Below, in pieces: positions 1 through 64,000 of a stretch of DNA of 64,000 nucleotides. The stretch's first letter is position 1. Each line of letters begins with the position of its first letter. The notes under the pieces were generated by a model, which did not search any database, had not been told where the DNA came from, and was given only the letters and a program-made list of their open reading frames with translations. The DNA comes from Paenibacillus qinlingensis (GTDB lineage Bacteria; Bacillota; Bacilli; Paenibacillales; NBRC-103111). Location of the stretch: the NCBI RefSeq assembly GCF_013204845.1, contig NZ_JABMKY010000020.1, positions 1 through 64,000 of the forward strand, written 5' to 3'. Position numbers and translations under genes: made by a program.

Positions 1-50
1 ACCGTCTGTTGTTTAAATTCATCATTATACCTTTGCCGCTGTTCACCCAA
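1..50 (-). CDS. IS3-family transposase OrfA, 5' end only
   Basis: The minus strand reads a TTG start at 50-48 with an AGGAGGTG ribosome site at 64-57, six bases upstream. The 17 codons in the window give LGEQRQRYNDEFKQQTV. This RY(N/S)xEFKxQTV pattern is typical of the helix-turn-helix OrfA protein of IS3-family elements, which binds the element's ends and is joined to OrfB by frameshifting. The rest lies outside the window, so completeness is unknown. Recognition of the family from this short stretch is fairly secure; the exact IS is not. Confidence 0.72.
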   Translation of the reverse strand, partial: MGEQRQRYNDEFKQQT

Positions 51-120
51 AATGAACACCTCCTGATAAGATTATTATCCTCATCTCCTAACGAGGTGTC
101 TACTTTTTATTCTAGTTTCA
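1..120 (-). mobile_element. End of an IS3-family insertion sequence
   Basis: The transposase start at 50 is preceded on the minus strand by a 70-bp leader. I place the outer end of the element near 119-120, where the minus strand reads TTGAAACTAGA; IS3-family ends usually begin with TG. The dispersed repeat copy A starts immediately at 121, which supports this junction. The boundary is inferred; the other end is outside the window. Confidence 0.55.
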
Positions 121-299
121 AGAAAGTGCTTACCTGTCTGGCAAACAGCTGGTTTGCTTGCATAAGCAAGCTAGGAGTGCTTATTGCTCTCGTATCCTTC
201 CGAAATGCTTAGAAAGACAGGAGATAAGCACATAAGGAGGGCTTATCGGGTGTCATACACCTGACTTAGCAAGAATAAGCAAGCCTAGAGTGCTTATTT
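121..299 (+). repeat. ~180-bp direct repeat, copy A
   Basis: This segment is clearly related to 1173-1352 in the same orientation. The first ~65 bases are nearly identical (both begin AGAAAGTGCTTACCT and share TAAGCAAGCTAGGAGTGC), and the later part diverges but keeps the repeated GCTTA/TAAGC words and the GTGCTTATTT ending. Inverted GTGCTTAT and ATAAGCAC words inside could fold in RNA or ssDNA. Homology starts exactly at the IS end. No convincing gene lies in 51-441. Confidence 0.8.
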
Positions 300-441
300 C
301 ATCCAGAATGTTTTTGCCACCTCTTAAAAATGATTAATATTGTGAGGAAGCTTGTAGGAACGGATTCGGTGGGTACCTGAAGAAGGTATTAATTTCTCTA
401 ACTGCACAAGTCTACGGAGGAGTTTACCTGCATGGTTTCTA

Positions 442-987
442 CTAATGTGCAGTTAATCGGAGATGGTTTTGGGAAGAAGAGGGTCGTTGGATTGGCCAGC
501 GATCCTGGCTGAGAATTTCTCTCTCTTCTAATGTTAAGTGATGGCTAGACTGTTGCTCTCCAAACCAGCTGCCCATCATTTGGAGGATTAATTGCTGGCA
601 ACGACGCGGTTTTTCTTTGATTTCATCATAAGAGAACCGGAGTATCTTCCACCCATCAAGTACGAGGTGGTTTTGGCGCGTTAACTGGTCTGCAAACTGC
701 CAACGATTCAAATCCGTATGATGTGCTTTATAACCATCAATTTCGATACAGACCAAATGTATCCCACGCATATAGGCGAAATCCAAATATCGAACGCCAT
801 CTTTAAAGTCTGAAATGGGGTATTCGGCATGTAGGAAATCAAATCGACCAACTGCCGGCCACCAAATCAGCTCAAGAAACATTTTCTCCGCATGACCATG
901 CCCCTCCTGAAGACGTCTTAATGCTTCACCATTCCTTCCTTGTAACTGAAATTGTATGAATTCCTCATAAAATTTGTTAAATGACAT
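442..987 (-). CDS. DUF559-type endonuclease-domain protein
   Basis: A 181-residue protein with an AGGAGG site seven bases before the ATG at 987. The centre has the pattern YLDFAYMRG...CIEIDGYKAHH (about residues 68-90), followed by DGWKILRFSYDEI (about 111-123). This matches the DUF559/Vsr-like PD-(D/E)xK nuclease fold, where the Asp and Glu bind metal and the GW-x-ILRF strand packs beside them. The family is known for stand-alone predicted DNA nucleases, often of unknown role. The ~80 N-terminal residues and the polar C-terminus are not recognised. The gene is isolated, lies between two direct repeats, and has a terminator-like hairpin in its leader. Nuclease activity is inferred from the motif only. 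Confidence 0.7.
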   Translation of the reverse strand: MSFNKFYEEFIQFQLQGRNGEALRRLQEGHGHAEKMFLELIWWPAVGRFDFLHAEYPISDFKDGVRYLDFAYMRGIHLVCIEIDGYKAHHTDLNRWQFADQLTRQNHLVLDGWKILRFSYDEIKEKPRRCQQLILQMMGSWFGEQQSSHHLTLEEREILSQDRWPIQRPSSSQNHLRLTAH

Positions 988-1172
988 TTAAATGCCTCCT
1001 GTTCATAGAATAGAAAAACCGCCCATCTCCTGTTGGAGAGGGCGGTCTGTGTGCTTCACGACCATAGAAACTATTCCTCTGCATTTTACATGAGTGCCTG
1101 CTAGTATGACAAGTCATTATTCGTAAATTGCTGCCAGTATCATACTGGGAGTACATTGGTGAATAAGGCAAT
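988..1172. other. Intergenic leader region with a 7-1-7 palindrome
   Basis: There is no credible gene here. A perfect palindrome CCAGTAT-c-ATACTGG lies at 1134-1148 and could be an operator or a leader hairpin on the nuclease transcript. The short reading frame across 977-1171 has no family resemblance and no ribosome site. Confidence 0.5.
1014..1046 (-). terminator. Terminator-like hairpin in the leader of the nuclease gene
   Basis: ACCGCCC (1018-1024) pairs with GGGCGGT (1040-1046), with an inner CTCC/GGAG pair. On the minus strand it is followed by a T run, so it would stop transcription moving toward the nuclease gene, 27 bases before its start codon. It is either the end of the upstream AraC transcript or a leader attenuator. 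Confidence 0.7.
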
Positions 1173-1352
1173 AGAAAGTGCTTACCTATCTGGCAAACAG
1201 CGAGTTAGCTTGTATAAGCAAGCTAGGAGTGCTTATTGCTCCGCATATACTACGGGAATGCTTCGAAAGACTGTGAATAAGCATAAACGGAGGTCTTATA
1301 CGTTGAAATTCCCCCGTCGTATTGAGAATAGGCAAGATTAGTGTGCTTATTT
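1173..1352 (+). repeat. ~180-bp direct repeat, copy B
   Basis: Partner of 121-299, same orientation. Together the two copies bracket the nuclease gene in a ~1.2-kb segment. It contains the same GTGCTTA...TAAGCA word arrangement and ends GTGCTTATTT. Confidence 0.8.
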
Positions 1353-1371
1353 AACCTCTACTTACATGTCA

Positions 1372-2241
1372 TCATGCTGAATACTGTTTGCGGAACCTTA
1401 ACGGCGAGATGCCTGCTGCTGCTTTGAAGCAATTGGAGAAGTAAGGCGCGTTGAGAAACCCAATATGTTCAGCAATTCGTGCAATAGACCACTCTGTTTT
1501 AATGAGCAACAGCTTCGCCTGTTCAATTCGATAGTCGTGCAAATAGGCCATTGGCGTGCAGTTATAGATTTCTTTCATACATCTGACGATATAGTTGGGA
1601 TGGAAATGAAATTCTTCGGCGAGTGAGCTATTCGTCACATCGGATTGATAATGTTGGCGTAAATATGCTTCGACTTTGTCGGCGAGTAACAGGGCAGGTG
1701 ATGCATCGTTACGTGATTGTCCTGCATCTAAGAGACGAAGGAGTTCCATGAAAAGCTGCTGTTCACTCCAATATGTCTCTGAACGATGATGAACTGAGTC
1801 CGACAACAGTTTGCGGAGATGTCGCTCGGCAAGCGCAAACTCCGGTGGTGCGCTATACTGCGGGATGCGAATCCGATACGGATTTTCCCAAGATTTGCGA
1901 ACTTGCTGCGAGTAAACAGTCCCTAGATCTCCATCAGTCGTTTGCTGCCAGACACCATGAAAGTCGAAATGAATCCAAAAGAAGACAGTCTCTGTGTCAC
2001 AGCCTTTGACGGGATAATGGTAGCGATCAGGCAGCAGTAATAAGGTTTGCCCCTCCGCAACTTCCCACTCTTTATCATCTTCGCCCATATATAGAGTCCC
2101 CTTGGTCACCCAAAGAAGATCAAATACGCCTAAATTACGTCGGCTTGGATGCATTTCTCCTGGAAGATAGGTGGATAGGCCAATCATGAGGTAATAGGGC
2201 AGCGGTGGTAGTTCCATCCAGATATGACCAAGTTCACTCAC
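1372..2241 (-). CDS. AraC-family regulator with N-terminal cupin
   Basis: A 289-residue protein from a GTG start at 2241, with GGGAGGG just upstream. Residues ~25-110 form a cupin-like sugar-sensing domain (EWEVAEGQTLLLLPDRYHYP, then FFWIHFDFHG). Residues ~190-287 hold two helix-turn-helix units: VTNSSLAEEFHFHPNYIVRC and SIARIAEHIGFLNAPYFSNC, then a GISPLRFRKQY ending. This is the standard layout of AraC regulators of carbohydrate genes. It is divergent from the GH127 gene at 2386 with a 144-bp shared promoter region, so it probably activates that gene. The effector sugar cannot be read from sequence. Confidence 0.9.
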   Translation of the reverse strand: MSELGHIWMELPPLPYYLMIGLSTYLPGEMHPSRRNLGVFDLLWVTKGTLYMGEDDKEWEVAEGQTLLLLPDRYHYPVKGCDTETVFFWIHFDFHGVWQQTTDGDLGTVYSQQVRKSWENPYRIRIPQYSAPPEFALAERHLRKLLSDSVHHRSETYWSEQQLFMELLRLLDAGQSRNDASPALLLADKVEAYLRQHYQSDVTNSSLAEEFHFHPNYIVRCMKEIYNCTPMAYLHDYRIEQAKLLLIKTEWSIARIAEHIGFLNAPYFSNCFKAAAGISPLRFRKQYSA

Positions 2242-2385
2242 CGTTTTCCCTCCCTTATGAAGTGTTGAATTTTATAAAAAATAAGTTGATATTATTCGTA
2301 GTTCCTCTTTATTTATAAGGATAAACTGTTAGTAGTTGATAATCAAATGTTATATAAAATTGGATGACAAGAGGAGATTCTACAT

Positions 2386-4368
2386 ATGGTGAACTTCACG
2401 AGTACACAGGCTGTCAACAACAAGGTACGCATACATGATTCTTTTTGGGATCCATTTATGGAGCTTGTACGAGGGACGGTTATTCCGTATCAATGGGATG
2501 CTTTGAATGATGCGATTGCGGATGCTGAGCCTAGTTATGCCAGTCGCAATTTCCGGATTGCAGCAGGGCTCGAAGAAGGGGAGTTTGGCGGGTTTCTTTT
2601 TCAGGATAGCGACCTTGCGAAGTGGCTCGAAGCAGTTGGCTACTCTCTGGCGAATACGCCGGATCCTACGTTGGAACAAACAGCGGATGAGGTCATTGAA
2701 CTCATTGCCAAAGCACAGCATGAGAATGGTTACTTAAACACGTATTTTACGATCAAAAAGCCAGGTCAGGCATGGACGAATTTGTATGAAGCTCATGAAT
2801 TATATTGTGCGGGTCACATGATGGAGGCGGCTGTTGCTTATTATAATGCGACGGGAAAAAGAAAATTGTTAGATGTCATGTGCAAATTCGCTGACTATAT
2901 TGAAACGATTTTCGGTCGTGAGCCTGGACAAATTCGGGGCTATGATGGACATCAAGAAATCGAGCTAGCACTTGTTAAGCTTGCTCAAGCTACAGGGGAA
3001 GAACGCTATGTGAAGTTGGCGCAATTCTTTATCGATGAGCGAGGCACAGTACCAAACTTTTTAGTGGAAGAATGCAAAGAAAGAGAAGGTTACAGCTATT
3101 GGACAGAAAAGAAGCAACCCATTCCGACAGTTGCGCAACTGGCGTACAATCAAGCACATAAACCGGTTCGCGAGCAGGAAGTGGCTATTGGCCATTCGGT
3201 GCGTGCTGTTTATATGTATACAGCTATGGCTGATCTTGCCAGATTGACGGGAGATCAAGATTTGCTAACGGCTTGCCGCCGTTTATGGGATAACACAACT
3301 AAGAAGCAGATGTACATCACAGGTGGCATAGGCTCAACACATCACGGTGAAGCATTCACGTTCGATTATGATATGCCCAACGATTCGGTTTACGCCGAAA
3401 CATGTGCGTCAATCGGCCTCATCTTCTTTGCTCAACGTATGCTGCAGCTAGAAGCGAAGAGTGAATATGCGGATGTCATGGAACGTGCGCTGTTCAACAA
3501 TGTCATTGGCAGCATGTCACAGGACGGCAAGCATTATTTCTATGTGAATCCACTTGAGGTTTGGCCGAAAGCATCGGAATTCAATCCAGGTCGTCATCAT
3601 GTCAAAGCAGAACGGCAGAAGTGGTTTGGCTGCTCATGCTGTCCTCCGAATGTGGCACGCTTGCTTAGTTCATTAAACAGCTATATCTACACGTCATCCA
3701 CAGTGCAAAATACGATCTACACACATCTATTTATCGGCAGCGAAGCTCACTTTGAGCTTGCCGTTGGCGAAGTCGCCCTTACCCAGAAGTCTAGGCTTCC
3801 CTGGGAAGGTTATGTCAGCATTGAGCTAACTTTGACTCCACAAGATATGTTTACACTAGCGCTGCGCATCCCATCCTGGAGCTATGGTGGGGCTGTCATG
3901 AAAATCAATGGTGTGCCGACAGCTTATGAAACGGTGAATGGGTATGCACTAGTTGAGAGGCAATGGGAGCAAGGGGATCTAGTGGAGTGGGAGCTTGAGG
4001 TCGAGGCTCAGTTGACTATCGCCCATCCAGAGATCCGCGCTAATGCAGGCAAAGTTGCCATTGAACGAGGACCTCTCGTGTATTGTCTGGAAGAAGTGGA
4101 CAATGGCACACCGCTAGCTTCCGTTTCCATTGATGTGATGCAGAAGCTGCAAGTGAATTTCGAAGCAAGCTTGTTGGGTGGTGCTGTCGTGATTGCGGCG
4201 GAAGGCCATGCCAATGAGTCCGCTTCATGGTTGGAGGATATGCCGTACCGTCCATTCACACAGCAGAAGGTTTCAGAGCGAGTGAAGCTGAAGGCGGTGC
4301 CGTATTATCTCTGGGGTAATCGAGGCGTAGGCGAGATGACAGTTTGGATTCGCAAGGGCAGCGTGTAA
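2386..4368 (+). CDS. GH127 beta-L-arabinofuranosidase
   Basis: A 660-residue cytoplasmic protein without a signal peptide; ATG at 2386 follows an AGGAG site. It belongs to the GH127 (former DUF1680) family, which releases beta-L-arabinofuranose from plant hydroxyproline-linked arabinosides. The catalytic zinc-thiolate site is visible: E322 (putative acid/base), E338 and C340 in YAETC, and the cluster C416-S-C418-C419-PPN. In the characterised HypBA1 these are E322, E338, C340, C415, C417 and C418, so spacing is almost the same. An (alpha/alpha)6 barrel fills roughly residues 20-430 and beta domains follow. A terminator sits at 4387-4418. Since family members vary, the exact linkage is inferred. 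Confidence 0.92.
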   Translation: MVNFTSTQAVNNKVRIHDSFWDPFMELVRGTVIPYQWDALNDAIADAEPSYASRNFRIAAGLEEGEFGGFLFQDSDLAKWLEAVGYSLANTPDPTLEQTADEVIELIAKAQHENGYLNTYFTIKKPGQAWTNLYEAHELYCAGHMMEAAVAYYNATGKRKLLDVMCKFADYIETIFGREPGQIRGYDGHQEIELALVKLAQATGEERYVKLAQFFIDERGTVPNFLVEECKEREGYSYWTEKKQPIPTVAQLAYNQAHKPVREQEVAIGHSVRAVYMYTAMADLARLTGDQDLLTACRRLWDNTTKKQMYITGGIGSTHHGEAFTFDYDMPNDSVYAETCASIGLIFFAQRMLQLEAKSEYADVMERALFNNVIGSMSQDGKHYFYVNPLEVWPKASEFNPGRHHVKAERQKWFGCSCCPPNVARLLSSLNSYIYTSSTVQNTIYTHLFIGSEAHFELAVGEVALTQKSRLPWEGYVSIELTLTPQDMFTLALRIPSWSYGGAVMKINGVPTAYETVNGYALVERQWEQGDLVEWELEVEAQLTIAHPEIRANAGKVAIERGPLVYCLEEVDNGTPLASVSIDVMQKLQVNFEASLLGGAVVIAAEGHANESASWLEDMPYRPFTQQKVSERVKLKAVPYYLWGNRGVGEMTVWIRKGSV

Positions 4369-4386
4369 ACCCTTGTGAATGGTGTG

Positions 4387-4418
4387 AGTCCTTCGGGTAT
4401 GATTCCGAAGGGCTTTTT
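4387..4418 (+). terminator. Intrinsic terminator after GH127
   Basis: AGTCCTTCGG pairs with CCGAAGGGCT and is followed by TTTTT, 18 bases after the stop codon. It separates the GH127 transcript from the LacI/GH38 genes. Confidence 0.85.
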
Positions 4419-4469
4419 ACTGCATGAGCGCAAGAGGATATGACGGCCAAACATTATATTTACATCGGT

Positions 4470-4485
4470 TATAACACGTGTTATA
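4470..4485. promoter_or_regulatory. Palindromic operator upstream of the LacI gene
   Basis: TATAACACGTGTTATA is a perfect 16-bp palindrome, 24 bp before the proposed TTG start of the LacI gene. An identical copy lies at 5570-5585. Even-length palindromes with a central CG are the usual form of LacI-family operators, so it is probably the autoregulatory site. Confidence 0.85.
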
Positions 4486-4508
4486 TTTTGTGTAGAGGTG
4501 CTTTTAAT

Positions 4509-5531
4509 TTGTCTATGAAAAGAGTAACAAGCTTCGATGTAGCTAAGCGTGCAGGTGTTTCACGCAGTGTCGTGTCGGCTGTTCTTAACGATACACCAGG
4601 CATAGGTGTTAGTCAGGAGAAGCGGGAAGCGGTGCTTGAAGCGATCCGCGAGCTGAACTATCATGTCGATGCAAGGGCAAGCGGTATGAAGACAGGAAAG
4701 AGCTTCTGCATCGCCGCATTCGGAAATACACGTAATCCGCTGTTTCTACAGGTACTTGAAGGTATTCAACGAGCATGTACAGAGTATGGCTATCATATTC
4801 TGCTCAGCGGGGACCCGAATATGGACATAAGCAAGCTTGCTGATCTTTATTTGCAGCGGAGAATTGACGGTATTATTTCGTTGGATTCCGTAAATGCGGT
4901 GGATGAGAGCTGGGCTCAGGTGCAGAAAGATTCCGGTATTCCATTCGTTTCAATTGAAGGCTTTGCCGAAGAGTCAGAAGTTGTTTCTATTCTGGTTAAT
5001 TACAAGCAAAGTGTGGTTCAGGCTTTAACGCATATGAATGAACGAGTGGGTATTCAACCAATCTATGTCATTTTCAGAAATGAGGATGATATCGAAAATT
5101 GGGCAGAACGTGACCGAAGAGAAGCCTACTTAACCTGGTGCGAGCAACATGCGAGGAATCCCCGTGTCCGGGTTATTACGATAGGCGACGAACACGCAAT
5201 CATGGAGTTGCTGCAGGAGATATCGACAGATAAGCATGGTGGTGTCCCTTCAGTATTAGTCAACTGGTCAGTCGGTGTCCCTCTGATGTATCGGAAAGCG
5301 TACGAACTGCGACTACGAATCGGAGAAGATATCTTTCTCATGAGCGCAGATAATACGAAACGAAATAATCAAGCCATGCTCCCGATCTTGTCGGTGATGG
5401 ACATCCCTTATGTTCGTATGGGGGAAATGGCGGTCCATGCTTTGAATGAGCAAATGAATCAAGCTAAGGCGCCATCCATAGCTAACAAACTATGGGTCGA
5501 AGCAGAGCTTCAGCCTGGTGAAAGCAGTTAA
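4509..5531 (+). CDS. LacI-family transcriptional repressor
   Basis: I choose the TTG at 4509 because GAGGTG ends eight bases upstream; ATG at 4515 is the alternative. The longer reading frame from 4440 would run through the operator and is unlikely. From the ATG, residues 1-60 are the classic LacI helix-turn-helix and hinge (VTSFDVAKRAGVSRSVVSAVLN, then LEAIRELNYHVDARASGMKTG). The remainder is a periplasmic-binding-protein-like effector domain (SFCIAAFGNTRNPLFLQVLEG; FLMSADNTKRN; LSVMDIPYVRMGEMAVHAL). It lies between GH127 and GH38 with its palindrome before itself and before GH38, so it should repress both itself and the mannosidase. The inducer is unknown, possibly a mannoside. Confidence 0.93.
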   Translation: MSMKRVTSFDVAKRAGVSRSVVSAVLNDTPGIGVSQEKREAVLEAIRELNYHVDARASGMKTGKSFCIAAFGNTRNPLFLQVLEGIQRACTEYGYHILLSGDPNMDISKLADLYLQRRIDGIISLDSVNAVDESWAQVQKDSGIPFVSIEGFAEESEVVSILVNYKQSVVQALTHMNERVGIQPIYVIFRNEDDIENWAERDRREAYLTWCEQHARNPRVRVITIGDEHAIMELLQEISTDKHGGVPSVLVNWSVGVPLMYRKAYELRLRIGEDIFLMSADNTKRNNQAMLPILSVMDIPYVRMGEMAVHALNEQMNQAKAPSIANKLWVEAELQPGESS

Positions 5532-5569
5532 CGAATGATCTGCTGTCGTCAGGTTTTTTTTAAGAGTTA

Positions 5570-5585
5570 TATAACACGTGTTATA
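5570..5585. promoter_or_regulatory. Palindromic operator upstream of the GH38 gene
   Basis: An identical copy of the 16-bp palindrome TATAACACGTGTTATA found at 4470-4485, ending 20 bp before the GH38 start codon. A protein bound here would cover the promoter or the start of the transcript. Confidence 0.87.
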
Positions 5586-5605
5586 AGAAGAAGGAGAGAG
5601 CCCAT

Positions 5606-8600
5606 ATGTTCTGGACATTAGACAAATTAAGCAAAAGATTAAGTGAATTAGCTGGTTATCGCTATCGCGAGAGTCAAGCCATTCGGACATTCAGCTTCCA
5701 AGTGGATGAGCAGAAGGAAAATGGCATACGTACGCCAATTTCGGACCAATGGAGCGAAATAGCAGTAGGAGATCGTTGGCAGGGACGTGACCGCTATGTG
5801 TGGCTCAAGCAAAAAGTAACGATTCCTGCTGAATGGAAGGGACAGACGACGCTCGGTTTATTCGATTTTGGGAAAACGGGCTCGGGAAACAATTCCGGAT
5901 TTGAATCCTTGCTTTTTGTGGATGGTCAGCCTTTTCAAGGTGTCGATTCGAATCATACGGAGGTATTTTTCCCAGAGGAGCTAGTTGGCTCAGAGGTTGA
6001 ACTGCTATTTCGGCTTTGGTCAGGTCTGGAAGGCGGAGGTGTACCGACGGATCAAGTCCATGAGCTGCGCAGAGCAGAGATTGCCGTATTAGATGAAGCG
6101 ACGGATGACTTGTACTACACGGGTCGAGCGATTCTGGAGACGGTTAAGCTGCTTAGCGAAAACCAGGTAGAACGTCAGGAACTGCTCAAGGCAATTGACC
6201 GCGCTTTCTTGAAGCTCGATTGGTCCCGTCCTGGTTCGGAGATGTTCTATGCATCTATACGTGAGGCACAGACTTTCCTCGCAGGTGAAGCAGCCGTATG
6301 GGAGAAACGTCATGCGGTCACTGTGCGCTGTATCGGGCATACCCATATTGATGTCGCATGGTTATGGCGATTGACACATACACGGGAGAAGTCGGCAAGA
6401 TCCTTTTCAACGGTCCTACGTCTGATGGAGAAATATCCAGAGTATGTGTTTCTTCAAACGCAACCACAGCTATACGAATACATCAAGACCGACTATCCGG
6501 ACATCTATGAGCAAATGAAGAAACGGATCGCAGAAGGGCGCTGGGAAGCAGGCGGCGCGATGTGGCTGGAAGCAGATTGCAATCTGACGAGCGGGGAATC
6601 CTTGGTTCGACAGCTGCTCTACGGAACCCAATTCCTGCGCAATGAATTCGGTGTGGAATGCAAATATTTGTGGCTACCTGATGTATTTGGCTATAGTTGG
6701 GCCTTACCGCAAATTCTACAAAAGTCAGGTATTGATACGTTTATGACAACCAAAATCAGCTGGAACCAATACAATCGCATGCCGCACGATACGTTTCAGT
6801 GGCGAGGGATGGATGGTACAGAGGTACTCACACATTTCGTTACAACACCAGAAGTGCCAGGTTCTAAGGTATGGTGGTATACGTATAATGGCGCGGTTGA
6901 GCCATTTTCGGTCAAAGGCATTTGGGATACCTATCGGGATAAAGAAGTAAATCAAGAGTTGCTGCTATCGTACGGCTATGGGGATGGTGGCGGCGGAGTG
7001 AATCGGGATATGTTAGAAATGAGACGCCGTTTGGAACACATGCCAGGTTTGCCGAAGGTCGTTACGGGCAGAGTGGATGATTATTTTGACAAGCTACAAG
7101 AGACCGTGGAAGCGACAGATAGCTATGTGCATACATGGGATGGGGAGTTATATCTTGAGTACCACCGTGGAACTTACACCAGTCAGGCCTATACCAAACG
7201 GATGAATCGCAAATTAGAGCTTCTGTACCGCGAAGCGGAATGGCTGCAAGTTTTGCAAGCCGTTGTGGGATCGAATTGGCGCCAATATCCAAGTCAGGAT
7301 CTGTATGAAGGTTGGAAAATCGTACTGCGCAATCAGTTTCATGACATTATTCCAGGTTCGTCCATCCCTGAGGTGTATGAAGATTCGCGGATTGAATATG
7401 AGGAGGCCGAGCGGATTGGTAGGGCCGCTATTCTTGGAGCAACCGAAGCACTTATTTTAACATCAAATACGGCTAGGAAATCGTTTACGGTATGGAATAG
7501 CGCTTCTTTTGCCAGAGAAGAACTGGTGATTATCCCTGTAGATGAGGTAGGAGCGGAAGGGCAATGGCTGGATGCAGCTGGGCAGATCCTATCCGCGCAG
7601 CTACAAGAGGAGCAGTGGTTAGTGCTTGTGTCGCAAGTACCGTCACTCGGATTTTGCACCGTTGCTTTCCAAGAAGCAGCAGCGCTGGAGAGCGCAACTA
7701 GCTTTGAAACCGCTTCGATCGCTCAAGGTATTTCGACTCCTTTCTATGACATACGTTGGAATGAAGCCGGTCAATTACTCAGCATTTGGGATAAGGCGAG
7801 TGAGCGAGAGGTTCTGGCTGAAGGCGAATGCGGCAATGTGCTACAGGTGTTTGAGGATAAGCCGAAGGACTATGAGGCGTGGGATATTGATATTTTTTAT
7901 CAGGAAAAAATGCGAGAAGTGACGGAGTTGAAATCCGTAAGCCTGGCGGAAAATGGGCCACTTCGGGCCGTGGTGCTATTCGAATGGTCCTATATGGACT
8001 CGAAGATAATACAGGAAATGATCGTATATGCCAACAGCAGGCGGATTGATTTCGCTACGGAAGCAGATTGGCAAGAACGCCAACAACTGCTCAAAGTTGC
8101 ATTCCCTGTGTCTGTACGTTCTACGGAAGCTACGTATGATATTCAATTCGGCAATGTGAAACGGCCTACACACTGGAACACAAGCTGGGATTATGCGCGT
8201 TTTGAAAGTGTCGGTCATCAATGGGTCGATTTATCTGAGCGCGGGTACGGGGTTAGTTTGCTAAATGATTGCAAGTACGGACACGACATCAAGGATCATA
8301 CGATTCGTCTATCGCTGATTAAATCAGCCACTTATCCAGATCCGTTAGCCGATAAAGGTGCTCATCAATTTACGTATGCATTGCTGCCGCATGAAGGGGA
8401 TTGGGTAACGGGTGAGACGGTGAAAGAAGCTTGGGCACTTAATAATCCTCTGCACGTTTCTATGGGTCGCACATCGGTGGATTCGCACTCATTGTTCCGT
8501 CTTTCCTCGGAGCAGGTACTTGTGGATTCGGTTAAAAAAGCGGAAGACAGCGACGCATTAATCGTTCGTCTCCACGAATTTACGGGATCACGTCACAGCG

Positions 8601-8743
8601 TCTCCCTCACAAGTGATTATGCCGTGAAGACGTGGCAGGAATGTGATCTTATGGAGAGACCTATAGGCGAAGTGATTCAAGGTGATACAATAGAGTTGTT
8701 TATTAAACCCTATGACATTCGTACGTTTAAGGTAACAGTGTAA
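5606..8743 (+). CDS. GH38 alpha-mannosidase
   Basis: A 1045-residue cytoplasmic enzyme; AAGGAGAG lies ten bases before the ATG. It hydrolyses terminal alpha-mannose residues by a retaining, metal-dependent mechanism. Family landmarks: GHTHIDVAWLW with the metal ligands H247 and D249, WLPDVFGY with D359 as expected nucleophile and metal ligand, and QFHDIIPGSS with H579 as the last metal ligand. An N-terminal beta domain (1-230) precedes the catalytic barrel, then a three-helix bundle and C-terminal beta domains (about 620-1045). Length is usual for bacterial GH38. The operator just upstream ties it to the adjacent LacI repressor. The natural glycan is not evident. Confidence 0.95.
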   Translation: MFWTLDKLSKRLSELAGYRYRESQAIRTFSFQVDEQKENGIRTPISDQWSEIAVGDRWQGRDRYVWLKQKVTIPAEWKGQTTLGLFDFGKTGSGNNSGFESLLFVDGQPFQGVDSNHTEVFFPEELVGSEVELLFRLWSGLEGGGVPTDQVHELRRAEIAVLDEATDDLYYTGRAILETVKLLSENQVERQELLKAIDRAFLKLDWSRPGSEMFYASIREAQTFLAGEAAVWEKRHAVTVRCIGHTHIDVAWLWRLTHTREKSARSFSTVLRLMEKYPEYVFLQTQPQLYEYIKTDYPDIYEQMKKRIAEGRWEAGGAMWLEADCNLTSGESLVRQLLYGTQFLRNEFGVECKYLWLPDVFGYSWALPQILQKSGIDTFMTTKISWNQYNRMPHDTFQWRGMDGTEVLTHFVTTPEVPGSKVWWYTYNGAVEPFSVKGIWDTYRDKEVNQELLLSYGYGDGGGGVNRDMLEMRRRLEHMPGLPKVVTGRVDDYFDKLQETVEATDSYVHTWDGELYLEYHRGTYTSQAYTKRMNRKLELLYREAEWLQVLQAVVGSNWRQYPSQDLYEGWKIVLRNQFHDIIPGSSIPEVYEDSRIEYEEAERIGRAAILGATEALILTSNTARKSFTVWNSASFAREELVIIPVDEVGAEGQWLDAAGQILSAQLQEEQWLVLVSQVPSLGFCTVAFQEAAALESATSFETASIAQGISTPFYDIRWNEAGQLLSIWDKASEREVLAEGECGNVLQVFEDKPKDYEAWDIDIFYQEKMREVTELKSVSLAENGPLRAVVLFEWSYMDSKIIQEMIVYANSRRIDFATEADWQERQQLLKVAFPVSVRSTEATYDIQFGNVKRPTHWNTSWDYARFESVGHQWVDLSERGYGVSLLNDCKYGHDIKDHTIRLSLIKSATYPDPLADKGAHQFTYALLPHEGDWVTGETVKEAWALNNPLHVSMGRTSVDSHSLFRLSSEQVLVDSVKKAEDSDALIVRLHEFTGSRHSVSLTSDYAVKTWQECDLMERPIGEVIQGDTIELFIKPYDIRTFKVTV

Positions 8744-8750
8744 ACTTGGC

Positions 8751-8800
8751 AAAGGGCAGTCCAGAAAGTAGATGGATCTACTTTTAGGACTGCCTTTTAA
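8751..8800 (+). terminator. Intrinsic terminator after GH38
   Basis: A nested stem: AAAGGGCAGTCC with GGACTGCCTTTT, enclosing a second perfect stem AAAGTAGAT/ATCTACTTT. It begins eight bases after the stop codon. Confidence 0.88.
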
Positions 8801-8865
8801 TTAAGCGTATACGTTTTCGGTTACTGTAAACTTCACGCTATTGGCCAACATGTAGTGCTTCGGGC

Positions 8866-9228
8866 AAATAAATGGATTTTATGCAGTTATATCTTTCGAT
8901 TCTCCGAGCGAACGCAGAATAGATGGATAATCTCAGGCTGTCGAGAAAGTCTCGCGGTGTTTTCGACAGTTTGATTTTTATGTGGTGGATCTCTCCTCTT
9001 AAAAGAAAAATCGATTTAAAACAATCTGAGAGACAACGTTCGAGTCTAAAAGTGACGTTAATTAATTCAAACTTGAAAAAGGGCACTTTCTCGACAGCCT
9101 GATAATCTACAGTTAATTTTAACTAATTTACACAATTAAGCTAAAATTGGTGAAATTAACTACATGGTTTCCATTTAATTCGAGTTTTGGAGGAGATTTC
9201 TCACAAATAACAGTATATTTTCCAGTTA
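8866..9228. repeat. Dispersed intergenic repeat, copy 1 (interrupted by a MITE)
   Basis: This stretch aligns with 18466-18662: both carry GCAGAATAGATGG, CTACAGTTA, TTAACTACATG, TTTAATT/TTAAATGGAGTTTT and TTTTCCAGTTAT words in the same order. The left half (8866-8933) and right half (9102-9228) are split by a 168-bp insertion. The repeats form alternating complementary words (TAACTGTA and TACAGTTA types) able to pair. No credible gene lies in 8744-9225. Confidence 0.82.
8934..9101. mobile_element. 168-bp MITE with 17-bp inverted ends and 7-bp target duplication
   Basis: The left end CAGGCTGTCGAGAAAGT (8934-8950) is the exact reverse complement of the right end (9085-9101). The element is flanked by ATAATCT on both sides (8927-8933 and 9102-9108). 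Removing the element and one duplicate restores GATGGATAATCTACAGTTAA, matching the undisturbed sister repeat at about 18512. It has no transposase; a short reading frame across it has no support. It must have been moved by an enzyme encoded elsewhere. Confidence 0.9.
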
Positions 9229-10092
9229 TTCCTCATGCTCAGGCTTATCGGCCAGCCAGTCCTCCAACGTAGCCACACGTGATGGATATTTGTAGCTTCT
9301 GGCTAGAAAGCCAATACCGTGCTTCACCATGGGATCCTGATCTGTAGGCTGATAACGCAAATCAACACTCCAACGAACCGTATCAGACATGTTCGGGGTC
9401 GACATATGCAGGCAGCGATCGTTGAACAGAATCGCGCTTCCTGCGGGTACAGGCAGGGCAACGGTTTCCGTTTTGCCTAACTGACTATCTTTGAGCGCTG
9501 TATAGCCTGTTCCTGTGTAAGTCTCACGATGCCACTTGAGCACGCGTTTGCGATGTGTCTGGGGTTTGATATGGAGGCATCCATTCACTTCATTCGCATC
9601 GACAAGCGGGATCCAGACCGTAATAACAGGATTCGCATTAGCATCTGGCCAATAGGATTTATCTTGATGCCAAGGTACTGCGCCAGCGGCTACTTTTGGG
9701 ACTTTCGGTCGCACGTTATATACCGGATTCGCGAAAAGCTCACCGCCAATTAACGATTCTACCGCATCCAAAATTTTCGGATTGCTCATCAAAGTGAAGT
9801 ACCCAGGTATTCGGTCGCGCCAGCTTCGGCCATATTTGAGAAAGTTTTCGGCAGATAGATTCTGAAATAGCTCAGCTAAGCGATTGGGAAATGGCCGATC
9901 TTCCAGCTTATCCGTAATCAGTCCATCCGCGAACAGTTCGTCCGCAATCATCGACACCTTCTGAGTCATCGCTTCACGAGCGGAGGCTAAATCTTCTTCC
10001 GATAATAAATGCGGGATGATGAGATAGCCCTGTTCCTCGTAAAACTGCGATTGTTCGGTAGTTAAACTTCCGCTTCCATTTTGCTTAATCAA
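9226..10092 (-). CDS. Phytanoyl-CoA dioxygenase (PhyH) family protein
   Basis: I start at TTG 10092, eight bases after GGAGGG; this gives 288 residues. The open frame extends 30 codons further but that part lacks a ribosome site and family similarity. The family uses Fe(II) and 2-oxoglutarate to hydroxylate small organic substrates. Visible iron ligands are H142 and D144 in VPWHQDKSYW and a distal H229 in DRCLHMSTPN; R-x-S-x-D-L-R-Y near residue 240 fits 2-oxoglutarate binding. It is divergent from an AraC regulator at 10233, as is a second PhyH gene at 42228. The substrate is unknown. Confidence 0.87.
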   Translation of the reverse strand: MIKQNGSGSLTTEQSQFYEEQGYLIIPHLLSEEDLASAREAMTQKVSMIADELFADGLITDKLEDRPFPNRLAELFQNLSAENFLKYGRSWRDRIPGYFTLMSNPKILDAVESLIGGELFANPVYNVRPKVPKVAAGAVPWHQDKSYWPDANANPVITVWIPLVDANEVNGCLHIKPQTHRKRVLKWHRETYTGTGYTALKDSQLGKTETVALPVPAGSAILFNDRCLHMSTPNMSDTVRWSVDLRYQPTDQDPMVKHGIGFLARSYKYPSRVATLEDWLADKPEHEE

Positions 10093-10232
10093 TCTACTCA
10101 CCCTCCAACATGTGTTGTAATATAGAAAATATAACACTTCAAGTGATTGTTGTATTTGCTTCTGTGTTCGTCTATTGATCAATTCTTCCGGTCAATCTTA
10201 TCGTCAATTTACTATCGATTGCGAGGGTTACT

Positions 10233-11087
10233 ATGACTTTTTTAACTTCGGTTAATCCCTATGTAAGAGTGGGACATTATTATCAATTTCCAGTCGAACG
10301 AAACCAAGCTGAAGTGGGCAGAATCGGGTATTGCTATGCCTTTCATTTCGTTGCCGGAGGCAAAGGGACGGTTTCCGCCCAAGGAAGAACATATCCTGTG
10401 AAGAAAGGTGATCTGATCTATTTTCCACCTGAAATAGGTCATTCTTTTTACGCCAATCCCGATCATCCACTAGCCACCTATAACTTGTATTGTGATCTCT
10501 GGAATTATCCATTGAGAAGCAGTCAACATCTCGTTTGGGATGAGTCTGATTTTAATCGAGAGTTGCTAACACATATAATCCCTTGTCCAGAGCTGGACAA
10601 GTTACCAGTCGTTACGCCCATCCAGCACGATGCTTCCCTTGGTCAATTATTCATCCATGTCGTCAACCAGTCGAGGAGAAGTGATCACTACTCTGAGCTG
10701 ATTGTAAGCAATCTCCTCAAAGCTTTCCTTCTAGCACTTGTACAAATAGCTTCAACGCAACACTTCATCGATTATCGAATGATTCCGATTATCGAGCGCA
10801 TGGACAGGGAAGCGAATGCGAGTCGAGGTTATGACGAATGGATGAGCCAATGCGGGCTTCGCAAAACGCAATTTCATGAGCTTTTCAAGCAAGCTACAGG
10901 TATCTCGCCCAAAGCTTACTGGACCAAATCCATTATGCGCCAAGCGGAGGCAGCTCTATGGGAAAGCAATCGTTCCATAACGGCAATTGCGGAGGATTTC
11001 GGCTATTCATCAGTCCATCATTTCACCAAACAATTCACACAATTTCATGGCGTTTCACCTACGGAGTTCCGGAGGAGGAAAAATTAG
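10233..11087 (+). CDS. AraC-family regulator with cupin domain
   Basis: A 284-residue protein. Residues ~10-90 form a cupin sensor (FHFVAGGKGTVSAQG, YPVKKGDLIYFPPEIGHSFY). Two helix-turn-helix units occupy ~185-282, the second being SITAIAEDFGYSSVHHFTKQ followed by FHGVSPTEFRRRK. The first HTH (YDEWMSQCGLRKTQFHELFK) is less canonical. The gene is divergent from the PhyH dioxygenase at 9226-10092 and probably controls it; 140 bp separate the two starts and contain an 11-bp palindrome CACTTCAAGTG. Confidence 0.9.
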   Translation: MTFLTSVNPYVRVGHYYQFPVERNQAEVGRIGYCYAFHFVAGGKGTVSAQGRTYPVKKGDLIYFPPEIGHSFYANPDHPLATYNLYCDLWNYPLRSSQHLVWDESDFNRELLTHIIPCPELDKLPVVTPIQHDASLGQLFIHVVNQSRRSDHYSELIVSNLLKAFLLALVQIASTQHFIDYRMIPIIERMDREANASRGYDEWMSQCGLRKTQFHELFKQATGISPKAYWTKSIMRQAEAALWESNRSITAIAEDFGYSSVHHFTKQFTQFHGVSPTEFRRRKN

Positions 11088-11172
11088 AGTTTATATGCGA
11101 TATGGTTCTTGTACCATAAGTTAGTTCAATATCGGCTTAAATAACTAGTATGTTACCATTTTTTCGATAAAC

Positions 11173-11226
11173 TATAATTTGTCTTAGAAATGGAAGGAGG
11201 GACCGCCAATTTGGTAAGCGCTTGCA
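11173..11226 (+). promoter_or_regulatory. Promoter -10 box, orphan ribosome site and cre-like element before the SLH gene
   Basis: TATAAT lies at 11173-11178 with no good -35. GGAAGGAGGG at 11191-11200 is a strong ribosome site far from the SLH start; it would serve a TTG at 11211 that opens a six-codon frame. GGTAAGCGCTTGCA at 11213-11226 matches 12 of 14 positions of the CcpA consensus TGWAANCGNTNWCA. These are pattern matches only. Confidence 0.5.
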
Positions 11227-11298
11227 TTTGAAAAAGCGGGTTGATTGGAAGCAGTATGCAATGATTTTCGAATTCGACTAAGGAATGATGGAGGAAAA

Positions 11299-14200
11299 AT
11301 GAAAATAACCGTTATAAAGAAGAAGTTATCCGCAGTCATGGTATCCGTCATGATGTTCTCACTGTTTGCTTCCGTCGATTTAGCTTTTGCAGACGCCATT
11401 ACACCATCTAATTCAACTACAACGGCAACAACACCAGCGGTAACAACGATGGACACAGCATCCAAGTTTAAAGCTCTTAAAGACAAAGGCATTTTCGATG
11501 GTTCCGACGAATCAGGGTCAGCCGAACTCGATAAAGAGGTGACGCGGGCCCAGCTTGCCAAAATCTCCGTTTTGTTGAATGGTTTAAAGGAAGATGTTCC
11601 TTCAAGCGCCATATATACAGACCTTGCTGAAGCAAGCTGGGCGGCAGGTTATATCGGTGCAGCAACCAATGCGGGCTATATGCAAGGCGTGGAGAAAGAT
11701 CATTTTGATCCAGCCGGCCTAGTCACGATTGAACAAGCTGCTTCTGTACTCGCACGTGTTTTCAAGCTGGAGGCAGATGAAACCGATACGGCCAAAGTGA
11801 AGGGCATCGTGTCCGATTGGGCGAAAGAGAATGTAGCTTCTGCGATCAAATTGGGGCTCTTGGCGGACATGGCTGATTTTACCAAAACAGTGAATCGCGA
11901 GCTGCTTGTCAATGCCGCATACGCTGCTTATCAGCTGATTCAAGCCGGGGGTCCCGTTGTGTCCAAAGTTTCTGTGGCTGACTTTAAAGCTACGGGCGCT
12001 AAAACACTCGTGGTCAAATTGAATGGCTCACTCGCTGACACGAGTAAGTTGACGGTTTCCATTCTTCGTGGCTCCATTACAGGATCAGTCGTTACAGGTG
12101 CTCAGAAGTGGAATACCAACAAGAGCGAAGTGACGATCACGTTGGATACGAAAATGACAGAAGGCCTTTATACGGTAAAAGTTGAGGCTGTCAAAGATGG
12201 CGGTTTAACGGTGGATAAAGGCACAGCAGAGGTGTCTGTTGGCAACGAGAAAATCACGCAAATTGATTTCACGACACCGTCGGATAAAATTGCACAGGGC
12301 AAAGTCAAACTGACTTTTAAAGCCGTGAACCAGTACAAGGAAGTATCCGATCTGAGTGCAGCCGTATTTACCATCAATACAAGCCTAGATGGAGATGCGA
12401 TACCTGCGGGTGATTCACAGTCAGTTATGCTCGATGTTACCCATGCCGTCTACAGCAACAAGCTGCGTCAAGACTCGCAAGTTTTCGTCACCATCATGGC
12501 TCCAGATTACTCCGTGACAGCCAATAAGACTTTTACGGTTGGTGAATTACAAGCGGTTAGTAAAGTTGAACTGAGCGATGTGGTTTACGTGAGTGGGAAG
12601 ACGAAATTCGAGGCTGGTGATCTGGTTTCGGTTCCTTACAAGGCTTATGACCAATATGGTTATCCCGTTACGGATTTGGATATTTTAACAAACAGTACAT
12701 TAACAAGCTCCACTGCAACAGGTGTAATCGACATGTCTGCAACAAGTCCTGCAAGAGGATTTGACTTTATTGCTGACGAAACCGGAGATGGTATTCCCGA
12801 GTTGAAGATCAAAGCTGCTTCTAACTTTACTAATTTCAGCATCCAGGATGTCATGCTTACGTTGACGGGACTTGGTTCAGGCCAATCCGTTTCCAAGGTA
12901 ATGAAAGTGGCTGCTTCCAAAGCGCCTTATGAGTTTAGCATAGGTAACTTCCCGAATACGGTAGCGGTGGGTGACGAGGATTTCTACTTGCCACTCGTTG
13001 TCAAAGACCAAGGCGGGACGATCCTTACGACAGATGAAGTTGTAGAAAATGCCGATAAGATAAGTGTATTTGGATTATCAAACGGCAGTATATCAGTTGG
13101 CGCCAAGGATTCGCTTGGCAGACTAATTGGCGGAATCGAGAAGAGTGGTGCAAATAGAGGTACAATTCGCGTCTCCGATTTAAAAACGTTATCAGACGTA
13201 AATAAAGGTCCGTTAACGATTAAAGCTGCGCTCCTTACAAGTGAGAAAACGGCTGTGAATAGCACGAATATTGTTGCCAAGCGTTTTCCGAAAACCGTGT
13301 ACTTTTCCGTTGTACCGAAACCTAAGATGCTTCCTTCGCTCGAAATGGTGAATGGAAGAACGGAGAATGCGTTTCGTTTGAAATTCAAAGATCAGTATAA
13401 TGAGGATTTTGATCGCGATTATCGAGGCTATTCGATGAAATTATCTTTTGCTAAAACGTCTGGTACGGTTACTGATGCAGTTTATGTACTCAGAGGAAGT
13501 ACAACTGCCTTCTTGGACACAACTAAAACATCTTTTATCGTTAGGGGTGTAGATGGTACGGTAGAAGGTTATGACTCAGGTAAAGTGTCAACTGATTTCG
13601 GTTATTATCGGGATCGCGATTTCTTCTTTATTGCCAAGGTTGGCGATAACAATGAAGGTACGTACCAGGTTACAGCTCAGTTGTTTAAAGGGGATGAGGC
13701 TGCAGTTGCCGCAGGATCAGCCTCCTTAATGTCAACAGCCATTGGTACGACGCAGCTTCTGAAAGGTCGAGAAGCCAATAATTTGCTGTATACACTGACA
13801 CCATTTGCTAATGGCATTTATGCTGTCGATAAGGTTAAGGATACGCTGCAAGGCTCACTTACGAATGTCATTAATAACGTTTATTCAACAGAAGGTGTAT
13901 CTTTAGAGAATATGTTTTCGGGCAAAGTTGTACTCACGGCCAAGGATGTTAACGGCAATATTGTTCAGCTCCCGAATAACACGATTCAACAGTTGAAATC
14001 GGTCACGACTTCCAACACGAGAGCTTCTTCCATTGTGAATAAGCCACGAGCTGATGGTGCTGTTGCAAACGCTTTTGACGGGTATGGGATTCGTGGTAAG
14101 GATGTTGGAACAACTAGCATATCCGTGCTATTCAAGCCATCTAACTACACTGGGAATAAAGTGGCTTTCCTTGATAACATCGCCATTAAAGATGATTCTT

Positions 14201-14823
14201 TAGTCGTTAGCTCACTAACAGCAACTTATAATGGGAAAGCAAGAATTATGGGATTGTCGCAGCTGAAAGCAGGCGTTAACATTTTTACAGGTAATACCAT
14301 CGATACGGTGGCCAAGAAATTGCTGCTGAAACAAACGTTTAGCAATATTACGCTAATGGATCAATATGGAAACAATGCCTTTAGAAACAGTTCTGTGATC
14401 CGTGTAGCACCAATTTTCGGTATTCAAATTTTTATTAGCAATGTCAAATGGACGAATGATAACATTGTACCAGATTCAGGATATCTCGCAGTTGAATCCA
14501 ATATTACAGGTGTTAACAATGTGAATGGATTGTCTAATCAGCCTTATCCTTTAGCTGGAAATGAAACGGCTGGCTATACCTATCCATCAACAGATGCGGA
14601 TATTGGTGCAACCGCTGGCGGTAAAGTCGATCCTACCGATTGGGTATTCTCCACAATCAATAGTAAGATCAGATTATATCGCGGAGATGCGAAGTATATC
14701 TACAAACCAGCGACATCAGCGATTGATGGAACATCTGTCGAGGTGGCTTCCTTCACAGCAACGATGATTACAGCCAACGGGAAAAGCATTTCGGTTGATG
14801 TGTACCCGGATCCATTGAAGTAA
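11299..14823 (+). CDS. Large secreted S-layer-homology (SLH) protein
   Basis: The ATG at 11299 follows GGAGGAAAA and opens a signal peptide (MKITVIKKKLSAVMVSVMMF..., cleavage near FADA, residue ~32). The product is 1174 residues. Residues ~50-225 hold about three SLH modules (FKALKDKGIFDGSD, ASWAAGYIGAATNAGYMQGV, WAKENVASAIKLGLL), which anchor proteins to pyruvylated secondary cell-wall polymer. The remaining ~950 residues are beta-rich Ig-like repeats with recurring KDQYG/YDQYGY words. No catalytic motif is visible, so it is probably an S-layer or surface structural protein. A terminator follows at once, so it is likely monocistronic. Confidence 0.9.
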   Translation: MKITVIKKKLSAVMVSVMMFSLFASVDLAFADAITPSNSTTTATTPAVTTMDTASKFKALKDKGIFDGSDESGSAELDKEVTRAQLAKISVLLNGLKEDVPSSAIYTDLAEASWAAGYIGAATNAGYMQGVEKDHFDPAGLVTIEQAASVLARVFKLEADETDTAKVKGIVSDWAKENVASAIKLGLLADMADFTKTVNRELLVNAAYAAYQLIQAGGPVVSKVSVADFKATGAKTLVVKLNGSLADTSKLTVSILRGSITGSVVTGAQKWNTNKSEVTITLDTKMTEGLYTVKVEAVKDGGLTVDKGTAEVSVGNEKITQIDFTTPSDKIAQGKVKLTFKAVNQYKEVSDLSAAVFTINTSLDGDAIPAGDSQSVMLDVTHAVYSNKLRQDSQVFVTIMAPDYSVTANKTFTVGELQAVSKVELSDVVYVSGKTKFEAGDLVSVPYKAYDQYGYPVTDLDILTNSTLTSSTATGVIDMSATSPARGFDFIADETGDGIPELKIKAASNFTNFSIQDVMLTLTGLGSGQSVSKVMKVAASKAPYEFSIGNFPNTVAVGDEDFYLPLVVKDQGGTILTTDEVVENADKISVFGLSNGSISVGAKDSLGRLIGGIEKSGANRGTIRVSDLKTLSDVNKGPLTIKAALLTSEKTAVNSTNIVAKRFPKTVYFSVVPKPKMLPSLEMVNGRTENAFRLKFKDQYNEDFDRDYRGYSMKLSFAKTSGTVTDAVYVLRGSTTAFLDTTKTSFIVRGVDGTVEGYDSGKVSTDFGYYRDRDFFFIAKVGDNNEGTYQVTAQLFKGDEAAVAAGSASLMSTAIGTTQLLKGREANNLLYTLTPFANGIYAVDKVKDTLQGSLTNVINNVYSTEGVSLENMFSGKVVLTAKDVNGNIVQLPNNTIQQLKSVTTSNTRASSIVNKPRADGAVANAFDGYGIRGKDVGTTSISVLFKPSNYTGNKVAFLDNIAIKDDSLVVSSLTATYNGKARIMGLSQLKAGVNIFTGNTIDTVAKKLLLKQTFSNITLMDQYGNNAFRNSSVIRVAPIFGIQIFISNVKWTNDNIVPDSGYLAVESNITGVNNVNGLSNQPYPLAGNETAGYTYPSTDADIGATAGGKVDPTDWVFSTINSKIRLYRGDAKYIYKPATSAIDGTSVEVASFTATMITANGKSISVDVYPDPLK

Positions 14824-14829
14824 TGTTAC

Positions 14830-14866
14830 GACCGTTCCATGGTATTCTACCAGGGAACGGTTTTTA
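14830..14866 (+). terminator. Intrinsic terminator after the SLH gene
   Basis: ACCGTTCC pairs with GGAACGGT around an internal TGGTA/TACCA stem, followed by TTTTT. It lies within 10 bases of the stop codon. Confidence 0.88.
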
Positions 14867-14959
14867 ATTTTTAGACCAATGATCACCGCTTGGCTGCTAA
14901 CTTGTCATAGAAACTATCCAGGTGAAGTAAGGTTATATAGAACGAGAAGGGGGCGAAGG

Positions 14960-16869
14960 ATGCGTTGGCACTTAGGCGAAGAAACAGGAATTGTCTGGGA
15001 CATTCATCTCGGAGACCTTGCCCACCAGGATCATGTCGAAATGAGTGGGAAAGCGGTCTCGCTCATCGTGAGTTATGGCGTAGACTCGGAAGGAAGTATC
15101 TTTTTAAATCGTAAAGTAGTCTGGCCAGCTCTCCGCACGATTCCGAATGATACGCATGCTAGTTTAACGGAGACGTTTGGACAAGAGTTTGTGCCGCGTA
15201 TGCGTGTAGAGGGCCAACTTGTCCAAGAAAAAGGGTTCCGAATTACGTTCGATGGCATTCTTCGAATCGCTTCTGTTTCTGATCAAGGGCTATTGATACG
15301 ACGAACCGTATTTCCGTCGAGAGAAATACCTTACGCGTTAGACCATGTTCAGATTCAGAACATGACGGAGGGATCGATAAGACTAGAGATCGATCAGATA
15401 GCATTTACCAAGTATCGCAGAGGTACGAAGGGCATTTATGTCGTGGAAGCGGGACACGACGGGCCTGCTTGTGTGATCTTGGAAGCAGGGGCAACGGTGT
15501 CCTATAAGGGTTGGATCTGCGCCTCCACGTTAGGAGCGCCCAAAGAAACAGTGGATATCATGAATGAGGAAGCGAAGCGATGTGAATTTCTGCTGGCATT
15601 AGGTTCGTCTTTGCGACTGGAATCACCTGAACCTAATCTAAACCGCATGTTTGAGTTGGCTAAAATTCGCGCGGCGGAGAGTGTTTTCCGCACCAAAGGC
15701 GGCTTACTTCACAGTCCCGGAGGCGGGTCCTATTACGCAGCCGTATGGGCGAACGATCAGGCGGAATATGCGGGGCCCTTTTTTCCATTTCTAGGCGAAC
15801 AAGATGCGATGGAGGCATCCTTGAATGCCTATCGACTTTATATGCCGTTCATGGGTCCTGACTTCCATCCTATTCCCTCCTCAATCATCGCAGAGGGCGT
15901 GGATATTTGGGAGGGGGCTGGAGATCGCGGTGATGCGGCGATGTACGCCTATGGTGCGGCGCGGTTTGCACTGGCGAGCGGCAGCTTGCAAATAGCTGAA
16001 CAGTTGTGGCCAGCTATCGAATGGTGTTTGGCGTTTTGCCGGCGTAAACGAACCCAAGATGGCGTTGTCGCATCGGACTCGGACGAATTGGAGAATCGGT
16101 TTCCGAGCGGCGACGCTAATCTGTTCACATCGTCGCTTGCGTACGGTGCTCTTCTTTCGTCCGCTCATCTTGCGCGAGCAGTCGGGAGAGCAGAACTTGC
16201 TCCACGCATTGAGGAAGAGGCGGCTGAGCTGCGACAAGCGATTGAATCCCATTTTGGCGCAACCGTGGAGGGGTATGAGACCTATCGCTATTATGAAGGG
16301 AACGACATTCTGCGTTCGTGGATTTGTGTACCGCTGACGATGGATATCTTAGATCGCAAGGAACAAACCATTGCAGCCTTATTATCTTCGCGATTGTGGG
16401 TAAACGGCGGACTAGTCACCCAAGCGGGGGAAACCACCTTTTGGGATCGCTCCACGTTGTATGCACTGCGGGGCATACTCTACGCGGGCGAAACGGAGCT
16501 GGGGATCACACATCTGCTCGAATATTCGCGAAACAGATTGCTTGGCGACCATGTTCCCTATGCGGTTGAGGCATTTCCCGAAGGTAATGGTCGGCATCTC
16601 TCTGCGGAAAGCGCGCGCTATACGCACGAGTGATTATAGAGGGCTTATTTGGCATCGTGCCTGCGGGGCTTCATTCTTTTACCTGTTCGCCTAGGCTACC
16701 TGAAAGTTGGGACACGATGGCGCTTCGTTCCATCCGAGCGTTTAATTCCTGTTTTGATCTACTCGTTACCCGTTGTGACGAAGGGGTATTAGTCACATGT
16801 GTGACGTCTGACAAGCAGGAAACATATCTCTGGAATGAAGATGGACCGATAACCGTTCATCTGCGGTGA
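14960..16869 (+). pseudogene. Six-hairpin glycosidase-like gene with a GC-repeat frameshift
   Basis: The frame opens at ATG 14960 after AAGGGGGCGAAGG and stops at TGA 16631-16633. The next frame, running to 16869, continues the same protein: ...HLSAESA then LYARVIIEGLFGIVPAGL. The break falls in a (GC)4 run at 16611-16618; three GC units would restore one 635-residue frame. An N-terminal beta domain (to ~200) precedes an (alpha/alpha)6-type domain (GGSYYAAVWANDQAEY, WEGAGDRGDAAMYAYGAARF, TFWDRSTLYALRGILYAGE). Such folds occur in several glycoside hydrolase families; I cannot name one. It could be a true pseudogene, a phase-variable gene or a sequencing error. The last 79 codons could also start at GTG 16630, overlapping the stop. 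Confidence 0.75.
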
Positions 16870-16963
16870 AGGCGTAGCCTGTCGGCTATTCAAACAGTGT
16901 TTAAATTAACGTAGAAATAGGTTATGATAGGGAATGAAATCATAATAGAAAGTGGGATCCATA

Positions 16964-17674
16964 GTGGGACGTAAGTGGAATAACATAAAAGAGAAGAAAG
17001 CTTCAAATGATGCAAGTACAAGTCGCGTATACGCGAAGTTCGGCTTAGAGATTTATGTTGCAGCACGCAAAGGCGAACCGGACCCGGAATCAAACCGTGC
17101 ATTGAAAGTCGTTCTTGAACGCGCCAAGACGTATAATGTGCCGAAAGCGATCATTGATCGTGCGATCAATAAAGCCAAAGGCAGCTCCGATGAAATCTAT
17201 GAAGAGCTCCGTTATGAAGGCTTTGGACCGAATGGTTCGATGGTTATTGTGGACACGTTAACGAATAATGTAAACCGTACCGCGTCAAGCGTTCGTGCCG
17301 CATTTAGTAAAAATGGCGGTAACATGGGAGTGACAGGTTCTGTTGCTTACATGTTCGATGCGACAGCGGCGATCGGTATTGAAGATAAAAGCATCGATGA
17401 GATCATGGAAATTCTGATGGAAGCTGACGTAAACGTGCGTGATCTTCTTGAAGAAGAAGAGATGGTTATGGTATATGCAGAGCCCGAAGAATTCCACGCC
17501 GTTCAAGAGGCGCTCAAGAAGGCTGGCATCACGGAGTTCGCAGTTGCTGAGTTGACGATGATTGCTCAGAATAACGTTACGTTATCCGATGACGCACAAG
17601 TGCAATTTGATAAAATGATTGATGCTTTGGAAGATTTAGAAGATGTTCAACAAGTGTATCATAACTTGGAATAG
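16964..17674 (+). CDS. yeeN: YebC/PmpR-family regulator (YeeN type)
   Basis: The family start is (M)GRKWNNIK, so I choose GTG 16964, giving 236 residues; GTG 16952 upstream adds four atypical residues. The sequence is strongly conserved along its length: [85 protein letters not shown]. The family comprises cytoplasmic DNA-binding regulators, and members also affect translation of proline-rich stretches. A TATGAT box at 16923-16928 may be its promoter; a strong hairpin at 17691-17733 ends it. It appears to be a single housekeeping gene among accessory loci. Confidence 0.95.
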
Positions 17675-17690
17675 GTATAACGGATGCACA

Positions 17691-17733
17691 AAGAGGAAGC
17701 AGCTTTGATCTCAGATCCAAGCTGCTTCCTCTT
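17691..17733. terminator. Hairpin terminator after the YebC gene
   Basis: AAGAGGAAGCAGCTT pairs perfectly with AAGCTGCTTCCTCTT around a 13-base loop, 17 bases after the stop codon. There is little T run, so Rho-independence is likely but not certain. Confidence 0.75.
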
Positions 17734-17744
17734 CGCGTGTTCAG

Positions 17745-18010
17745 TTAGACACAAGAGCTGCGAAAGTTCAGTATTGCGGCGAAGTGAAGTGCATCGACGA
17801 CAATGTGGGGAAGCTGCTGCAGACGTTGGATGAACGTGGACTGGCAGAGAATACGATTGTGGTCTTTACATCGGACCATGTGTCCATAAAAATAACCTAT
17901 ACGAGACCGCTTATCGGGTGCCGATGCTGATGCGTTGGCCTACGAGTATTCCACAAGGAATGGTTGTGGATAAGTTAGTGAGTGTCTTCGACTTCCAGCT
18001 AACGGGTGGT
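17745..18010 (+). pseudogene. Sulfatase remnant
   Basis: One frame (17745-17884) reads QYCGEVKCIDDNVGKLL then LDERGLAENTIVVFTSDHV; another (17885-18008) reads HKNNLYETAYRVPMLMRWP then PQGMVVDKLVSVFDFQ. Together they match the central and C-terminal part of type I sulfatases (compare LDELGLAENTIVVFTTDHG in the intact sulfatase at 47945-49456). The frames differ, the metal-site region is damaged after DH, and both the N-terminal catalytic part and the C-terminus are missing. It is a decayed fragment, not a working gene. Confidence 0.88.
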
Positions 18011-18020
18011 TGCGGGAGCG

Positions 18021-18046
18021 GTTGTTGTTGTTGTTGTTGTTGTTGT
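18021..18046 (+). repeat. (GTT)8 trinucleotide tract
   Basis: Eight GTT units plus GT, directly at the degraded end of the sulfatase remnant. Confidence 0.95.
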
Positions 18047-18078
18047 AAGTTTGGATGTATGGGCGTTACGACCAATGA

Positions 18079-18105
18079 ACTGAAGCGAACGCGCTTCAGT
18101 TTTTT
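18079..18105 (+). terminator. Terminator hairpin in the decayed region
   Basis: ACTGAAGCG pairs with CGCTTCAGT around a four-base loop and is followed by TTTTTT. It probably was the terminator of the gene now reduced to the sulfatase remnant. Confidence 0.85.
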
Positions 18106-18212
18106 GGTTCTAGAAGTTGGAATTAATTTGTTTAAGGGCAAGGGGGAAGTTAGATTAGCTCATATATGTCCTTTCTAGTGTGGCATGTTGGTTGCGAATT
18201 GAGCCGGGGGAT

Positions 18213-18404
18213 GGAGTAGGAGTAGGAGTAGGAGTAGGAGTAGGAGTAGGAGTAGGAGTAGGAGTAGGAGTAGGAGTAGGAGTAGGAGTAGGAGTAGGAG
18301 TAGGAGTAGGAGTAGGAGTAGGAGTAGGAGTAGAAGTAGAAGTAGAAGTAGAAGTAGAAGTAGAAGTAGAAGTAGAAGTAGAAGTAGAAGTAGAAGTAGA
18401 AGTA
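18213..18404 (+). repeat. Hexanucleotide tandem array: (GGAGTA)20 then (GAAGTA)12
   Basis: Positions 18213-18332 are 20 uninterrupted GGAGTA units; 18333-18404 are 12 uninterrupted GAAGTA units. The two blocks differ by one G-to-A change per unit and do not mix. The plus strand is free of C throughout. A frame through it (18180-18428) would encode (Gly-Val)20(Glu-Val)12, but it lacks a ribosome site and any domain, so I do not call a gene. Perfect arrays like this usually change length by slippage. Confidence 0.97.
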
Positions 18405-18465
18405 AGGTTGTTTGGATCTGAATTGTAATTTAAAGAGATGAAAATTTAGTAATTCCCCTATGTGC

Positions 18466-18662
18466 CAGATGAATAGATGGATTTTCTCCAGTTAAATAAT
18501 GGGATCTTTCGAGAAAAAGCAGAATAGATGGAAAACCTACAGTTAAAAGTAACCATTTCACCCGATCTGAACAAAAATAGTAGTTTTAACTACATGTTTT
18601 ACAGTTAAATGGAGTTTTCGATGAAATTCATCTGAAATAGCTGTATGTTTTCCAGTTATCGC
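18466..18662. repeat. Dispersed intergenic repeat, copy 2
   Basis: The intact sister of the repeat at 8866-9228. It contains ATAGATGGATTTTCTCCAGTT, GCAGAATAGATGGAAAACC, TACAGTTA, TTAACTACATG and TAGCTGTATGTTTTCCAGTT-type words on alternating strands. It serves as the empty site that defines the MITE insertion in copy 1. The rest of 18406-18785 shows nothing else I can support. Confidence 0.85.
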
Positions 18663-18785
18663 AAATTTGTAAGTAAAGTACACATCATAAATGGACTTAT
18701 CCATATCCTAGTCTCACCTCACCTCACCTTGCCATTCCTCTGGGCCATCATTTATCCTAAAGAGATACAAAGAGCGTAATAAAAA

Positions 18786-18838
18786 GCAAGGTTCGCAAGA
18801 ATGTCCCGTTTCGAGCCATGCTCGAGTGATTCTATAAT
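18786..18838 (+). promoter_or_regulatory. Promoter with shared upstream element, before the binding-protein gene
   Basis: TATAAT at 18833-18838 lies 47 bp before the start codon. AATGTCCCGT at 18800-18809 ends 23 bases before it. The 28-nt stretch 18786-18813 matches 24255-24282 at 23 of 28 positions, and the 23-base spacing to the -10 box is the same at both promoters. There is no good -35 box, which fits activation by a regulator, most likely the YesN-type protein encoded at 22578. Confidence 0.75.
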
Positions 18839-18884
18839 GAAAACGTATCCAGTTTGAATAATAGGTAACGAGGGGGAATTGGCC

Positions 18885-20597
18885 ATGAAGCAAGGGAGAA
18901 AATACGGGGCAGTTTCGATAGGCTCCATGATGTTATTATCAGTCATTGCAAGTGCATGCAGCAATTCGACGGACCAACCAGAGGCGTCCAAATCCGCAAC
19001 AGCAACGGCATCGGCTACTCCGGCGGCTGCTCAAACGGCAGCAGTGAAAGTAGACCCGTTGGGGAAATATGATCCGCCAATTGAAGTGACGACGGTACGA
19101 TCAGTGGACGCAACTTACAAATACGCAGCTGGCGATTCGATCGACAGCAATATTTGGACCAAAATTTTCGAGCAAGACTACGGGATTAAAGTGAAAAATT
19201 CGTGGACTGTTGATTCAACGCAGTACCGTCAGAAGCTGAATGTATCCATTGCATCGGGCGATATTCCGGATTTCCTTGAGGTGAATAAAGAGGAATTGAA
19301 GCGTTTGGCTGATGCAGGTCAATTAGAGGATTTAACGAAAGTATGGGAACAATATAGCTCTCCTCTTCTGAAAAGTATGCAGAATCAAGATGGCGGCATT
19401 GGACTTAAGGCGGCTACAATTGAAGGCAAATTGCTTGGCATTCCACACACGTTCAGTAACGGCGGTATTAGCACAGCAGAAATGATCTACGTGCGAACGG
19501 ATTGGTTGCAAAAGCTGAATTTGCCTGAACCCAAAACGATGGATGATGTGATCAAAATTGCAACGGCATTTGCCAAACAAGATCCGGACGGTAACGGGAA
19601 AGCAGATACGATCGGGCTTGCGGTAAATAAAGATTTCTGGGATTACGGACACGGTTCATTGCGTGGCTTCTTTAACGGCTATCATGGATATACCGATATT
19701 TTCATTAAGAACCCATCAGGTAAATTGGTCTACGGTTTTGTTCAAAAAGAACTAAAAGCGCCTTTAAAGAAGCTCCAAGAGCTCTATAAGGATGGCGTGC
19801 TTGATAAGGAATTCGGCGTGAAACCGCCAGCTAAAATCCAAGAAGATGTAGCAGCAGGACGTGTCGGGCTTGCCTACGGATTAGTGTCAGATGGCGGTTA
19901 TATCCAGAAGGAGAATCACACGAAGGATCCGAAAGCGCAATGGAAAGTGTTCCCAATTGTTTCTGCGGATAGCCAGCCAGCTGTACCGCAGCTTTACGAT
20001 ACTGCTGGTACATTTTATGTAGTGAAAAAAGGATCGAAGCATCCGGAAGCAGCTATTAAGTTAGCGAATATTTATATCAATCATTTTTACGAAAAATCGT
20101 ATGCACCGGATCCGAACCCATTCATTACGGATTCGAAAACGGGGATTATGGCAGCGAAATATGCGCCAGTTACGATGGATTCCATGAATACAAATTTAGA
20201 AGCTTTCCATCTCGTGACAGAAGCGCTTAAGACGGGAGATGGCAGTAAACTTGGATTCCCAGCGAGTATTCATTTTGAACGTATGACGAAGTTTAAAGCT
20301 GGTGATGACTCCATGTGGTTTAGCAATATCGTAATGGGCGAAGGCGGAAGCTTTAGTGTTATCGATCAATATAACAAAGCGAAGCTCGGACAATATAATC
20401 TGTTCCTAGCTCCAGCAACGCCGGCGATGTCCGAGAAACTACCGACGCTTAAGAAGAAAATCGCTGAAACGTATACCAAAATCATCATGGGTGATGCCTC
20501 CATCGATGAGTTCGACAAGTTCGCAGAAGAGTTCCAAAAGCTCGGCGGTGATAAAATCGAGCAAGAAGTAAACGATTGGTACGCGAAGAACAAATAA
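18885..20597 (+). CDS. ABC importer solute-binding lipoprotein
   Basis: ATG 18885 sits nine bases after GAGGGGG; a TTG two codons earlier is too close to the site. The 570-residue product begins with a lipoprotein signal and lipobox (SVIASAC, Cys ~25), then an Ala/Thr/Ser-rich linker, then an extracellular family-1 binding-protein fold (ASGDIPDFLEVN, ADAGQLEDLT, DWLQKLNLPEPKTMDDV, DPDGNGKADTIGL). It is the long LipO/YtcQ type, which captures oligosaccharides or glycosides at the membrane. Partner permeases are at 24372 and 25292, beyond the intervening two-component genes. A hairpin at 20613 follows. Confidence 0.93.
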   Translation: MKQGRKYGAVSIGSMMLLSVIASACSNSTDQPEASKSATATASATPAAAQTAAVKVDPLGKYDPPIEVTTVRSVDATYKYAAGDSIDSNIWTKIFEQDYGIKVKNSWTVDSTQYRQKLNVSIASGDIPDFLEVNKEELKRLADAGQLEDLTKVWEQYSSPLLKSMQNQDGGIGLKAATIEGKLLGIPHTFSNGGISTAEMIYVRTDWLQKLNLPEPKTMDDVIKIATAFAKQDPDGNGKADTIGLAVNKDFWDYGHGSLRGFFNGYHGYTDIFIKNPSGKLVYGFVQKELKAPLKKLQELYKDGVLDKEFGVKPPAKIQEDVAAGRVGLAYGLVSDGGYIQKENHTKDPKAQWKVFPIVSADSQPAVPQLYDTAGTFYVVKKGSKHPEAAIKLANIYINHFYEKSYAPDPNPFITDSKTGIMAAKYAPVTMDSMNTNLEAFHLVTEALKTGDGSKLGFPASIHFERMTKFKAGDDSMWFSNIVMGEGGSFSVIDQYNKAKLGQYNLFLAPATPAMSEKLPTLKKKIAETYTKIIMGDASIDEFDKFAEEFQKLGGDKIEQEVNDWYAKNK

Positions 20598-20612
20598 GTT
20601 GATGATGAGCTG

Positions 20613-20646
20613 CCCCGCTAGTAGAGGAATCTACTAACGGGGTATT
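20613..20646 (+). terminator. Hairpin between binding-protein and kinase genes
   Basis: CCCCG and CGGGG enclose a perfect AGTAGA/TCTACT stem, followed by TATTTT. Such a hairpin would allow a high level of binding protein and a lower level of the downstream kinase. Confidence 0.75.
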
Positions 20647-20765
20647 TTGCCATAGGATGGGACAATTTTATCTTACTTGCTTTTTATTATCTTATGGCGG
20701 TACTCATATATCCAAGGGGCTCAATCTTTTGTATAGTGAGAAAAAGGGCATTTGGGTGGGGAGTT

Positions 20766-22544
20766 ATGCGGATGGCAGGGCGACAGCGACGGTTCTCAAT
20801 ACTTGGCAAATTAATAGTGACTTTTCTCATCGTGCTTTCACCTATGTATGTGATTGGGACACAGATTAATGAATGGGGTGCAGGACTTGTCCGCAAGGAA
20901 ATTTCCAAATCACTCGAGTCGCAAATTCAGTTCTATCGCTCATCACTCGAGAATGAAATTGATAGAATGGGACGTATTCAACGGCAATACATGAATGATG
21001 AAGATTTGGAAGCGCTAAGTGTGACGGCCGATAGTTTGACGGAATATCAGAAGCTTGTTATTTTGAAAAGGTTTCAGCAACGCCTCGTCTTATTGAAGGA
21101 ATCGAGTATGTATATCGAGCGGGCAAGTGTGTACATCCCGCCTATTAATAAAATTATTTCATCTACGGCGTTAGCTGACGGCTTACCTCGGGAGCGGCTC
21201 GATCAATTGAAACGAGATACGTTCGCGCATAAAGGACTATTTTATCGCGATGGCGATCATCTTTACTTGCGTGAATATTACCCCAACAACCAGTTGGTGG
21301 AGGGGCGCGACCCGATATTTGTCCTGGAACTGGAGCTCTCCATGCCTGCTATGCAATCGTATTTAGCTCAGATTTCTAACTATGACCAAGGCGGCGCAGC
21401 GATCGTTAAAGGAGATTGGGATATCGTCCATACACAAAATAAAGAGGCGTACGCCCTGATTAGTCAGACCGTTCGGGGGCAAATGTCCGCGTTGCAGGAC
21501 AAGTCTGTACAGGTCGTTCAAGCAGCCAATGAGCTCATCAAAATCGGGAATCAACGTCTTCTTACAGTTACCACGTATTCACCGGCTTTGGATCTGACGT
21601 TGGTTGCATTCGTCCCGGAGAAGGCTGTTATGGGGCCACTGGATCATTATCAGGTTTATTTATATCTGATCTCCTTATGCGCGCTTATTGTCATTGTCTT
21701 GTTCTCGATCTATGTGTATCGCATCATTCATCGCCCGCTCAGCAGGCTTGTCCGAGCCTTCCGCAAAGTGGAATCCGGTGATCTGCAAGTCGAGCTAACG
21801 TATAAAAGCAGTGATGAGTTTCATTATTTGTATGCCCAATTCAATAATATGGTCGCGCATTTGAAGAAACTAATTTTCGAAATTTACGAGCAAAAAATCC
21901 GGACACAACAATCCGAACTGAAGCAGCTGCAGTCGCAGATCAATCCCCATTTTTTATATAACAGCTTCTACTTATTGTATCGTATGACGAAAGCGCAAGA
22001 TTTCGAGAACTCAACCCGATTTACCAAATATCTCGGCGATTATTTCCAGTATATGACCCGAAATGGCAGCGAGGAAGTCCCATTGGAGCGGGAGTTGAGC
22101 CATGTTCGCGCATTTGCGGAGATTCAAACCATCCGTTATATGAACCGGATTTCATTCGAAATGGAGGCTTTGCCAGAGGTATGCAAGCACATTGTTGTTC
22201 CACGGCTGATCCTACAACCAATTGTGGAGAATGCATATCATCATGGATTTGATCAGGACCATCATGAGCGTCATTTGCGAATTTCGACGACATGCCAGGA
22301 GGACGAAGAAGGTGAGATGCTCGTTATCATCCAAGTGGAGGACAATGGCAAGGGGATGACCGACGAGGAGCTGCGTAGTTTTCAAGCCAAAACGCAAGAT
22401 GGTCAAACGACGGAGGAAGTAACGGGGATGTTAAATGTGCACCGACGTTTGCAATTAAGGTTTGGCGAGAAGGCCGGCTTACGCATTGTGCAAAGGGATG
22501 AAGGTGGTCTGATGGTGTCGGTCGTCATTCCATTCGTCAGATAG
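20766..22544 (+). CDS. YesM-type sensor histidine kinase
   Basis: ATG 20766 follows GGGTGGGGAG and gives 592 residues. An N-terminal membrane segment (about 14-34), an extracellular sensor domain (to ~285), a second membrane segment (LYLISLCALIVIVLFSIYVY), a HAMP linker (RPLSRLVRAFRKVESGDL), the His_kinase domain with QINPHFLYNSF carrying the phospho-acceptor His, and a C-terminal ATPase domain (VENAYHHGF, DNGKGM) are all visible. Kinases of this class sense extracellular sugars, often through the neighbouring binding protein. It pairs with the regulator at 22578. Confidence 0.94.
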   Translation: MRMAGRQRRFSILGKLIVTFLIVLSPMYVIGTQINEWGAGLVRKEISKSLESQIQFYRSSLENEIDRMGRIQRQYMNDEDLEALSVTADSLTEYQKLVILKRFQQRLVLLKESSMYIERASVYIPPINKIISSTALADGLPRERLDQLKRDTFAHKGLFYRDGDHLYLREYYPNNQLVEGRDPIFVLELELSMPAMQSYLAQISNYDQGGAAIVKGDWDIVHTQNKEAYALISQTVRGQMSALQDKSVQVVQAANELIKIGNQRLLTVTTYSPALDLTLVAFVPEKAVMGPLDHYQVYLYLISLCALIVIVLFSIYVYRIIHRPLSRLVRAFRKVESGDLQVELTYKSSDEFHYLYAQFNNMVAHLKKLIFEIYEQKIRTQQSELKQLQSQINPHFLYNSFYLLYRMTKAQDFENSTRFTKYLGDYFQYMTRNGSEEVPLERELSHVRAFAEIQTIRYMNRISFEMEALPEVCKHIVVPRLILQPIVENAYHHGFDQDHHERHLRISTTCQEDEEGEMLVIIQVEDNGKGMTDEELRSFQAKTQDGQTTEEVTGMLNVHRRLQLRFGEKAGLRIVQRDEGGLMVSVVIPFVR

Positions 22545-22577
22545 AGGTAATCAATTTGCATAAAGGGACGTGATATC

Positions 22578-24248
22578 ATGCTGACTATGATGATTGTGGA
22601 TGACGAGCCACTGGCCGTTCACTATTTGACAGAGACTTTGCTGGAGCTTGAGGACATGGATTTCGAAATGGTGAAAGCCCACTCCGGCAAGGAAGCGATA
22701 GAGAAGATGGAAGCAGGCAAAGTGGACATTCTTCTCACGGATATTCGGATGCCGGGAATGAGTGGGATGGAGCTTGCCGATTATACCCGTAAAAGATGGC
22801 CGCGCTGCCGCATCATTTTCTTGACGGGCTTTGATGATTTTGCGTACGCGCAGACTGCGATTCGTAATGGGGGCATCGACTTCGTCCTCAAAACAGAAGG
22901 TGATGAGGCCATCATTCAAGCCGTGCAGAAGGCGACGCAGGATATTGCGCTCGAAATCAACCGCGAAGAGATTCTGAAGCGCTCCCGAGAGCAGCTGCAC
23001 GCCGCATTGCCAACGATTCGCCGCGATTACTTGAGGCAGCTCGTTCAAGGCGAGTCAGAATCGCTCGCCGTCAGGGCCAAGCGGTTCGAGGAGCTTGCGA
23101 TCGGGCTCCACGCAGGTAGTCCTGTGCTCCTCGTCATCGGGCGATTAGATGAATGGGGGTCCTTCGCTGCCCCCTCGGATCAATCGCTCCTATTCTATTC
23201 CGTTCATAACATAGCGGAAGAATATTTGAACGGCTCACTTAACATGATAGCGCTTCCCTATGATCGCAATCGATTTATTTGGCTCGTTCAACCAACCGAG
23301 CCTACCGAAGCCCATGAGGAGCAAGAACAAGCGATTCGCACGCTTTCCGGTGGCGTAGAGCTTGTTCAGGCGGCCTGTCGGCGGCATCTGAAGGTGCCGG
23401 TTTCCTTCTTGCTTGCTTCTAGTTTCTGCACCTGGGAAGCGTTGATGCAGCGGATTGAGGCCTTGAAGCTGCAGTTGGCCTATGGCATCGGGAAAGGCCA
23501 TGAGATGCTGCTCACTGAGCATCGCAGGGAAGATAAGGAAGAATTGCGTTCCAGTAAGCAGTTCTATGAAGAGCAGGATTTGCGTATTCATTTGCACAAA
23601 ATGGATCTGTTGGAGACCTATTTGGATAACGGTGAAAAAGAAGGGTGTGAGCACCTGTTCGGTGAGGTCGTTAAAGCGATCAAGTTGTTATCACACAACG
23701 ATTCGGGCGAAGCGCTCGCCTATGAGGCATTCTCGCATCTTGCTGCTTTTCTATTAACGTATATCAATAAGCGTCATTTGAAGGCGAAGCTGGGTGAATC
23801 GTTCCGGATCGAAGAGATTCTGAATCCTTTTCAGCATAACAGTACGGTTGGAGCCGTTCAATTTCTGGCGGGCATCGCGCTGTCGCTGGCGGACTATAAC
23901 GGGCTGAAAAAGGCGGAGAGAACGACGGATATGATCGGTCAGATTCATCATTATGTACATGCTTTTCTACAAGAGGAGCTCTCGTTAACGCGCCTAGCGG
24001 AACTGGTGTATTTGAGCCCGCCATACCTCTCTCGAATGTATAAACAAACAACAGGGCAAGGTCTGCTTGATTATATTACAGATGTCCGCATTCAGCGGGC
24101 GAAGACCCTATTAATGACAACAGAGCACAAAATCCATGAGATCGCAGCGTTGGTCGGATTGGAGTCTGCGGCTTATTTTACAAGACTATTTAAGAAGATC
24201 ACGGGTCTTACGCCACAGGTGTATCGCGACTCTCGATTAACTGGTTAA
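22578..24248 (+). CDS. YesN-type response regulator (receiver plus AraC domain)
   Basis: A 556-residue protein 33 bases after the kinase. Receiver domain at 1-120 with the acidic pocket (VDDEP) and phospho-acceptor D55 in LLTDIRMPG. A long middle region (130-440) is typical for this class. A C-terminal AraC DNA-binding domain covers ~450-553 (LTRLAELVYLSPPYLSRMYK; KIHEIAALVGLESAAYFTRL; ITGLTPQVYR). It probably activates the permease operon and the binding-protein gene through the shared elements at 18786 and 24255. Confidence 0.94.
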   Translation: MLTMMIVDDEPLAVHYLTETLLELEDMDFEMVKAHSGKEAIEKMEAGKVDILLTDIRMPGMSGMELADYTRKRWPRCRIIFLTGFDDFAYAQTAIRNGGIDFVLKTEGDEAIIQAVQKATQDIALEINREEILKRSREQLHAALPTIRRDYLRQLVQGESESLAVRAKRFEELAIGLHAGSPVLLVIGRLDEWGSFAAPSDQSLLFYSVHNIAEEYLNGSLNMIALPYDRNRFIWLVQPTEPTEAHEEQEQAIRTLSGGVELVQAACRRHLKVPVSFLLASSFCTWEALMQRIEALKLQLAYGIGKGHEMLLTEHRREDKEELRSSKQFYEEQDLRIHLHKMDLLETYLDNGEKEGCEHLFGEVVKAIKLLSHNDSGEALAYEAFSHLAAFLLTYINKRHLKAKLGESFRIEEILNPFQHNSTVGAVQFLAGIALSLADYNGLKKAERTTDMIGQIHHYVHAFLQEELSLTRLAELVYLSPPYLSRMYKQTTGQGLLDYITDVRIQRAKTLLMTTEHKIHEIAALVGLESAAYFTRLFKKITGLTPQVYRDSRLTG

Positions 24249-24254
24249 TATAAG

Positions 24255-24307
24255 GCAAGAGCCGCAATAATGTCCCGTATCGGTGGTATGTGCGTTAATT
24301 TTATAAT
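24255..24307 (+). promoter_or_regulatory. Promoter with shared upstream element, before the permease genes
   Basis: TATAAT at 24302-24307 with AATGTCCCGT at 24269-24278, exactly 23 bases apart, as in 18786-18838. It starts a second transcription unit inside the locus, 65 bp before the first permease. Confidence 0.75.
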
Positions 24308-24371
24308 AAAGACATGGAAGAGGTTGGCAATAATCCAGCTTCTTTTTTTTATCCGGTAAGGGGGAGAACAT

Positions 24372-25271
24372 GTGAACAGAATGAAATGGAAAGCGCAAAT
24401 GCCCCTGCATTTGATGCTCATTCCCGGATTGATTGCCATCTTAATTTTTCAGTATTATCCGATGGCCGGCATTGCCATTGCGTTCCAGAAGTACATACCG
24501 ACACAGGGGCTTTTTCATTCCAAATGGATCGGGCTGGATAACTTTCGATATGTGATGGAGTTGCCAGATTTCTACCGCGTGCTTTGGAATACGATCTATA
24601 TTGCTCTGATGAAAATTATTGTAGGTCTGATCGTGCCGATTGTTATTGCCATCTTGCTGAATGAGATTCGAAAGAATGCGGTGAAACGTATTATTCAGAC
24701 GCTGGTGTATCTGCCGCATTTCCTATCATGGGTCATTCTAAGCGGGATCCTGTTGGATGTTCTCTCGCCAAAAGAAGGAATCGTCAACGCAGGGATCCGT
24801 GCCTTGGGGATGCAATCGATTTTCTTCTTGGGAGACAATCATTGGTTTCCGTTCACATTGGTATTGACGAATGAGTGGAAGGAATTTGGTTTCAGTACAA
24901 TTGTGTATTTGGCAGCGATTTTGGGCATTAACCCAGCGCTGTATGAGGCGGCGACGATGGATGGTGCGAATCGGTGGAAGCAAACGCTGCACATTACGCT
25001 TCCTGGCATGACACCGATCATTGTCCTGCTGGCGACACTCAGTATCGGGAATGTACTGAACGCAGGGTTTGATCAAGTATTCAACTTGTACAGCCCTATC
25101 GTATATGAAAGTGGAGATATCATCGACACCTTCGTGTATCGGATTGGGATGATCGATGCGCAATATGGCGTGGCGACGGCAGTGGGACTCTTTAAGTCAC
25201 TCGTTTCACTTATCCTTATCGCACTTTCTTATACGATGGCGTATCGGTTTGCCAATTATCGCATTTTCTAA
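24372..25271 (+). CDS. ABC importer permease (LplB-like)
   Basis: A 299-residue membrane protein from GTG 24372 after AAGGGGGAG. Six hydrophobic segments are visible, the first at about 15-35. The ATPase-coupling EAA loop reads EAATMDGANRWKQTLHITLPGM. This type partners with a family-1 binding protein to import carbohydrates. No ATPase gene is present in the locus, so a shared MsmX-like ATPase is probably used. Confidence 0.94.
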   Translation: MNRMKWKAQMPLHLMLIPGLIAILIFQYYPMAGIAIAFQKYIPTQGLFHSKWIGLDNFRYVMELPDFYRVLWNTIYIALMKIIVGLIVPIVIAILLNEIRKNAVKRIIQTLVYLPHFLSWVILSGILLDVLSPKEGIVNAGIRALGMQSIFFLGDNHWFPFTLVLTNEWKEFGFSTIVYLAAILGINPALYEAATMDGANRWKQTLHITLPGMTPIIVLLATLSIGNVLNAGFDQVFNLYSPIVYESGDIIDTFVYRIGMIDAQYGVATAVGLFKSLVSLILIALSYTMAYRFANYRIF

Positions 25272-25291
25272 GGGGAAGGAGGAAATTCAAC

Positions 25292-26176
25292 ATGATGAAG
25301 ACAACGTCTTGGGCATACCGAGGGTTCACAATTGCGAATTATGTGTTTCTTATTAGTTTATCTGTCCTTTGTATCTTGCCATTAATACATTTGCTGGCGA
25401 TGTCGCTCAGCTCCAACAATGCCGTTGCCACAGGCTCAGTCACCTTCTGGCCGATCGAATTCACTTGGAAATCGTATCAATTCATCATGGATAAACCAGA
25501 GTTTATGGCCTCTTTCATCATTTCCATCAAAAGAGTCGTGTTAGGCGTCATCGTGAATATGGTGCTGACCATTCTAGTCGCCTATCCGCTGTCCAAGGAA
25601 GCAGGGAGCTTCAAGGGCAGAACAGTGTACGTATGGATATTCGTGTTCACCATGTTATTCAGCGGGGGGATTATCCCACTCTATATGACAATGCGGTCAC
25701 TCGGGTTGTTAGACACGATTTGGGCCTTAATTTTAACGCATGCTGTGCCAGTGTATAATGTCGTTATTTTGCTGAACTTTTTCCGAGCATTGCCCAAAGA
25801 ATTAGAAGAAGCAGCTCTCATGGATGGCGCAGGGCAGTGGCGCATCCTGTGGAACATTTACTTGCCTTTGTCTACGCCATCCTTGGCCACACTTACGCTA
25901 TTCGCGACAGTTTCCCATTGGAATTCATGGTTTGACGGCATTCTATTCATGAACACGCCATCCCATTATCCACTCCAAAGTTATTTGTATACAGTGGTTG
26001 TAGGTCTGGATACGCTGATCAAAAGCAACACGGATCTGGAGGTGCTGGCACTCATATCGGATCGTACCGCACGTGCCGCGCAAATCTTTCTTGGAGCGTT
26101 GCCGATTCTCGTCATTTACCCGTTTCTACAAAGGTATTTCACAAAAGGAATTATTCTTGGCAGTGTCAAGGAATAG
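25292..26176 (+). CDS. ABC importer permease (YtcP/MalG-like)
   Basis: A 294-residue membrane protein starting at ATG 25292 after AGGAGG, with a second in-frame ATG at 25295. It has six membrane segments, the EAA loop EEAALMDGAGQWRILWNIYLPL and the terminal KGIILGSVKE typical of this permease class. It lies 20 bases after its partner and forms a heterodimer with it. Confidence 0.94.
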   Translation: MMKTTSWAYRGFTIANYVFLISLSVLCILPLIHLLAMSLSSNNAVATGSVTFWPIEFTWKSYQFIMDKPEFMASFIISIKRVVLGVIVNMVLTILVAYPLSKEAGSFKGRTVYVWIFVFTMLFSGGIIPLYMTMRSLGLLDTIWALILTHAVPVYNVVILLNFFRALPKELEEAALMDGAGQWRILWNIYLPLSTPSLATLTLFATVSHWNSWFDGILFMNTPSHYPLQSYLYTVVVGLDTLIKSNTDLEVLALISDRTARAAQIFLGALPILVIYPFLQRYFTKGIILGSVKE

Positions 26177-26222
26177 TGGCAGGGCTGGTAATTGTATAAA
26201 TTGATTGTGAGGAGAGACAGAT

Positions 26223-28685
26223 ATGGCAATAGATCAAGTTACGAAAAAAACACTGCAACGAGCCTCCTTGGAGATGAGTCTTAAACCGTTCAAGAGCCTG
26301 AATCCTTCCGCGATTGACGAGGTTTGCACAGAGGCGCTGCGCCAATGGCAGCCGCTGTTGGAAATGGCCGAGGTGGCATCCATGCTGCTATGGGTATCAG
26401 ATGGCAGTGAAATCCTGACTTGGAAGGGGGAGATGGATGTCCCTTTTGAATGGGCGAGATACATTGGATTTGCGAATGAGGAAATGTTCGGTCATGTTAC
26501 GGATAACAAGGACCCTCATATTGCTCGTCCCTATATCAGTGAGCCTGTTACCTTCACTTATGGGGATCTGAAACGAGTAATTGCATCATTCAAACGGATC
26601 GCTGCAGAGAAGTTTGGTGTCAAGCTGGAGGTTGGTGCTACTTTCGATGCAGGGCCGGAGTTCGCTTATTCCGATTTTAAATATAAGGATCATCCGGAAA
26701 TTAATCGGGCGGAGATCGGCGGCAAGTACGTATCCCTAAAAACACACTACACCGTCGTTTGCAGTTGGTCGAAATTGAAGGGGGATTCCGTGAGTTATGC
26801 GGCGTATCCAAATGGTATACCGGAGGATTTACCCTTCGGTGAATTTCTAGGAAAACAGTGCGCTAGTTATTTGCCTGCACTTGGATTTGATTATATTTGG
26901 TTTTCGAATGGGTTTGCACTCTCGTATTTTCCGTGGACCTATCTAGGAGCTAACTATAATGGGACGCAATTAGCGATTGCAGATTACGAGGAAGTTACGA
27001 CTAAGATACTTTCATTTTGGGATGCATTCAAGCTGGAATGTCCAGATATTCGAACGGAAATAAGAGGAACGAACTACGGGACTGGTATGGATCTGGCCAA
27101 AGATTATGTGCCGATGCAAAACCTGTACGACAAGGGTTATCTGACATATCCACCTCCGAACTCCCCCTGGGGAGCGTTGAATTACGATTTTGGACTCGAA
27201 ATCACAGGCTACTTGTCACGGATTGCCGAGCTTCCGAAGGATACCTATATGTATCGTTTTTATGCGAATGATCCTTGGTTCTGGCAAAATCCATGGTTCG
27301 ACTACTATGATCGAGAGCCACACGATATTTATTGCCCGCTGGCAGCGGCAAGGATGAATGCAGAGGGAGGTGTAGAGCCGCCTGGCGTCGTGCAAATTCT
27401 AACGATTGATACGGAAAATGGGGAACTGCAAGCGGAAAGCGCATCTGAAATTATTCCCCACATTCGTAAAGCACTCAAAGATGCACCTGATCAGGTCGGT
27501 GTTGTCACCTGGCTATATCCATTTCGTGAGCTTCATGAAGTGTTGCAAGTGGATCGGGAGGCAACTGGCCGTGTATTCTTTCACGATTGGTTTATTCGCA
27601 ATGCAATCAATGAAGGATTGCCGCTGAATACCGTACTCGGAACGGATACCTATCGGGCAATGACGGCAGAAGCTAAAGAGAAGTTGAAAAGCACTGTGCT
27701 CTTGATTTCGACAGCAGGATTAACGAGGGAATTGATCGAAGAGATTGAGGCACTCGTAACCGATGGTGCACAGGTATTGCTCTATGGGGACGTGCTGGAG
27801 CCAGTGTTATTAGATATGCTTCAATTGCAGAGGGAGCAGCCTTTAGAAGGTGATTTTGAGCTGAGCATTTCACTTTCGCAGGATGAGATTGGAGAGCAGG
27901 TATCTTCTCATAAGCTTAGACATCGTGCTGATATTGGGGATGGCGGGTTGAGCTTGGCACTCCAGGATAACGCACATTCGACAACAAACATACATGCCGT
28001 AGCTGTTCAAAATGGGGTGAAACGCGCCTTTGCTGTATCACGAAGTGAGGCGGATTGGAAGGGGGGAAGAATCGGTTGGTTGCGCGGATCTTTACCATTC
28101 CAGCCAGCTGGAGTCACGCATCTGCCGATTCGGCAAGAGGCAGAATGGTATGATTCTTCGGTATTATTGCGATATATGCTGCAGCCATTTGGTTATCATC
28201 TAGTACAGAAAAAGCAAACAACCGAATCGCAATCGGCCCTAACTTTCATCTCGCGTCATGAGAACGCGTTCTGGTTCACGGGTTGTAAGCAGAATACGAC
28301 TGTTCAGCTCCAAATCGGACTCCCAGAAGGTGTGCCGTTATTTCCTGGACAATCGGTTCAGTTAGGGAGCGACACAGGCATATACGCATTAGACCGCACT
28401 TTCCATGAGGAATGCCGTATCGTGGTTTCGCAAAAGGGGCAATCGAGTGTGCTTTGCCGAGAAAATTCGGTGTTCCCCATGCCCAATCGTCAGCCTAGAC
28501 GCAATCTGACCGTTTGGCATTTGAAAGACGCCAATCTCACGTTGTTCCCACCGGTTGAAGCTATTGCTGCAGGGATCGTAGTAGTCAGATTAAACGAGAA
28601 AGAGTTTCTCGATCTTACAGATGCTTGCCAAGGGGATCGCATTTATCTAGAGGGAATTACAGGTCGAATAGATCTACTTTGGTAA
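26223..28685 (+). CDS. Unrecognised 820-residue protein, candidate glycoside hydrolase
   Basis: ATG 26223 follows GAGGAGAGA. No signal peptide, so probably cytoplasmic. I do not recognise a named family. Residues ~10-420 alternate beta strands and helices with many aromatic residues (ASMLLWVSDGSE, EVGATFDAGPEF, FDYIWFSNGFALSYFPWTY, TEIRGTNYGTGMDLAKDY, YRFYANDPWFWQNPWFDYYD), which resembles a TIM-barrel glycosidase with candidate acids at the GATFDAGPEF and TEIRGTN strand ends. Residues ~470-545 look like a Rossmann-type or amidotransferase-like domain (STVLLISTAGL, GAQVLLYGDV), as found after the barrel in GH42-like enzymes. The rest is beta-rich. Its place between import permeases and an SGNH esterase suggests action on the imported sugar. 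Confidence 0.6.
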   Translation: MAIDQVTKKTLQRASLEMSLKPFKSLNPSAIDEVCTEALRQWQPLLEMAEVASMLLWVSDGSEILTWKGEMDVPFEWARYIGFANEEMFGHVTDNKDPHIARPYISEPVTFTYGDLKRVIASFKRIAAEKFGVKLEVGATFDAGPEFAYSDFKYKDHPEINRAEIGGKYVSLKTHYTVVCSWSKLKGDSVSYAAYPNGIPEDLPFGEFLGKQCASYLPALGFDYIWFSNGFALSYFPWTYLGANYNGTQLAIADYEEVTTKILSFWDAFKLECPDIRTEIRGTNYGTGMDLAKDYVPMQNLYDKGYLTYPPPNSPWGALNYDFGLEITGYLSRIAELPKDTYMYRFYANDPWFWQNPWFDYYDREPHDIYCPLAAARMNAEGGVEPPGVVQILTIDTENGELQAESASEIIPHIRKALKDAPDQVGVVTWLYPFRELHEVLQVDREATGRVFFHDWFIRNAINEGLPLNTVLGTDTYRAMTAEAKEKLKSTVLLISTAGLTRELIEEIEALVTDGAQVLLYGDVLEPVLLDMLQLQREQPLEGDFELSISLSQDEIGEQVSSHKLRHRADIGDGGLSLALQDNAHSTTNIHAVAVQNGVKRAFAVSRSEADWKGGRIGWLRGSLPFQPAGVTHLPIRQEAEWYDSSVLLRYMLQPFGYHLVQKKQTTESQSALTFISRHENAFWFTGCKQNTTVQLQIGLPEGVPLFPGQSVQLGSDTGIYALDRTFHEECRIVVSQKGQSSVLCRENSVFPMPNRQPRRNLTVWHLKDANLTLFPPVEAIAAGIVVVRLNEKEFLDLTDACQGDRIYLEGITGRIDLLW

Positions 28686-28708
28686 GTGTACTAAGGGGAA
28701 GACAAGCG

Positions 28709-29695
28709 ATGGAGCTACGAAGTCAGATGGGGGAAGCATTCGTTTTCCCAGGTACAGAGAAGCAAAAGATGCGTTACCGACCGTATGGTGGTGAAAGCGG
28801 TGTGCAGCTGAGGAGTCATCCCGATGCCCTGCATCCTGATAACCGCCAATTCCAGCAGGGGATTGACTACATGGTCGATGGCGAGGATGGAACCATCTAT
28901 CGCATGGCAAGAGGTGCCATTCCCAATTGGGCGGTCCATCCTTTGTATGGGCAGGAACGGTTTGATCACCGCGATTATGAGAAGATTTCAAATGCTACCT
29001 ATACGGTTTATGCTGATTATGACTATAAGATAAAGCAGGTTGTTGTTGATGAAGACAGGGTGGCAGATGCGAGTAACTTGATGAAACGACTACAAGAGAA
29101 ACCATCTATTTCACTCGTCGTGCTTGGTGACAGCATCACAATGGGGGCCGAAATCCCCGATGTGAAATTCACATTTGCTCATCGATTTGCAGAGCAATTA
29201 CACTCTAAATTTTCATCATCAGAAGTTACGCTGTCAATGAAAGCCATAGGCGGTGAAACAAGCGGGCGTGGCTTGCTTCGTTTACAGGAGGATGTGATCG
29301 CTTCCCGACCCGATGTGGTGACGATTGGCTATGGTATGAATGATCAAAATGGGGATGTGGACAGAGGGAATAGCGTTCCACCATCTGAATTTGAACAACA
29401 TATCGCTGCCATGATCGAACAGCTTCGCGCGCAGACGGACGCAGCTATCATTCTAATCACACCTTGCCTACCTAATCCAAGTTGGCATTTCGCAAGCAGA
29501 AATGTAGCAGAATACGCTGACAGTTTGCGGCGACTTGCCATTCATTTTAAGGTAGCACTCGCAGACGTTCAGAAACTATGGGTAGCTGAATTAGCAGCAG
29601 GCAAATCAAACGCGAGTCTATTGATGAATAACGTCAATCATCCGAATGAATACGGGCACTCGCTGTACGCAAGGGCATTGGCGGAGTTACTTTGA
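28709..29695 (+). CDS. SGNH/GDSL hydrolase (carbohydrate esterase-like)
   Basis: ATG 28709 after AAGGGGAAG gives 328 residues. Residues 1-130 form an accessory beta domain. The SGNH domain follows: block I VVLGDSITMG with Ser142 as nucleophile, block II Gly in IGGETS, block III IGYGMND with the Asn, and a terminal NNVNHPNEYGH where the His is present but the usual Asp three residues before it is Asn. No signal peptide, so it acts inside the cell, probably removing acetyl or other esters from imported sugars. It is the last gene of the locus, 23 bases after the 820-residue protein. Confidence 0.88.
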   Translation: MELRSQMGEAFVFPGTEKQKMRYRPYGGESGVQLRSHPDALHPDNRQFQQGIDYMVDGEDGTIYRMARGAIPNWAVHPLYGQERFDHRDYEKISNATYTVYADYDYKIKQVVVDEDRVADASNLMKRLQEKPSISLVVLGDSITMGAEIPDVKFTFAHRFAEQLHSKFSSSEVTLSMKAIGGETSGRGLLRLQEDVIASRPDVVTIGYGMNDQNGDVDRGNSVPPSEFEQHIAAMIEQLRAQTDAAIILITPCLPNPSWHFASRNVAEYADSLRRLAIHFKVALADVQKLWVAELAAGKSNASLLMNNVNHPNEYGHSLYARALAELL

Positions 29696-29717
29696 ACTAG
29701 GAAATGGCACTTAGTTA

Positions 29718-29925
29718 GGTTGTATATCCAATTAAATGGAAAATATCCAGCTAATTTTGTCCAATTCAGCGTTCAAGATGGATTAACTGGAAAATGTACA
29801 GCTAATTACTCCAATTTCACTCGGAATCGCCAAATTGTTTAAAATTAGCTGTAGGTTCTCCATCTATTGTTCATATTTGGCACAAATGTAGTAGAATAGA
29901 TGTAATTTTTACAGGTAATTTGCCA
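29718..29925. repeat. Dispersed intergenic repeat, copy 3
   Basis: Carries the same word family as copies 1, 2 and 4: AATTAAATGGAAAATATCCAG, ATTAACTGGAAAATGTACAGC, AAATTAGCTGTAGGTTCTCC, ATAGATGTAATTTTTACAGG. The alternate complementary words could fold into long hairpins. Nothing else is visible in 29696-29954. Confidence 0.8.
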
Positions 29926-29954
29926 CAGAACAACCAGCCACTTCCGGAACCAAT

Positions 29955-29998
29955 AAAGCCCCTAACCTGAAGCAATTGCTTCGAGTTAGGGGCTTTTT
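29955..29998. terminator. Bidirectional terminator between the esterase and lrgB
   Basis: AAAGCCCCTAAC pairs with GTTAGGGGCTTTTT and encloses GAAGCAATTGCTTC, a perfect inner stem. It serves the esterase transcript (plus) and lrgB (minus), whose stop codon overlaps its edge. Confidence 0.9.
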
Positions 29999-29999
29999 G

Positions 30000-30692
30000 C
30001 TAGCTAAACCACCAATATACCGGAATAAACAAAATCGATGTTATTATCCCGGCAGCGCCCATGGCGAAGCCGCTCATACTGCCTTCCTCCTCCGAATCTT
30101 TGAGGAGGCGTGCAGTGCCTATCCCATGCGCAGCGGTGCCAACGGCGATGCCGATGGACAGCGAATCGCGCCATCCGAGCCAAGTCAGGAGCCTCCGGCC
30201 GATCATGCTGCCGAATAGCCCGGTGAGCACTGTTAACACGGCTGTTAGCTCCGGCAAGCCGCCGAGATGGCGCGTTATTTCAAGCGCGATCGGCGAGCTA
30301 ACGGATTTGGGCAGCATGCTTAGCAGAATCTCGCGGCTTCCGCCGAGCAGTCCAACCAGCGCAGCGGCGGTGACAATGCCGGATACGGATCCGATCGTAA
30401 CCGCAAGCAGGATGCTAGTGAGGTGTTTCTTAATCAATCCCGCATGCTTATACAGCGGTACGCCTAACGCTACGGTTGCTGGCCCTAGCAACAAGGTAAT
30501 CATATCCGCGCCTACTTTGTAGGCGGCATAAGGAATGTGGAAGCTAAGCAGGATACAGATAATAAAACCTGAACATACAAAGAGAGGATGCAGCCACCGC
30601 CACTGCCGATGAATAAATTGAGCAGCCGTATAGGCGACGACACTAAGTGCGATGCCGAACATTGGGTTCATAAGCCATGCGGTGGTCGTCAT
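30000..30692 (-). CDS. lrgB: LrgB/CidB-family membrane protein
   Basis: A 230-residue, very hydrophobic protein with about six to eight membrane segments. Diagnostic words include LLGPATVALGVPLYKH, LPKSVSSPIALEITRHLGG and GIAVGTAAHGIGTARLL. The family works with LrgA/CidA in murein hydrolase export control, programmed lysis and pyruvate-related transport. It overlaps lrgA by four bases (ATGA), showing translational coupling. Whether this pair is Lrg-type or Cid-type cannot be decided from sequence. Confidence 0.95.
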   Translation of the reverse strand: MTTTAWLMNPMFGIALSVVAYTAAQFIHRQWRWLHPLFVCSGFIICILLSFHIPYAAYKVGADMITLLLGPATVALGVPLYKHAGLIKKHLTSILLAVTIGSVSGIVTAAALVGLLGGSREILLSMLPKSVSSPIALEITRHLGGLPELTAVLTVLTGLFGSMIGRRLLTWLGWRDSLSIGIAVGTAAHGIGTARLLKDSEEEGSMSGFAMGAAGIITSILFIPVYWWFS

Positions 30693-31087
30693 TTCATCCC
30701 ACCTTCGGCTGTCTTTTGCCCATTTGCGCTAGAAGGCACGGGGTGTCTTTGATCTTCACGGTTTGTCATTTTAGAGGTAATAAATCCAGTCACAAGAAGG
30801 ACAGCTACTGAACTCCCCATGACGCCAACACTGATCGAAAGCCAATTCCGCCCGATTAGCGGGAAGAAGGCCATCGTTCCCACGACAAATGGCAGAAAAA
30901 ACAGCATCATATGGCCCGTGAACCAATTCGCCGTCGTTTCTACCCATTCGAGTTTCACTAGCTTAGCAAATAGCGCGATGGTAAAAAGAATAAGTCCTAT
31001 CACATTCCCGGGGAGCGGGATGTGAAAGCTCGTTTGAAGCCAAATGCCGATAAAATTAAAGGCAAGTAAAATCGCGAGTCCTAGCAT
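30689..31087 (-). CDS. lrgA: LrgA/CidA-family holin-like protein
   Basis: A 132-residue protein with four membrane segments: FNFIGIWLQTSFHIPLPGNV, VIGLILFTIALFAKLV, MMLFFLPFVVGTMAFFPLIG and VGVMGSSVAVLLVTGFI. The PLPGNVIGL and FFLPFVVG words are typical of LrgA. A polar 25-residue tail carries the coupled start of lrgB. AGGAG precedes the ATG at 31087. Two 20-bp direct repeats lie upstream. Confidence 0.95.
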   Translation of the reverse strand: MLGLAILLAFNFIGIWLQTSFHIPLPGNVIGLILFTIALFAKLVKLEWVETTANWFTGHMMLFFLPFVVGTMAFFPLIGRNWLSISVGVMGSSVAVLLVTGFITSKMTNREDQRHPVPSSANGQKTAEGGMK

Positions 31088-31110
31088 AAGGGTCTCCTGT
31101 CTGTCGTATT

Positions 31111-31155
31111 CGTCTGTAATTTTGGCCTATTGTAACGTCTGTAATTTTGGTCTAT
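31111..31155 (-). promoter_or_regulatory. Paired 20-bp direct repeats before lrgAB
   Basis: CGTCTGTAATTTTGGCCTAT (31111-31130) and the same with one change (31136-31155), 25 bp apart. On the minus strand a TACAAT box (31134-31129) falls between them, 42 bases before the lrgA start. Tandem sites two to three helical turns apart fit a dimeric activator such as a LytTR-type regulator. An inverted CGTAATC/GATTACG at about 31169-31196 may end the upstream kinase transcript. Confidence 0.6.
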
Positions 31156-31212
31156 CTTCTTGGCCTCTCGTAATCTTCTATCTTCTTAAAGTGATTACGG
31201 AAGGGAATCGCA

Positions 31213-33021
31213 CTATCGTGCAGGAATGCGTATCCTCACAATAGTCCCTTCGCCTAACTGACTTTCCACTTCAACCCCATACGAATCACCAAAGTAGAAA
31301 ACAATACGATCATGCACATTTTTGATGCCTATATGTGTTTCGTCCAGTGTGTCTGAAGGCTGGGCAAGTCGATTTCGCAGCTGCCCAAGCTTGATTTCAT
31401 CCATGCCAACTCCATTATCCTTGATCTGGATCAGTAAGTCATCCCCCGAAATATCGGAAGATACTTCTAGAAGCCCTGATTGACTGCTCCGCTCCAATCC
31501 ATGTACGAAGGCATTCTCAATCAGCGGTTGCAGCGAAAAATGCAGAACTTGCAAAGTCTCACTATTCACAGAGAGTTCTTCCCGATATTGAATTTTATCC
31601 CCGAAGCGCAGCTGTTGAATTTTCACATACAGGCGAATATGGATTAATTCCTCCTGTAAAGTAACCGTTTCTTTCCCCGTTTGGATATGAATGCGGAACA
31701 AGCGGCCTAGAATACCGACCATTTCACCGACATCTCGTTGTCCGCTGATAATCGCCTTCATTTGAATCGTTTCCAGCACATTGGCGAGAAAATGCGGATT
31801 GATCTGACTTTTCAAAGCGCCATATTGCGCGACCTTCTGCTGAGCTTTGGCCATAGAGGAACGCTCAATATAGTTCTGCAAGTCTTCTAGCATTTTACGG
31901 ATACCTTGATACAGCACGCCGAACTCATCCTGCCGGTCCGAGCTAAGATCGACATCAAAATTGCCTAACCCAACCATTTTTACCTTGCGGCTCAGTAGAA
32001 TGATAGGCTTTGTCACGCGCGCGGAAAGAATGAACATGAATAATACCGCAGTTCCTAAGGATAAGAAGGCTAGTGCTAATATGATTTTGATCAAAATCTC
32101 CGCTTGTTTCGTCATTTCTTTCTCATCAATGGATTGGATGACCTTCCAGCCCGAGTAGGGCGAGGTCACGAAGTTAATGAACGAATTGGCCCCGGCAAAA
32201 TACGCGTAGAAGCTTCCATTTTCAGCACTCAATACAGTCTGAAGCTTCTGATTCTCGAGTGTGATCGGTACATTGGCATTCGCAGACGTACTTTCGGAAT
32301 TATAAATACTAGCACCATGACTATCAATAATGGTAAAGTTGCGTTTACTCGTCTCGGACAATTTCAGTATTTCCCGTAACGAGTCTAAGCGAATATCGAT
32401 GAGCATAACCCCGAGTGGCTGCTTGCTTCCTACCTTATTAATGACCCTCGCGATGGAAATAACGGGATCCTTGGCATTCACACGATGGAAGGGGAGGTGC
32501 GTTCCGAATAGAACGATGCCACCTTTACTTTGCTGTGTCTGCAAGTACCAATCCTCATGCGTGAAATCTTCCACATCATAATCCGAGCGATTAAAATTTG
32601 CCGAGTAAAAGACACGAGAACCTGCGTAAATTTGTACGCTATCCACATTTTTAATGGTCATTTCAATCGAACTGACGAAGTGTTCAATCGTATTCCCGTA
32701 TTGAATCCGCTGATCATTGCTGTTCTCGTCGCCATCCGCAACCCAGTGCTCCAAGGCATTCTGCAGTTGCCCATCCATTTGCGCGTTGAGCGTCCCTTTC
32801 TCAATACTTTGCAAATATTGGTCAATATTGAAGGACAGGTTCGTGAGAATCAGATTCGAGGAGCTCTGGTACTCATTTTTGACGGCTTGGATGGAAAAGA
32901 AATAGATAATCACCGAGATAATCAATAAAGGAACGGTGATAATCAGGATCATAAGCACGAAGATTTGATGATTAACATGCTTCATCCGGTAATGCTGTGA
33001 GAGTCGCCGCCATGTGTTCAA
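31213..33021 (-). CDS. YesM-type sensor histidine kinase
   Basis: A TTG start at 33021, seven bases after GGGGGTGG, gives 602 residues. There is an N-terminal membrane segment (about 20-45), a dCACHE-like extracellular sensor (to ~300), a second membrane segment (IILALAFLSLGTAVLFMF), HAMP (KPIILLSRKVKMVGLGNF), the His_kinase domain with QINPHFLANVLETI, and an ATPase domain (IENAFVHGLE, DNGVGMDE). It lies four bases after its response regulator gene and is transcribed away from the sialic-acid-type operon, which it probably controls. Confidence 0.94.
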   Translation of the reverse strand: MNTWRRLSQHYRMKHVNHQIFVLMILIITVPLLIISVIIYFFSIQAVKNEYQSSSNLILTNLSFNIDQYLQSIEKGTLNAQMDGQLQNALEHWVADGDENSNDQRIQYGNTIEHFVSSIEMTIKNVDSVQIYAGSRVFYSANFNRSDYDVEDFTHEDWYLQTQQSKGGIVLFGTHLPFHRVNAKDPVISIARVINKVGSKQPLGVMLIDIRLDSLREILKLSETSKRNFTIIDSHGASIYNSESTSANANVPITLENQKLQTVLSAENGSFYAYFAGANSFINFVTSPYSGWKVIQSIDEKEMTKQAEILIKIILALAFLSLGTAVLFMFILSARVTKPIILLSRKVKMVGLGNFDVDLSSDRQDEFGVLYQGIRKMLEDLQNYIERSSMAKAQQKVAQYGALKSQINPHFLANVLETIQMKAIISGQRDVGEMVGILGRLFRIHIQTGKETVTLQEELIHIRLYVKIQQLRFGDKIQYREELSVNSETLQVLHFSLQPLIENAFVHGLERSSQSGLLEVSSDISGDDLLIQIKDNGVGMDEIKLGQLRNRLAQPSDTLDETHIGIKNVHDRIVFYFGDSYGVEVESQLGEGTIVRIRIPAR

Positions 33022-33025
33022 AAGT

Positions 33026-34645
33026 CTACCACCCCCATTTCTTCCGATAATCGGTTGGTGTCATATTCGTAATGCTTCGGAATGTTTTGACGAAATGCTT
33101 ATAGCTTTTATACCCGCACATCGTGCACACATCCGTTACTAGGTACTCAGGCTTCTTCAAGCATTCTTGCGCATAATGGATGCGAATTTCAGTCACAAAC
33201 CGCATGTAGTTCTTATCTAGCTTTCTTTTGAAAATACGGCTTAAATACGATGGATTATAAAAGAAACGATCGGCCACCATTTGCAGAGTAATGTCTTGGT
33301 CGATATGCTCTTTAATATAAGCTTCAATATGATCGAAAATAAGCACATCCGGATGATTCGTTGAAGAGAACTCATCTCGATACACATCGCTGACTTGCAC
33401 CATCCAAGCGGCTAGCCAGCTGAAAAGGGTATGGAGCGTCGGGAAATCATCGACACACGTTAGTTTTAGCAGTTTTTCACTGTAAACGCCTTCAACAGGA
33501 ATGCCATTGCGGTGGGCAAAGCGAACGATGGTGGAGATGATTTCTTGCATAAAGGCGAATCCGCGATCCATCGAAGTATGGGGTAAATGTATGCTCAAAT
33601 CCTGAGCGAGTCGGTGCATTAGTGTCTCAATATCCTTGTGATTACCGCTTTCAAGTCCAGCAAGTATGCGACTCTTATCAGCTTCTTCAAGAAGAAGACG
33701 TGAATCTTTGGTACGAGTCGGTGACTCATTGGCTGCGATTGGAAAGAAGATCTGTCGCTTGTCCTGATAATAGCGTTGATATAGCGCTTGATCGGTTTGA
33801 CGAAGCAACTGTGTTAATTGCGTGCTATCCGATGTTGGTTTACCAATCGCCATGAAAAAGCCGGAATCATAACTTGGAAGTGAGTCGAGGTTAGCCTCGT
33901 ACGTCCTCATTTGATCATCCAATACCGCTACGGCATAGCATTTGTTCTTATCTATATAGAAGAATAATTGTGGGGGAATACTGGAACTAGACAGTATTTC
34001 TAACGCGGCTCGAATGATGCGTTCAGCATGCTGTTGAAACGTTCTTCTTTCGTAAGTTTGTGAAGAATTCATAGGTAACCATGTGACCACAATAGGTAGA
34101 TACTTAATGGTCAAATGCCCGAAGTCGTTGAGTTGTTGGCGTATGCCTTCCTCCCAAGCAGCGTGTTCATCTTCCAGTAAAAATTTGATCAACTGGTTGC
34201 TTTTAAAGCTTTTATTTTCGCTGGCTTGTTGTTCCAAGTTCGTACGTTGTGCTCGTTCATTATGTCTTTGTTTAAGTGTAGTCATACAGCTTTGAATAGT
34301 CGAAAAGCTTTCTTCATACTCCAGTGGCTTTAAGAGAAAGGCATGCACGCCGCCAAGACGGATCGCCTTTTGAGCATATTCAAAGTCATTGAAGCCAGTC
34401 AAAATAATAAAGAGGGTATCCGGGAGTGTCGCTCGAATGTGTTCAATCATCTGAAGTCCGTCCATTTCGGGCATGCGAATATCCGTGATGATGAGATCAG
34501 GTTGCTCATGTAGAGCTGTGAGCCAGCCTTCCTTGCCATTTGCAGCTTCAACAATCGTAGTGACACCAAGTTCTGCCCAGTCAAAATAATGCTGCAAGCC
34601 AGCTCTGATTAGTGGTTCATCCTCGACAATTAGTAGTTTATACAT
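33026..34645 (-). CDS. YesN-type response regulator (receiver plus AraC domain)
   Basis: A 539-residue protein. Receiver domain 1-120 with VEDEP and phospho-acceptor D55 (IITDIRMPE); central region of unknown sensing role; AraC domain at ~437-537 (ITLQMVADRFFYNPSYLSRIFK; LVTDVCTMCGYKSYKHFVKT; ITNMTPTDYRKKW). The start is divergent from the binding-protein gene at 34868 with about 220 bp between, the usual arrangement for direct control of an import operon. Confidence 0.94.
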   Translation of the reverse strand: MYKLLIVEDEPLIRAGLQHYFDWAELGVTTIVEAANGKEGWLTALHEQPDLIITDIRMPEMDGLQMIEHIRATLPDTLFIILTGFNDFEYAQKAIRLGGVHAFLLKPLEYEESFSTIQSCMTTLKQRHNERAQRTNLEQQASENKSFKSNQLIKFLLEDEHAAWEEGIRQQLNDFGHLTIKYLPIVVTWLPMNSSQTYERRTFQQHAERIIRAALEILSSSSIPPQLFFYIDKNKCYAVAVLDDQMRTYEANLDSLPSYDSGFFMAIGKPTSDSTQLTQLLRQTDQALYQRYYQDKRQIFFPIAANESPTRTKDSRLLLEEADKSRILAGLESGNHKDIETLMHRLAQDLSIHLPHTSMDRGFAFMQEIISTIVRFAHRNGIPVEGVYSEKLLKLTCVDDFPTLHTLFSWLAAWMVQVSDVYRDEFSSTNHPDVLIFDHIEAYIKEHIDQDITLQMVADRFFYNPSYLSRIFKRKLDKNYMRFVTEIRIHYAQECLKKPEYLVTDVCTMCGYKSYKHFVKTFRSITNMTPTDYRKKWGW

Positions 34646-34867
34646 GAAGTTCCCCCAGCTTGTTAGGACTTGAAACCGTGCGGTAAATCAAGTATAACAT
34701 TAAAATTATCGGAAAAGAGGCTGTCTGTTGCTGGAAAATGAACAGGTCAGAATAGGACTATGAATGTAAAGATACGGGGATTCTCCACGATATCAATATC
34801 ACGTATGCTTAGGGCACGGAATGAAACGAAGCATGTTTATTCCACAAACAATATCGGGGGTGCTCAA

Positions 34868-36268
34868 ATGAGGGCTATGAAAAAAGGACTAATGACATTG
34901 GTAGGCGTTGCTCTTGTCGGGTCGCAGTTAGTTGCATGTACGAATTCATCTACGAATACACCAGCGAACACAGCCACGAGTACTGCTGAAAGTAAAACGG
35001 TTACACCGAGTCCAGTGGCTGCGAAGCCAGTTGAGATTACATGGTGGAACTTCCCGAACTTTCAACCGCTGGATGGGGAAATTGGGAAATATGAGAAGCA
35101 GATTATTGCTGCTTTTAACAAGAAGCATCCCGAAATTAAAGTCAATTTAGAAATGATTACCTTTGAAGGTGGTCCGCAAAAGCTGAACGTGGCCATCGCT
35201 TCGAACTCGGCGCCGGATGTGATTTACGATGCTCCGGGACGTATTATCGACTGGGGGAAGAAGAAGTTACTCGCTCCGCTGAACGATATCGTCACCGAAG
35301 AGGTGAAGAAAGATATTACGCCAGCTCTTTGGAAGCAATCCATGGTCGGCGACCAGATTTATATGTATCCGATTAATACGGCTCCATTCATGATGGCCGT
35401 CAATAAGACGGTATTTGAGAAAATCGGTGCGCTTGATCTACTGCCTCTGAGCCGTCCTGATCGTACGTGGACCGTAGCTGAATATGAGAAAGCGCTTCAA
35501 GCTGTGAAGGAAAAGGCACCGGAAATTATTCCAACGGGCTTCTTCGCTAAGAGTACGGCAGGAGATCAAGGAACACGTGCTTACATTGCCAACTTAGGTG
35601 TGTCGAGGTTTTTGAGTGAAGATAACTCCAAAGTAGCTATTAATACCGACAACGCTGCGAAAGCATTGGATTGGGTAGCTAAAGCGACAAAGGACAAGAT
35701 TAGTGTGTCTGGTTCTGCCTCTCTTGCCGCTGCAGATGTAAACGATTTATTCTTGCAAGGCAAATTAGCCTTTACTTTGAATTATTCAGCTGTACTGAAA
35801 GCGCAGAACGTTCCGCTCAAAAAGGTGCAATTTGAAGATATTCTATTACCATTCCCAACTTTAGATGGATCTAAGCCAAAACTTGAGCCGTATTTGGGCG
35901 GTATGGCCGTGTTTAACAACGGAAACGCAGACAAGATTGCGGCTGCCAAGAAGTTAGTCGATTTCATTGCGAATGATCCCGAATATGCAAAGAAAAACTT
36001 GATTCAAACAGGCGGTTTATCTGCACGTACCTCGATTACAGGACTTTATAGTGATGCCGAGTACAAATACGCAGAAACAGCTCGACAATTCATCACGGAT
36101 GCACCGACAATTGCCGATGGTTACGCGGAAATTCGTACATTCTGGTTCCCTGAATTGCAACGTGTGTTAACAGGCACAGCAACCGGCAAGGAAGCGTTGG
36201 ATAGCTTTGCATCCAAAGCGAACGAGGCCATTGCGAAAGCGAAGAAAGAACAAGCAGCTTCCAAATAA
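34868..36268 (+). CDS. ABC importer solute-binding lipoprotein (sialic-acid-type locus)
   Basis: ATG 34868 shortly after CGGGGGTG; ATG 34877 is an alternative. The ~466-residue product has a lipoprotein signal ending in LVAC (Cys ~24), a Thr/Ala-rich linker, then a family-1 sugar-binding fold (EITWWNFPNFQP, AIASNSAPDVIYDAPG, NDLFLQGKLAFTLNYSA, VDFIANDPEYAKK). The following genes code for sialic acid breakdown, so N-acetylneuraminate or a sialoside is the likely ligand. A hairpin directly after it separates it from the permeases. Confidence 0.92.
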   Translation: MRAMKKGLMTLVGVALVGSQLVACTNSSTNTPANTATSTAESKTVTPSPVAAKPVEITWWNFPNFQPLDGEIGKYEKQIIAAFNKKHPEIKVNLEMITFEGGPQKLNVAIASNSAPDVIYDAPGRIIDWGKKKLLAPLNDIVTEEVKKDITPALWKQSMVGDQIYMYPINTAPFMMAVNKTVFEKIGALDLLPLSRPDRTWTVAEYEKALQAVKEKAPEIIPTGFFAKSTAGDQGTRAYIANLGVSRFLSEDNSKVAINTDNAAKALDWVAKATKDKISVSGSASLAAADVNDLFLQGKLAFTLNYSAVLKAQNVPLKKVQFEDILLPFPTLDGSKPKLEPYLGGMAVFNNGNADKIAAAKKLVDFIANDPEYAKKNLIQTGGLSARTSITGLYSDAEYKYAETARQFITDAPTIADGYAEIRTFWFPELQRVLTGTATGKEALDSFASKANEAIAKAKKEQAASK

Positions 36269-36288
36269 GCACGAAGAATGTTCTCTGA

Positions 36289-36318
36289 GAGTAGAGTGCG
36301 ATCGTACTCTACTCTTTT
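36289..36318 (+). terminator. Attenuating hairpin between binding protein and permeases
   Basis: GAGTAGAGT pairs with ACTCTACTC around an eight-base loop (extended by GCGATCGT) and is followed by TTTT. It probably reduces transcript of the downstream genes relative to the binding protein. Confidence 0.8.
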
Positions 36319-36349
36319 CATCTCAAAAAAAGAAAGGGAGGGAAGAAAC

Positions 36350-37246
36350 ATGGAGGTAACGGTTCGTAAAACCAAAGGTTACATACGTCGAGATTGGCTT
36401 ATGAGCTATGTCTTTTTACTGCCTGCGCTTGGATTCTTTCTGCTTTTTGTTGCCTATCCCATGGTGAAAGGGATCTATATTAGCTTCTTCGATTACTCTT
36501 TGCGAACGTTTAACTTTATAGGATTTGATAATTATGTCGATTTGATTCAGAACGAAACATTTCTAAAATCGATGCGAAATACGCTGCTGCTAGTCGTGAT
36601 AACGGTGCCTATTGTGATCATTTTCTCCTTATTCGTGGCCGTTTCCATTTATAAGAAAAAAGAGTTTGCTCGATCATTCTTTCGAGGCGTCTTCTATTTG
36701 CCAGCCGTTTCTTCTGTCGTCAGTATTACGGTTGTATGGGGATGGATCTACCATCCGAATTACGGCATTCTCAACTATTTAGGGGGATTAATTGGGCTTG
36801 AGCCCATTTCGTGGCTAGGCGACCAGCGCACAGCACTGCTAGCAATTATCGCGGTTTTGATCACAACCTCAGTAGGTCAGCCTATCATTCTTTACGTGGC
36901 TTCCCTAGGGAATATCCCAACTTCGTATATCGAAGCGGCTGAAATCGACCGAGCGAACCCGTGGCAAATCTTTTTGAAAATTATCTGGCCTATGCTCATG
37001 CCGACCAATCTCTATATTATCGTGATCACGACGATCAATACGTTTCAGTGCTTTGCCTTAATTCAATTACTTACTTCTGGCGGGCCAGTTTATAGTACGT
37101 CGACCGTCATGTATGGCGTGTACGAGCAAGCCTTCGTGCTAGGTCATTTCGGCAGCGCCTCGGCTATGGGTGTATTCCTTGCGATTATTATCGGGGTTAT
37201 CTCGTTGATTCAATTTAAATTCTTTGGCAGCGATGTTGAGTACTAG
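36350..37246 (+). CDS. ABC importer permease (UgpA/MalF-like)
   Basis: ATG 36350 follows GGGAGG, giving 298 residues; the open frame upstream runs through the hairpin. Six membrane segments, first at VFLLPALGFFLLFVAYPMV. The EAA loop is IEAAEIDRANPWQIFLKIIWPML. It is the first permease of the presumed sialic acid importer. No ATPase gene is encoded with it. Confidence 0.93.
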   Translation: MEVTVRKTKGYIRRDWLMSYVFLLPALGFFLLFVAYPMVKGIYISFFDYSLRTFNFIGFDNYVDLIQNETFLKSMRNTLLLVVITVPIVIIFSLFVAVSIYKKKEFARSFFRGVFYLPAVSSVVSITVVWGWIYHPNYGILNYLGGLIGLEPISWLGDQRTALLAIIAVLITTSVGQPIILYVASLGNIPTSYIEAAEIDRANPWQIFLKIIWPMLMPTNLYIIVITTINTFQCFALIQLLTSGGPVYSTSTVMYGVYEQAFVLGHFGSASAMGVFLAIIIGVISLIQFKFFGSDVEY

Positions 37247-37257
37247 GAGGGGACATC

Positions 37258-38088
37258 ATGAAAGTAAACGCTGGGCAAAGGGTATTTAACGGATTTTCTA
37301 CGCTATTATTGATCCTTTCTACGTTGTTTTTTATATTTCCATTTTATTGGATTGTGACGGGTGCTTTTAAATTCCAAACGGTAGCAACACAAATTCCGCC
37401 AGAATGGTTCCCACTCAAACCAACCTTACAGAACTGGGTGGATTTATTTAAGAATCCGGTATGGCGTTGGACGTTAAACAGCTTCATCATTGCTGTGGTT
37501 GAAATGTTTGCTGTCTGTCTTGTTTCCGCTTCTGCCGGCTATGTCTTGGCGAAGAAGTTGTTCCCAGGGCGGAAGATCATTTTTACGATGTTCATTGCTG
37601 CGATGGCTTTACCGAAACAAGTCATTCTTGTTCCGCTATTTACAATGTTGGCCGACTTCGGATGGGTCAATACGTATCATGGACTTATTTTACCAGCGAT
37701 TGGTTGGCCATTTGGTGTGTTCTTGATGAAACAATTCGCTCAGACGGTACCTGGGGAGTTAATTGAAGCAGCGAAGATCGATGGCTGCTCCGAAATCCGA
37801 CTATTCTCCACGATTATCTTGCCTTTACTTAAACCAGCGTTAGGAGCGCTTGCGATCTTTACTTTCATTGCCTCTTGGAATGACTATTTCAGTCAACTCA
37901 TTATGACGAGGTCGACCTCCATGATGACATTGCCGCTAGGGGTAGCAACGATGCAAGGTGAATTTACGACCAACTACGGAATCATGATGGCAGGAGCGGC
38001 ACTCGCGTCTGTTCCAATGATTACGATCTTTCTCGTGTTCCAAAAAGCCTTTACACAAGGGATTACGATGGGTGCGGTCAAGGGTTAA
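37258..38088 (+). CDS. ABC importer permease (UgpE/MalG-like)
   Basis: A 276-residue membrane protein, ATG 37258 after AGGAGGGG, 11 bases behind its partner. Six membrane segments; EAA loop IEAAKIDGCSEIRLFSTIILPL; typical C-terminus FTQGITMGAVKG. It pairs with the previous permease. Confidence 0.94.
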   Translation: MKVNAGQRVFNGFSTLLLILSTLFFIFPFYWIVTGAFKFQTVATQIPPEWFPLKPTLQNWVDLFKNPVWRWTLNSFIIAVVEMFAVCLVSASAGYVLAKKLFPGRKIIFTMFIAAMALPKQVILVPLFTMLADFGWVNTYHGLILPAIGWPFGVFLMKQFAQTVPGELIEAAKIDGCSEIRLFSTIILPLLKPALGALAIFTFIASWNDYFSQLIMTRSTSMMTLPLGVATMQGEFTTNYGIMMAGAALASVPMITIFLVFQKAFTQGITMGAVKG

Positions 38089-38169
38089 TGGTGCAGTAGT
38101 GGGATACAAGATAACAGCTAATAACCATGTACACAATGTAATCAGTCAAACAATCGGAGGAAAACAGAG

Positions 38170-39087
38170 ATGAAACCTTATAATTTGGAACCATTTCGCG
38201 GTATAATTATCGCATTATATGCTAGCTACGATGAGCAGGGAGAAATGAATACAGACGCAGTGCGTCGATTGGCTCGCTATTACGCTACGTCGGGTGTGAA
38301 AGGACTTTATGTTGGCGGCAGTTCAGGTGAGGGTATGCTGCAAACCGTTGAAGAACGTAAGGTGATCCTTGCGGCTGTGATGGAAGAAGTAGGTGATGAG
38401 CTGACGATTATTGCCCATGTGGGAGCAGCTGCCACGCGAGATAGTGTTGAGCTTGCCAAGCATGCAGCAGAAGTTGGGGCGCACGCCGTATCAGCCGTTC
38501 CCGCCATTTATTATCGGTTGTCACCGGATAGCGTGGAGGGGCATTGGCAGGCTATTATCGATGCGACATCCCTGCCATTCATCATTTATCACATTCCTCA
38601 GACGACAGGCTTTCATTTATCGAAAAGTTTGTTAATGAAAATGGCTGCACAAGACAAGGTTATTGGCGTAAAGATTTCTGCAGAGAGCACCTTTGAACTT
38701 CAACAGTTTAAAGCGGCTGGAGGCAGTGAGTTCCTCGTATTCAACGGACCAGATGAGCAGTATTTAGCTGGACGGAGTATTGGTGCAGACGGAGGCATTG
38801 GCGGAACGTATGGGGTGATGCCCGAGCTATTCCTCAAAATTGAACAATGCTATGTGGCAGGGAATATGCGCGAAGCACAGGAGTGGCAGTTCAAGGTGAA
38901 TGAACTCATCGTTGAATTATTGTCTTTCCCTTCCTTATATGGAGCTTGCAAAGCGGTTCTAAAGCTGCGCGGGTACGATATTGGAGAGCCGAGGATGCCA
39001 TTATTACCTTGCACACCGGGGGATCAAGGAAGAATCGAAGAGTTGAATGTGCGAATCATGACACTGGTTGAGCTAGCAAAGGCATAA
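38170..39087 (+). CDS. nanA: N-acetylneuraminate lyase
   Basis: A 305-residue DHDPS/NAL-family aldolase, ATG 38170 after CGGAGGAAAA. It cleaves N-acetylneuraminate to N-acetylmannosamine and pyruvate through a Schiff base. Visible features: YVGGSSGEGMLQTVEER (carboxylate-binding GGSSGE), Tyr140 in FIIYHIP, and Lys168 in IGVKIS, matching Tyr137 and Lys165 of the E. coli enzyme. Adjacent nanE and a ROK kinase make the NAL assignment much more likely than dihydrodipicolinate synthase. Confidence 0.92.
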   Translation: MKPYNLEPFRGIIIALYASYDEQGEMNTDAVRRLARYYATSGVKGLYVGGSSGEGMLQTVEERKVILAAVMEEVGDELTIIAHVGAAATRDSVELAKHAAEVGAHAVSAVPAIYYRLSPDSVEGHWQAIIDATSLPFIIYHIPQTTGFHLSKSLLMKMAAQDKVIGVKISAESTFELQQFKAAGGSEFLVFNGPDEQYLAGRSIGADGGIGGTYGVMPELFLKIEQCYVAGNMREAQEWQFKVNELIVELLSFPSLYGACKAVLKLRGYDIGEPRMPLLPCTPGDQGRIEELNVRIMTLVELAKA

Positions 39088-39104
39088 GTGGGGGAGTGTT
39101 ACGG

Positions 39105-39788
39105 ATGGAACGTAGGGAAATATTCCCAATGAGCGGTTTGATCGTCTCCTGTCAGGCGCTGGAGGATGAACCTCTTCATGGCGGTGATGCAATGGCGAAA
39201 ATGGCAAGAGCAGCTGTTCAATCGGGTGCCATTGGTATTCGGACGAACGGGGTTCACGATATTTTGATGATAAAAAAAGAAGTAGATGTGCCTGTGATTG
39301 GACTTATCAAAAGAGAAATGCCTGGCTCCAGTGTGTTTATAACACCAACGTTGGACGAAGTAAAAGCCATTGTGATCGCAGGCGCTGATGTCGTTGCGCT
39401 TGATGTCACGAATCGGGAAGGCCGGTTGGAAGCAGTGAAGCCGCTTATCGAATGGGCTCATGAAATGGGAGCCGCTGTTATGGCAGATATTTCAACCTTC
39501 GAAGAAGGGTTAGCAGCAGAAGCGCTGGGTGTCGATTTCATCGGGACGACGCTTGCTGGCTATACACCGTACAGTACGCAGCTAGATGGGCCTGACTTCG
39601 AATTACTTGAACAGCTTTGTGCAAAAGTTAGTGTGCCTGTTGTTGCGGAAGGTCGGATTTGGACGCCAGAGGAAGCAGTGAAAGCAATGGCTTGTGGCGC
39701 TGCCTATGTCGTGGTGGGGAGTGCAATCACACGACCGCAGCTCATTACGGAGCGCTATGTGAAGGCGTTATCTTCTAAGCATGTGTAG
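39105..39788 (+). CDS. nanE: N-acetylmannosamine-6-phosphate 2-epimerase
   Basis: ATG 39105 is nine bases after GGGGGAG; a GTG at 39096 is too close to the site. The 227-residue TIM-barrel protein converts ManNAc-6-P to GlcNAc-6-P. Family words: LIVSCQALEDEPLHG, GAIGIRTNGV, VIGLIKRE with the catalytic Lys69, DVVALDVT, FIGTTLAGYTPYS, VVAEGRIWTPEEA and GAAYVVVGSAITRPQ. It lies 17 bases after nanA. Confidence 0.95.
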   Translation: MERREIFPMSGLIVSCQALEDEPLHGGDAMAKMARAAVQSGAIGIRTNGVHDILMIKKEVDVPVIGLIKREMPGSSVFITPTLDEVKAIVIAGADVVALDVTNREGRLEAVKPLIEWAHEMGAAVMADISTFEEGLAAEALGVDFIGTTLAGYTPYSTQLDGPDFELLEQLCAKVSVPVVAEGRIWTPEEAVKAMACGAAYVVVGSAITRPQLITERYVKALSSKHV

Positions 39789-39799
39789 GGGGTATACGA

Positions 39800-40756
39800 A
39801 TGGTAACTTATACGTATGAGCCCCTAGCAGATTATGCAATTGGTGTTGATGTTGGAGGTACCAAGATCAACGCTGGCCTCGTCAATGCACAAGGTGAAGT
39901 CTTGTGTATGGTCAGTTTAGCGACACTGGCGGGTGAAGTGAGGACGGTTGATCGTATTCAGCAAGCCATTCATGAGGTGATCGCGGAAGCTCAGAGTTTG
40001 GGGCCAGACCTGTTTCTAAAAGGCATTGGTGTCGGAAGTGCAGGGCAAATCGATTGGGCGAGCGGCTCGATTCGCTCTGCGTCTGACATTATCCCCGGTT
40101 ATGCGGGAACGGCGCTTAAGGATATTCTTCACGAGCACTTCCAGCTGCCTGTTATCGTCGATAACGATGTGAATGTGCTGGCTCTGACAGAAAAACATTT
40201 GGGAGCTGGACGAGGCGTGGAACATTTCCTATGCCTTGCGCTGGGCACTGGTGTTGGCGGCGCACTCGTTGTGGATGGCCAACTGGTCCACGGTGCTTGG
40301 GGCGGCGGCGGTGAGCTTGGCCACATTTCGGTTGATTTCAGAGGCATCCCATGTGTATGTGGCGGGATTGGATGCTTGGAGCAATATGCGTCGGGGACTT
40401 CTATTGCGAGACGTATGCGCGAGAAGCTTGCACGCATGGGGATAGCGGATGATTCCGTGGATACAAGGGAGGTATTTGCTCGTTGGCATGCGGGAGATCT
40501 GGCGGCGAATGAGCTTATGCAGGAAACCTTGTCGGCGCTAGGATCGGCCATAGCCTCTTTCATTCATATGTTTAACCCCGCGTTAATCGTAATTGGCGGC
40601 GGGGTAGCCGAAGCAGGTGATCACTTGTTTACCGAACTGCGGAAAGAAGTAGCACGAAAAACGATGCCTGCCATGTTGGATGGTGTTCGAATTGAGCCAG
40701 CGTATCGTGGCAATTGGAGCGGTATGATTGGTGCAGCACTGCAATTGTGGGAATGA
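39800..40756 (+). CDS. nanK: ROK-family sugar kinase, probable N-acetylmannosamine kinase
   Basis: A 318-residue protein, ATG 39800 after AGGGGG. Features: phosphate-binding GVDVGGTKINAGLV, catalytic VIVDNDVNVLAL, LALGTGVGGALVVDG, and the ROK zinc site GH...CVCGGIGCLEQYASG. In the nan pathway this step phosphorylates ManNAc between NanA and NanE. ROK kinases have varied specificity, so the substrate is taken from context. NagA and NagB are not present here and must be encoded elsewhere. Confidence 0.85.
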   Translation: MVTYTYEPLADYAIGVDVGGTKINAGLVNAQGEVLCMVSLATLAGEVRTVDRIQQAIHEVIAEAQSLGPDLFLKGIGVGSAGQIDWASGSIRSASDIIPGYAGTALKDILHEHFQLPVIVDNDVNVLALTEKHLGAGRGVEHFLCLALGTGVGGALVVDGQLVHGAWGGGGELGHISVDFRGIPCVCGGIGCLEQYASGTSIARRMREKLARMGIADDSVDTREVFARWHAGDLAANELMQETLSALGSAIASFIHMFNPALIVIGGGVAEAGDHLFTELRKEVARKTMPAMLDGVRIEPAYRGNWSGMIGAALQLWE

Positions 40757-40790
40757 AAATATGGAAGTAAGAGCATAGATGAGAGGACAG

Positions 40791-40838
40791 CCTCTGTTTT
40801 ATCGTATAACGCGATAGAGCGGAGGTTTATTCTGTTTT
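40791..40838 (+). terminator. Terminator after the nan operon
   Basis: CCTCTGTTTTATCG pairs with CGATAGAGCGGAGG using G-U pairs, followed by T-rich sequence ending TTTTTT. Confidence 0.7.
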
Positions 40839-40974
40839 TTAGAAAATAGCACTAAACCATGCTACTCAACAGCACAACACACAAGTAATCCTTAGATAAA
40901 AACCTGGTGGCAATCTGGTGAATTTAGGTATCGGTATGCACCCCGGATAACCTGATGTTGGACACATCACTCGG

Positions 40975-41172
40975 TATTTAACTGGAAAACCTCCATCTAT
41001 TTTCACTCGTAATGCCTAACATTGCTGACAAGATGGAAAAAGTACAGCTAATACACCCGCATTTGGCTGTATCAGCCAAATCAGGCCATATTAGCTGTAC
41101 AAAATCCATCTAATTGATCGGATTTGCGAAAACGGCAAGAATTAGCTGTAGTTTCTACAGTTAGATGTACCC
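40975..41172. repeat. Dispersed intergenic repeat, copy 4
   Basis: Same word family as the other three copies: TTTAACTGGAAAACCTCCATC, AGATGGAAAAAGTACAGC, ATTAGCTGTACAAAATCCATC, AATTAGCTGTAGTTTCTACAG. Complementary copies alternate along the segment. The rest of 40839-41230 contains no gene I can support. Confidence 0.8.
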
Positions 41173-41230
41173 GGTGGGGCAGAACCAACGCGATTCCCTC
41201 TCGGGGGTGCCAGGAAAGCACTGGCTAGAC

Positions 41231-41258
41231 AAGAAGCTGATCATAGATCAGCTTCTTT
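41231..41258 (-). terminator. Hairpin after the AraC gene
   Basis: AAGAAGCTGATC pairs with GATCAGCTTCTT, two bases downstream of the AraC stop codon on the minus strand. The T run is weak. Confidence 0.65.
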
Positions 41259-41259
41259 G

Positions 41260-42060
41260 TCATTTCCCTCGCCAGTTCCCATGCCGGTAATCGGAAGGCG
41301 TGGTGCCGGTTGTGCTTTTGAACACGCGAGCAAAATGGAATGAGTTCTTGAAACCGCATCGCATGGCGATTTCACCAATAGCCAAGCCTGTTTGCGTCAG
41401 CAGCTCGTTCGCCCGCAGAATGCGATAATTCCACACAAATTTGATAGGCGTGATTCCCTCATGTTTGCGGAACAAGCGAACCAGATGCTCGGGAGACAAC
41501 CCGACTTTATCGGCAATGCCTTCCAGTGAAAGATGATCATGGAATTGTTGCTCGATGTATTGTTTTGCATGTAGAACCGAAGGATGCGTATGCTGCATAT
41601 GATTGCTAGTCGATTCTGCAATAAATAACTGAATTGCTGCCAGGCCCAAACTGCAAAGGGTATCCGAGGTCGCTTCGTAGCGCAATCTTAAGGAGATGAG
41701 GATGTCCGTTAGGCGATTGATCTCTTCACTTATAGCTTGGGTATGTGGCAATTGCGCTAGTAGGTTGCGTTGATGCTCCGAAAGCTCACCCACATGAACA
41801 GCTATCCAACGATGCCAGGTTTCTTGCTCTTTCGCGAACAAGAACTGTTCTTGATGACCTGGTCGTAGAAGGATCACTTGTCCAGGCTGAATCGTATGCG
41901 GAACTTCATCAACGTACACGGTCATAGAGCCAGTATGCAGTAAAACTAACTGCAGATCTGCTTGTATACGGGGACCGAATCGACTGCCAGGAGGGTATAC
42001 AACGGTTCCGCCAACAGCAGCCTGTACGTTAGGGAGGTGTAGCGTGAATTCGGAGGTCAT
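41260..42060 (-). CDS. AraC-family regulator with cupin domain
   Basis: I start at ATG 42060 because AAAGGAG lies seven bases upstream; the frame extends 32 codons further without a site. The 266-residue product has a cupin domain (~10-95: VGGTVVYPPGSRFGPR, TIQPGQVILLRPGHQEQF) and an AraC domain (~165-262: LSLEGIADKVGLSPEHLVRLFR; AIGEIAMRCGFKNSFHFARV; TGTTPSDYR). It is divergent from a PhyH dioxygenase gene at 42228 and probably regulates it. Confidence 0.9.
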   Translation of the reverse strand: MTSEFTLHLPNVQAAVGGTVVYPPGSRFGPRIQADLQLVLLHTGSMTVYVDEVPHTIQPGQVILLRPGHQEQFLFAKEQETWHRWIAVHVGELSEHQRNLLAQLPHTQAISEEINRLTDILISLRLRYEATSDTLCSLGLAAIQLFIAESTSNHMQHTHPSVLHAKQYIEQQFHDHLSLEGIADKVGLSPEHLVRLFRKHEGITPIKFVWNYRILRANELLTQTGLAIGEIAMRCGFKNSFHFARVFKSTTGTTPSDYRHGNWRGK

Positions 42061-42227
42061 GAGGAAGCTCCTTTTCATTGATCTAATGAAACAGAATGTA
42101 TGTAATCTCAATCTATGAATATCAATTACAGATATATATTCGTCAATCACAGCCATGTTCGAAAAGGGAATACGTCTGTATGCTAAGTATATAGCTAGTG
42201 CTTACATTTTGAAAGGGGATATGGGAT

Positions 42228-42992
42228 ATGCAAAGTCAAGTTAAGGAACGTTTAGCACCGTTAGGGGAAAAAGAATTGGCGTTTTTTCATGAGCATGGGT
42301 ATTATTTGTGGAAAAAAGGGTGTAGTGCAGATCTTGTAGATGCCTTTAATGGACACATTCACAGTATACGTTCAGCAGATGAGATAGCCGAATGGGCACT
42401 CCCCAAAAAAGGCAGTCAGCAAGTAACAGATAAGGACAGGTTCTCGGTGCGATTATTTAATCCGCATAAACATGACGGTTTTTCACAGCAAATTATGAAG
42501 CTCCCTATCGTGCGCGGAGCACTTGCTCAAATGATGGGTGACGAGGCCGTTTGTGTGCAAAGTATGTACTTCTATAAGGAGCCAGGCTCACCAGGGCAAG
42601 CGCCACATCAGGACTACTACTATATCAAGGACGACCCGAAGTCGATGATTGCTGCTTGGATTGCTTTGGAGGAAGTCGTGGATGAAGAAAACGGCTGTTT
42701 GTGGGTTATCCCTGGTACGCATAAGTTGGGCCTGTTACCACATGGAAAAGTAACGAATCTGGAAGAACATGAAAGCTGGACAGATGAAACGGAAGGTGCA
42801 GACTTGAGTCGAGAGATTCCAGTTATTATGGAAAAAGGAGACATTTTATTTTTTCATGAGCTACTCATTCACTCGTCCTATAAAAATCGCAGCAAGGATC
42901 GCTGGCGCCGCTCGTACGTGTGCCACTATATCCGCAATGATTCCAGTGTCTTGTTCCGTGAAGATTTACGCGTGAAATATCCGTTATACTAG
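42228..42992 (+). CDS. Phytanoyl-CoA dioxygenase (PhyH) family protein
   Basis: A 254-residue Fe(II)/2-oxoglutarate dioxygenase, ATG 42228 after AAAGGGGA. Iron ligands are H127 and D129 in APHQDYYYIKD and a distal His in the FFHELLIHSSYKNRS segment, with Arg residues (RWRRSYVCHYI) suited to 2-oxoglutarate binding. The ENGCLWVIPGTHKLGLLPH stretch is typical of PhyH proteins. It shares little local sequence with the other PhyH protein beyond these motifs, although both face an AraC gene. Substrate unknown. Confidence 0.88.
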   Translation: MQSQVKERLAPLGEKELAFFHEHGYYLWKKGCSADLVDAFNGHIHSIRSADEIAEWALPKKGSQQVTDKDRFSVRLFNPHKHDGFSQQIMKLPIVRGALAQMMGDEAVCVQSMYFYKEPGSPGQAPHQDYYYIKDDPKSMIAAWIALEEVVDEENGCLWVIPGTHKLGLLPHGKVTNLEEHESWTDETEGADLSREIPVIMEKGDILFFHELLIHSSYKNRSKDRWRRSYVCHYIRNDSSVLFREDLRVKYPLY

Positions 42993-43000
42993 GCAAGTTA

Positions 43001-43041
43001 ACATAGTTCGTCATCTCAGGATGATGAGCTATGTTTTTTTG
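43001..43041 (+). terminator. Intrinsic terminator after the second PhyH gene
   Basis: ACATAG...TCATC pairs with GATGA...CTATGT, followed by seven T, starting nine bases after the stop codon. Confidence 0.85.
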
Positions 43042-43136
43042 TACTGCGATTGTCAAAAAGTAGTTTCCTTCATTTGGAACACTGGTATAATGGATAAGAT
43101 TCAGTTCGGACTATCGCAATCAAAGGGGAGAGCGCA

Positions 43137-44186
43137 TTGTCATTAATTGAGGTTAAGCATTTACGGAAAACATTTGAAACCGATGTGAGACGAACAGGGC
43201 GATTTGCCACAATTCGGAGCTTGATTAAGCCAGAGAAGCGAGAGATGGTCGCGGTCGAGGATATTTCTTTTTCCATTGAAAAAGGAGAGAGCGTTGCCTA
43301 TTTGGGACCGAATGGAGCGGGTAAATCGACAACGATCAAGATGCTGACCGGTATCCTGGAGCCGAGCGGTGGAAGTATTGAGGTGGCGGGCTTGATCCCG
43401 CATAAAAGCAGAAAGCTGAGCTCTTATCAAATAGGTGTCGTATTTGGACAACGGAGCCAGTTGCTGTTCGATTTGCCTGTGAAGGATTCGTATGATTTAT
43501 TACGGTATATGTATAGCATCTCGTGGGAGCAATATCACAGAAATTTACGTGAATTTGCAGAGGTTCTGGAGGTTGAGCATCTTCTTAATCGTCAAGTGAG
43601 AACGCTTTCGCTTGGTCAGCGGATGCGTTGCGAAATTCTTGCTTCCTTGCTTCACGAGCCGGATATTCTCTTTCTGGATGAGCCTACCATTGGGCTGGAT
43701 GTTGTGGCGAAGGAGCGAATTCGCGCTTTTATCGAGAAGATTAATCGGGAAAAAGGTGTCACACTACTGCTGACAACACATGACATGCATGATATCGAAA
43801 GGTTGTGTCACCGGACGATGATTATTGATAAAGGCCGCCTCATATATGATGGCAGCTTGCAGCATATTCGCGATCATTATGCGACGGAGCGTCAAATTAA
43901 AGCAACCTTCGAGGACACAAAGCTCGCCGAAGCAGCTGCTTCGCTATTCATGGGCTTCAATGTGCACACGTTGGTTGAAGAGCGGATGCTCAAAATTTCC
44001 TATGATCAGCATCACATCGATACGTCCATATTACTTAAGCATCTGTTAGAGAAGACTCAGCCGCGTGATTTGACCATGCAAGATGAGAACATCGACGCTT
44101 TAATATCTCGGATTTATCGCGAAGGACTTTCCGATTCGCCGCAGGAGCGGCAACACGAGTTGGAAGGTGTGGTTATCCCCTCATGA
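43137..44186 (+). CDS. ABC-2 exporter ATP-binding protein
   Basis: TTG 43137 is six bases after AAAGGGGAG and gives 349 residues. Walker A GPNGAGKST, Q-loop FGQRSQL, signature LSLGQRM, Walker B ILFLDEP and the switch His in TTHDMHD are all present. The first ~40 residues contain the RxxG...SLIKPEKREMVAVEDISF extension seen in ATPases that pair with PF06182 permeases. The C-terminal ~100 residues are a regulatory extension. The stop overlaps the next start (ATGA), so the three genes form one operon. The exported compound is unknown. Confidence 0.93.
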   Translation: MSLIEVKHLRKTFETDVRRTGRFATIRSLIKPEKREMVAVEDISFSIEKGESVAYLGPNGAGKSTTIKMLTGILEPSGGSIEVAGLIPHKSRKLSSYQIGVVFGQRSQLLFDLPVKDSYDLLRYMYSISWEQYHRNLREFAEVLEVEHLLNRQVRTLSLGQRMRCEILASLLHEPDILFLDEPTIGLDVVAKERIRAFIEKINREKGVTLLLTTHDMHDIERLCHRTMIIDKGRLIYDGSLQHIRDHYATERQIKATFEDTKLAEAAASLFMGFNVHTLVEERMLKISYDQHHIDTSILLKHLLEKTQPRDLTMQDENIDALISRIYREGLSDSPQERQHELEGVVIPS

Positions 44187-44992
44187 ATACTCTCCAACGA
44201 CTAGGCGGAATGTCACGAATTGCGGTTCGCCAGCGCATGCAGTTTAGATTTGATTTTATGATGACACTTGTGTCAACACTTATGTTCTGTGTGCTCTATT
44301 ACATGCTGTGGAAAGCGATTTATATGTATGGGAGCGGGCAGGTATTGCCTTGGGAGCAATTAATTACCTATGTTATGGTAGGTCAAACGATTAATTTTGC
44401 CCGCTGGTCACCTGCTGAGCGTGCGCCTACCTATGCCATGGCGTTACGTGTCCGCTCGGGGGACATTGCACTGGATCTGATCCGACCGGTGGACTTCCAA
44501 GTACAGCGATTTGTAGAAGCCGCAGGATTTTTTGCTGTGGAAATGTTATGGGTGAATATTCCTGCTCTGCTGCTGCTGATCTTCGGACTTGGCATTCAAT
44601 CACCACCAAGCTTGGGGGCTGGAGCTGCTTTTCTGTTAAGTCTTATCATCGGTTTCCTAGTGGCGTTCAGCATTAACTCCATTATTATGATGATTTCGTT
44701 CATGACGACGAATACGTTCGGGGTACAGTTGGCGAAACGAGCGATGATGGATATTTTCGCAGGAACGTTGATCCCATTCGATTTTTTTCCTAGCAGCTTA
44801 CAGACCGTTCTGACCTATTTACCTTTCCAAGCAATGGCCTATATCCCATTATCAATTTATACAGGCAAGTTAACGGGTGCGCATATGGGCTATGCGCTAT
44901 TGGAGCAGCTTGCGTGGGCGCTTGTTATGATTGTTATTAGTCGATTGTTGTGGATGAAAGCAGCGAAACGACTAGCAATTAACGGGGGGTGA
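44183..44992 (+). CDS. ABC-2 exporter permease, first subunit
   Basis: A 269-residue protein with six predicted membrane segments, starting in a four-base overlap with the ATPase gene. It resembles the PF06182 (ABC2_membrane_6, former DUF990) group, with the cytoplasmic stretch RVRSGDIALDLIRPVDFQVQ that follows the second or third segment. It pairs with the next gene. Confidence 0.85.
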   Translation: MNTLQRLGGMSRIAVRQRMQFRFDFMMTLVSTLMFCVLYYMLWKAIYMYGSGQVLPWEQLITYVMVGQTINFARWSPAERAPTYAMALRVRSGDIALDLIRPVDFQVQRFVEAAGFFAVEMLWVNIPALLLLIFGLGIQSPPSLGAGAAFLLSLIIGFLVAFSINSIIMMISFMTTNTFGVQLAKRAMMDIFAGTLIPFDFFPSSLQTVLTYLPFQAMAYIPLSIYTGKLTGAHMGYALLEQLAWALVMIVISRLLWMKAAKRLAINGG

Positions 44993-44996
44993 GAGG

Positions 44997-45818
44997 ATGT
45001 TAGCACCAAAGAGAAGTTTTATGGGGCAGGTAGCCTATCTGATTGGGATGTATGGTCAATTTCTAAAAGTGTATGTCAAAACGTTGGTTGAATATCGTGC
45101 GGATACGATTATTGCGATCATTGCGGGGATCGTTGCGCAGGGGAGTACGTTGATTTTTTTGACGGTCATTTTCAAACGCATTCCGATGTTGGCAGGTTGG
45201 GACTACAACGAGTTAGTCTTTATGTTCGGACTTGCGGCCACGGGCCGAGCACTGAATCAAACTTTTTTCAATGCGCCTTTCATGCTAACAGGCAACATTC
45301 GGAATGGACGGATGGATATGATGATGGTGCGGCCAGTTGGTGTGCTTTTTCAAACCATAGGCTTCTCGCAAGAATTGAATGGCGTCGGCCAGTTGATTAC
45401 AGGTATTGCTATTATGGGGTATGCGGGGTCCCATTTGGATATGAGTTGGACGTTCTTAAGCGTGCTTTATGTCGTGATTGCTTTGCTATGTAGTGCTCTT
45501 ATTCAATTCTCGATTCTACTAACGATTAGTGTATTAACGTTCTGGTTTCAAGAGATTCGATCTCTGATTTATCCAATAACTTGGTTATATGATTTCACTA
45601 GGTACCCTATGCAAATCTTTCATCCCGTTCTACGTGGATTGTTAACTTACGTCATCCCATACTCATTGGCCAGCTTCTATCCAGCGGCGTATGTATTGCG
45701 ACCAGAGCAATACGGCTGGGCCGCTTGGGGCGTTCCAGCCGTAACCTTGGTGGTCGTCATGGGGGCTTATTTTATATGGTCACAGGGGTTAAGGCGTTAT
45801 TCGAGTGTGGCGGGATAA
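44997..45818 (+). CDS. ABC-2 exporter permease, second subunit
   Basis: A 273-residue protein with six membrane segments, ATG 44997 after GAGAGG, four bases after the previous stop. The stretch NIRNGRMDMMMVRPVGVLFQ is the counterpart of RVRSGDIALDLIRPVDF in its partner, showing common ancestry. Its 3' end overlaps the end of a small opposing gene by 47 bases. Confidence 0.85.
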   Translation: MLAPKRSFMGQVAYLIGMYGQFLKVYVKTLVEYRADTIIAIIAGIVAQGSTLIFLTVIFKRIPMLAGWDYNELVFMFGLAATGRALNQTFFNAPFMLTGNIRNGRMDMMMVRPVGVLFQTIGFSQELNGVGQLITGIAIMGYAGSHLDMSWTFLSVLYVVIALLCSALIQFSILLTISVLTFWFQEIRSLIYPITWLYDFTRYPMQIFHPVLRGLLTYVIPYSLASFYPAAYVLRPEQYGWAAWGVPAVTLVVVMGAYFIWSQGLRRYSSVAG

Positions 45819-46038
45819 ATTGTTCGCTGCGACTGCAGTCGATATACATGGGATATACACCTTCCTGAATAGGAGGAACCACTTTGATGGTGATAGGAGG
45901 AATCGCTGCGGTCAGTGGCTCTTGCAGGTTGGAAGCCGTCTGTCTGAGGCGCTTACTCTTCTCGAAAACATCAATGACGAGATAGTACATAATACATAGC
46001 ACGATAAAACCCAATCCGCAGATTTGTAAGTTTTGCAT
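45772..46038 (-). CDS. Small single-pass membrane protein, unknown
   Basis: ATG 46038 is seven bases after AGGAGGGG, a strong site. The 88-residue product has one N-terminal membrane helix (ICGLGFIVLCIMYYLVIDVF), a basic stretch (EKSKRLRQ) and a Pro/Ile-rich soluble tail. I recognise no family. The 3' end overlaps the convergent permease gene by 47 bases, which lowers confidence; the good ribosome site and helix raise it. It is divergent from the Fur-controlled genes, about 200 bp away. Confidence 0.5.
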   Translation of the reverse strand: MQNLQICGLGFIVLCIMYYLVIDVFEKSKRLRQTASNLQEPLTAAIPPITIKVVPPIQEGVYPMYIDCSRSEQFIPPHSNNALTPVTI

Positions 46039-46159
46039 CCTAGTACCCCTCCTATGAATCATTTTTCATAGATTAACGTATTTAGGATGCAATGTCGCTC
46101 GAAAGTCGGTGTCGTTTTCTGACATATTGTCAAAAGGCTCCTAAATGTTTCCCTTTATC

Positions 46160-46192
46160 TTGACATTGACAGTGAGAACCATTATCATTCGT
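46160..46192 (+). promoter_or_regulatory. Promoter overlapped by a Fur box
   Basis: TTGACA (46160-46165), a 17-base spacer and TATCAT (46183-46188) form a good sigma-A promoter. The segment 46174-46192 matches the 19-bp Fur consensus at 13 of 19 positions and covers the -10 box. Confidence 0.75.
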
Positions 46193-46207
46193 TGTAGAGG
46201 ACTAAAT

Positions 46208-46226
46208 GAAAATGATTATCAATAGG
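46208..46226. promoter_or_regulatory. Second Fur box
   Basis: GAAAATGATTATCAATAGG matches the Fur consensus at 15 of 19 positions, and its TGAAAATGATTATCA core matches the 7-1-7 Bacillus Fur box at 14 of 15. It ends at the ribosome site of the next gene, so it would block the early transcript. Confidence 0.85.
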
Positions 46227-46234
46227 TGACGAGA

Positions 46235-46993
46235 ATGAACGGCATCATGAGGGGGCTAGTCGATATGGAACATAGCGAGAATGGTATTGGCGTCGGGACC
46301 TTGCAGGTTATAGCAGATTTTCAATTAGAACGCTGGCTGCATACCCTTACTCATGAAGATCGTGGGACAGATTCGCAGGATCTGAATTGGCAGCAACTTA
46401 CCCAATTCGCAGCGTATCACGCGATCAATGCATGGTATACATTACCACCTGCTGCTCGTACACACCAGGTGTTAAAGAGTGAATTTGAGAAAAAATGGAC
46501 GAATAAAGTGCAAAAATTCGGGAGTGATACCTTTTATGGCGAGGTTAGACATCGCGTCCTTGATCAGTTGTATCACATTCTGACGAAAAAAAGCCGGATC
46601 GAGTGGCCACTTCTTTTATTTGAAAGCATGGACGTATGGGTTGATGAGCTAGATTTGGGATTATCTATGATCGTTCAGGCTATGGAATCTTCAGAAGAAT
46701 CCATTGTAATTCATAAATTTGTCATGGAGGACAGTGCGGCTTCGCTTGCCCTGTTTGCACATATGTCGGTTGTTTTTTGTAACAAAGCGTTTGGAGGGAA
46801 GCCAGTGCAGCTGCAAGTCGTCAATCTGATGAGCGGTAAGCAGCATCGCATCGAGACGAATCAGTTCACAATGGAACAATCGCTCGATTATCTTAGACTG
46901 GTGAAAGATGTGTATTTGGAAAGTCGCAGTTGTACCTGCTGCAGAGAGGACGGACTTCATGGAAATAAATTCGACGTGGCAATCTACCAATGA
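46235..46993 (+). CDS. Unknown Fur-regulated protein with Cys-rich C-terminus
   Basis: ATG 46235 follows AGGTGA; ATG 46265 after GAGGGGG is an equally possible start. The ~252-residue protein is soluble and mainly helical. I do not recognise the family. It ends with a CTCC cluster (SRSCTCCREDG, about 18 residues before the end), able to bind metal or form disulfides. Two Fur boxes precede it, so it should be made when iron is scarce. It overlaps the next gene by 35 bases, which implies co-translation. Confidence 0.7.
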   Translation: MNGIMRGLVDMEHSENGIGVGTLQVIADFQLERWLHTLTHEDRGTDSQDLNWQQLTQFAAYHAINAWYTLPPAARTHQVLKSEFEKKWTNKVQKFGSDTFYGEVRHRVLDQLYHILTKKSRIEWPLLLFESMDVWVDELDLGLSMIVQAMESSEESIVIHKFVMEDSAASLALFAHMSVVFCNKAFGGKPVQLQVVNLMSGKQHRIETNQFTMEQSLDYLRLVKDVYLESRSCTCCREDGLHGNKFDVAIYQ

Positions 46994-47792
46994 CTTGCTG
47001 TCCCTAAAATTTACTACGTTGACAGCATCCAGAGAAGGGGTGTTGTATGCGGGAACGGAAGGGCACGGGGTGGTCCAATTCTCGCCGTTACGTTCCTGGG
47101 AGAGCGCATCAGAAGGTTTGCCAGCACAGGTTCATGTGTACCGATTAGATTGGGTGGAGACGCAGCTATTCGCTTCTACGAGCCATGGATTGTATCATTT
47201 AGAAGAAGAGATCTGGCAGCAAACGAGCGTCACGGATCCCTGTTATGCGGCGATTGGCTGGGGTGATCGATTTGTTCTCACGGAGAACGGCTTGCTCTGT
47301 GGAAATGATGATGAATGGCTGCCGCTGGCCTACCGAGGGAAGAAAACCTATGATTTGCTGGTGACACCCCACTTTATATTCCTAGGCTATGAGGATGGTG
47401 TTGCCTTCTACGATTTATTTACTGGCGAATGGTGCAGTATGCCGCTTAATCAGGCGGTGACCAGTTTAGCAGTGTTCAACACGATGCTCGTCGGGACGAC
47501 GGAGCGTGGGGGGTTAGTTGTAGGCAATAAGAACGGTGGATTCAATCAGCATCGGTTCGATGGGATGTTCTTGAATCGTTTGGTTACGCATCGCGGCGAA
47601 GTCTATGTGTGTGCCAATACAGGGCTATATAAGTTGAGTGAGATCAGAGGGAACGTCATGTTGCATGCTTTAAACGCACAAGCTGAAGTGACGGATCTGC
47701 TGATTTGGCGTGATATGATGGTCATATCGACGCGTGATTCAGGTATTAAATACAAACATGCCGATAAGACAGGTTTTCAAACGGTTTTGTAA
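46959..47792 (+). CDS. Unknown beta-propeller-like protein in the Fur-controlled operon
   Basis: ATG 46959 after AGAGAGGA gives 277 residues. It contains about six to seven repeats of ~40 residues with short glycine-turn units (GVLYAGTEGHGVVQF, TQLFASTSHGLYHLE, RFVLTENGLLCGN, TMLVGTTERGGLVVG, GEVYVCANTGLYKLS, DMMVISTRDSGIKYK), like a two-component-sensor or YVTN-type beta-propeller. No signal peptide, so it is probably cytoplasmic and acts with the upstream Cys-rich protein. A terminator at 47800 ends the operon. Confidence 0.75.
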   Translation: MEINSTWQSTNDLLSLKFTTLTASREGVLYAGTEGHGVVQFSPLRSWESASEGLPAQVHVYRLDWVETQLFASTSHGLYHLEEEIWQQTSVTDPCYAAIGWGDRFVLTENGLLCGNDDEWLPLAYRGKKTYDLLVTPHFIFLGYEDGVAFYDLFTGEWCSMPLNQAVTSLAVFNTMLVGTTERGGLVVGNKNGGFNQHRFDGMFLNRLVTHRGEVYVCANTGLYKLSEIRGNVMLHALNAQAEVTDLLIWRDMMVISTRDSGIKYKHADKTGFQTVL

Positions 47793-47799
47793 GAGATAG

Positions 47800-47835
47800 A
47801 AGCTCCCAGCGATTGTATGCTGGGAGCTTTTTTTG
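47800..47835. terminator. Intrinsic terminator after the Fur-controlled operon
   Basis: AAGCTCCCAGC pairs with GCTGGGAGCTT around an eight-base loop and is followed by a T run. Confidence 0.9.
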
Positions 47836-47944
47836 CGTGAGAGGGTGAAAACTGCACGCTCAGGATGAGAAGGCAGCAGCAAGCGTGGAAAAGAATCGTG
47901 AGACGCCGATTATTGCATGCTCACCGCCTTAAATGTACTACTCC

Positions 47945-49456
47945 TTAGGCATGCCAAATCCGTGGCATCGCTAACGGTTCTTTCCCCAACTCCGCCCAAA
48001 TATAGGACAGCAGCAGGCGAGCCTTCAAATCTTGATAATCGGACTCATCCCACAAATTACGAATCTCACCTGGATCCTCTTGAAGGTCAAAGAGCTCGCC
48101 ATACGTTTGATTATAATAGACGGTAAGCTTATACCGTTCATCCACATATGTTTTCTGGTGAATAGTCGTCTTCTCGTGACGGAACTCGCAAATCGCATGG
48201 TCGCGCGCACGTTCTGTTTGACCTGTCCACACGCTGCTTTGGTCGACGCCTGTCATGAAGCAAGGTATCGGAAGACCAGCCAAGGAGAGGAAAGTAGGCG
48301 CAAGATCAACGAGCGATTGGATTGCATTCGACGTTTTGCCCGCTGGAACTTGACCAGGGTAACGAACGATGAAGGGGAGCTTAATCAGATCCTCATAATG
48401 GAACCCGCCTTTATACTGAAGGCCATGCTGCCCGAAGAAATGACCATGATCCGTGGTAAATACGACGATCGTATTCTCGGCAAGCCCAAGCTCGTCCAAT
48501 CGATCCAAGATTCGGCCAATGTGAGCGTCCATACAGCTGATCATGCCGTAATAGGTGGCCACGAGTTGTTTGCGTTCACTTTCAGGCAGATGGGAATGCG
48601 AGTGATAGCCATGGATGCCATAACCGCTTTCTTTGAGATAGGAGAAGTCGGGATTCTCCTCTTGTGTGAGCTGAAAGTGTGGTGGATTCTTCGCATGTTC
48701 ACCAGGAGTGACGGTTGGAATGGTCAACTTGTCCGGATCATACATCGTGTCCCACGGCGAAGGAACTAGATAGTCTGGATGCGGATCAAAGAAGCTGGAC
48801 CATAGGAAGAAGCCATCATCGGACTCCTTATACTGCTCAAGCAGAGCATTCGTTCTTTCTGCAATCCACGTATTATAGTGAAACTCCTCTGGAATAGCCC
48901 AGTGATGCAGCTGATTAGGATCCATTGTCCCCGTCGGAGCTAAGAAATAATCCCGCCAGTTGGTGAGCCCTTTCTCTTCCATCCATAGCGCATAATGTTG
49001 TCCCACATGAGCTTCATTCGTATGATTGCGTGCTAACTCAACATGGTCAAAGCCATAGAAGGGTTGGTCAAATGCTTTCCAGTAATCCAGGTCCTGTAGA
49101 AGGGGATAAGCTTCAAGTGAGGGATACTCCTCTGTCCCTTTTAGCGGCTGGAAATGTGCTTTACCGATCAGAGCTGTGCGATAATCCGCTTTTTTAAAAT
49201 CTTCGCCCACGGTATGGCGATCTTCCAGAAGCTTCGTACCGAGCGTCCACGCACCATGTTGACTAGGATATTGCCCGGTAATAATGGAGGACCTAGTTGG
49301 TGTACATGTTGGATTGGGGCAATATGCCCGTGTAAATGTCGTTCCTTCTTGAACGAGCCGATCTAGATTTGGCGTAGATAACTCAGGATTAAAAGCGCCA
49401 ATCGTGTTCCAATGCTGCTGATCACTTGTAATGAGTAGAATATTCGGTTTCTTCAA
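47945..49456 (-). CDS. Type I (Cys-type) sulfatase
   Basis: A TTG start at 49456 gives 503 residues without a signal peptide, so cytoplasmic. It hydrolyses sulfate esters. The metal-site NILLITSDQQ (D12), the maturation motif C51-T-P-T-R55 in which Cys becomes formylglycine, and VVFTTDHGHFFGQHG near residue 315 are all present. An anaerobic or oxygen-dependent maturase must be supplied from elsewhere. With the nearby GH88 gene it suggests processing of sulfated unsaturated uronosyl sugars. It is divergent from an AraC gene at 49611. Confidence 0.93.
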   Translation of the reverse strand: MKKPNILLITSDQQHWNTIGAFNPELSTPNLDRLVQEGTTFTRAYCPNPTCTPTRSSIITGQYPSQHGAWTLGTKLLEDRHTVGEDFKKADYRTALIGKAHFQPLKGTEEYPSLEAYPLLQDLDYWKAFDQPFYGFDHVELARNHTNEAHVGQHYALWMEEKGLTNWRDYFLAPTGTMDPNQLHHWAIPEEFHYNTWIAERTNALLEQYKESDDGFFLWSSFFDPHPDYLVPSPWDTMYDPDKLTIPTVTPGEHAKNPPHFQLTQEENPDFSYLKESGYGIHGYHSHSHLPESERKQLVATYYGMISCMDAHIGRILDRLDELGLAENTIVVFTTDHGHFFGQHGLQYKGGFHYEDLIKLPFIVRYPGQVPAGKTSNAIQSLVDLAPTFLSLAGLPIPCFMTGVDQSSVWTGQTERARDHAICEFRHEKTTIHQKTYVDERYKLTVYYNQTYGELFDLQEDPGEIRNLWDESDYQDLKARLLLSYIWAELGKEPLAMPRIWHA

Positions 49457-49610
49457 GGTGGTGTTCCGCCTTTCTTATTCTTCTTGCATGCTAGGTTCAG
49501 TATAGAAATAAGAGGGGGAAAATAACATGATAGAATGTTAGAAAGTTGTCATTATGTCTACTTTTTCGTAAAATTAGGTAATGAGGAAGATGGGCTAGAG
49601 GAGGTTCGCT

Positions 49611-50453
49611 ATGCAAGAATTTGAGATGGAGTTTGCCGATGTGTGGTTCGCTATTCCCGGGTCCTTTCAAACCGCAAGCGGCTGTTGGATCGTACGTGCA
49701 GGTCAGAACATAGCCAAGCCCACATACCATATTGGCCCCAAAGTGATAGAGCAGACGAGCTTTCATTGGATTGTGCAAGGCAAGGTTAGGGTGACTTCGC
49801 TTGACCATACCATTGAATTAAGCGAGGGGGATTTATTTTGCCTATTTCCCGGAAGGCCGTATGTTTATGAAACGATGCAAACAGAAAGTAGTACGTCACC
49901 TTTGAAAATGATTTGGTTAGCGATGGAAGGCAAGCAATTACCGCTATTAACAGCGGAATTTGGACTAACGCCACATAAGTATTGGTTACAAGGCATCGTT
50001 AATAACGAAGTTGGTGAAGCGCTGCGAAGCGTGATAGGTGCCATTTCGGGGACGAAGAAGAATATGTTTCTTGAGCAGCGGGCACTCAGTGATCTTTTTT
50101 ATAAAATGAACCTGCAAGCGAACCGTTCAGCCGCCAAAGAAAAAGAAAACTGGCTCGCACAGGTGAAAGATTTCTTCGATTTGCATTATACCGAGCATAT
50201 TCGCGTCGAGGATGCTGCCAATCATTTTGGCTACCATCGGTCCCATGTGTATGCGGCATTTCTGAAGAAGTATGGTACTTCACCGCAGCGATACTTAGCC
50301 CAAAAGCGCTTGGATAAGGGCGCTGAACTACTCAAAACCACATCGTTATCGGTCACAGAAATCGCTTATTCATTGGGTTATTCCGAGTTGTATGCCTTTA
50401 CACGGGCATTTACGACTTATATGGGAGTCTCACCACGCAGCTATCGGGGATAA
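49611..50453 (+). CDS. AraC-family regulator with cupin domain
   Basis: A 280-residue protein, ATG 49611 after GAGGAGG. Cupin sensor ~20-100 (FHWIVQGKVRVTSLD, ELSEGDLFCLFPGRPYVY) and AraC domain ~180-279 (IRVEDAANHFGYHRSHVYAAFL; SVTEIAYSLGYSELYAFTRA; MGVSPRSYRG). It is divergent from the sulfatase gene and is its likely activator. It converges with the next AraC gene, with only 11 bases between the stops. Confidence 0.9.
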   Translation: MQEFEMEFADVWFAIPGSFQTASGCWIVRAGQNIAKPTYHIGPKVIEQTSFHWIVQGKVRVTSLDHTIELSEGDLFCLFPGRPYVYETMQTESSTSPLKMIWLAMEGKQLPLLTAEFGLTPHKYWLQGIVNNEVGEALRSVIGAISGTKKNMFLEQRALSDLFYKMNLQANRSAAKEKENWLAQVKDFFDLHYTEHIRVEDAANHFGYHRSHVYAAFLKKYGTSPQRYLAQKRLDKGAELLKTTSLSVTEIAYSLGYSELYAFTRAFTTYMGVSPRSYRG

Positions 50454-50464
50454 TCGCCAATAAG

Positions 50465-51301
50465 CTACGAATATCCAGCAGGGGATACACCCGTAATCCG
50501 TTTGAATGCTTTATAGAAGTTCGAGTAGTCCTCAAATCCTGTCATTTTACATACTTCGGTGGGAGGGACGGACAGCTTCAGCAATTCGATGGCTTTGGCG
50601 ATCCGTTTATGAATCACGTATTGTTTGAAGCTATACCCCGTTACTTTCTTAAAGAGATGAGAGAAGTAGTACCGATTGATAAAGAACGTATCTTCAATAT
50701 GCTGAAGCGTTAGTTCATGATAAAGATTGTTATGAATGTACGTGACAATGTGCTCAATCTTCGCATTATACTCGCCCTCAAGCTGGGAGGTGTGGAGATG
50801 TGTGGCAATAATGTCATTGAGATGAATGAGAAGACGGATAAACGTCAATTCGATCAGTACCTGACTAGCAGGCTGATTGCTACGGTGATGTTCTTCCATA
50901 TCTGTGAAATATCCGCCTAGTTGCTCAACCAACTTGCTTGGAATGCGGTTGGAGCTTCCGGGCTTTTTGCGTTCAAAATAGTGCAGAATCGGGTAGCTCT
51001 CATGGTGATAATGCTGACAAAATTCAGGCGTGAAGAAAATGATAATTCGCTCATAGCTGGAATCCGAAGTGAAGTAGGGGCGATGCATTTCCTTATTCGT
51101 GATGATTAATAAATCACCTGGACTCAAGGAATATGTCTGATCCTCTACTTGATAATTGACACTGCCAGAAATAAGATAATAAATTTCATAGCAATCCAAC
51201 ATATAAGAGCGATGCTGCTCATCATGTGGATTTTGTGTAATGGAATGTGTGTAGCTAAAGGCACCATTTTTGAGCCAAAATGAGGTGAGTTTTTCGTTCA
51301 T
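50465..51301 (-). CDS. AraC-family regulator with cupin domain
   Basis: ATG 51301 follows AAAGAGGG; the frame extends eight codons upstream without a better site. The 278-residue product has a cupin domain (DCYEIYYLISGSVNYQVED, YSLSPGDLLIITNKEMHRP) and an AraC domain (LTLQHIEDTFFINRYYFSHL; PTEVCKMTGFEDYSNFYKAF; ITGVSPAGYS). It is divergent from the GH88 gene at 51478 and probably controls it. Confidence 0.91.
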   Translation of the reverse strand: MNEKLTSFWLKNGAFSYTHSITQNPHDEQHRSYMLDCYEIYYLISGSVNYQVEDQTYSLSPGDLLIITNKEMHRPYFTSDSSYERIIIFFTPEFCQHYHHESYPILHYFERKKPGSSNRIPSKLVEQLGGYFTDMEEHHRSNQPASQVLIELTFIRLLIHLNDIIATHLHTSQLEGEYNAKIEHIVTYIHNNLYHELTLQHIEDTFFINRYYFSHLFKKVTGYSFKQYVIHKRIAKAIELLKLSVPPTEVCKMTGFEDYSNFYKAFKRITGVSPAGYS

Positions 51302-51477
51302 CGTATCCCTCTTTAAGCTTGACATGTTTCCTTTACTATATCATAAAAATCAAGGATAAAAAGCAAGTTATGCAATGTTTCTCGCAAGGTCTACTATAGG
51401 TTGTGACACTGAAATCCCGCTATACTTAGCTCATTGGAGCTGAAATTATCCAAGCTAATTTCGAGGAGGCGTGTAAG

Positions 51478-52614
51478 TTGAAAGCGATTTTACAGGAAAA
51501 TAAAGCATTTATTCAGGGAACATGGGAGCGAATTGGCGCGAAGATTTCTAAGACTTCACTACGTATTCAAGATGGATTCCCGCACACAACGATAAATGGT
51601 GTCTATGACGATTGGCATGATGATCTTTCCTGGTGGACCAATTCATTCTGGGCAGGGATTCTGTGGCAGCTATACAAGGATGATCCAAGTAATGAAACCT
51701 ATAAAGTGTATGCCCAAAGTATTGAAACGAAGATGGATGCCGTTCTGCATAGTTATGATAAATTGCATCATGATGTCGGCTTTATGTGGCTATTAACCTC
51801 GGTGTTGAATCATGAACTAACTAAAGATGAAGGTGCAAGACAACGGGCAATGCTGGCAGCGAATGTGTTATCTGCTCGTTACAATTTTGCCGGTGGCTAT
51901 ATTCGTGCATGGAACGGAAGTGGGAATGAAGGCTGGGCGATTATTGATTGCATGATGAATATCCCATTGCTATTCTGGGCGAGTGAACAAAGCAATGATG
52001 ACCGCTTCAAACACATCGGAATCCAACATGCAGACAAGACGTTGGCAACGTTCATTCGAGAAGATGGTTCCGTCAACCATATAGTTAGCTTCGATAAGGA
52101 TACAGGTGAAGTGGTTGAAATCCCAAGAGGACAAGGTTATGCAAGTGGTTCTTCTTGGTCAAGAGGGCAAAGCTGGGCCATTTATGGCTTCGCGCAAACA
52201 TATAATTGGACAGGGAAAACAGCGTATCTGCAAGCTGCGAAACGGATCGCACATTATGTATTAACGTGTTTACCGCTTACGGATTATGTACCGCCTTGCG
52301 ATTATAGACAACCTCCTGATGCAACATTGTTAGATAGTTCAGCTGGTGCCATTACCGCCTGCGGATTAATTGAAATTGCAAAAGCTGTTCCTGAGGCAGA
52401 GAAGGATCTGTATTTACAATCAGCAATTCGCATTCTTAAGGCGCTTGATGAGAAATGTGCCATTTGGGATTTATCCGATGAATGTATCTTAACGAGTGCA
52501 ACAGCAGCGTTTCATCCAGGCAACAATCCACGCACAGCAGTCGAGAACGGTGCTTTGATCTATGGCGACTATTATTTCGTAGAGGCGATAGCGAAGCTAA
52601 GAGCGTTATTATAG
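51478..52614 (+). CDS. GH88 unsaturated glucuronyl hydrolase
   Basis: TTG 51478 is eight bases after AGGAGG; 378 residues, cytoplasmic, (alpha/alpha)6 barrel. The enzyme hydrates the double bond of the delta-4,5 uronic acid left by polysaccharide lyases and so releases the sugar. The two catalytic Asp residues are visible: D99 in HHDVGFMW and D157 in IIDCMMN, spaced as D88 and D149 of the Bacillus GL1 enzyme. RGQGYASGSSWSRGQSWAIYG is also typical. Its presence implies a lyase in the pathway; the giant secreted protein at 59280 is a candidate. Confidence 0.94.
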   Translation: MKAILQENKAFIQGTWERIGAKISKTSLRIQDGFPHTTINGVYDDWHDDLSWWTNSFWAGILWQLYKDDPSNETYKVYAQSIETKMDAVLHSYDKLHHDVGFMWLLTSVLNHELTKDEGARQRAMLAANVLSARYNFAGGYIRAWNGSGNEGWAIIDCMMNIPLLFWASEQSNDDRFKHIGIQHADKTLATFIREDGSVNHIVSFDKDTGEVVEIPRGQGYASGSSWSRGQSWAIYGFAQTYNWTGKTAYLQAAKRIAHYVLTCLPLTDYVPPCDYRQPPDATLLDSSAGAITACGLIEIAKAVPEAEKDLYLQSAIRILKALDEKCAIWDLSDECILTSATAAFHPGNNPRTAVENGALIYGDYYFVEAIAKLRALL

Positions 52615-52627
52615 TAGTCATCTTTCT

Positions 52628-52684
52628 AAAAAAACCATCCAGCGCTTTGCAGCACAACTGCTGATCAAAGCCTGGATGGTTTTA
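52628..52684. terminator. Bidirectional terminator between GH88 and binding-protein genes
   Basis: AAACCATCCAG pairs with CTGGATGGTTTT, with an inner GCTTTG/CAAAGC stem. It serves two convergent transcripts. Confidence 0.88.
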
Positions 52685-52726
52685 TTTGTACTGTTTATTT
52701 GTTCTGCTTATTCTTACTAGTTATTC

Positions 52727-54337
52727 TTATCGTTTATTATAACGATCCAAAGCAGCTTGTTGAATTTTGATAGCCTCATCGATGTTTAAGGATTTAAGCT
52801 TCTTAATAAAAGTATCATAATTTTCAATGGGTTCTGCATTCATTACGAACTTGTTAAACATTTCGCCTACATAGGTATTCACATCGCTCATAATGGAAGC
52901 AAATTTAGCACTTTCTTCCGGCGATGGCGTAACTGGCGGCATTTTCTTCTTGTTGATGGCATCACTCCAGTTCTTGACGGATTGCTTCAGAACAGGTGTA
53001 GTCCAACTGTATTGCTCGTTATAGCGCACATCAATTAATTTAGGAGAGCTGCCGGCATATTTCGATAATGCTTGTGCCATCGGTAATCCCTGCGGGTTTT
53101 TCATGATGAGATCGGTGTATTTAGGATATCCATTCTCCATCGTGTAGGAAACGCCTTCAATACCAAAGTTAAAGAGAAGATTACCTTCTTCCCCATAGCG
53201 ATAATCAAGATACTTCACGGTTTCGATTGGGTTTTTGTTCGCTTTGGTAATGGCTGCGCCAAGGCCAGTGAAATAATTAACTTTTTGGCCAATTTCGGCA
53301 CGATCACCTTTCTTAAGAGTTGGATACGTGACGCCTTGTAACACGAATTTAGGATTCTTATCTTTCATCAATTGATTGAATTTGCCTACCCCTCCGCCGG
53401 CTAGGACAATACTCGAACCAATGCGCTCACCCGTTACTTTCGCATCAAACAGCTTCTCATCGTTCGTCGCATATTCGGGATCCAGGAGGCCTTCTTTGTA
53501 CCATTTCTGCATCGTTTTCACATACTCTTTGAACTCAGGCTGGGTAACGCCGTATTTCACAACACCATTATCTTGATAGAACTCGAAGCCAATACCCCAA
53601 GCACCGACAAGGAAACTGGAATCTCTTAGCCAGAAATCAGTGTTGATATGGAAAGGGATTTCATCAGCTTTGCCGTTACCATTCGGATCTTTCTCTTTAA
53701 ATGCTTTCAATACGGTATACCATTCATCAACGGTTGTCGGTGCGGTTAAACCTAACTTCTCCAACCAGTCCTGACGGATCACAGGTCCGGTGTACGTTAA
53801 CTGTTCATTTTTCAAATTGAGATCTGGGAAGGAATAAATTTTACCGCTATCTGTGGAAATTTGCTTCTTCACTTCCGGATTTTCCTTCAGGATTTTGCTT
53901 AGATTCGGCGCATACTTGTCAATTAAATCCTTGAGGTCGATAATGACACCGTCATTAATCGCTTTCTCAGGTCCACCTGGGTAAGACAACCAGTTAAAGT
54001 CGATGACATCTGTCAAGTTATTGGAAGCAACCATTAGATTCAGCGCTTGTTTGACTTGCTCTGGCCCGATCGGTGGGTGCGTATATTCCACTTTCACACC
54101 TGTACGCTTTTCTAGTTCTTTGTAGACTTCTCTATCATTGTAGTTTTTGGAGACAGGAGCTGCGTTGTTGTTCATTTCTAAGAAGTAGGTAAGATTAGTT
54201 AAAGGTTTTGTTGTTGCAGCTGCCGATGCTGCTGAACTACTTTCTGGTGTCGTTGTGCTGCTGCAAGCACTCAACATGGCGGCAATTAGAATGACAGATG
54301 TGGAACCGATTACAACATTTTTTAAGGTTACTTTCAT
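52727..54337 (-). CDS. ABC importer solute-binding lipoprotein (uronate-type locus)
   Basis: A 536-residue LipO/YtcQ-type protein, ATG 54337 after AAGGGGA. The signal ends in the lipobox MLSAC (Cys ~25) followed by a Ser/Thr/Ala linker. Binding-fold features: NLTDVIDFNWLSYPGG, DWLEKLGLTAPTTVDEWYTVL, DPNGNGKADEIPFH, VKYLDYRYGEEGNLL. The neighbouring GH88 suggests an unsaturated uronosyl oligosaccharide ligand. It is the third gene of its unit, after the two permeases. Confidence 0.93.
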   Translation of the reverse strand: MKVTLKNVVIGSTSVILIAAMLSACSSTTTPESSSAASAAATTKPLTNLTYFLEMNNNAAPVSKNYNDREVYKELEKRTGVKVEYTHPPIGPEQVKQALNLMVASNNLTDVIDFNWLSYPGGPEKAINDGVIIDLKDLIDKYAPNLSKILKENPEVKKQISTDSGKIYSFPDLNLKNEQLTYTGPVIRQDWLEKLGLTAPTTVDEWYTVLKAFKEKDPNGNGKADEIPFHINTDFWLRDSSFLVGAWGIGFEFYQDNGVVKYGVTQPEFKEYVKTMQKWYKEGLLDPEYATNDEKLFDAKVTGERIGSSIVLAGGGVGKFNQLMKDKNPKFVLQGVTYPTLKKGDRAEIGQKVNYFTGLGAAITKANKNPIETVKYLDYRYGEEGNLLFNFGIEGVSYTMENGYPKYTDLIMKNPQGLPMAQALSKYAGSSPKLIDVRYNEQYSWTTPVLKQSVKNWSDAINKKKMPPVTPSPEESAKFASIMSDVNTYVGEMFNKFVMNAEPIENYDTFIKKLKSLNIDEAIKIQQAALDRYNKR

Positions 54338-54497
54338 TTCTTGTTCATCCCCTTAGGCTTATTTGTAGGTTGTATAACCTTCAACGCAAATATAGTGAAC
54401 TTCTGGCTTTTTGAATACCATCCATTTGGGATTTGTACTATCAGATCTCTGCTTTTCGCGACCATCAATCGGTATACAGCTCAACTTGTACAGCATA

Positions 54498-55379
54498 TTA
54501 CCCTTTGATTGCTCCAATCATAACCCCTTTGACAAAGTACTTCTGGAGAAATGGATATATGATGAGAATAGGCGTAGTTGTTACAATAATTGCCGCATAT
54601 TTAATGGTGCTGGCAACGAATGCACGATCGTCTGTCGTCATATTCGTCGTCATGCTATCTGTGCTATTGATGATTAGGATCTCTCTCAAAATCATCTGCA
54701 ACGGATACAGGTCACGATCACGCAGATAGATTAGTGCATTGAAGTAAGCATTCCAATGTCCAACACCGTAGAATAAAATCATAACAGAGATGACGGGCAT
54801 GGATAGAGGCAGGATGATGCGAAATAAAATGGTAAGATCATTCGCTCCATCAATTCTAGCTGATTCCTCTAAACTATCCGGTATCGCTTGAAATGACGTA
54901 CGCATGATGATGAGGTTAAAGGTTCCCACTAGTCCAGGTAGAATAAGTGCCCAACGTGTATCATATAAGCCGAGTCCATTCACCAGTAGATAAGTAGGGA
55001 TAAGTCCGCCACCGAAAAACATCGTAAATACGATAATCATCATGATGGGATCACGGAGCATGACATTCTTACGAGACAACGCGTAGGCACCTAAACTAGT
55101 AAAGAAGATGTTGAGCACAGTCCCAATGACGACGTAGAAAATGGTGTTTAAGTAACCAATACCAATCATTGGATTATTGAAAACAAGTCGGTATCCCTCT
55201 AGTGAAAACCCTGTAGGCCAGAACATGAGGCCTCGCTGCTGTGCAAACTGTGCAGGATCACTGAATGAGGCCATAACAATATAAATGAATGGATACAAAG
55301 TTACGATGCACAAGATAGAGAGTATGAGATATGTGGATAAATCAAAGCTAATATCGCCAATCGTTTTACGTTCTTTCAT
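54498..55379 (-). CDS. ABC importer permease (YtcP-like)
   Basis: A 293-residue membrane protein with six segments, EAA loop EESARIDGANDLTILFRIILPLSM and terminal KGVMIGAIKG. It starts ten bases after its partner's stop codon. The 160 bases between it and the binding-protein gene hold no other gene. Confidence 0.94.
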   Translation of the reverse strand: MKERKTIGDISFDLSTYLILSILCIVTLYPFIYIVMASFSDPAQFAQQRGLMFWPTGFSLEGYRLVFNNPMIGIGYLNTIFYVVIGTVLNIFFTSLGAYALSRKNVMLRDPIMMIIVFTMFFGGGLIPTYLLVNGLGLYDTRWALILPGLVGTFNLIIMRTSFQAIPDSLEESARIDGANDLTILFRIILPLSMPVISVMILFYGVGHWNAYFNALIYLRDRDLYPLQMILREILIINSTDSMTTNMTTDDRAFVASTIKYAAIIVTTTPILIIYPFLQKYFVKGVMIGAIKG

Positions 55380-55389
55380 GATGAGCCTC

Positions 55390-56370
55390 CTACCACAGTT
55401 TCGTATCCGTTAAGGAACTACTGAGTCGATTCGTAATAATTAATAAGATGAAATTAATGACGGAATTGAAGAGTCCTACGGCTGCACTGAAGCTGTAGTT
55501 GGATTCTAATAACCCTTTGCGATAAACAAATGTGGAAATTGTATCGGCTGTTTCATACATCGCAGGGTTGTAGAGTAGAATGATTTTCTCTGCACCTACG
55601 CTCATGAAATGCCCAATCGTAAGAATGAATAAGATGATGATGGTCGGTGCGATACCTGGCAGGGTAATATGTCTAATTTGTTTGAAGCGATTCGCACCAT
55701 CTACGCGAGCAGCTTCATAGAGTGAAGGATCAATACCGGCAATCGCAGCCAGATAAATAATAGATCCCCAGCCTACACCTTGCCAAATCCCGGAGCCTAC
55801 GAAGAGGAAACGAAAGTAATCAGAACTGTTGAAAAATTTGAGCGGCTCTACACCGAACATGCCAAGCAGTTGATTGACCAAACCGTTAAGCGAGAAGAAA
55901 TCCACTGTCATCCCAACCACAATGACTACAGAGATGAAATGTGGAATATAAGTAATGGTTTGCACGGCTCTCTTGAAGAAACGCACGCGCACTTCGTTTA
56001 ATAACAAGGCTAACAAAATAGGAGCTGGAAAACCAAAAATAAGTTCATAGAAACTGATTAGTAACGTATTCTTTAGAACACGCCAGAAGTAAAATGAACT
56101 AAAAAATTGCTTGAAGTGGATGAAGCCGACCCACTCACTGGCTAGTATACCTTTTGCTGGTGAAAATTGCTTGAACGCAATTTGCGCCCCGTACATCGGT
56201 ACATAATGAAAAATAACATAATACGCGACAACGGGTAGAAGGATGAGATAGATGAGTTTATTTCTAACTAGATCCTTCTTGAGTCTATACAAGTAACCCG
56301 ACTTTTTCTTGACTGCAGATGCATCGATGGATCTCGCAGCGGCTGTTGTGCTGCTCGAATTGCTGTGCAT
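55390..56370 (-). CDS. ABC importer permease (LplB-like)
   Basis: I choose ATG 56370; GTG 56382 directly abuts the ribosome site AAAGGG. The ~326-residue product has a basic cytoplasmic N-terminus, six membrane segments (first LIYLILLPVVAYYVIFHYV) and the EAA loop YEAARVDGANRFKQIRHITLPG. It is first in the permease-permease-binding protein unit. No ATPase gene is nearby. A TATAAT box at 56409-56404 on the minus strand is the likely promoter. Confidence 0.93.
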   Translation of the reverse strand: MHSNSSSTTAAARSIDASAVKKKSGYLYRLKKDLVRNKLIYLILLPVVAYYVIFHYVPMYGAQIAFKQFSPAKGILASEWVGFIHFKQFFSSFYFWRVLKNTLLISFYELIFGFPAPILLALLLNEVRVRFFKRAVQTITYIPHFISVVIVVGMTVDFFSLNGLVNQLLGMFGVEPLKFFNSSDYFRFLFVGSGIWQGVGWGSIIYLAAIAGIDPSLYEAARVDGANRFKQIRHITLPGIAPTIIILFILTIGHFMSVGAEKIILLYNPAMYETADTISTFVYRKGLLESNYSFSAAVGLFNSVINFILLIITNRLSSSLTDTKLW

Positions 56371-56527
56371 GGGGATGATCACCCTTTCTATGTGTTTAAT
56401 TTGATTATAGAAGGGGGGTAGCTGCTAGCCTACCGTATATCTACCCAATTGCCTGCGGAATGCCACTTTTGGGACTATCAAATGGTATCTAACCCCTGCA
56501 AGTTTCCTTGTTTGGATAGGAAGAAGA

Positions 56528-56567
56528 GAAAAACCAGAGGTGCTGCATGCGAAATGCAGCCCTCTGG
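56528..56567 (-). terminator. Intrinsic terminator after the membrane AraC gene
   Basis: CCAGAGG pairs with CCTCTGG and GCTGCAT with ATGCAGC, giving one long stem with a single bulge, followed by a T run on the minus strand. Confidence 0.9.
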
Positions 56568-56569
56568 TA

Positions 56570-58888
56570 TTATTTGTTTCCAATCCGATATTTACCAGGT
56601 GTCAATCCAGTATGTTTCTTAAATATGCGCTGTAATCCAATGTCAGTTGAGTAACCAAGCTTTTGAGAAATGTCCAGAACAGTCATTTCCGTCTCTGTAA
56701 GTAATTTCTTAGCCTCTTCAACCCTCATCTTTGCAATATAGTCCGTGATCGTCTCACCCGTATGCAGTTTAAAGAATCTAGATACATATTTGGGGGAAAG
56801 TGCAAAATGGTCAGCGACACCCTCTAGCCCTAGATTGGCATCGTATACGCTAGTTTCAAGGTAGGCAACCATTTTGCTCATAAGCTCTTGATTATGATCA
56901 GAACGATCTTCATTCACAAATGTGCATAGTGTGGTATACATCAGCTTGATCTCTTGATACATTTCAATGGACGTATCACAAGCAGCTAATCGTTTATCAG
57001 GATCGTCTTCCTGTACGAATACCTCACGATACGTTAGATTGAGAAGCTGTAAACATTTTAAGAGTGTACTCACAATGTTATACATGAGCCATTTTCCTAA
57101 CTCTGGGGCAATAGCGCCTCGATCGAAATTCATCGTGTATACCTGATCTAGGAGTTTAATTACCTGATCTAATTCGCCATGCTTGACTAAATTAATGATT
57201 TGGCTTTCGGTATCAACGGGATAAAAGTAGGTTTTCTCTTCTTCGCCCAGATCGCTGTAGCATATGACTGAATGTTCACCCTTGAGCCATTTATGCTCCA
57301 TCGATCTTAATGCCTCTGCATAACATTCGCCAATCTGCGATGGAGAGGGGCGACTATCACTAACGGCAACAGTGACAAAGATCGAGAGCCGAATCTGAAG
57401 GATCGCATTTAATTCCTCCAAACAGGGCAGGATGTTCAGCTTCCATTGCTCTTCTTGCAAGCTGTGGTTGATCAAAACGCCAACTTGCTCGCGATCCATT
57501 TCGGCAAAGAAAGCCGACATGCCTCTCTCTTTAATCAAATCTTGTAGGATATTCATAATAATGAACCTTACGTGGGCCCACTGACGCTCGGAGTTATCTT
57601 TGACAAATTCGGAGCAATCATCTAGTTCAATCAGCAATACAGCGAAATGGTCATAAGCAAAAGGGGTGCCGATCATTTCGGTTGCTGATTCTTGAATAGA
57701 TTCACTTTCAACACGTCCACGAATGAGCCGGTGAATATAGCTGGATTGAACGGTAGGAAAGTGTTTGTGAAGCTGACCTCGCAACTGCCGTTCCTCTTCC
57801 ATAGACTCTTCCATGGAATTACGCAACGCTGTCCATTCGTCCCATTTGCCGGATCGGGAAGTTTGCGTTGTCTTAGGATTGATCACACCGATCAATTTAC
57901 GTAAAGGGCTATAATTTCTTTCCGTCAACATGTAAGCAGCAATAAGGCCGATTAATAAGCACGCAGCAACAGCTGACAAAGCAGCATACTTGACATGCAA
58001 AACAGGAGCAATGAAGGATTTCTCAGGTACAGTAGCGATAAAGGTCCAACCTGTTTGCTTAGAGTTCTCATAGTTAACCATCCAACTATCTTTATCGGAA
58101 GATGTTGTGAGCGAACCGGATGGGGAAAGAGCAACTGTTTTCAAAATCTCATCTTGCAGAGGGGTATCTGATGTACGCATAATAATTTGCTTATCCTTAT
58201 TCAGGATGTAGAACTGCACTTGGTTTGATGTGGATGACATTTCTGCTGTGTCTAGCAGCTTGGATTGGTCCATCGTCATGATTAATTTTCCTAGCGAATG
58301 GGTTCGATCGCCAAGAGGTATGGATGATGTGTAGGTTAACATGAATTGGCCAGAAGTGCTTTGGATAGCGGGCAAATAGTGTTGATAGCTATATCCATTC
58401 ACATAGGATTTCATCCAGTCCGCATAGGTTAGATCTTTAAAGGGGAGATAGTGCTCATAGTAGAATTGTGTATCCATGCGCGCATTAGTAGTGAAAATAC
58501 TATTTAAGGGCTCGCTGCTTATTGTGAAGTCATCAATAATGCTATTGACCTGGGAATAGTTTCGAAGCTCGGTAAGCAATTGGCTTGCGACATAATCTTT
58601 ATGTGGATTATCAGGCTTGAATTCAGCCAATAGGGTTTGAATCTTGGGATTTACGGAAATTAAATAGCCGAATTGCTGGAGTTCAGTAATGCGATGATCC
58701 ACATTTTGACGGAGTTGACTGATGAGCATACTGTTGGCTTCGTAAGCGTTCTCATAAATAATCTTCTCAAGTTGCGTATACATCCCCCATCCAATAAGGA
58801 GAGGAAATAACAGCATGATAACATTTGACGTAAACAAGCGGTAAAAAACCTTTTTACGAGGTGCATGGAGTTTCGTTCGGTAGATCAT
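56570..58888 (-). CDS. Membrane-anchored AraC-family sensor-regulator
   Basis: A 772-residue one-component regulator. A first membrane helix (NVIMLLFPLLIGWGMYT, ~23-39), an extracellular CACHE-like sensor (40-295), a second helix (YAALSAVAACLLIGLIAAYML), then a cytoplasmic region and a C-terminal AraC domain (~668-770: LGLEGVADHFALSPKYVSRFFK; TVLDISQKLGYSTDIGLQRIFK; TGLTPGKYR). It senses an outside signal and binds DNA itself, without a separate kinase. It stands between the importer it probably controls and the divergent giant secreted protein at 59280. Confidence 0.93.
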   Translation of the reverse strand: MIYRTKLHAPRKKVFYRLFTSNVIMLLFPLLIGWGMYTQLEKIIYENAYEANSMLISQLRQNVDHRITELQQFGYLISVNPKIQTLLAEFKPDNPHKDYVASQLLTELRNYSQVNSIIDDFTISSEPLNSIFTTNARMDTQFYYEHYLPFKDLTYADWMKSYVNGYSYQHYLPAIQSTSGQFMLTYTSSIPLGDRTHSLGKLIMTMDQSKLLDTAEMSSTSNQVQFYILNKDKQIIMRTSDTPLQDEILKTVALSPSGSLTTSSDKDSWMVNYENSKQTGWTFIATVPEKSFIAPVLHVKYAALSAVAACLLIGLIAAYMLTERNYSPLRKLIGVINPKTTQTSRSGKWDEWTALRNSMEESMEEERQLRGQLHKHFPTVQSSYIHRLIRGRVESESIQESATEMIGTPFAYDHFAVLLIELDDCSEFVKDNSERQWAHVRFIIMNILQDLIKERGMSAFFAEMDREQVGVLINHSLQEEQWKLNILPCLEELNAILQIRLSIFVTVAVSDSRPSPSQIGECYAEALRSMEHKWLKGEHSVICYSDLGEEEKTYFYPVDTESQIINLVKHGELDQVIKLLDQVYTMNFDRGAIAPELGKWLMYNIVSTLLKCLQLLNLTYREVFVQEDDPDKRLAACDTSIEMYQEIKLMYTTLCTFVNEDRSDHNQELMSKMVAYLETSVYDANLGLEGVADHFALSPKYVSRFFKLHTGETITDYIAKMRVEEAKKLLTETEMTVLDISQKLGYSTDIGLQRIFKKHTGLTPGKYRIGNK

Positions 58889-59279
58889 TCAATCACCGCC
58901 TTAAAGGGAAGAATTAGTGAACTAGATGACATTGACAAGTTGAGATGTATCTTGTTACTTTGCATTCTAGCATAAGACTAGGAAGATAGACCAGCGACAT
59001 TTCATTTTGCTGAAAAGTGAAGTGAATTCACCAAAATGTGTAGGAGAGAAGCTGTGACTATGACAACTTTCAAACGTAGAAACATGAATTTTGTTAAAAA
59101 GTGCAGAGTTTTGACAAGTTAGTCAAGTATACATGAGGCGTTGAAGAATTTAAGCTGAAAAGATAGGAGGTTAGCATAGCTCGCATCCTTGATAGCGCTT
59201 TCTTATAAACTGGCAATGAGAATGCGTCGATAGAAGAGTGAAATGAACATCCTATATTTTGAAGTTGAGGAGTGAAGTG
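58889..59279. promoter_or_regulatory. Divergent control region between the AraC sensor and the giant protein
   Basis: A 391-bp AT-rich region without a gene. It must carry promoters for both sides. A TTGACA-like word at about 59117 and TATACA near 59130 are too close together for a standard promoter. AGGAG at 59268-59272 is the ribosome site of the next gene. Confidence 0.5.
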
Positions 59280-62200
59280 ATGCCAAAAATGAGATTCAAA
59301 CAGATGGTAAGCAAGATTCTTTTAGCTACATTGCTGATGGGTACCTGCAACACCTTTCTGACGAGTCCGCTGAATAAGGTGGATGCAGCAGAGACCAAAT
59401 ATTTACCAGAAGCGGATACCTATGTATCTAGCGTTCCAGCTGAGAGAGATGTCAACTACAATATAGCACCTACAGCCAATCAGCTGCACCTGAGAACTTC
59501 AGGGGAAAACAACACACAATATCCGTTTTTTCGCTTCAATCTATCCCAATTACCAACTAACTTGGATGGAGCAACATTTAAGCTTCGATTATTTAATAAC
59601 TATGTCGCTAGCGCTGCCACTGTTGCAATTAATGTCTACGCGGTTGCCGATGATACGTGGTCAGAGACAGCCATGACCTGGAACACACAACCTGCCTATG
59701 GTTCACTAATTACGACGTTCAATTTGGAGCAAGCACCTGCAGCAGGCGGAACTGTTGATATAGATATTACAAATTATATTAAACAACAGAAGGCTTTAGA
59801 TGGTAAAGCAAGTCTAGTCGTCGTAAGCACATCTGCTTCATGGCGAGCTTTCACGAATAAAGAAAGAACGTGGGAGGCTATTAAACAACCAGGATTGATC
59901 TACCTCAGAGATGCGGAAGCCCCGATCTACCAATCTGCTGAAATTAGTCCGGATTATAAGAATATTAGTCTGAAGTATGATGAGGCTATTTTGGATAATT
60001 CAGGTGGAAGTTTGAAAAGTAAGGTGTTACTCACGACAGATGGCACGACATACAATCCGTTAGGAGCGAATGACTCGGTTACTGTGACGGATAATGTTTA
60101 CTTAAAAGTGAACCTACAAACAGGACTTGTCGGAGAGAATAATCGAATCAAAGTATTGGCGAGTACGTTAAAGGACAGCTATAACAATATCGCTTCTACG
60201 GAAGTAGTCACGAATTTGCTCATAGGACAAGTTAGTATGTTGCCTCCTAATTATTTGACAGCTGTCGTTGGGGGCACTGCCAAGACCATCCAGTTAAACT
60301 TCGACAAAGCCATTGCGTGGCATTCAGGCAATCCGAAAACGGGATTCCAGATCTCTGACAACGGTGGTAATACGTATCAAGCATTAAGCTTAAATGACAA
60401 CGTCACAATAGAAGGTAGTTCGGTCAGTATTCAATTCAGTTCTACGCTTATTGGTAACAACTTCAAGGTGAAAGTACTCGGCAATACGATTAAATCACTT
60501 GCCAGTAATTTACCACTAGCAACGGATGTGATAACCACTACGCTAAATGTTCCTGCGCCATTATCAGCGCTTGTAACTGTAAAAGTTGCAGCCGACACGT
60601 ATGTCGATGCAGGTGGCGGTGTTGGGACTTCTGATGTGAGTGCAAACAGTCCTTATTACAAAAATTTCGGTAATGAAACGCTCATGTACATTAGAGAAGT
60701 TTCAGGTGCTAATGTGATTGGGGCTGCGAAAGCAAGATCTTTCATGAAGTTCGATATCGCAAATTTGGGAACATTCAATACCGGTAAATTGAGAGTCTAT
60801 CTGCAGTATGGGACAACACAAGCTGGCACTGCTTTATTTTATGCGGTAGAAGATGACAGCTGGACAGAGACGGGTATGACCTATGCGAATCAGCCTGCTT
60901 ACGGGGAATTGCTCGGTACTGCAGAGATTAGTGCCAATCGGACAGATACTTGGTACGAAGTGGATATCACGGATTATCTGAGTAAGCAGAAAGCGAAAGA
61001 TGGCGTTGCCAGTATCATGATTATGAACGATTCAACATCGACGACAGGAGCAAGAAGCTTTAAAACGAAAGAAGGCTCGGCTGTTGGAACCATTTATCCA
61101 CAGCTTGCAATTGATTATGACAGTAAAGCTCCTGCTATTTCTGGTGTTGCTGTTACGGATAACCAAAAAGTTGAAGTAACATTCAATGAAAGTATTTATA
61201 ATAAGGTTCCAGATTTAAAAACAGCGATTAGCACATCTTCCAATGGTACTGACTTCACCGCACTTGCTGGGGGAGATACCGTTAGCATTAGCGATAAGAA
61301 GCTGACAATTAATTTTGCTCAAAAAATTACAGTATCCTCATTATCCATTAAAGTAGCGGCGGGAACTTTAGCGGATACATTCGGTAATGCCAATGGCGTG
61401 GCTATTGAAACTCAACCTATTGTGGTTGATGTAGCGGCTCCCATTTTTGAACCAAACGTTACGTTGGATGCAAGCAATAAAGTGATTACCCTCCGAGCTA
61501 ATGAGGCTTTAATTAGTAAGGTGGCTGATGCTGCTGCACTTAAAGCAGCTGTTACGATAAGCCAAAGCAATCAGGCATTTGTACCTTTGGCACAAGGAGA
61601 TACCGTAGCGATCAACGGAAATTCACTCGTTGTAACGCTGGCAACTAAGCTCTCGGGTTCAGACTACAAAATAAAGGTGGCGGCATCTACATTAAAGGAT
61701 GGGAGCGGAAATTCAGTAGCCGAGTTTATATCAAGCTCCTTCTCTGAAGACGTGCAACCACCGAAACTGGCTGCGGTTTATACCGTAAACTTTAACAAAA
61801 CGATTAAAGTAGCTTTCGATGAACCCATTATGAATAATTTGGCAGATGCTGTGGCTTTAAAAAATGCCATTCAGCTATCATCCGATGGTGGCTTAACGTA
61901 TCAAGCATTGGGTGCTAACGATAAAGTTGAAATTGGGATTAAGCAGTTAAATATTATTCTGCAGCAGCCAGTTACTGGAAGTAATAAAAAGGTCAAAATA
62001 CTTGCTTCCGCGCTTAAAGATACAGTTGGTTTCACAACTGCGGAAGTGGTAGGAGCATTCGCTGCACAAAGTGTCGCTTACCCTTACGCAGAGCCGTCAC
62101 AACATTATTTGGATGATGCCCTACTCCATATTCGGAATATTGCATTTGCCAATATGAACAATGGGCAAGGTAGTGCTCCTGAGACTGAGAACGCTAAAGG

Positions 62201-64000
62201 ATTTGCAGTTGTAGCCCAGGCTATTGCAGCTGGAAACAATAATTCTGTTCTGATTGATGAATATGTGGACGCACTCAAAAAAATCTTGTCTGTGCCTGCC
62301 AAAATGCCAAATCTTCAAGCAGGACTTGATGATCGCTCACAATCTCCAATTGTATATGCGATTGCGCTTCTCTGGAACGATACACGGATTACTTCCAGAC
62401 TGAGCGTGAACGAGAAAGAAACTTTAATCACATTTATGAAAGCTGCACTGATTGCCGAGATGTACATGTTAAACGATTATGATAAAGATGGCAATTATAT
62501 TGGACATACCACAAGAAGATTAGCGATGAATGGAGATTCCAATAACGGGGTTACGGGTAACTTTGGTGAACCTCATTTGACGAGCTTCTTTGCTTCGGCT
62601 TTTGCTCTGGGACTGGAAAATATTAAACCGATCATTGCTGCGTATGACCACAAGGCATTTATAGCGGAGTTAAAAAGCAAAGGCTTAACAACGATTGCAG
62701 CTAGCTTCGAAAATACGAATAATTTCTCTACAGCTGCGACGGATGCCTTAAAACTGACAGAGAAAGCGGCAAGAGTAGAAGCAACCTTGAAGTCAAGCAA
62801 ATGGTCATTTATGAACGTTACGTTAAATGAATTCTTGGAAGATCCTTTGAAAATTCATGCAGCCCAAGAAGCCTTTAACTGGCCGTATTTGGCAGAAGAC
62901 GGAGAATTCCAAGGTCAGCTCGGAATGGGGTTTGAATTCCAATCAGCCGATCAAGGCGGGCCAAGAGAATCGCCGAGTTATGTCGTTCTTGGATTGGAAC
63001 CGGCTATTTCCAATACCGTTCTATTAAATCATTTTGGTTATTTGCATACACCAATAAGCACAGATTTAGCAAATCACATCGAGAAATTACAGAAAGTTGC
63101 AGCTAATGATCTGTATGCTAAATTGGTCAATGGGTATTTTGGTCAAAGCTGGATCGATACCCATACGTATACGCTAGCGAATGATGTCTGGTCTTTCTTA
63201 ATGGAACTGCTATTCTCGACGGGAAATATTACAGCAACAACATTTAATGATACGTTCAATTACAGCAGTGTTGGGGATATGACTGCCAAAGGCTGGGTGG
63301 TTGATCAAGCGGTATCGTCAGTAACGCATGACAACATCATTCCTTTCAACAAAAAAACGGTCACGAATTCTTCCGTCGTTGGCGGTCATAACTATGACGA
63401 GAATGAGAAAATATTTACGTTAAATGGAGGTGCTTCGCCTGTCATTGCTTACAATACAGCGAAGAAATTAGCTAACATTAACTATTATGCTTGGATGAGC
63501 ACACCTGCCATTGGCAATGGCGAAGCGGGAATCCTTGCGCGGGTCACAGACGCCAACAACTATTATCAAATTTCGTATACCCAAGATAAGCTCTACATCA
63601 AGAAAAAGGTGAATGGCAGCTTCAGCATCATTGCGGAGAAGGCTTTCACGTTACCAACGACTAGACTTGGAGCTATTTTCTACTTTAACCCATGGGGCTG
63701 GAAGGATACTGTTGTAGAAGCGAAGGCTCATAGATTACGGGCAGAGCTAACGAATGGTACCATTAATGTGTATGTGAATGGCAAAAAAGAGCTAACTGCG
63801 CAGGATGCAACATTTGCAACAGGATATGTGGGAATGACTGCAACGGGTGCGAGTACGAAATTCGATGGCCTTCTGGCTTCTTACACACTACCTGATAAAC
63901 CAGTATTGAATTCTGTTAACGTGGGGAACGGCAGCTTAGGCATTGACTTTACACCGGTGGATGGTGCACTGAAGTATAAAGTCAAGTATGGAACGACTTC
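59280..64000 (+). CDS. Giant secreted DNRLRE/Ig-like protein with a candidate lyase domain (3' truncated by window)
   Basis: ATG 59280 is seven bases after AGGAG. The frame stays open to the window end (1573 codons). Signal peptide 1-~38 (cleavage near KVDAA). DNRLRE-type (CBM96-like) domains at ~39-216 and ~433-618 (ADTYVSS / ADTYVDAGGG; TWSETAMTWNTQPAYG / SWTETGMTYANQPAYG). Ig-like SwmB-type repeats at ~220-430 and ~620-920 (VAFDEPI, VEVTFNES, KIKVAASTLKD). A mainly helical domain at ~925-1320 (NGVTGNFGEPHLTSFFASAFALG, WPYLAEDGEFQGQLGMGFEF) is unrecognised but resembles a polysaccharide-lyase toroid. A concanavalin/LamG-like domain (~1320-1535) and the start of a fibronectin III domain follow. 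With GH88 and an importer beside it, a secreted lyase or binding protein for uronic-acid polysaccharide is likely. Confidence 0.85.
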   Translation, partial: MPKMRFKQMVSKILLATLLMGTCNTFLTSPLNKVDAAETKYLPEADTYVSSVPAERDVNYNIAPTANQLHLRTSGENNTQYPFFRFNLSQLPTNLDGATFKLRLFNNYVASAATVAINVYAVADDTWSETAMTWNTQPAYGSLITTFNLEQAPAAGGTVDIDITNYIKQQKALDGKASLVVVSTSASWRAFTNKERTWEAIKQPGLIYLRDAEAPIYQSAEISPDYKNISLKYDEAILDNSGGSLKSKVLLTTDGTTYNPLGANDSVTVTDNVYLKVNLQTGLVGENNRIKVLASTLKDSYNNIASTEVVTNLLIGQVSMLPPNYLTAVVGGTAKTIQLNFDKAIAWHSGNPKTGFQISDNGGNTYQALSLNDNVTIEGSSVSIQFSSTLIGNNFKVKVLGNTIKSLASNLPLATDVITTTLNVPAPLSALVTVKVAADTYVDAGGGVGTSDVSANSPYYKNFGNETLMYIREVSGANVIGAAKARSFMKFDIANLGTFNTGKLRVYLQYGTTQAGTALFYAVEDDSWTETGMTYANQPAYGELLGTAEISANRTDTWYEVDITDYLSKQKAKDGVASIMIMNDSTSTTGARSFKTKEGSAVGTIYPQLAIDYDSKAPAISGVAVTDNQKVEVTFNESIYNKVPDLKTAISTSSNGTDFTALAGGDTVSISDKKLTINFAQKITVSSLSIKVAAGTLADTFGNANGVAIETQPIVVDVAAPIFEPNVTLDASNKVITLRANEALISKVADAAALKAAVTISQSNQAFVPLAQGDTVAINGNSLVVTLATKLSGSDYKIKVAASTLKDGSGNSVAEFISSSFSEDVQPPKLAAVYTVNFNKTIKVAFDEPIMNNLADAVALKNAIQLSSDGGLTYQALGANDKVEIGIKQLNIILQQPVTGSNKKVKILASALKDTVGFTTAEVVGAFAAQSVAYPYAEPSQHYLDDALLHIRNIAFANMNNGQGSAPETENAKGFAVVAQAIAAGNNNSVLIDEYVDALKKILSVPAKMPNLQAGLDDRSQSPIVYAIALLWNDTRITSRLSVNEKETLITFMKAALIAEMYMLNDYDKDGNYIGHTTRRLAMNGDSNNGVTGNFGEPHLTSFFASAFALGLENIKPIIAAYDHKAFIAELKSKGLTTIAASFENTNNFSTAATDALKLTEKAARVEATLKSSKWSFMNVTLNEFLEDPLKIHAAQEAFNWPYLAEDGEFQGQLGMGFEFQSADQGGPRESPSYVVLGLEPAISNTVLLNHFGYLHTPISTDLANHIEKLQKVAANDLYAKLVNGYFGQSWIDTHTYTLANDVWSFLMELLFSTGNITATTFNDTFNYSSVGDMTAKGWVVDQAVSSVTHDNIIPFNKKTVTNSSVVGGHNYDENEKIFTLNGGASPVIAYNTAKKLANINYYAWMSTPAIGNGEAGILARVTDANNYYQISYTQDKLYIKKKVNGSFSIIAEKAFTLPTTRLGAIFYFNPWGWKDTVVEAKAHRLRAELTNGTINVYVNGKKELTAQDATFATGYVGMTATGASTKFDGLLASYTLPDKPVLNSVNVGNGSLGIDFTPVDGALKYKVKYGTT

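Follow-up and report, generated by a model that had tools for sequence, protein, structure and literature searches.

The 64 kb stretch of DNA analysed here (the window) contained a two-gene operon encoding a pseudo-nuclease (A) and a beta-propeller (B), and its sequence supports control of the operon by Fur. The evidence, all of it computed, comprised the Fur boxes and their conservation, the folds of the two proteins, the missing catalytic motif of A, and the varied gene orders in which A, B and flavodoxin are linked. On the basis of linkage and regulation, there is about an even chance that A and B are accessory proteins of an iron-sparing flavodoxin module of Bacilli. Relatives of A and B are often located beside a flavodoxin gene, and the two proteins therefore probably aid electron transfer when iron is scarce. 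The locus represents a variation on an operon type already known and not a wholly new system.

Layout and predicted Fur control of the operon

The operon and its signals were located as follows.

46160–46188, + strand: promoter, with a -35 element TTGACA (46160–46165), a 17-bp spacer and a -10 element TATCAT (46183–46188), agreeing with 11 of 12 consensus positions.
46173–46187, no strand: Fur box 1, TGAGAACCATTATCA, with 2 mismatches to TGATAATNATTATCA.
46207–46221, no strand: Fur box 2, TGAAAATGATTATCA, downstream of the promoter and ahead of the ribosome site, with 1 mismatch to the same pattern.
46225–46230, + strand: ribosome site AGGTGA of ORF A, read by eye.
46235–46993, + strand: ORF A, a 252-aa pseudo-nuclease of PD-(D/E)XK (AddB/Cas4-like) fold, assigned from homologs, a structure model, a fold search and a PF12705 profile match.
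46709–46717, + strand: codons of Ile159-His160-Lys161, the inferred D/E-x-K place in the third strand, with the acid absent and the Lys kept in a 132-row alignment.
46931–46942, + strand: CTCC (C233, C235 and C236) near the C-terminus of A, read from the sequence.
46959–47792, + strand: ORF B, a 277-aa beta-propeller, assigned from homologs, a structure model and a fold search.
47800–47834, + strand: likely terminator, an 11-bp stem (47800–47829) followed by TTTTT; the stem was computed (the listing gave the - strand only) and the T run on the + strand was read by eye.

The mechanical ORF of A ran from a GTG at 46226, and the ATG at 46235 has AGGTGA directly before it. The start codon of B (ATG 46959) lay inside ORF A, with an overlap of 35 bp, as had been described in the initial annotation. 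TTGACA-17-TATCAT was the top-scoring of three promoter-like sites in the region, a number of sites that shuffled sequences also gave. Fur box 1 overlapped the end of the spacer and the -10 element of this promoter, and both boxes were of the 7-1-7 type, situated over or next to the promoter. The initial annotation was thus right about two Fur boxes, one of them over a near-consensus promoter; the second box, which it had placed at the ribosome site, is present but is located just upstream of that site and not on it. Control by Zur or PerR was considered and set aside, because both boxes are closer to the consensus of Fur. No RNA element in the window matched Rfam at gathering cut-offs.

Four sites with no more than 2 mismatches to the Fur pattern were found in the window, including boxes 1 and 2, whereas shuffled versions of the 64 kb contained a mean of 0.51 and never reached four. 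The whole genome contained 130 such sites, compared with 38 for a reversed control pattern. In six genomes (the window's own and five close ones), all 30 positions of the two boxes were invariant; in the surroundings of both boxes, 128 of 200 positions were invariant in the same genomes.

Conservation was followed further in a neighbourhood survey of 190 loci (L035–L154 and L189–L258, some with B only), which yielded 138 distinct A proteins, the window's included, distinct meaning different in the last 120 residues. Most of these were from Paenibacillus, so that the members are not independent; six were shorter than 195 aa, and L257 was counted twice, as two pieces. For 125 of the 137 A genes with enough sequence, a Fur box with at most 2 mismatches was located between -300 and +100 of the operon start, the first start codon being taken, which shifted box positions in places. 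At a threshold of at most 1 mismatch, a box was found for 115 of the 137 A genes and for 81 of the 1010 further long ORFs in these loci, a background that includes shadow ORFs and neighbours sharing the same intergenic stretch. The tested stretch was free of a box for 12 A genes (L060, L063, L133, L141, L143, L148, L150, L228, L234, L246, L255, and L257), and in six of these loci (L060, L063, L141, L143, L148, and L150) a box with no more than 2 mismatches was located outside that stretch or before another first gene. Unlinked B genes carried their own Fur box in all 12 cases examined, one of which (L076) was a short copy. The proposed Fur control is supported by this conservation. Homologs without Fur boxes and A and B genes unlinked elsewhere had been named in advance as evidence against the proposal; the survey instead revealed conserved boxes, and B was directly downstream of A for 18 of the 138 A proteins, with one further locus (L083) in the order B-flavodoxin-A.

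Other gene groups were observed in the window. An ABC transporter operon upstream of A and B (43137–45818) encoded one ATPase and two ABC2_membrane_6 proteins. Two PhyH-like dioxygenase genes (42228–42992 and 9226–10182) adjoined AraC-type regulators, the gene at 42228 having been tested and the rest read by eye. The region 38170–40756 contained DHDPS-family, NanE and ROK genes behind sugar ABC transporter genes (the transporter assigned by eye), and resembled a sialic-acid or amino-sugar catabolic operon.

The pseudo-nuclease and the propeller

The nearest named relatives of A were found in P. allorhizoplanae, P. qinlingensis, and P. oryzisoli (82–86%), and that of B in Paenibacillus sp. LjRoot153 (96%), which places the window in Paenibacillus. 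Neither protein matched any named family in a Pfam-type search, including any siderophore, haem or iron-transport family, which agrees with the initial annotation on this point. Both are probably cytoplasmic, as had also been suggested, no signal peptide being visible by eye.

The structure model and the fold search predicted a PD-(D/E)XK fold of AddB/Cas4 type for A, and the profile of A matched PF12705 domains in profile-profile comparison. The link to AddB had a probability of 64%, with gaps at the catalytic motifs, in an alignment to AddB-type domains for which 16 of the 30 returned loci were used. Because the alignment was gapped there, the motif places in A were taken from the order of strands in the model. 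A differed from AddB and Cas4-type nucleases (PF12705) in lacking D/E-x-K, in its reduced Cys set in the window protein, and in scoring below the Pfam cut-off: window A had no match to PF12705, and the best relative scanned reached 17.3 bits against a cut-off of 22. D/E-x-K was absent from positions 153–170 (the third strand region) in all 132 aligned A members, the six proteins under 195 aa having been dropped from the 138. Position 159 was I, V, L or M in 132/132, K161 was kept in 130/132, and His62 was present in 111/132. The place of the motif II Asp fell in a gap of the profile alignment between A and AddB-type domains; position 146, suggested by RecB spacing, was not borne out by that alignment. 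In the strand at 141–152, the commonest acid was at position 142 (70/132) and did not occur in the window protein. Judged from these sequences, the A family consists of pseudo-nucleases, seemingly dead relatives of DNA-cutting enzymes. A sequence search of solved structures with A gave no meaningful match. An FhuF-like reductase was ruled out for A by the absent Pfam match, the FhuF domain not being among the 14 families matched by 28 A members at E up to 1; absence of a family from the Foldseek or VIA-align lists does not exclude that family.

The retained nuclease fold raises the alternative that A is a nucleic-acid-binding regulator, in which the AddB/Cas4 groove would be kept without cutting and would act on transcripts or DNA during iron starvation. 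The small FbpABC proteins of Bacillus are thought to act in this way, and the DNA nuclease fold, together with the conserved Lys161 and His62, is consistent with such a role. However, A is not basic (pI 5.6 in the window protein; family median 6.4, range 5.1–10.2), and its usual neighbour is a flavodoxin gene, so that this role is unlikely.

The Cys-cluster assigned to A in the initial annotation was found where it had been described, near the C-terminus, and window A contained this CTCC only. A four-Cys set of the AddB Fe-S cluster type was present in 11 of the 138 distinct A proteins: all 11 members with a C-terminal CxxC-x(4-6)-C also bore an N-terminal Cys motif, and both Cys stretches of these members aligned with the Cys motifs of AddB-type domains. 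The Cys sets of AddB and Cas4 bind a [4Fe-4S] cluster, and by analogy the four-Cys set of A members would bind one as well. A CxCC end occurred in 14 of the 138, the window's own counted, all from the window's genus in the search of relatives; N-terminal Cys alone occurred in nine, and the remaining members had neither motif. The four-Cys state changed at least six times on a tree of A, which does not tell gain from loss; this tree, made by a quick method, has several long branches and comprises the 71 rows that remained once those at or above 80% identity had been removed. AddB-type relatives have the same arrangement, which makes loss the simpler explanation, and the Cys set thus appears to have been lost rather than gained in the A family. 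The CTCC of window A may be what is left of the CxxC-x(4-6)-C seen in other members.

Metal handling, which had been proposed for the pair, is poorly supported, since most homologs have a reduced Cys set or none at all. The same holds for a sensor, in which loss of the [4Fe-4S] cluster of four-Cys members would signal shortage and the CTCC of the window protein would hold another metal. The co-occurrence of the two Cys motifs and their alignment to those of AddB-type domains are in favour of such an iron or Fe-S sensor or metal handler, but a sensor should retain its ligands, and the scarcity of the full set, along with its repeated changes of state, makes this function improbable.

The structure model of B was confident (pLDDT 88.4) and predicted a beta-propeller, as the initial annotation had proposed. 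The closest folds in the fold search were the propellers of two-component regulators and virginiamycin B lyase, from which B differs in being a free single domain with an identity of 9–14%. The propeller family PF23366 had weak matches in 10 of 21 B members (best E 1.4e-5) and none in window B.

Linkage to flavodoxin and distribution

A short-chain flavodoxin gene was located directly upstream of A for 110 of the 138 A proteins and was the commonest neighbour of A, which B was not; 28 of the 138 had no linked flavodoxin. The gene orders included flavodoxin-A-B, flavodoxin-A with B elsewhere, B-flavodoxin-A (L083), and, in the window, A-B with flavodoxin elsewhere. At L143, a gene for an FAD/NAD oxidoreductase, which presumably resembles ferredoxin/flavodoxin reductase, preceded A in place of flavodoxin. 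A DUF2325 gene replaced flavodoxin upstream of A at L148:5634–5933 and L150:5164–5463 (assigned by Pfam for L150 and by likeness for L148), with 2-mismatch Fur boxes before it. Further neighbours were observed at single loci. A gene for a PepSY_TM membrane protein directly followed B at L066:9065–10183 (G011), possibly in the same operon; a second, short B-like ORF was located between a Fur-family regulator gene and nrdI at L076:4195–6864 (G058); and at L139:153–4156 an ABC ATPase gene was located downstream of A on the same strand, where binding-protein and permease genes of siderophore-importer layout followed A, as read by eye.

The window operon contained no flavodoxin gene. Its genome has one short-chain flavodoxin, on another contig (G000:C58:17240–17677), the second match being a 632-aa frame, and a perfect Fur box accompanied this gene at C58:17735–17749. 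The flavodoxin adjoined an MgtC-like gene (the family was tested in L074 and read by eye in L187 and L356); the place beside the MgtC-like gene was occupied by A and flavodoxin in G018 (L074) and by flavodoxin alone in G022 (L356). One such flavodoxin was present in each of 19/19 in-genus genomes tested, and a Fur box was found at the short-chain flavodoxin in 20/20 genomes, the window's own added. On the tree of A, the window subclade (seven rows, each lacking a linked flavodoxin) formed a group (support 84) beside the flavodoxin-A-B members (joint support 98). Since relatives keep flavodoxin beside A, the window operon has either lost its flavodoxin or never had one.

Among 99 related genomes searched, 49 contained homologs of A, and a profile search of 398 genomes of the class detected A in 57; homologs of B were present in 31 of the 99, and the class-wide search of the 398 gave 34 genomes with a B match, those beyond the relatives being weak partial matches to other propellers (the own genome is included in each count). 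A was not found in six of the 31 B genomes (G022, G037, G041, G055, G062, and G088); B was not found in G027, which has A, and was interrupted in the relative G007, where A stands alone. These results do not support the closed A-B pair of the initial annotation, as A is mostly located beside flavodoxin without B, and B can be unlinked or occur without A. That A and B are unrelated members of the Fur regulon sharing a promoter here by chance, as the frequently unlinked B genes with their own Fur boxes and the six genomes without A would allow, is nevertheless quite unlikely, given the 18 adjacent pairs, the order with flavodoxin at L083, the propeller-like protein of the Bacillus flavodoxin operon, and the presence of A in 25 of the 31 B genomes, where the margins 31, 49 and 99 would predict 15, with phylogeny not removed.

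Relation to known systems and proposed role in iron sparing

Three Bacillus loci (L348–L350) had the layout LysR gene, Fur boxes, flavodoxin, propeller-like gene, flavodoxin and dapH, which we take to be ccpC-ykuN-ykuO-ykuP-dapH, the names being given from gene order. The window operon resembles ykuN-ykuO-ykuP in its Fur boxes and in its association with flavodoxins of the short-chain type and with a propeller-like protein some 300 aa long; it differs in that no match to gene A was present at L348–L350 and in that its own operon lacks a flavodoxin. The system can therefore be called undescribed only in part, as a Fur-controlled operon of flavodoxins and a propeller-like protein was already known. 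The protein at the YkuO position was present in 47 of 80 genomes of that Bacillus family and had propeller-repeat Pfam matches that were weak and below the cut-off. The profile of B matched YkuO-position proteins weakly at two of the three loci (E 1.6e-4 and 6e-4 in a small set), and the profile-profile probability was likewise weak (11–30%); B scored higher with a lipoprotein propeller family, which had itself been selected for its resemblance to B. The protein at the YkuO position is thus like B in its regulation, its partner and probably its fold. A was also tested for homology to this protein, and no significant match resulted.

The ykuNOP operon is listed among Fur-regulated genes, and YkuN can feed electrons to NO synthase (PMC4409812). 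The expression of ykuN, ykuO and ykuP increased about 30-fold in B. pumilus under peroxide (PMC3896406), ykuO, ykuP and ykuN were up alongside siderophore genes (PMC4482431), and ykuO was down on mercury (PMC12563154). YkuO is called hypothetical or given without a role in the portions available of sources that include PMC3896406, PMC12563154, and PMC4482431. In GBAA3595-GBAA3596 of Bacillus anthracis, likened here by description, a BNR-repeat protein, of propeller type, adjoins a flavodoxin, and iron starvation induced the former 12.9-fold and the latter 10.6-fold (PMC2742718). A flavodoxin was up 310-fold in nitrogen-fixing Paenibacillus (PMC4774088), and the accessible text of PMC9961900 contained nothing on these genes. 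No report on A or on a flavodoxin-linked pseudo-nuclease was found in the open-licence literature searched.

A role of A and B as accessory proteins of the flavodoxin module would proceed as follows. When iron is plentiful, Fe-Fur on both boxes would block the promoter. When iron is exhausted, A and B would be co-produced with the sole short-chain flavodoxin of the genome, which has its own Fur box on another contig. Flavodoxin is an iron-free substitute for the Fe-S carrier ferredoxin, and would take over from it under these conditions. A, which lacks the metal-binding acids and in this lineage also the complete Cys set, would serve for binding or as an adaptor, with the propeller B as a possible docking scaffold. 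Together, A and B would match client redox enzymes with flavodoxin, or with its reductase, presumably by physical contact.

More tentatively, an Fe-S nuclease domain of AddB/Cas4 type may have lost catalysis, come under Fur, and now serve flavodoxin in many families of Bacilli, as an adaptor, a chaperone or a cluster-gated switch, its own iron cluster having been discarded several times; this wider history is possible but doubtful. If it is true, discarding the cluster would be an iron-sparing change within the iron-sparing system itself. Through this locus, a propeller and another family without a name are connected with one Fur-controlled flavodoxin across many Bacilli. A nuclease fold reused next to flavodoxin, lacking its motif and in many cases the cluster ligands too, would represent a new departure for this fold.
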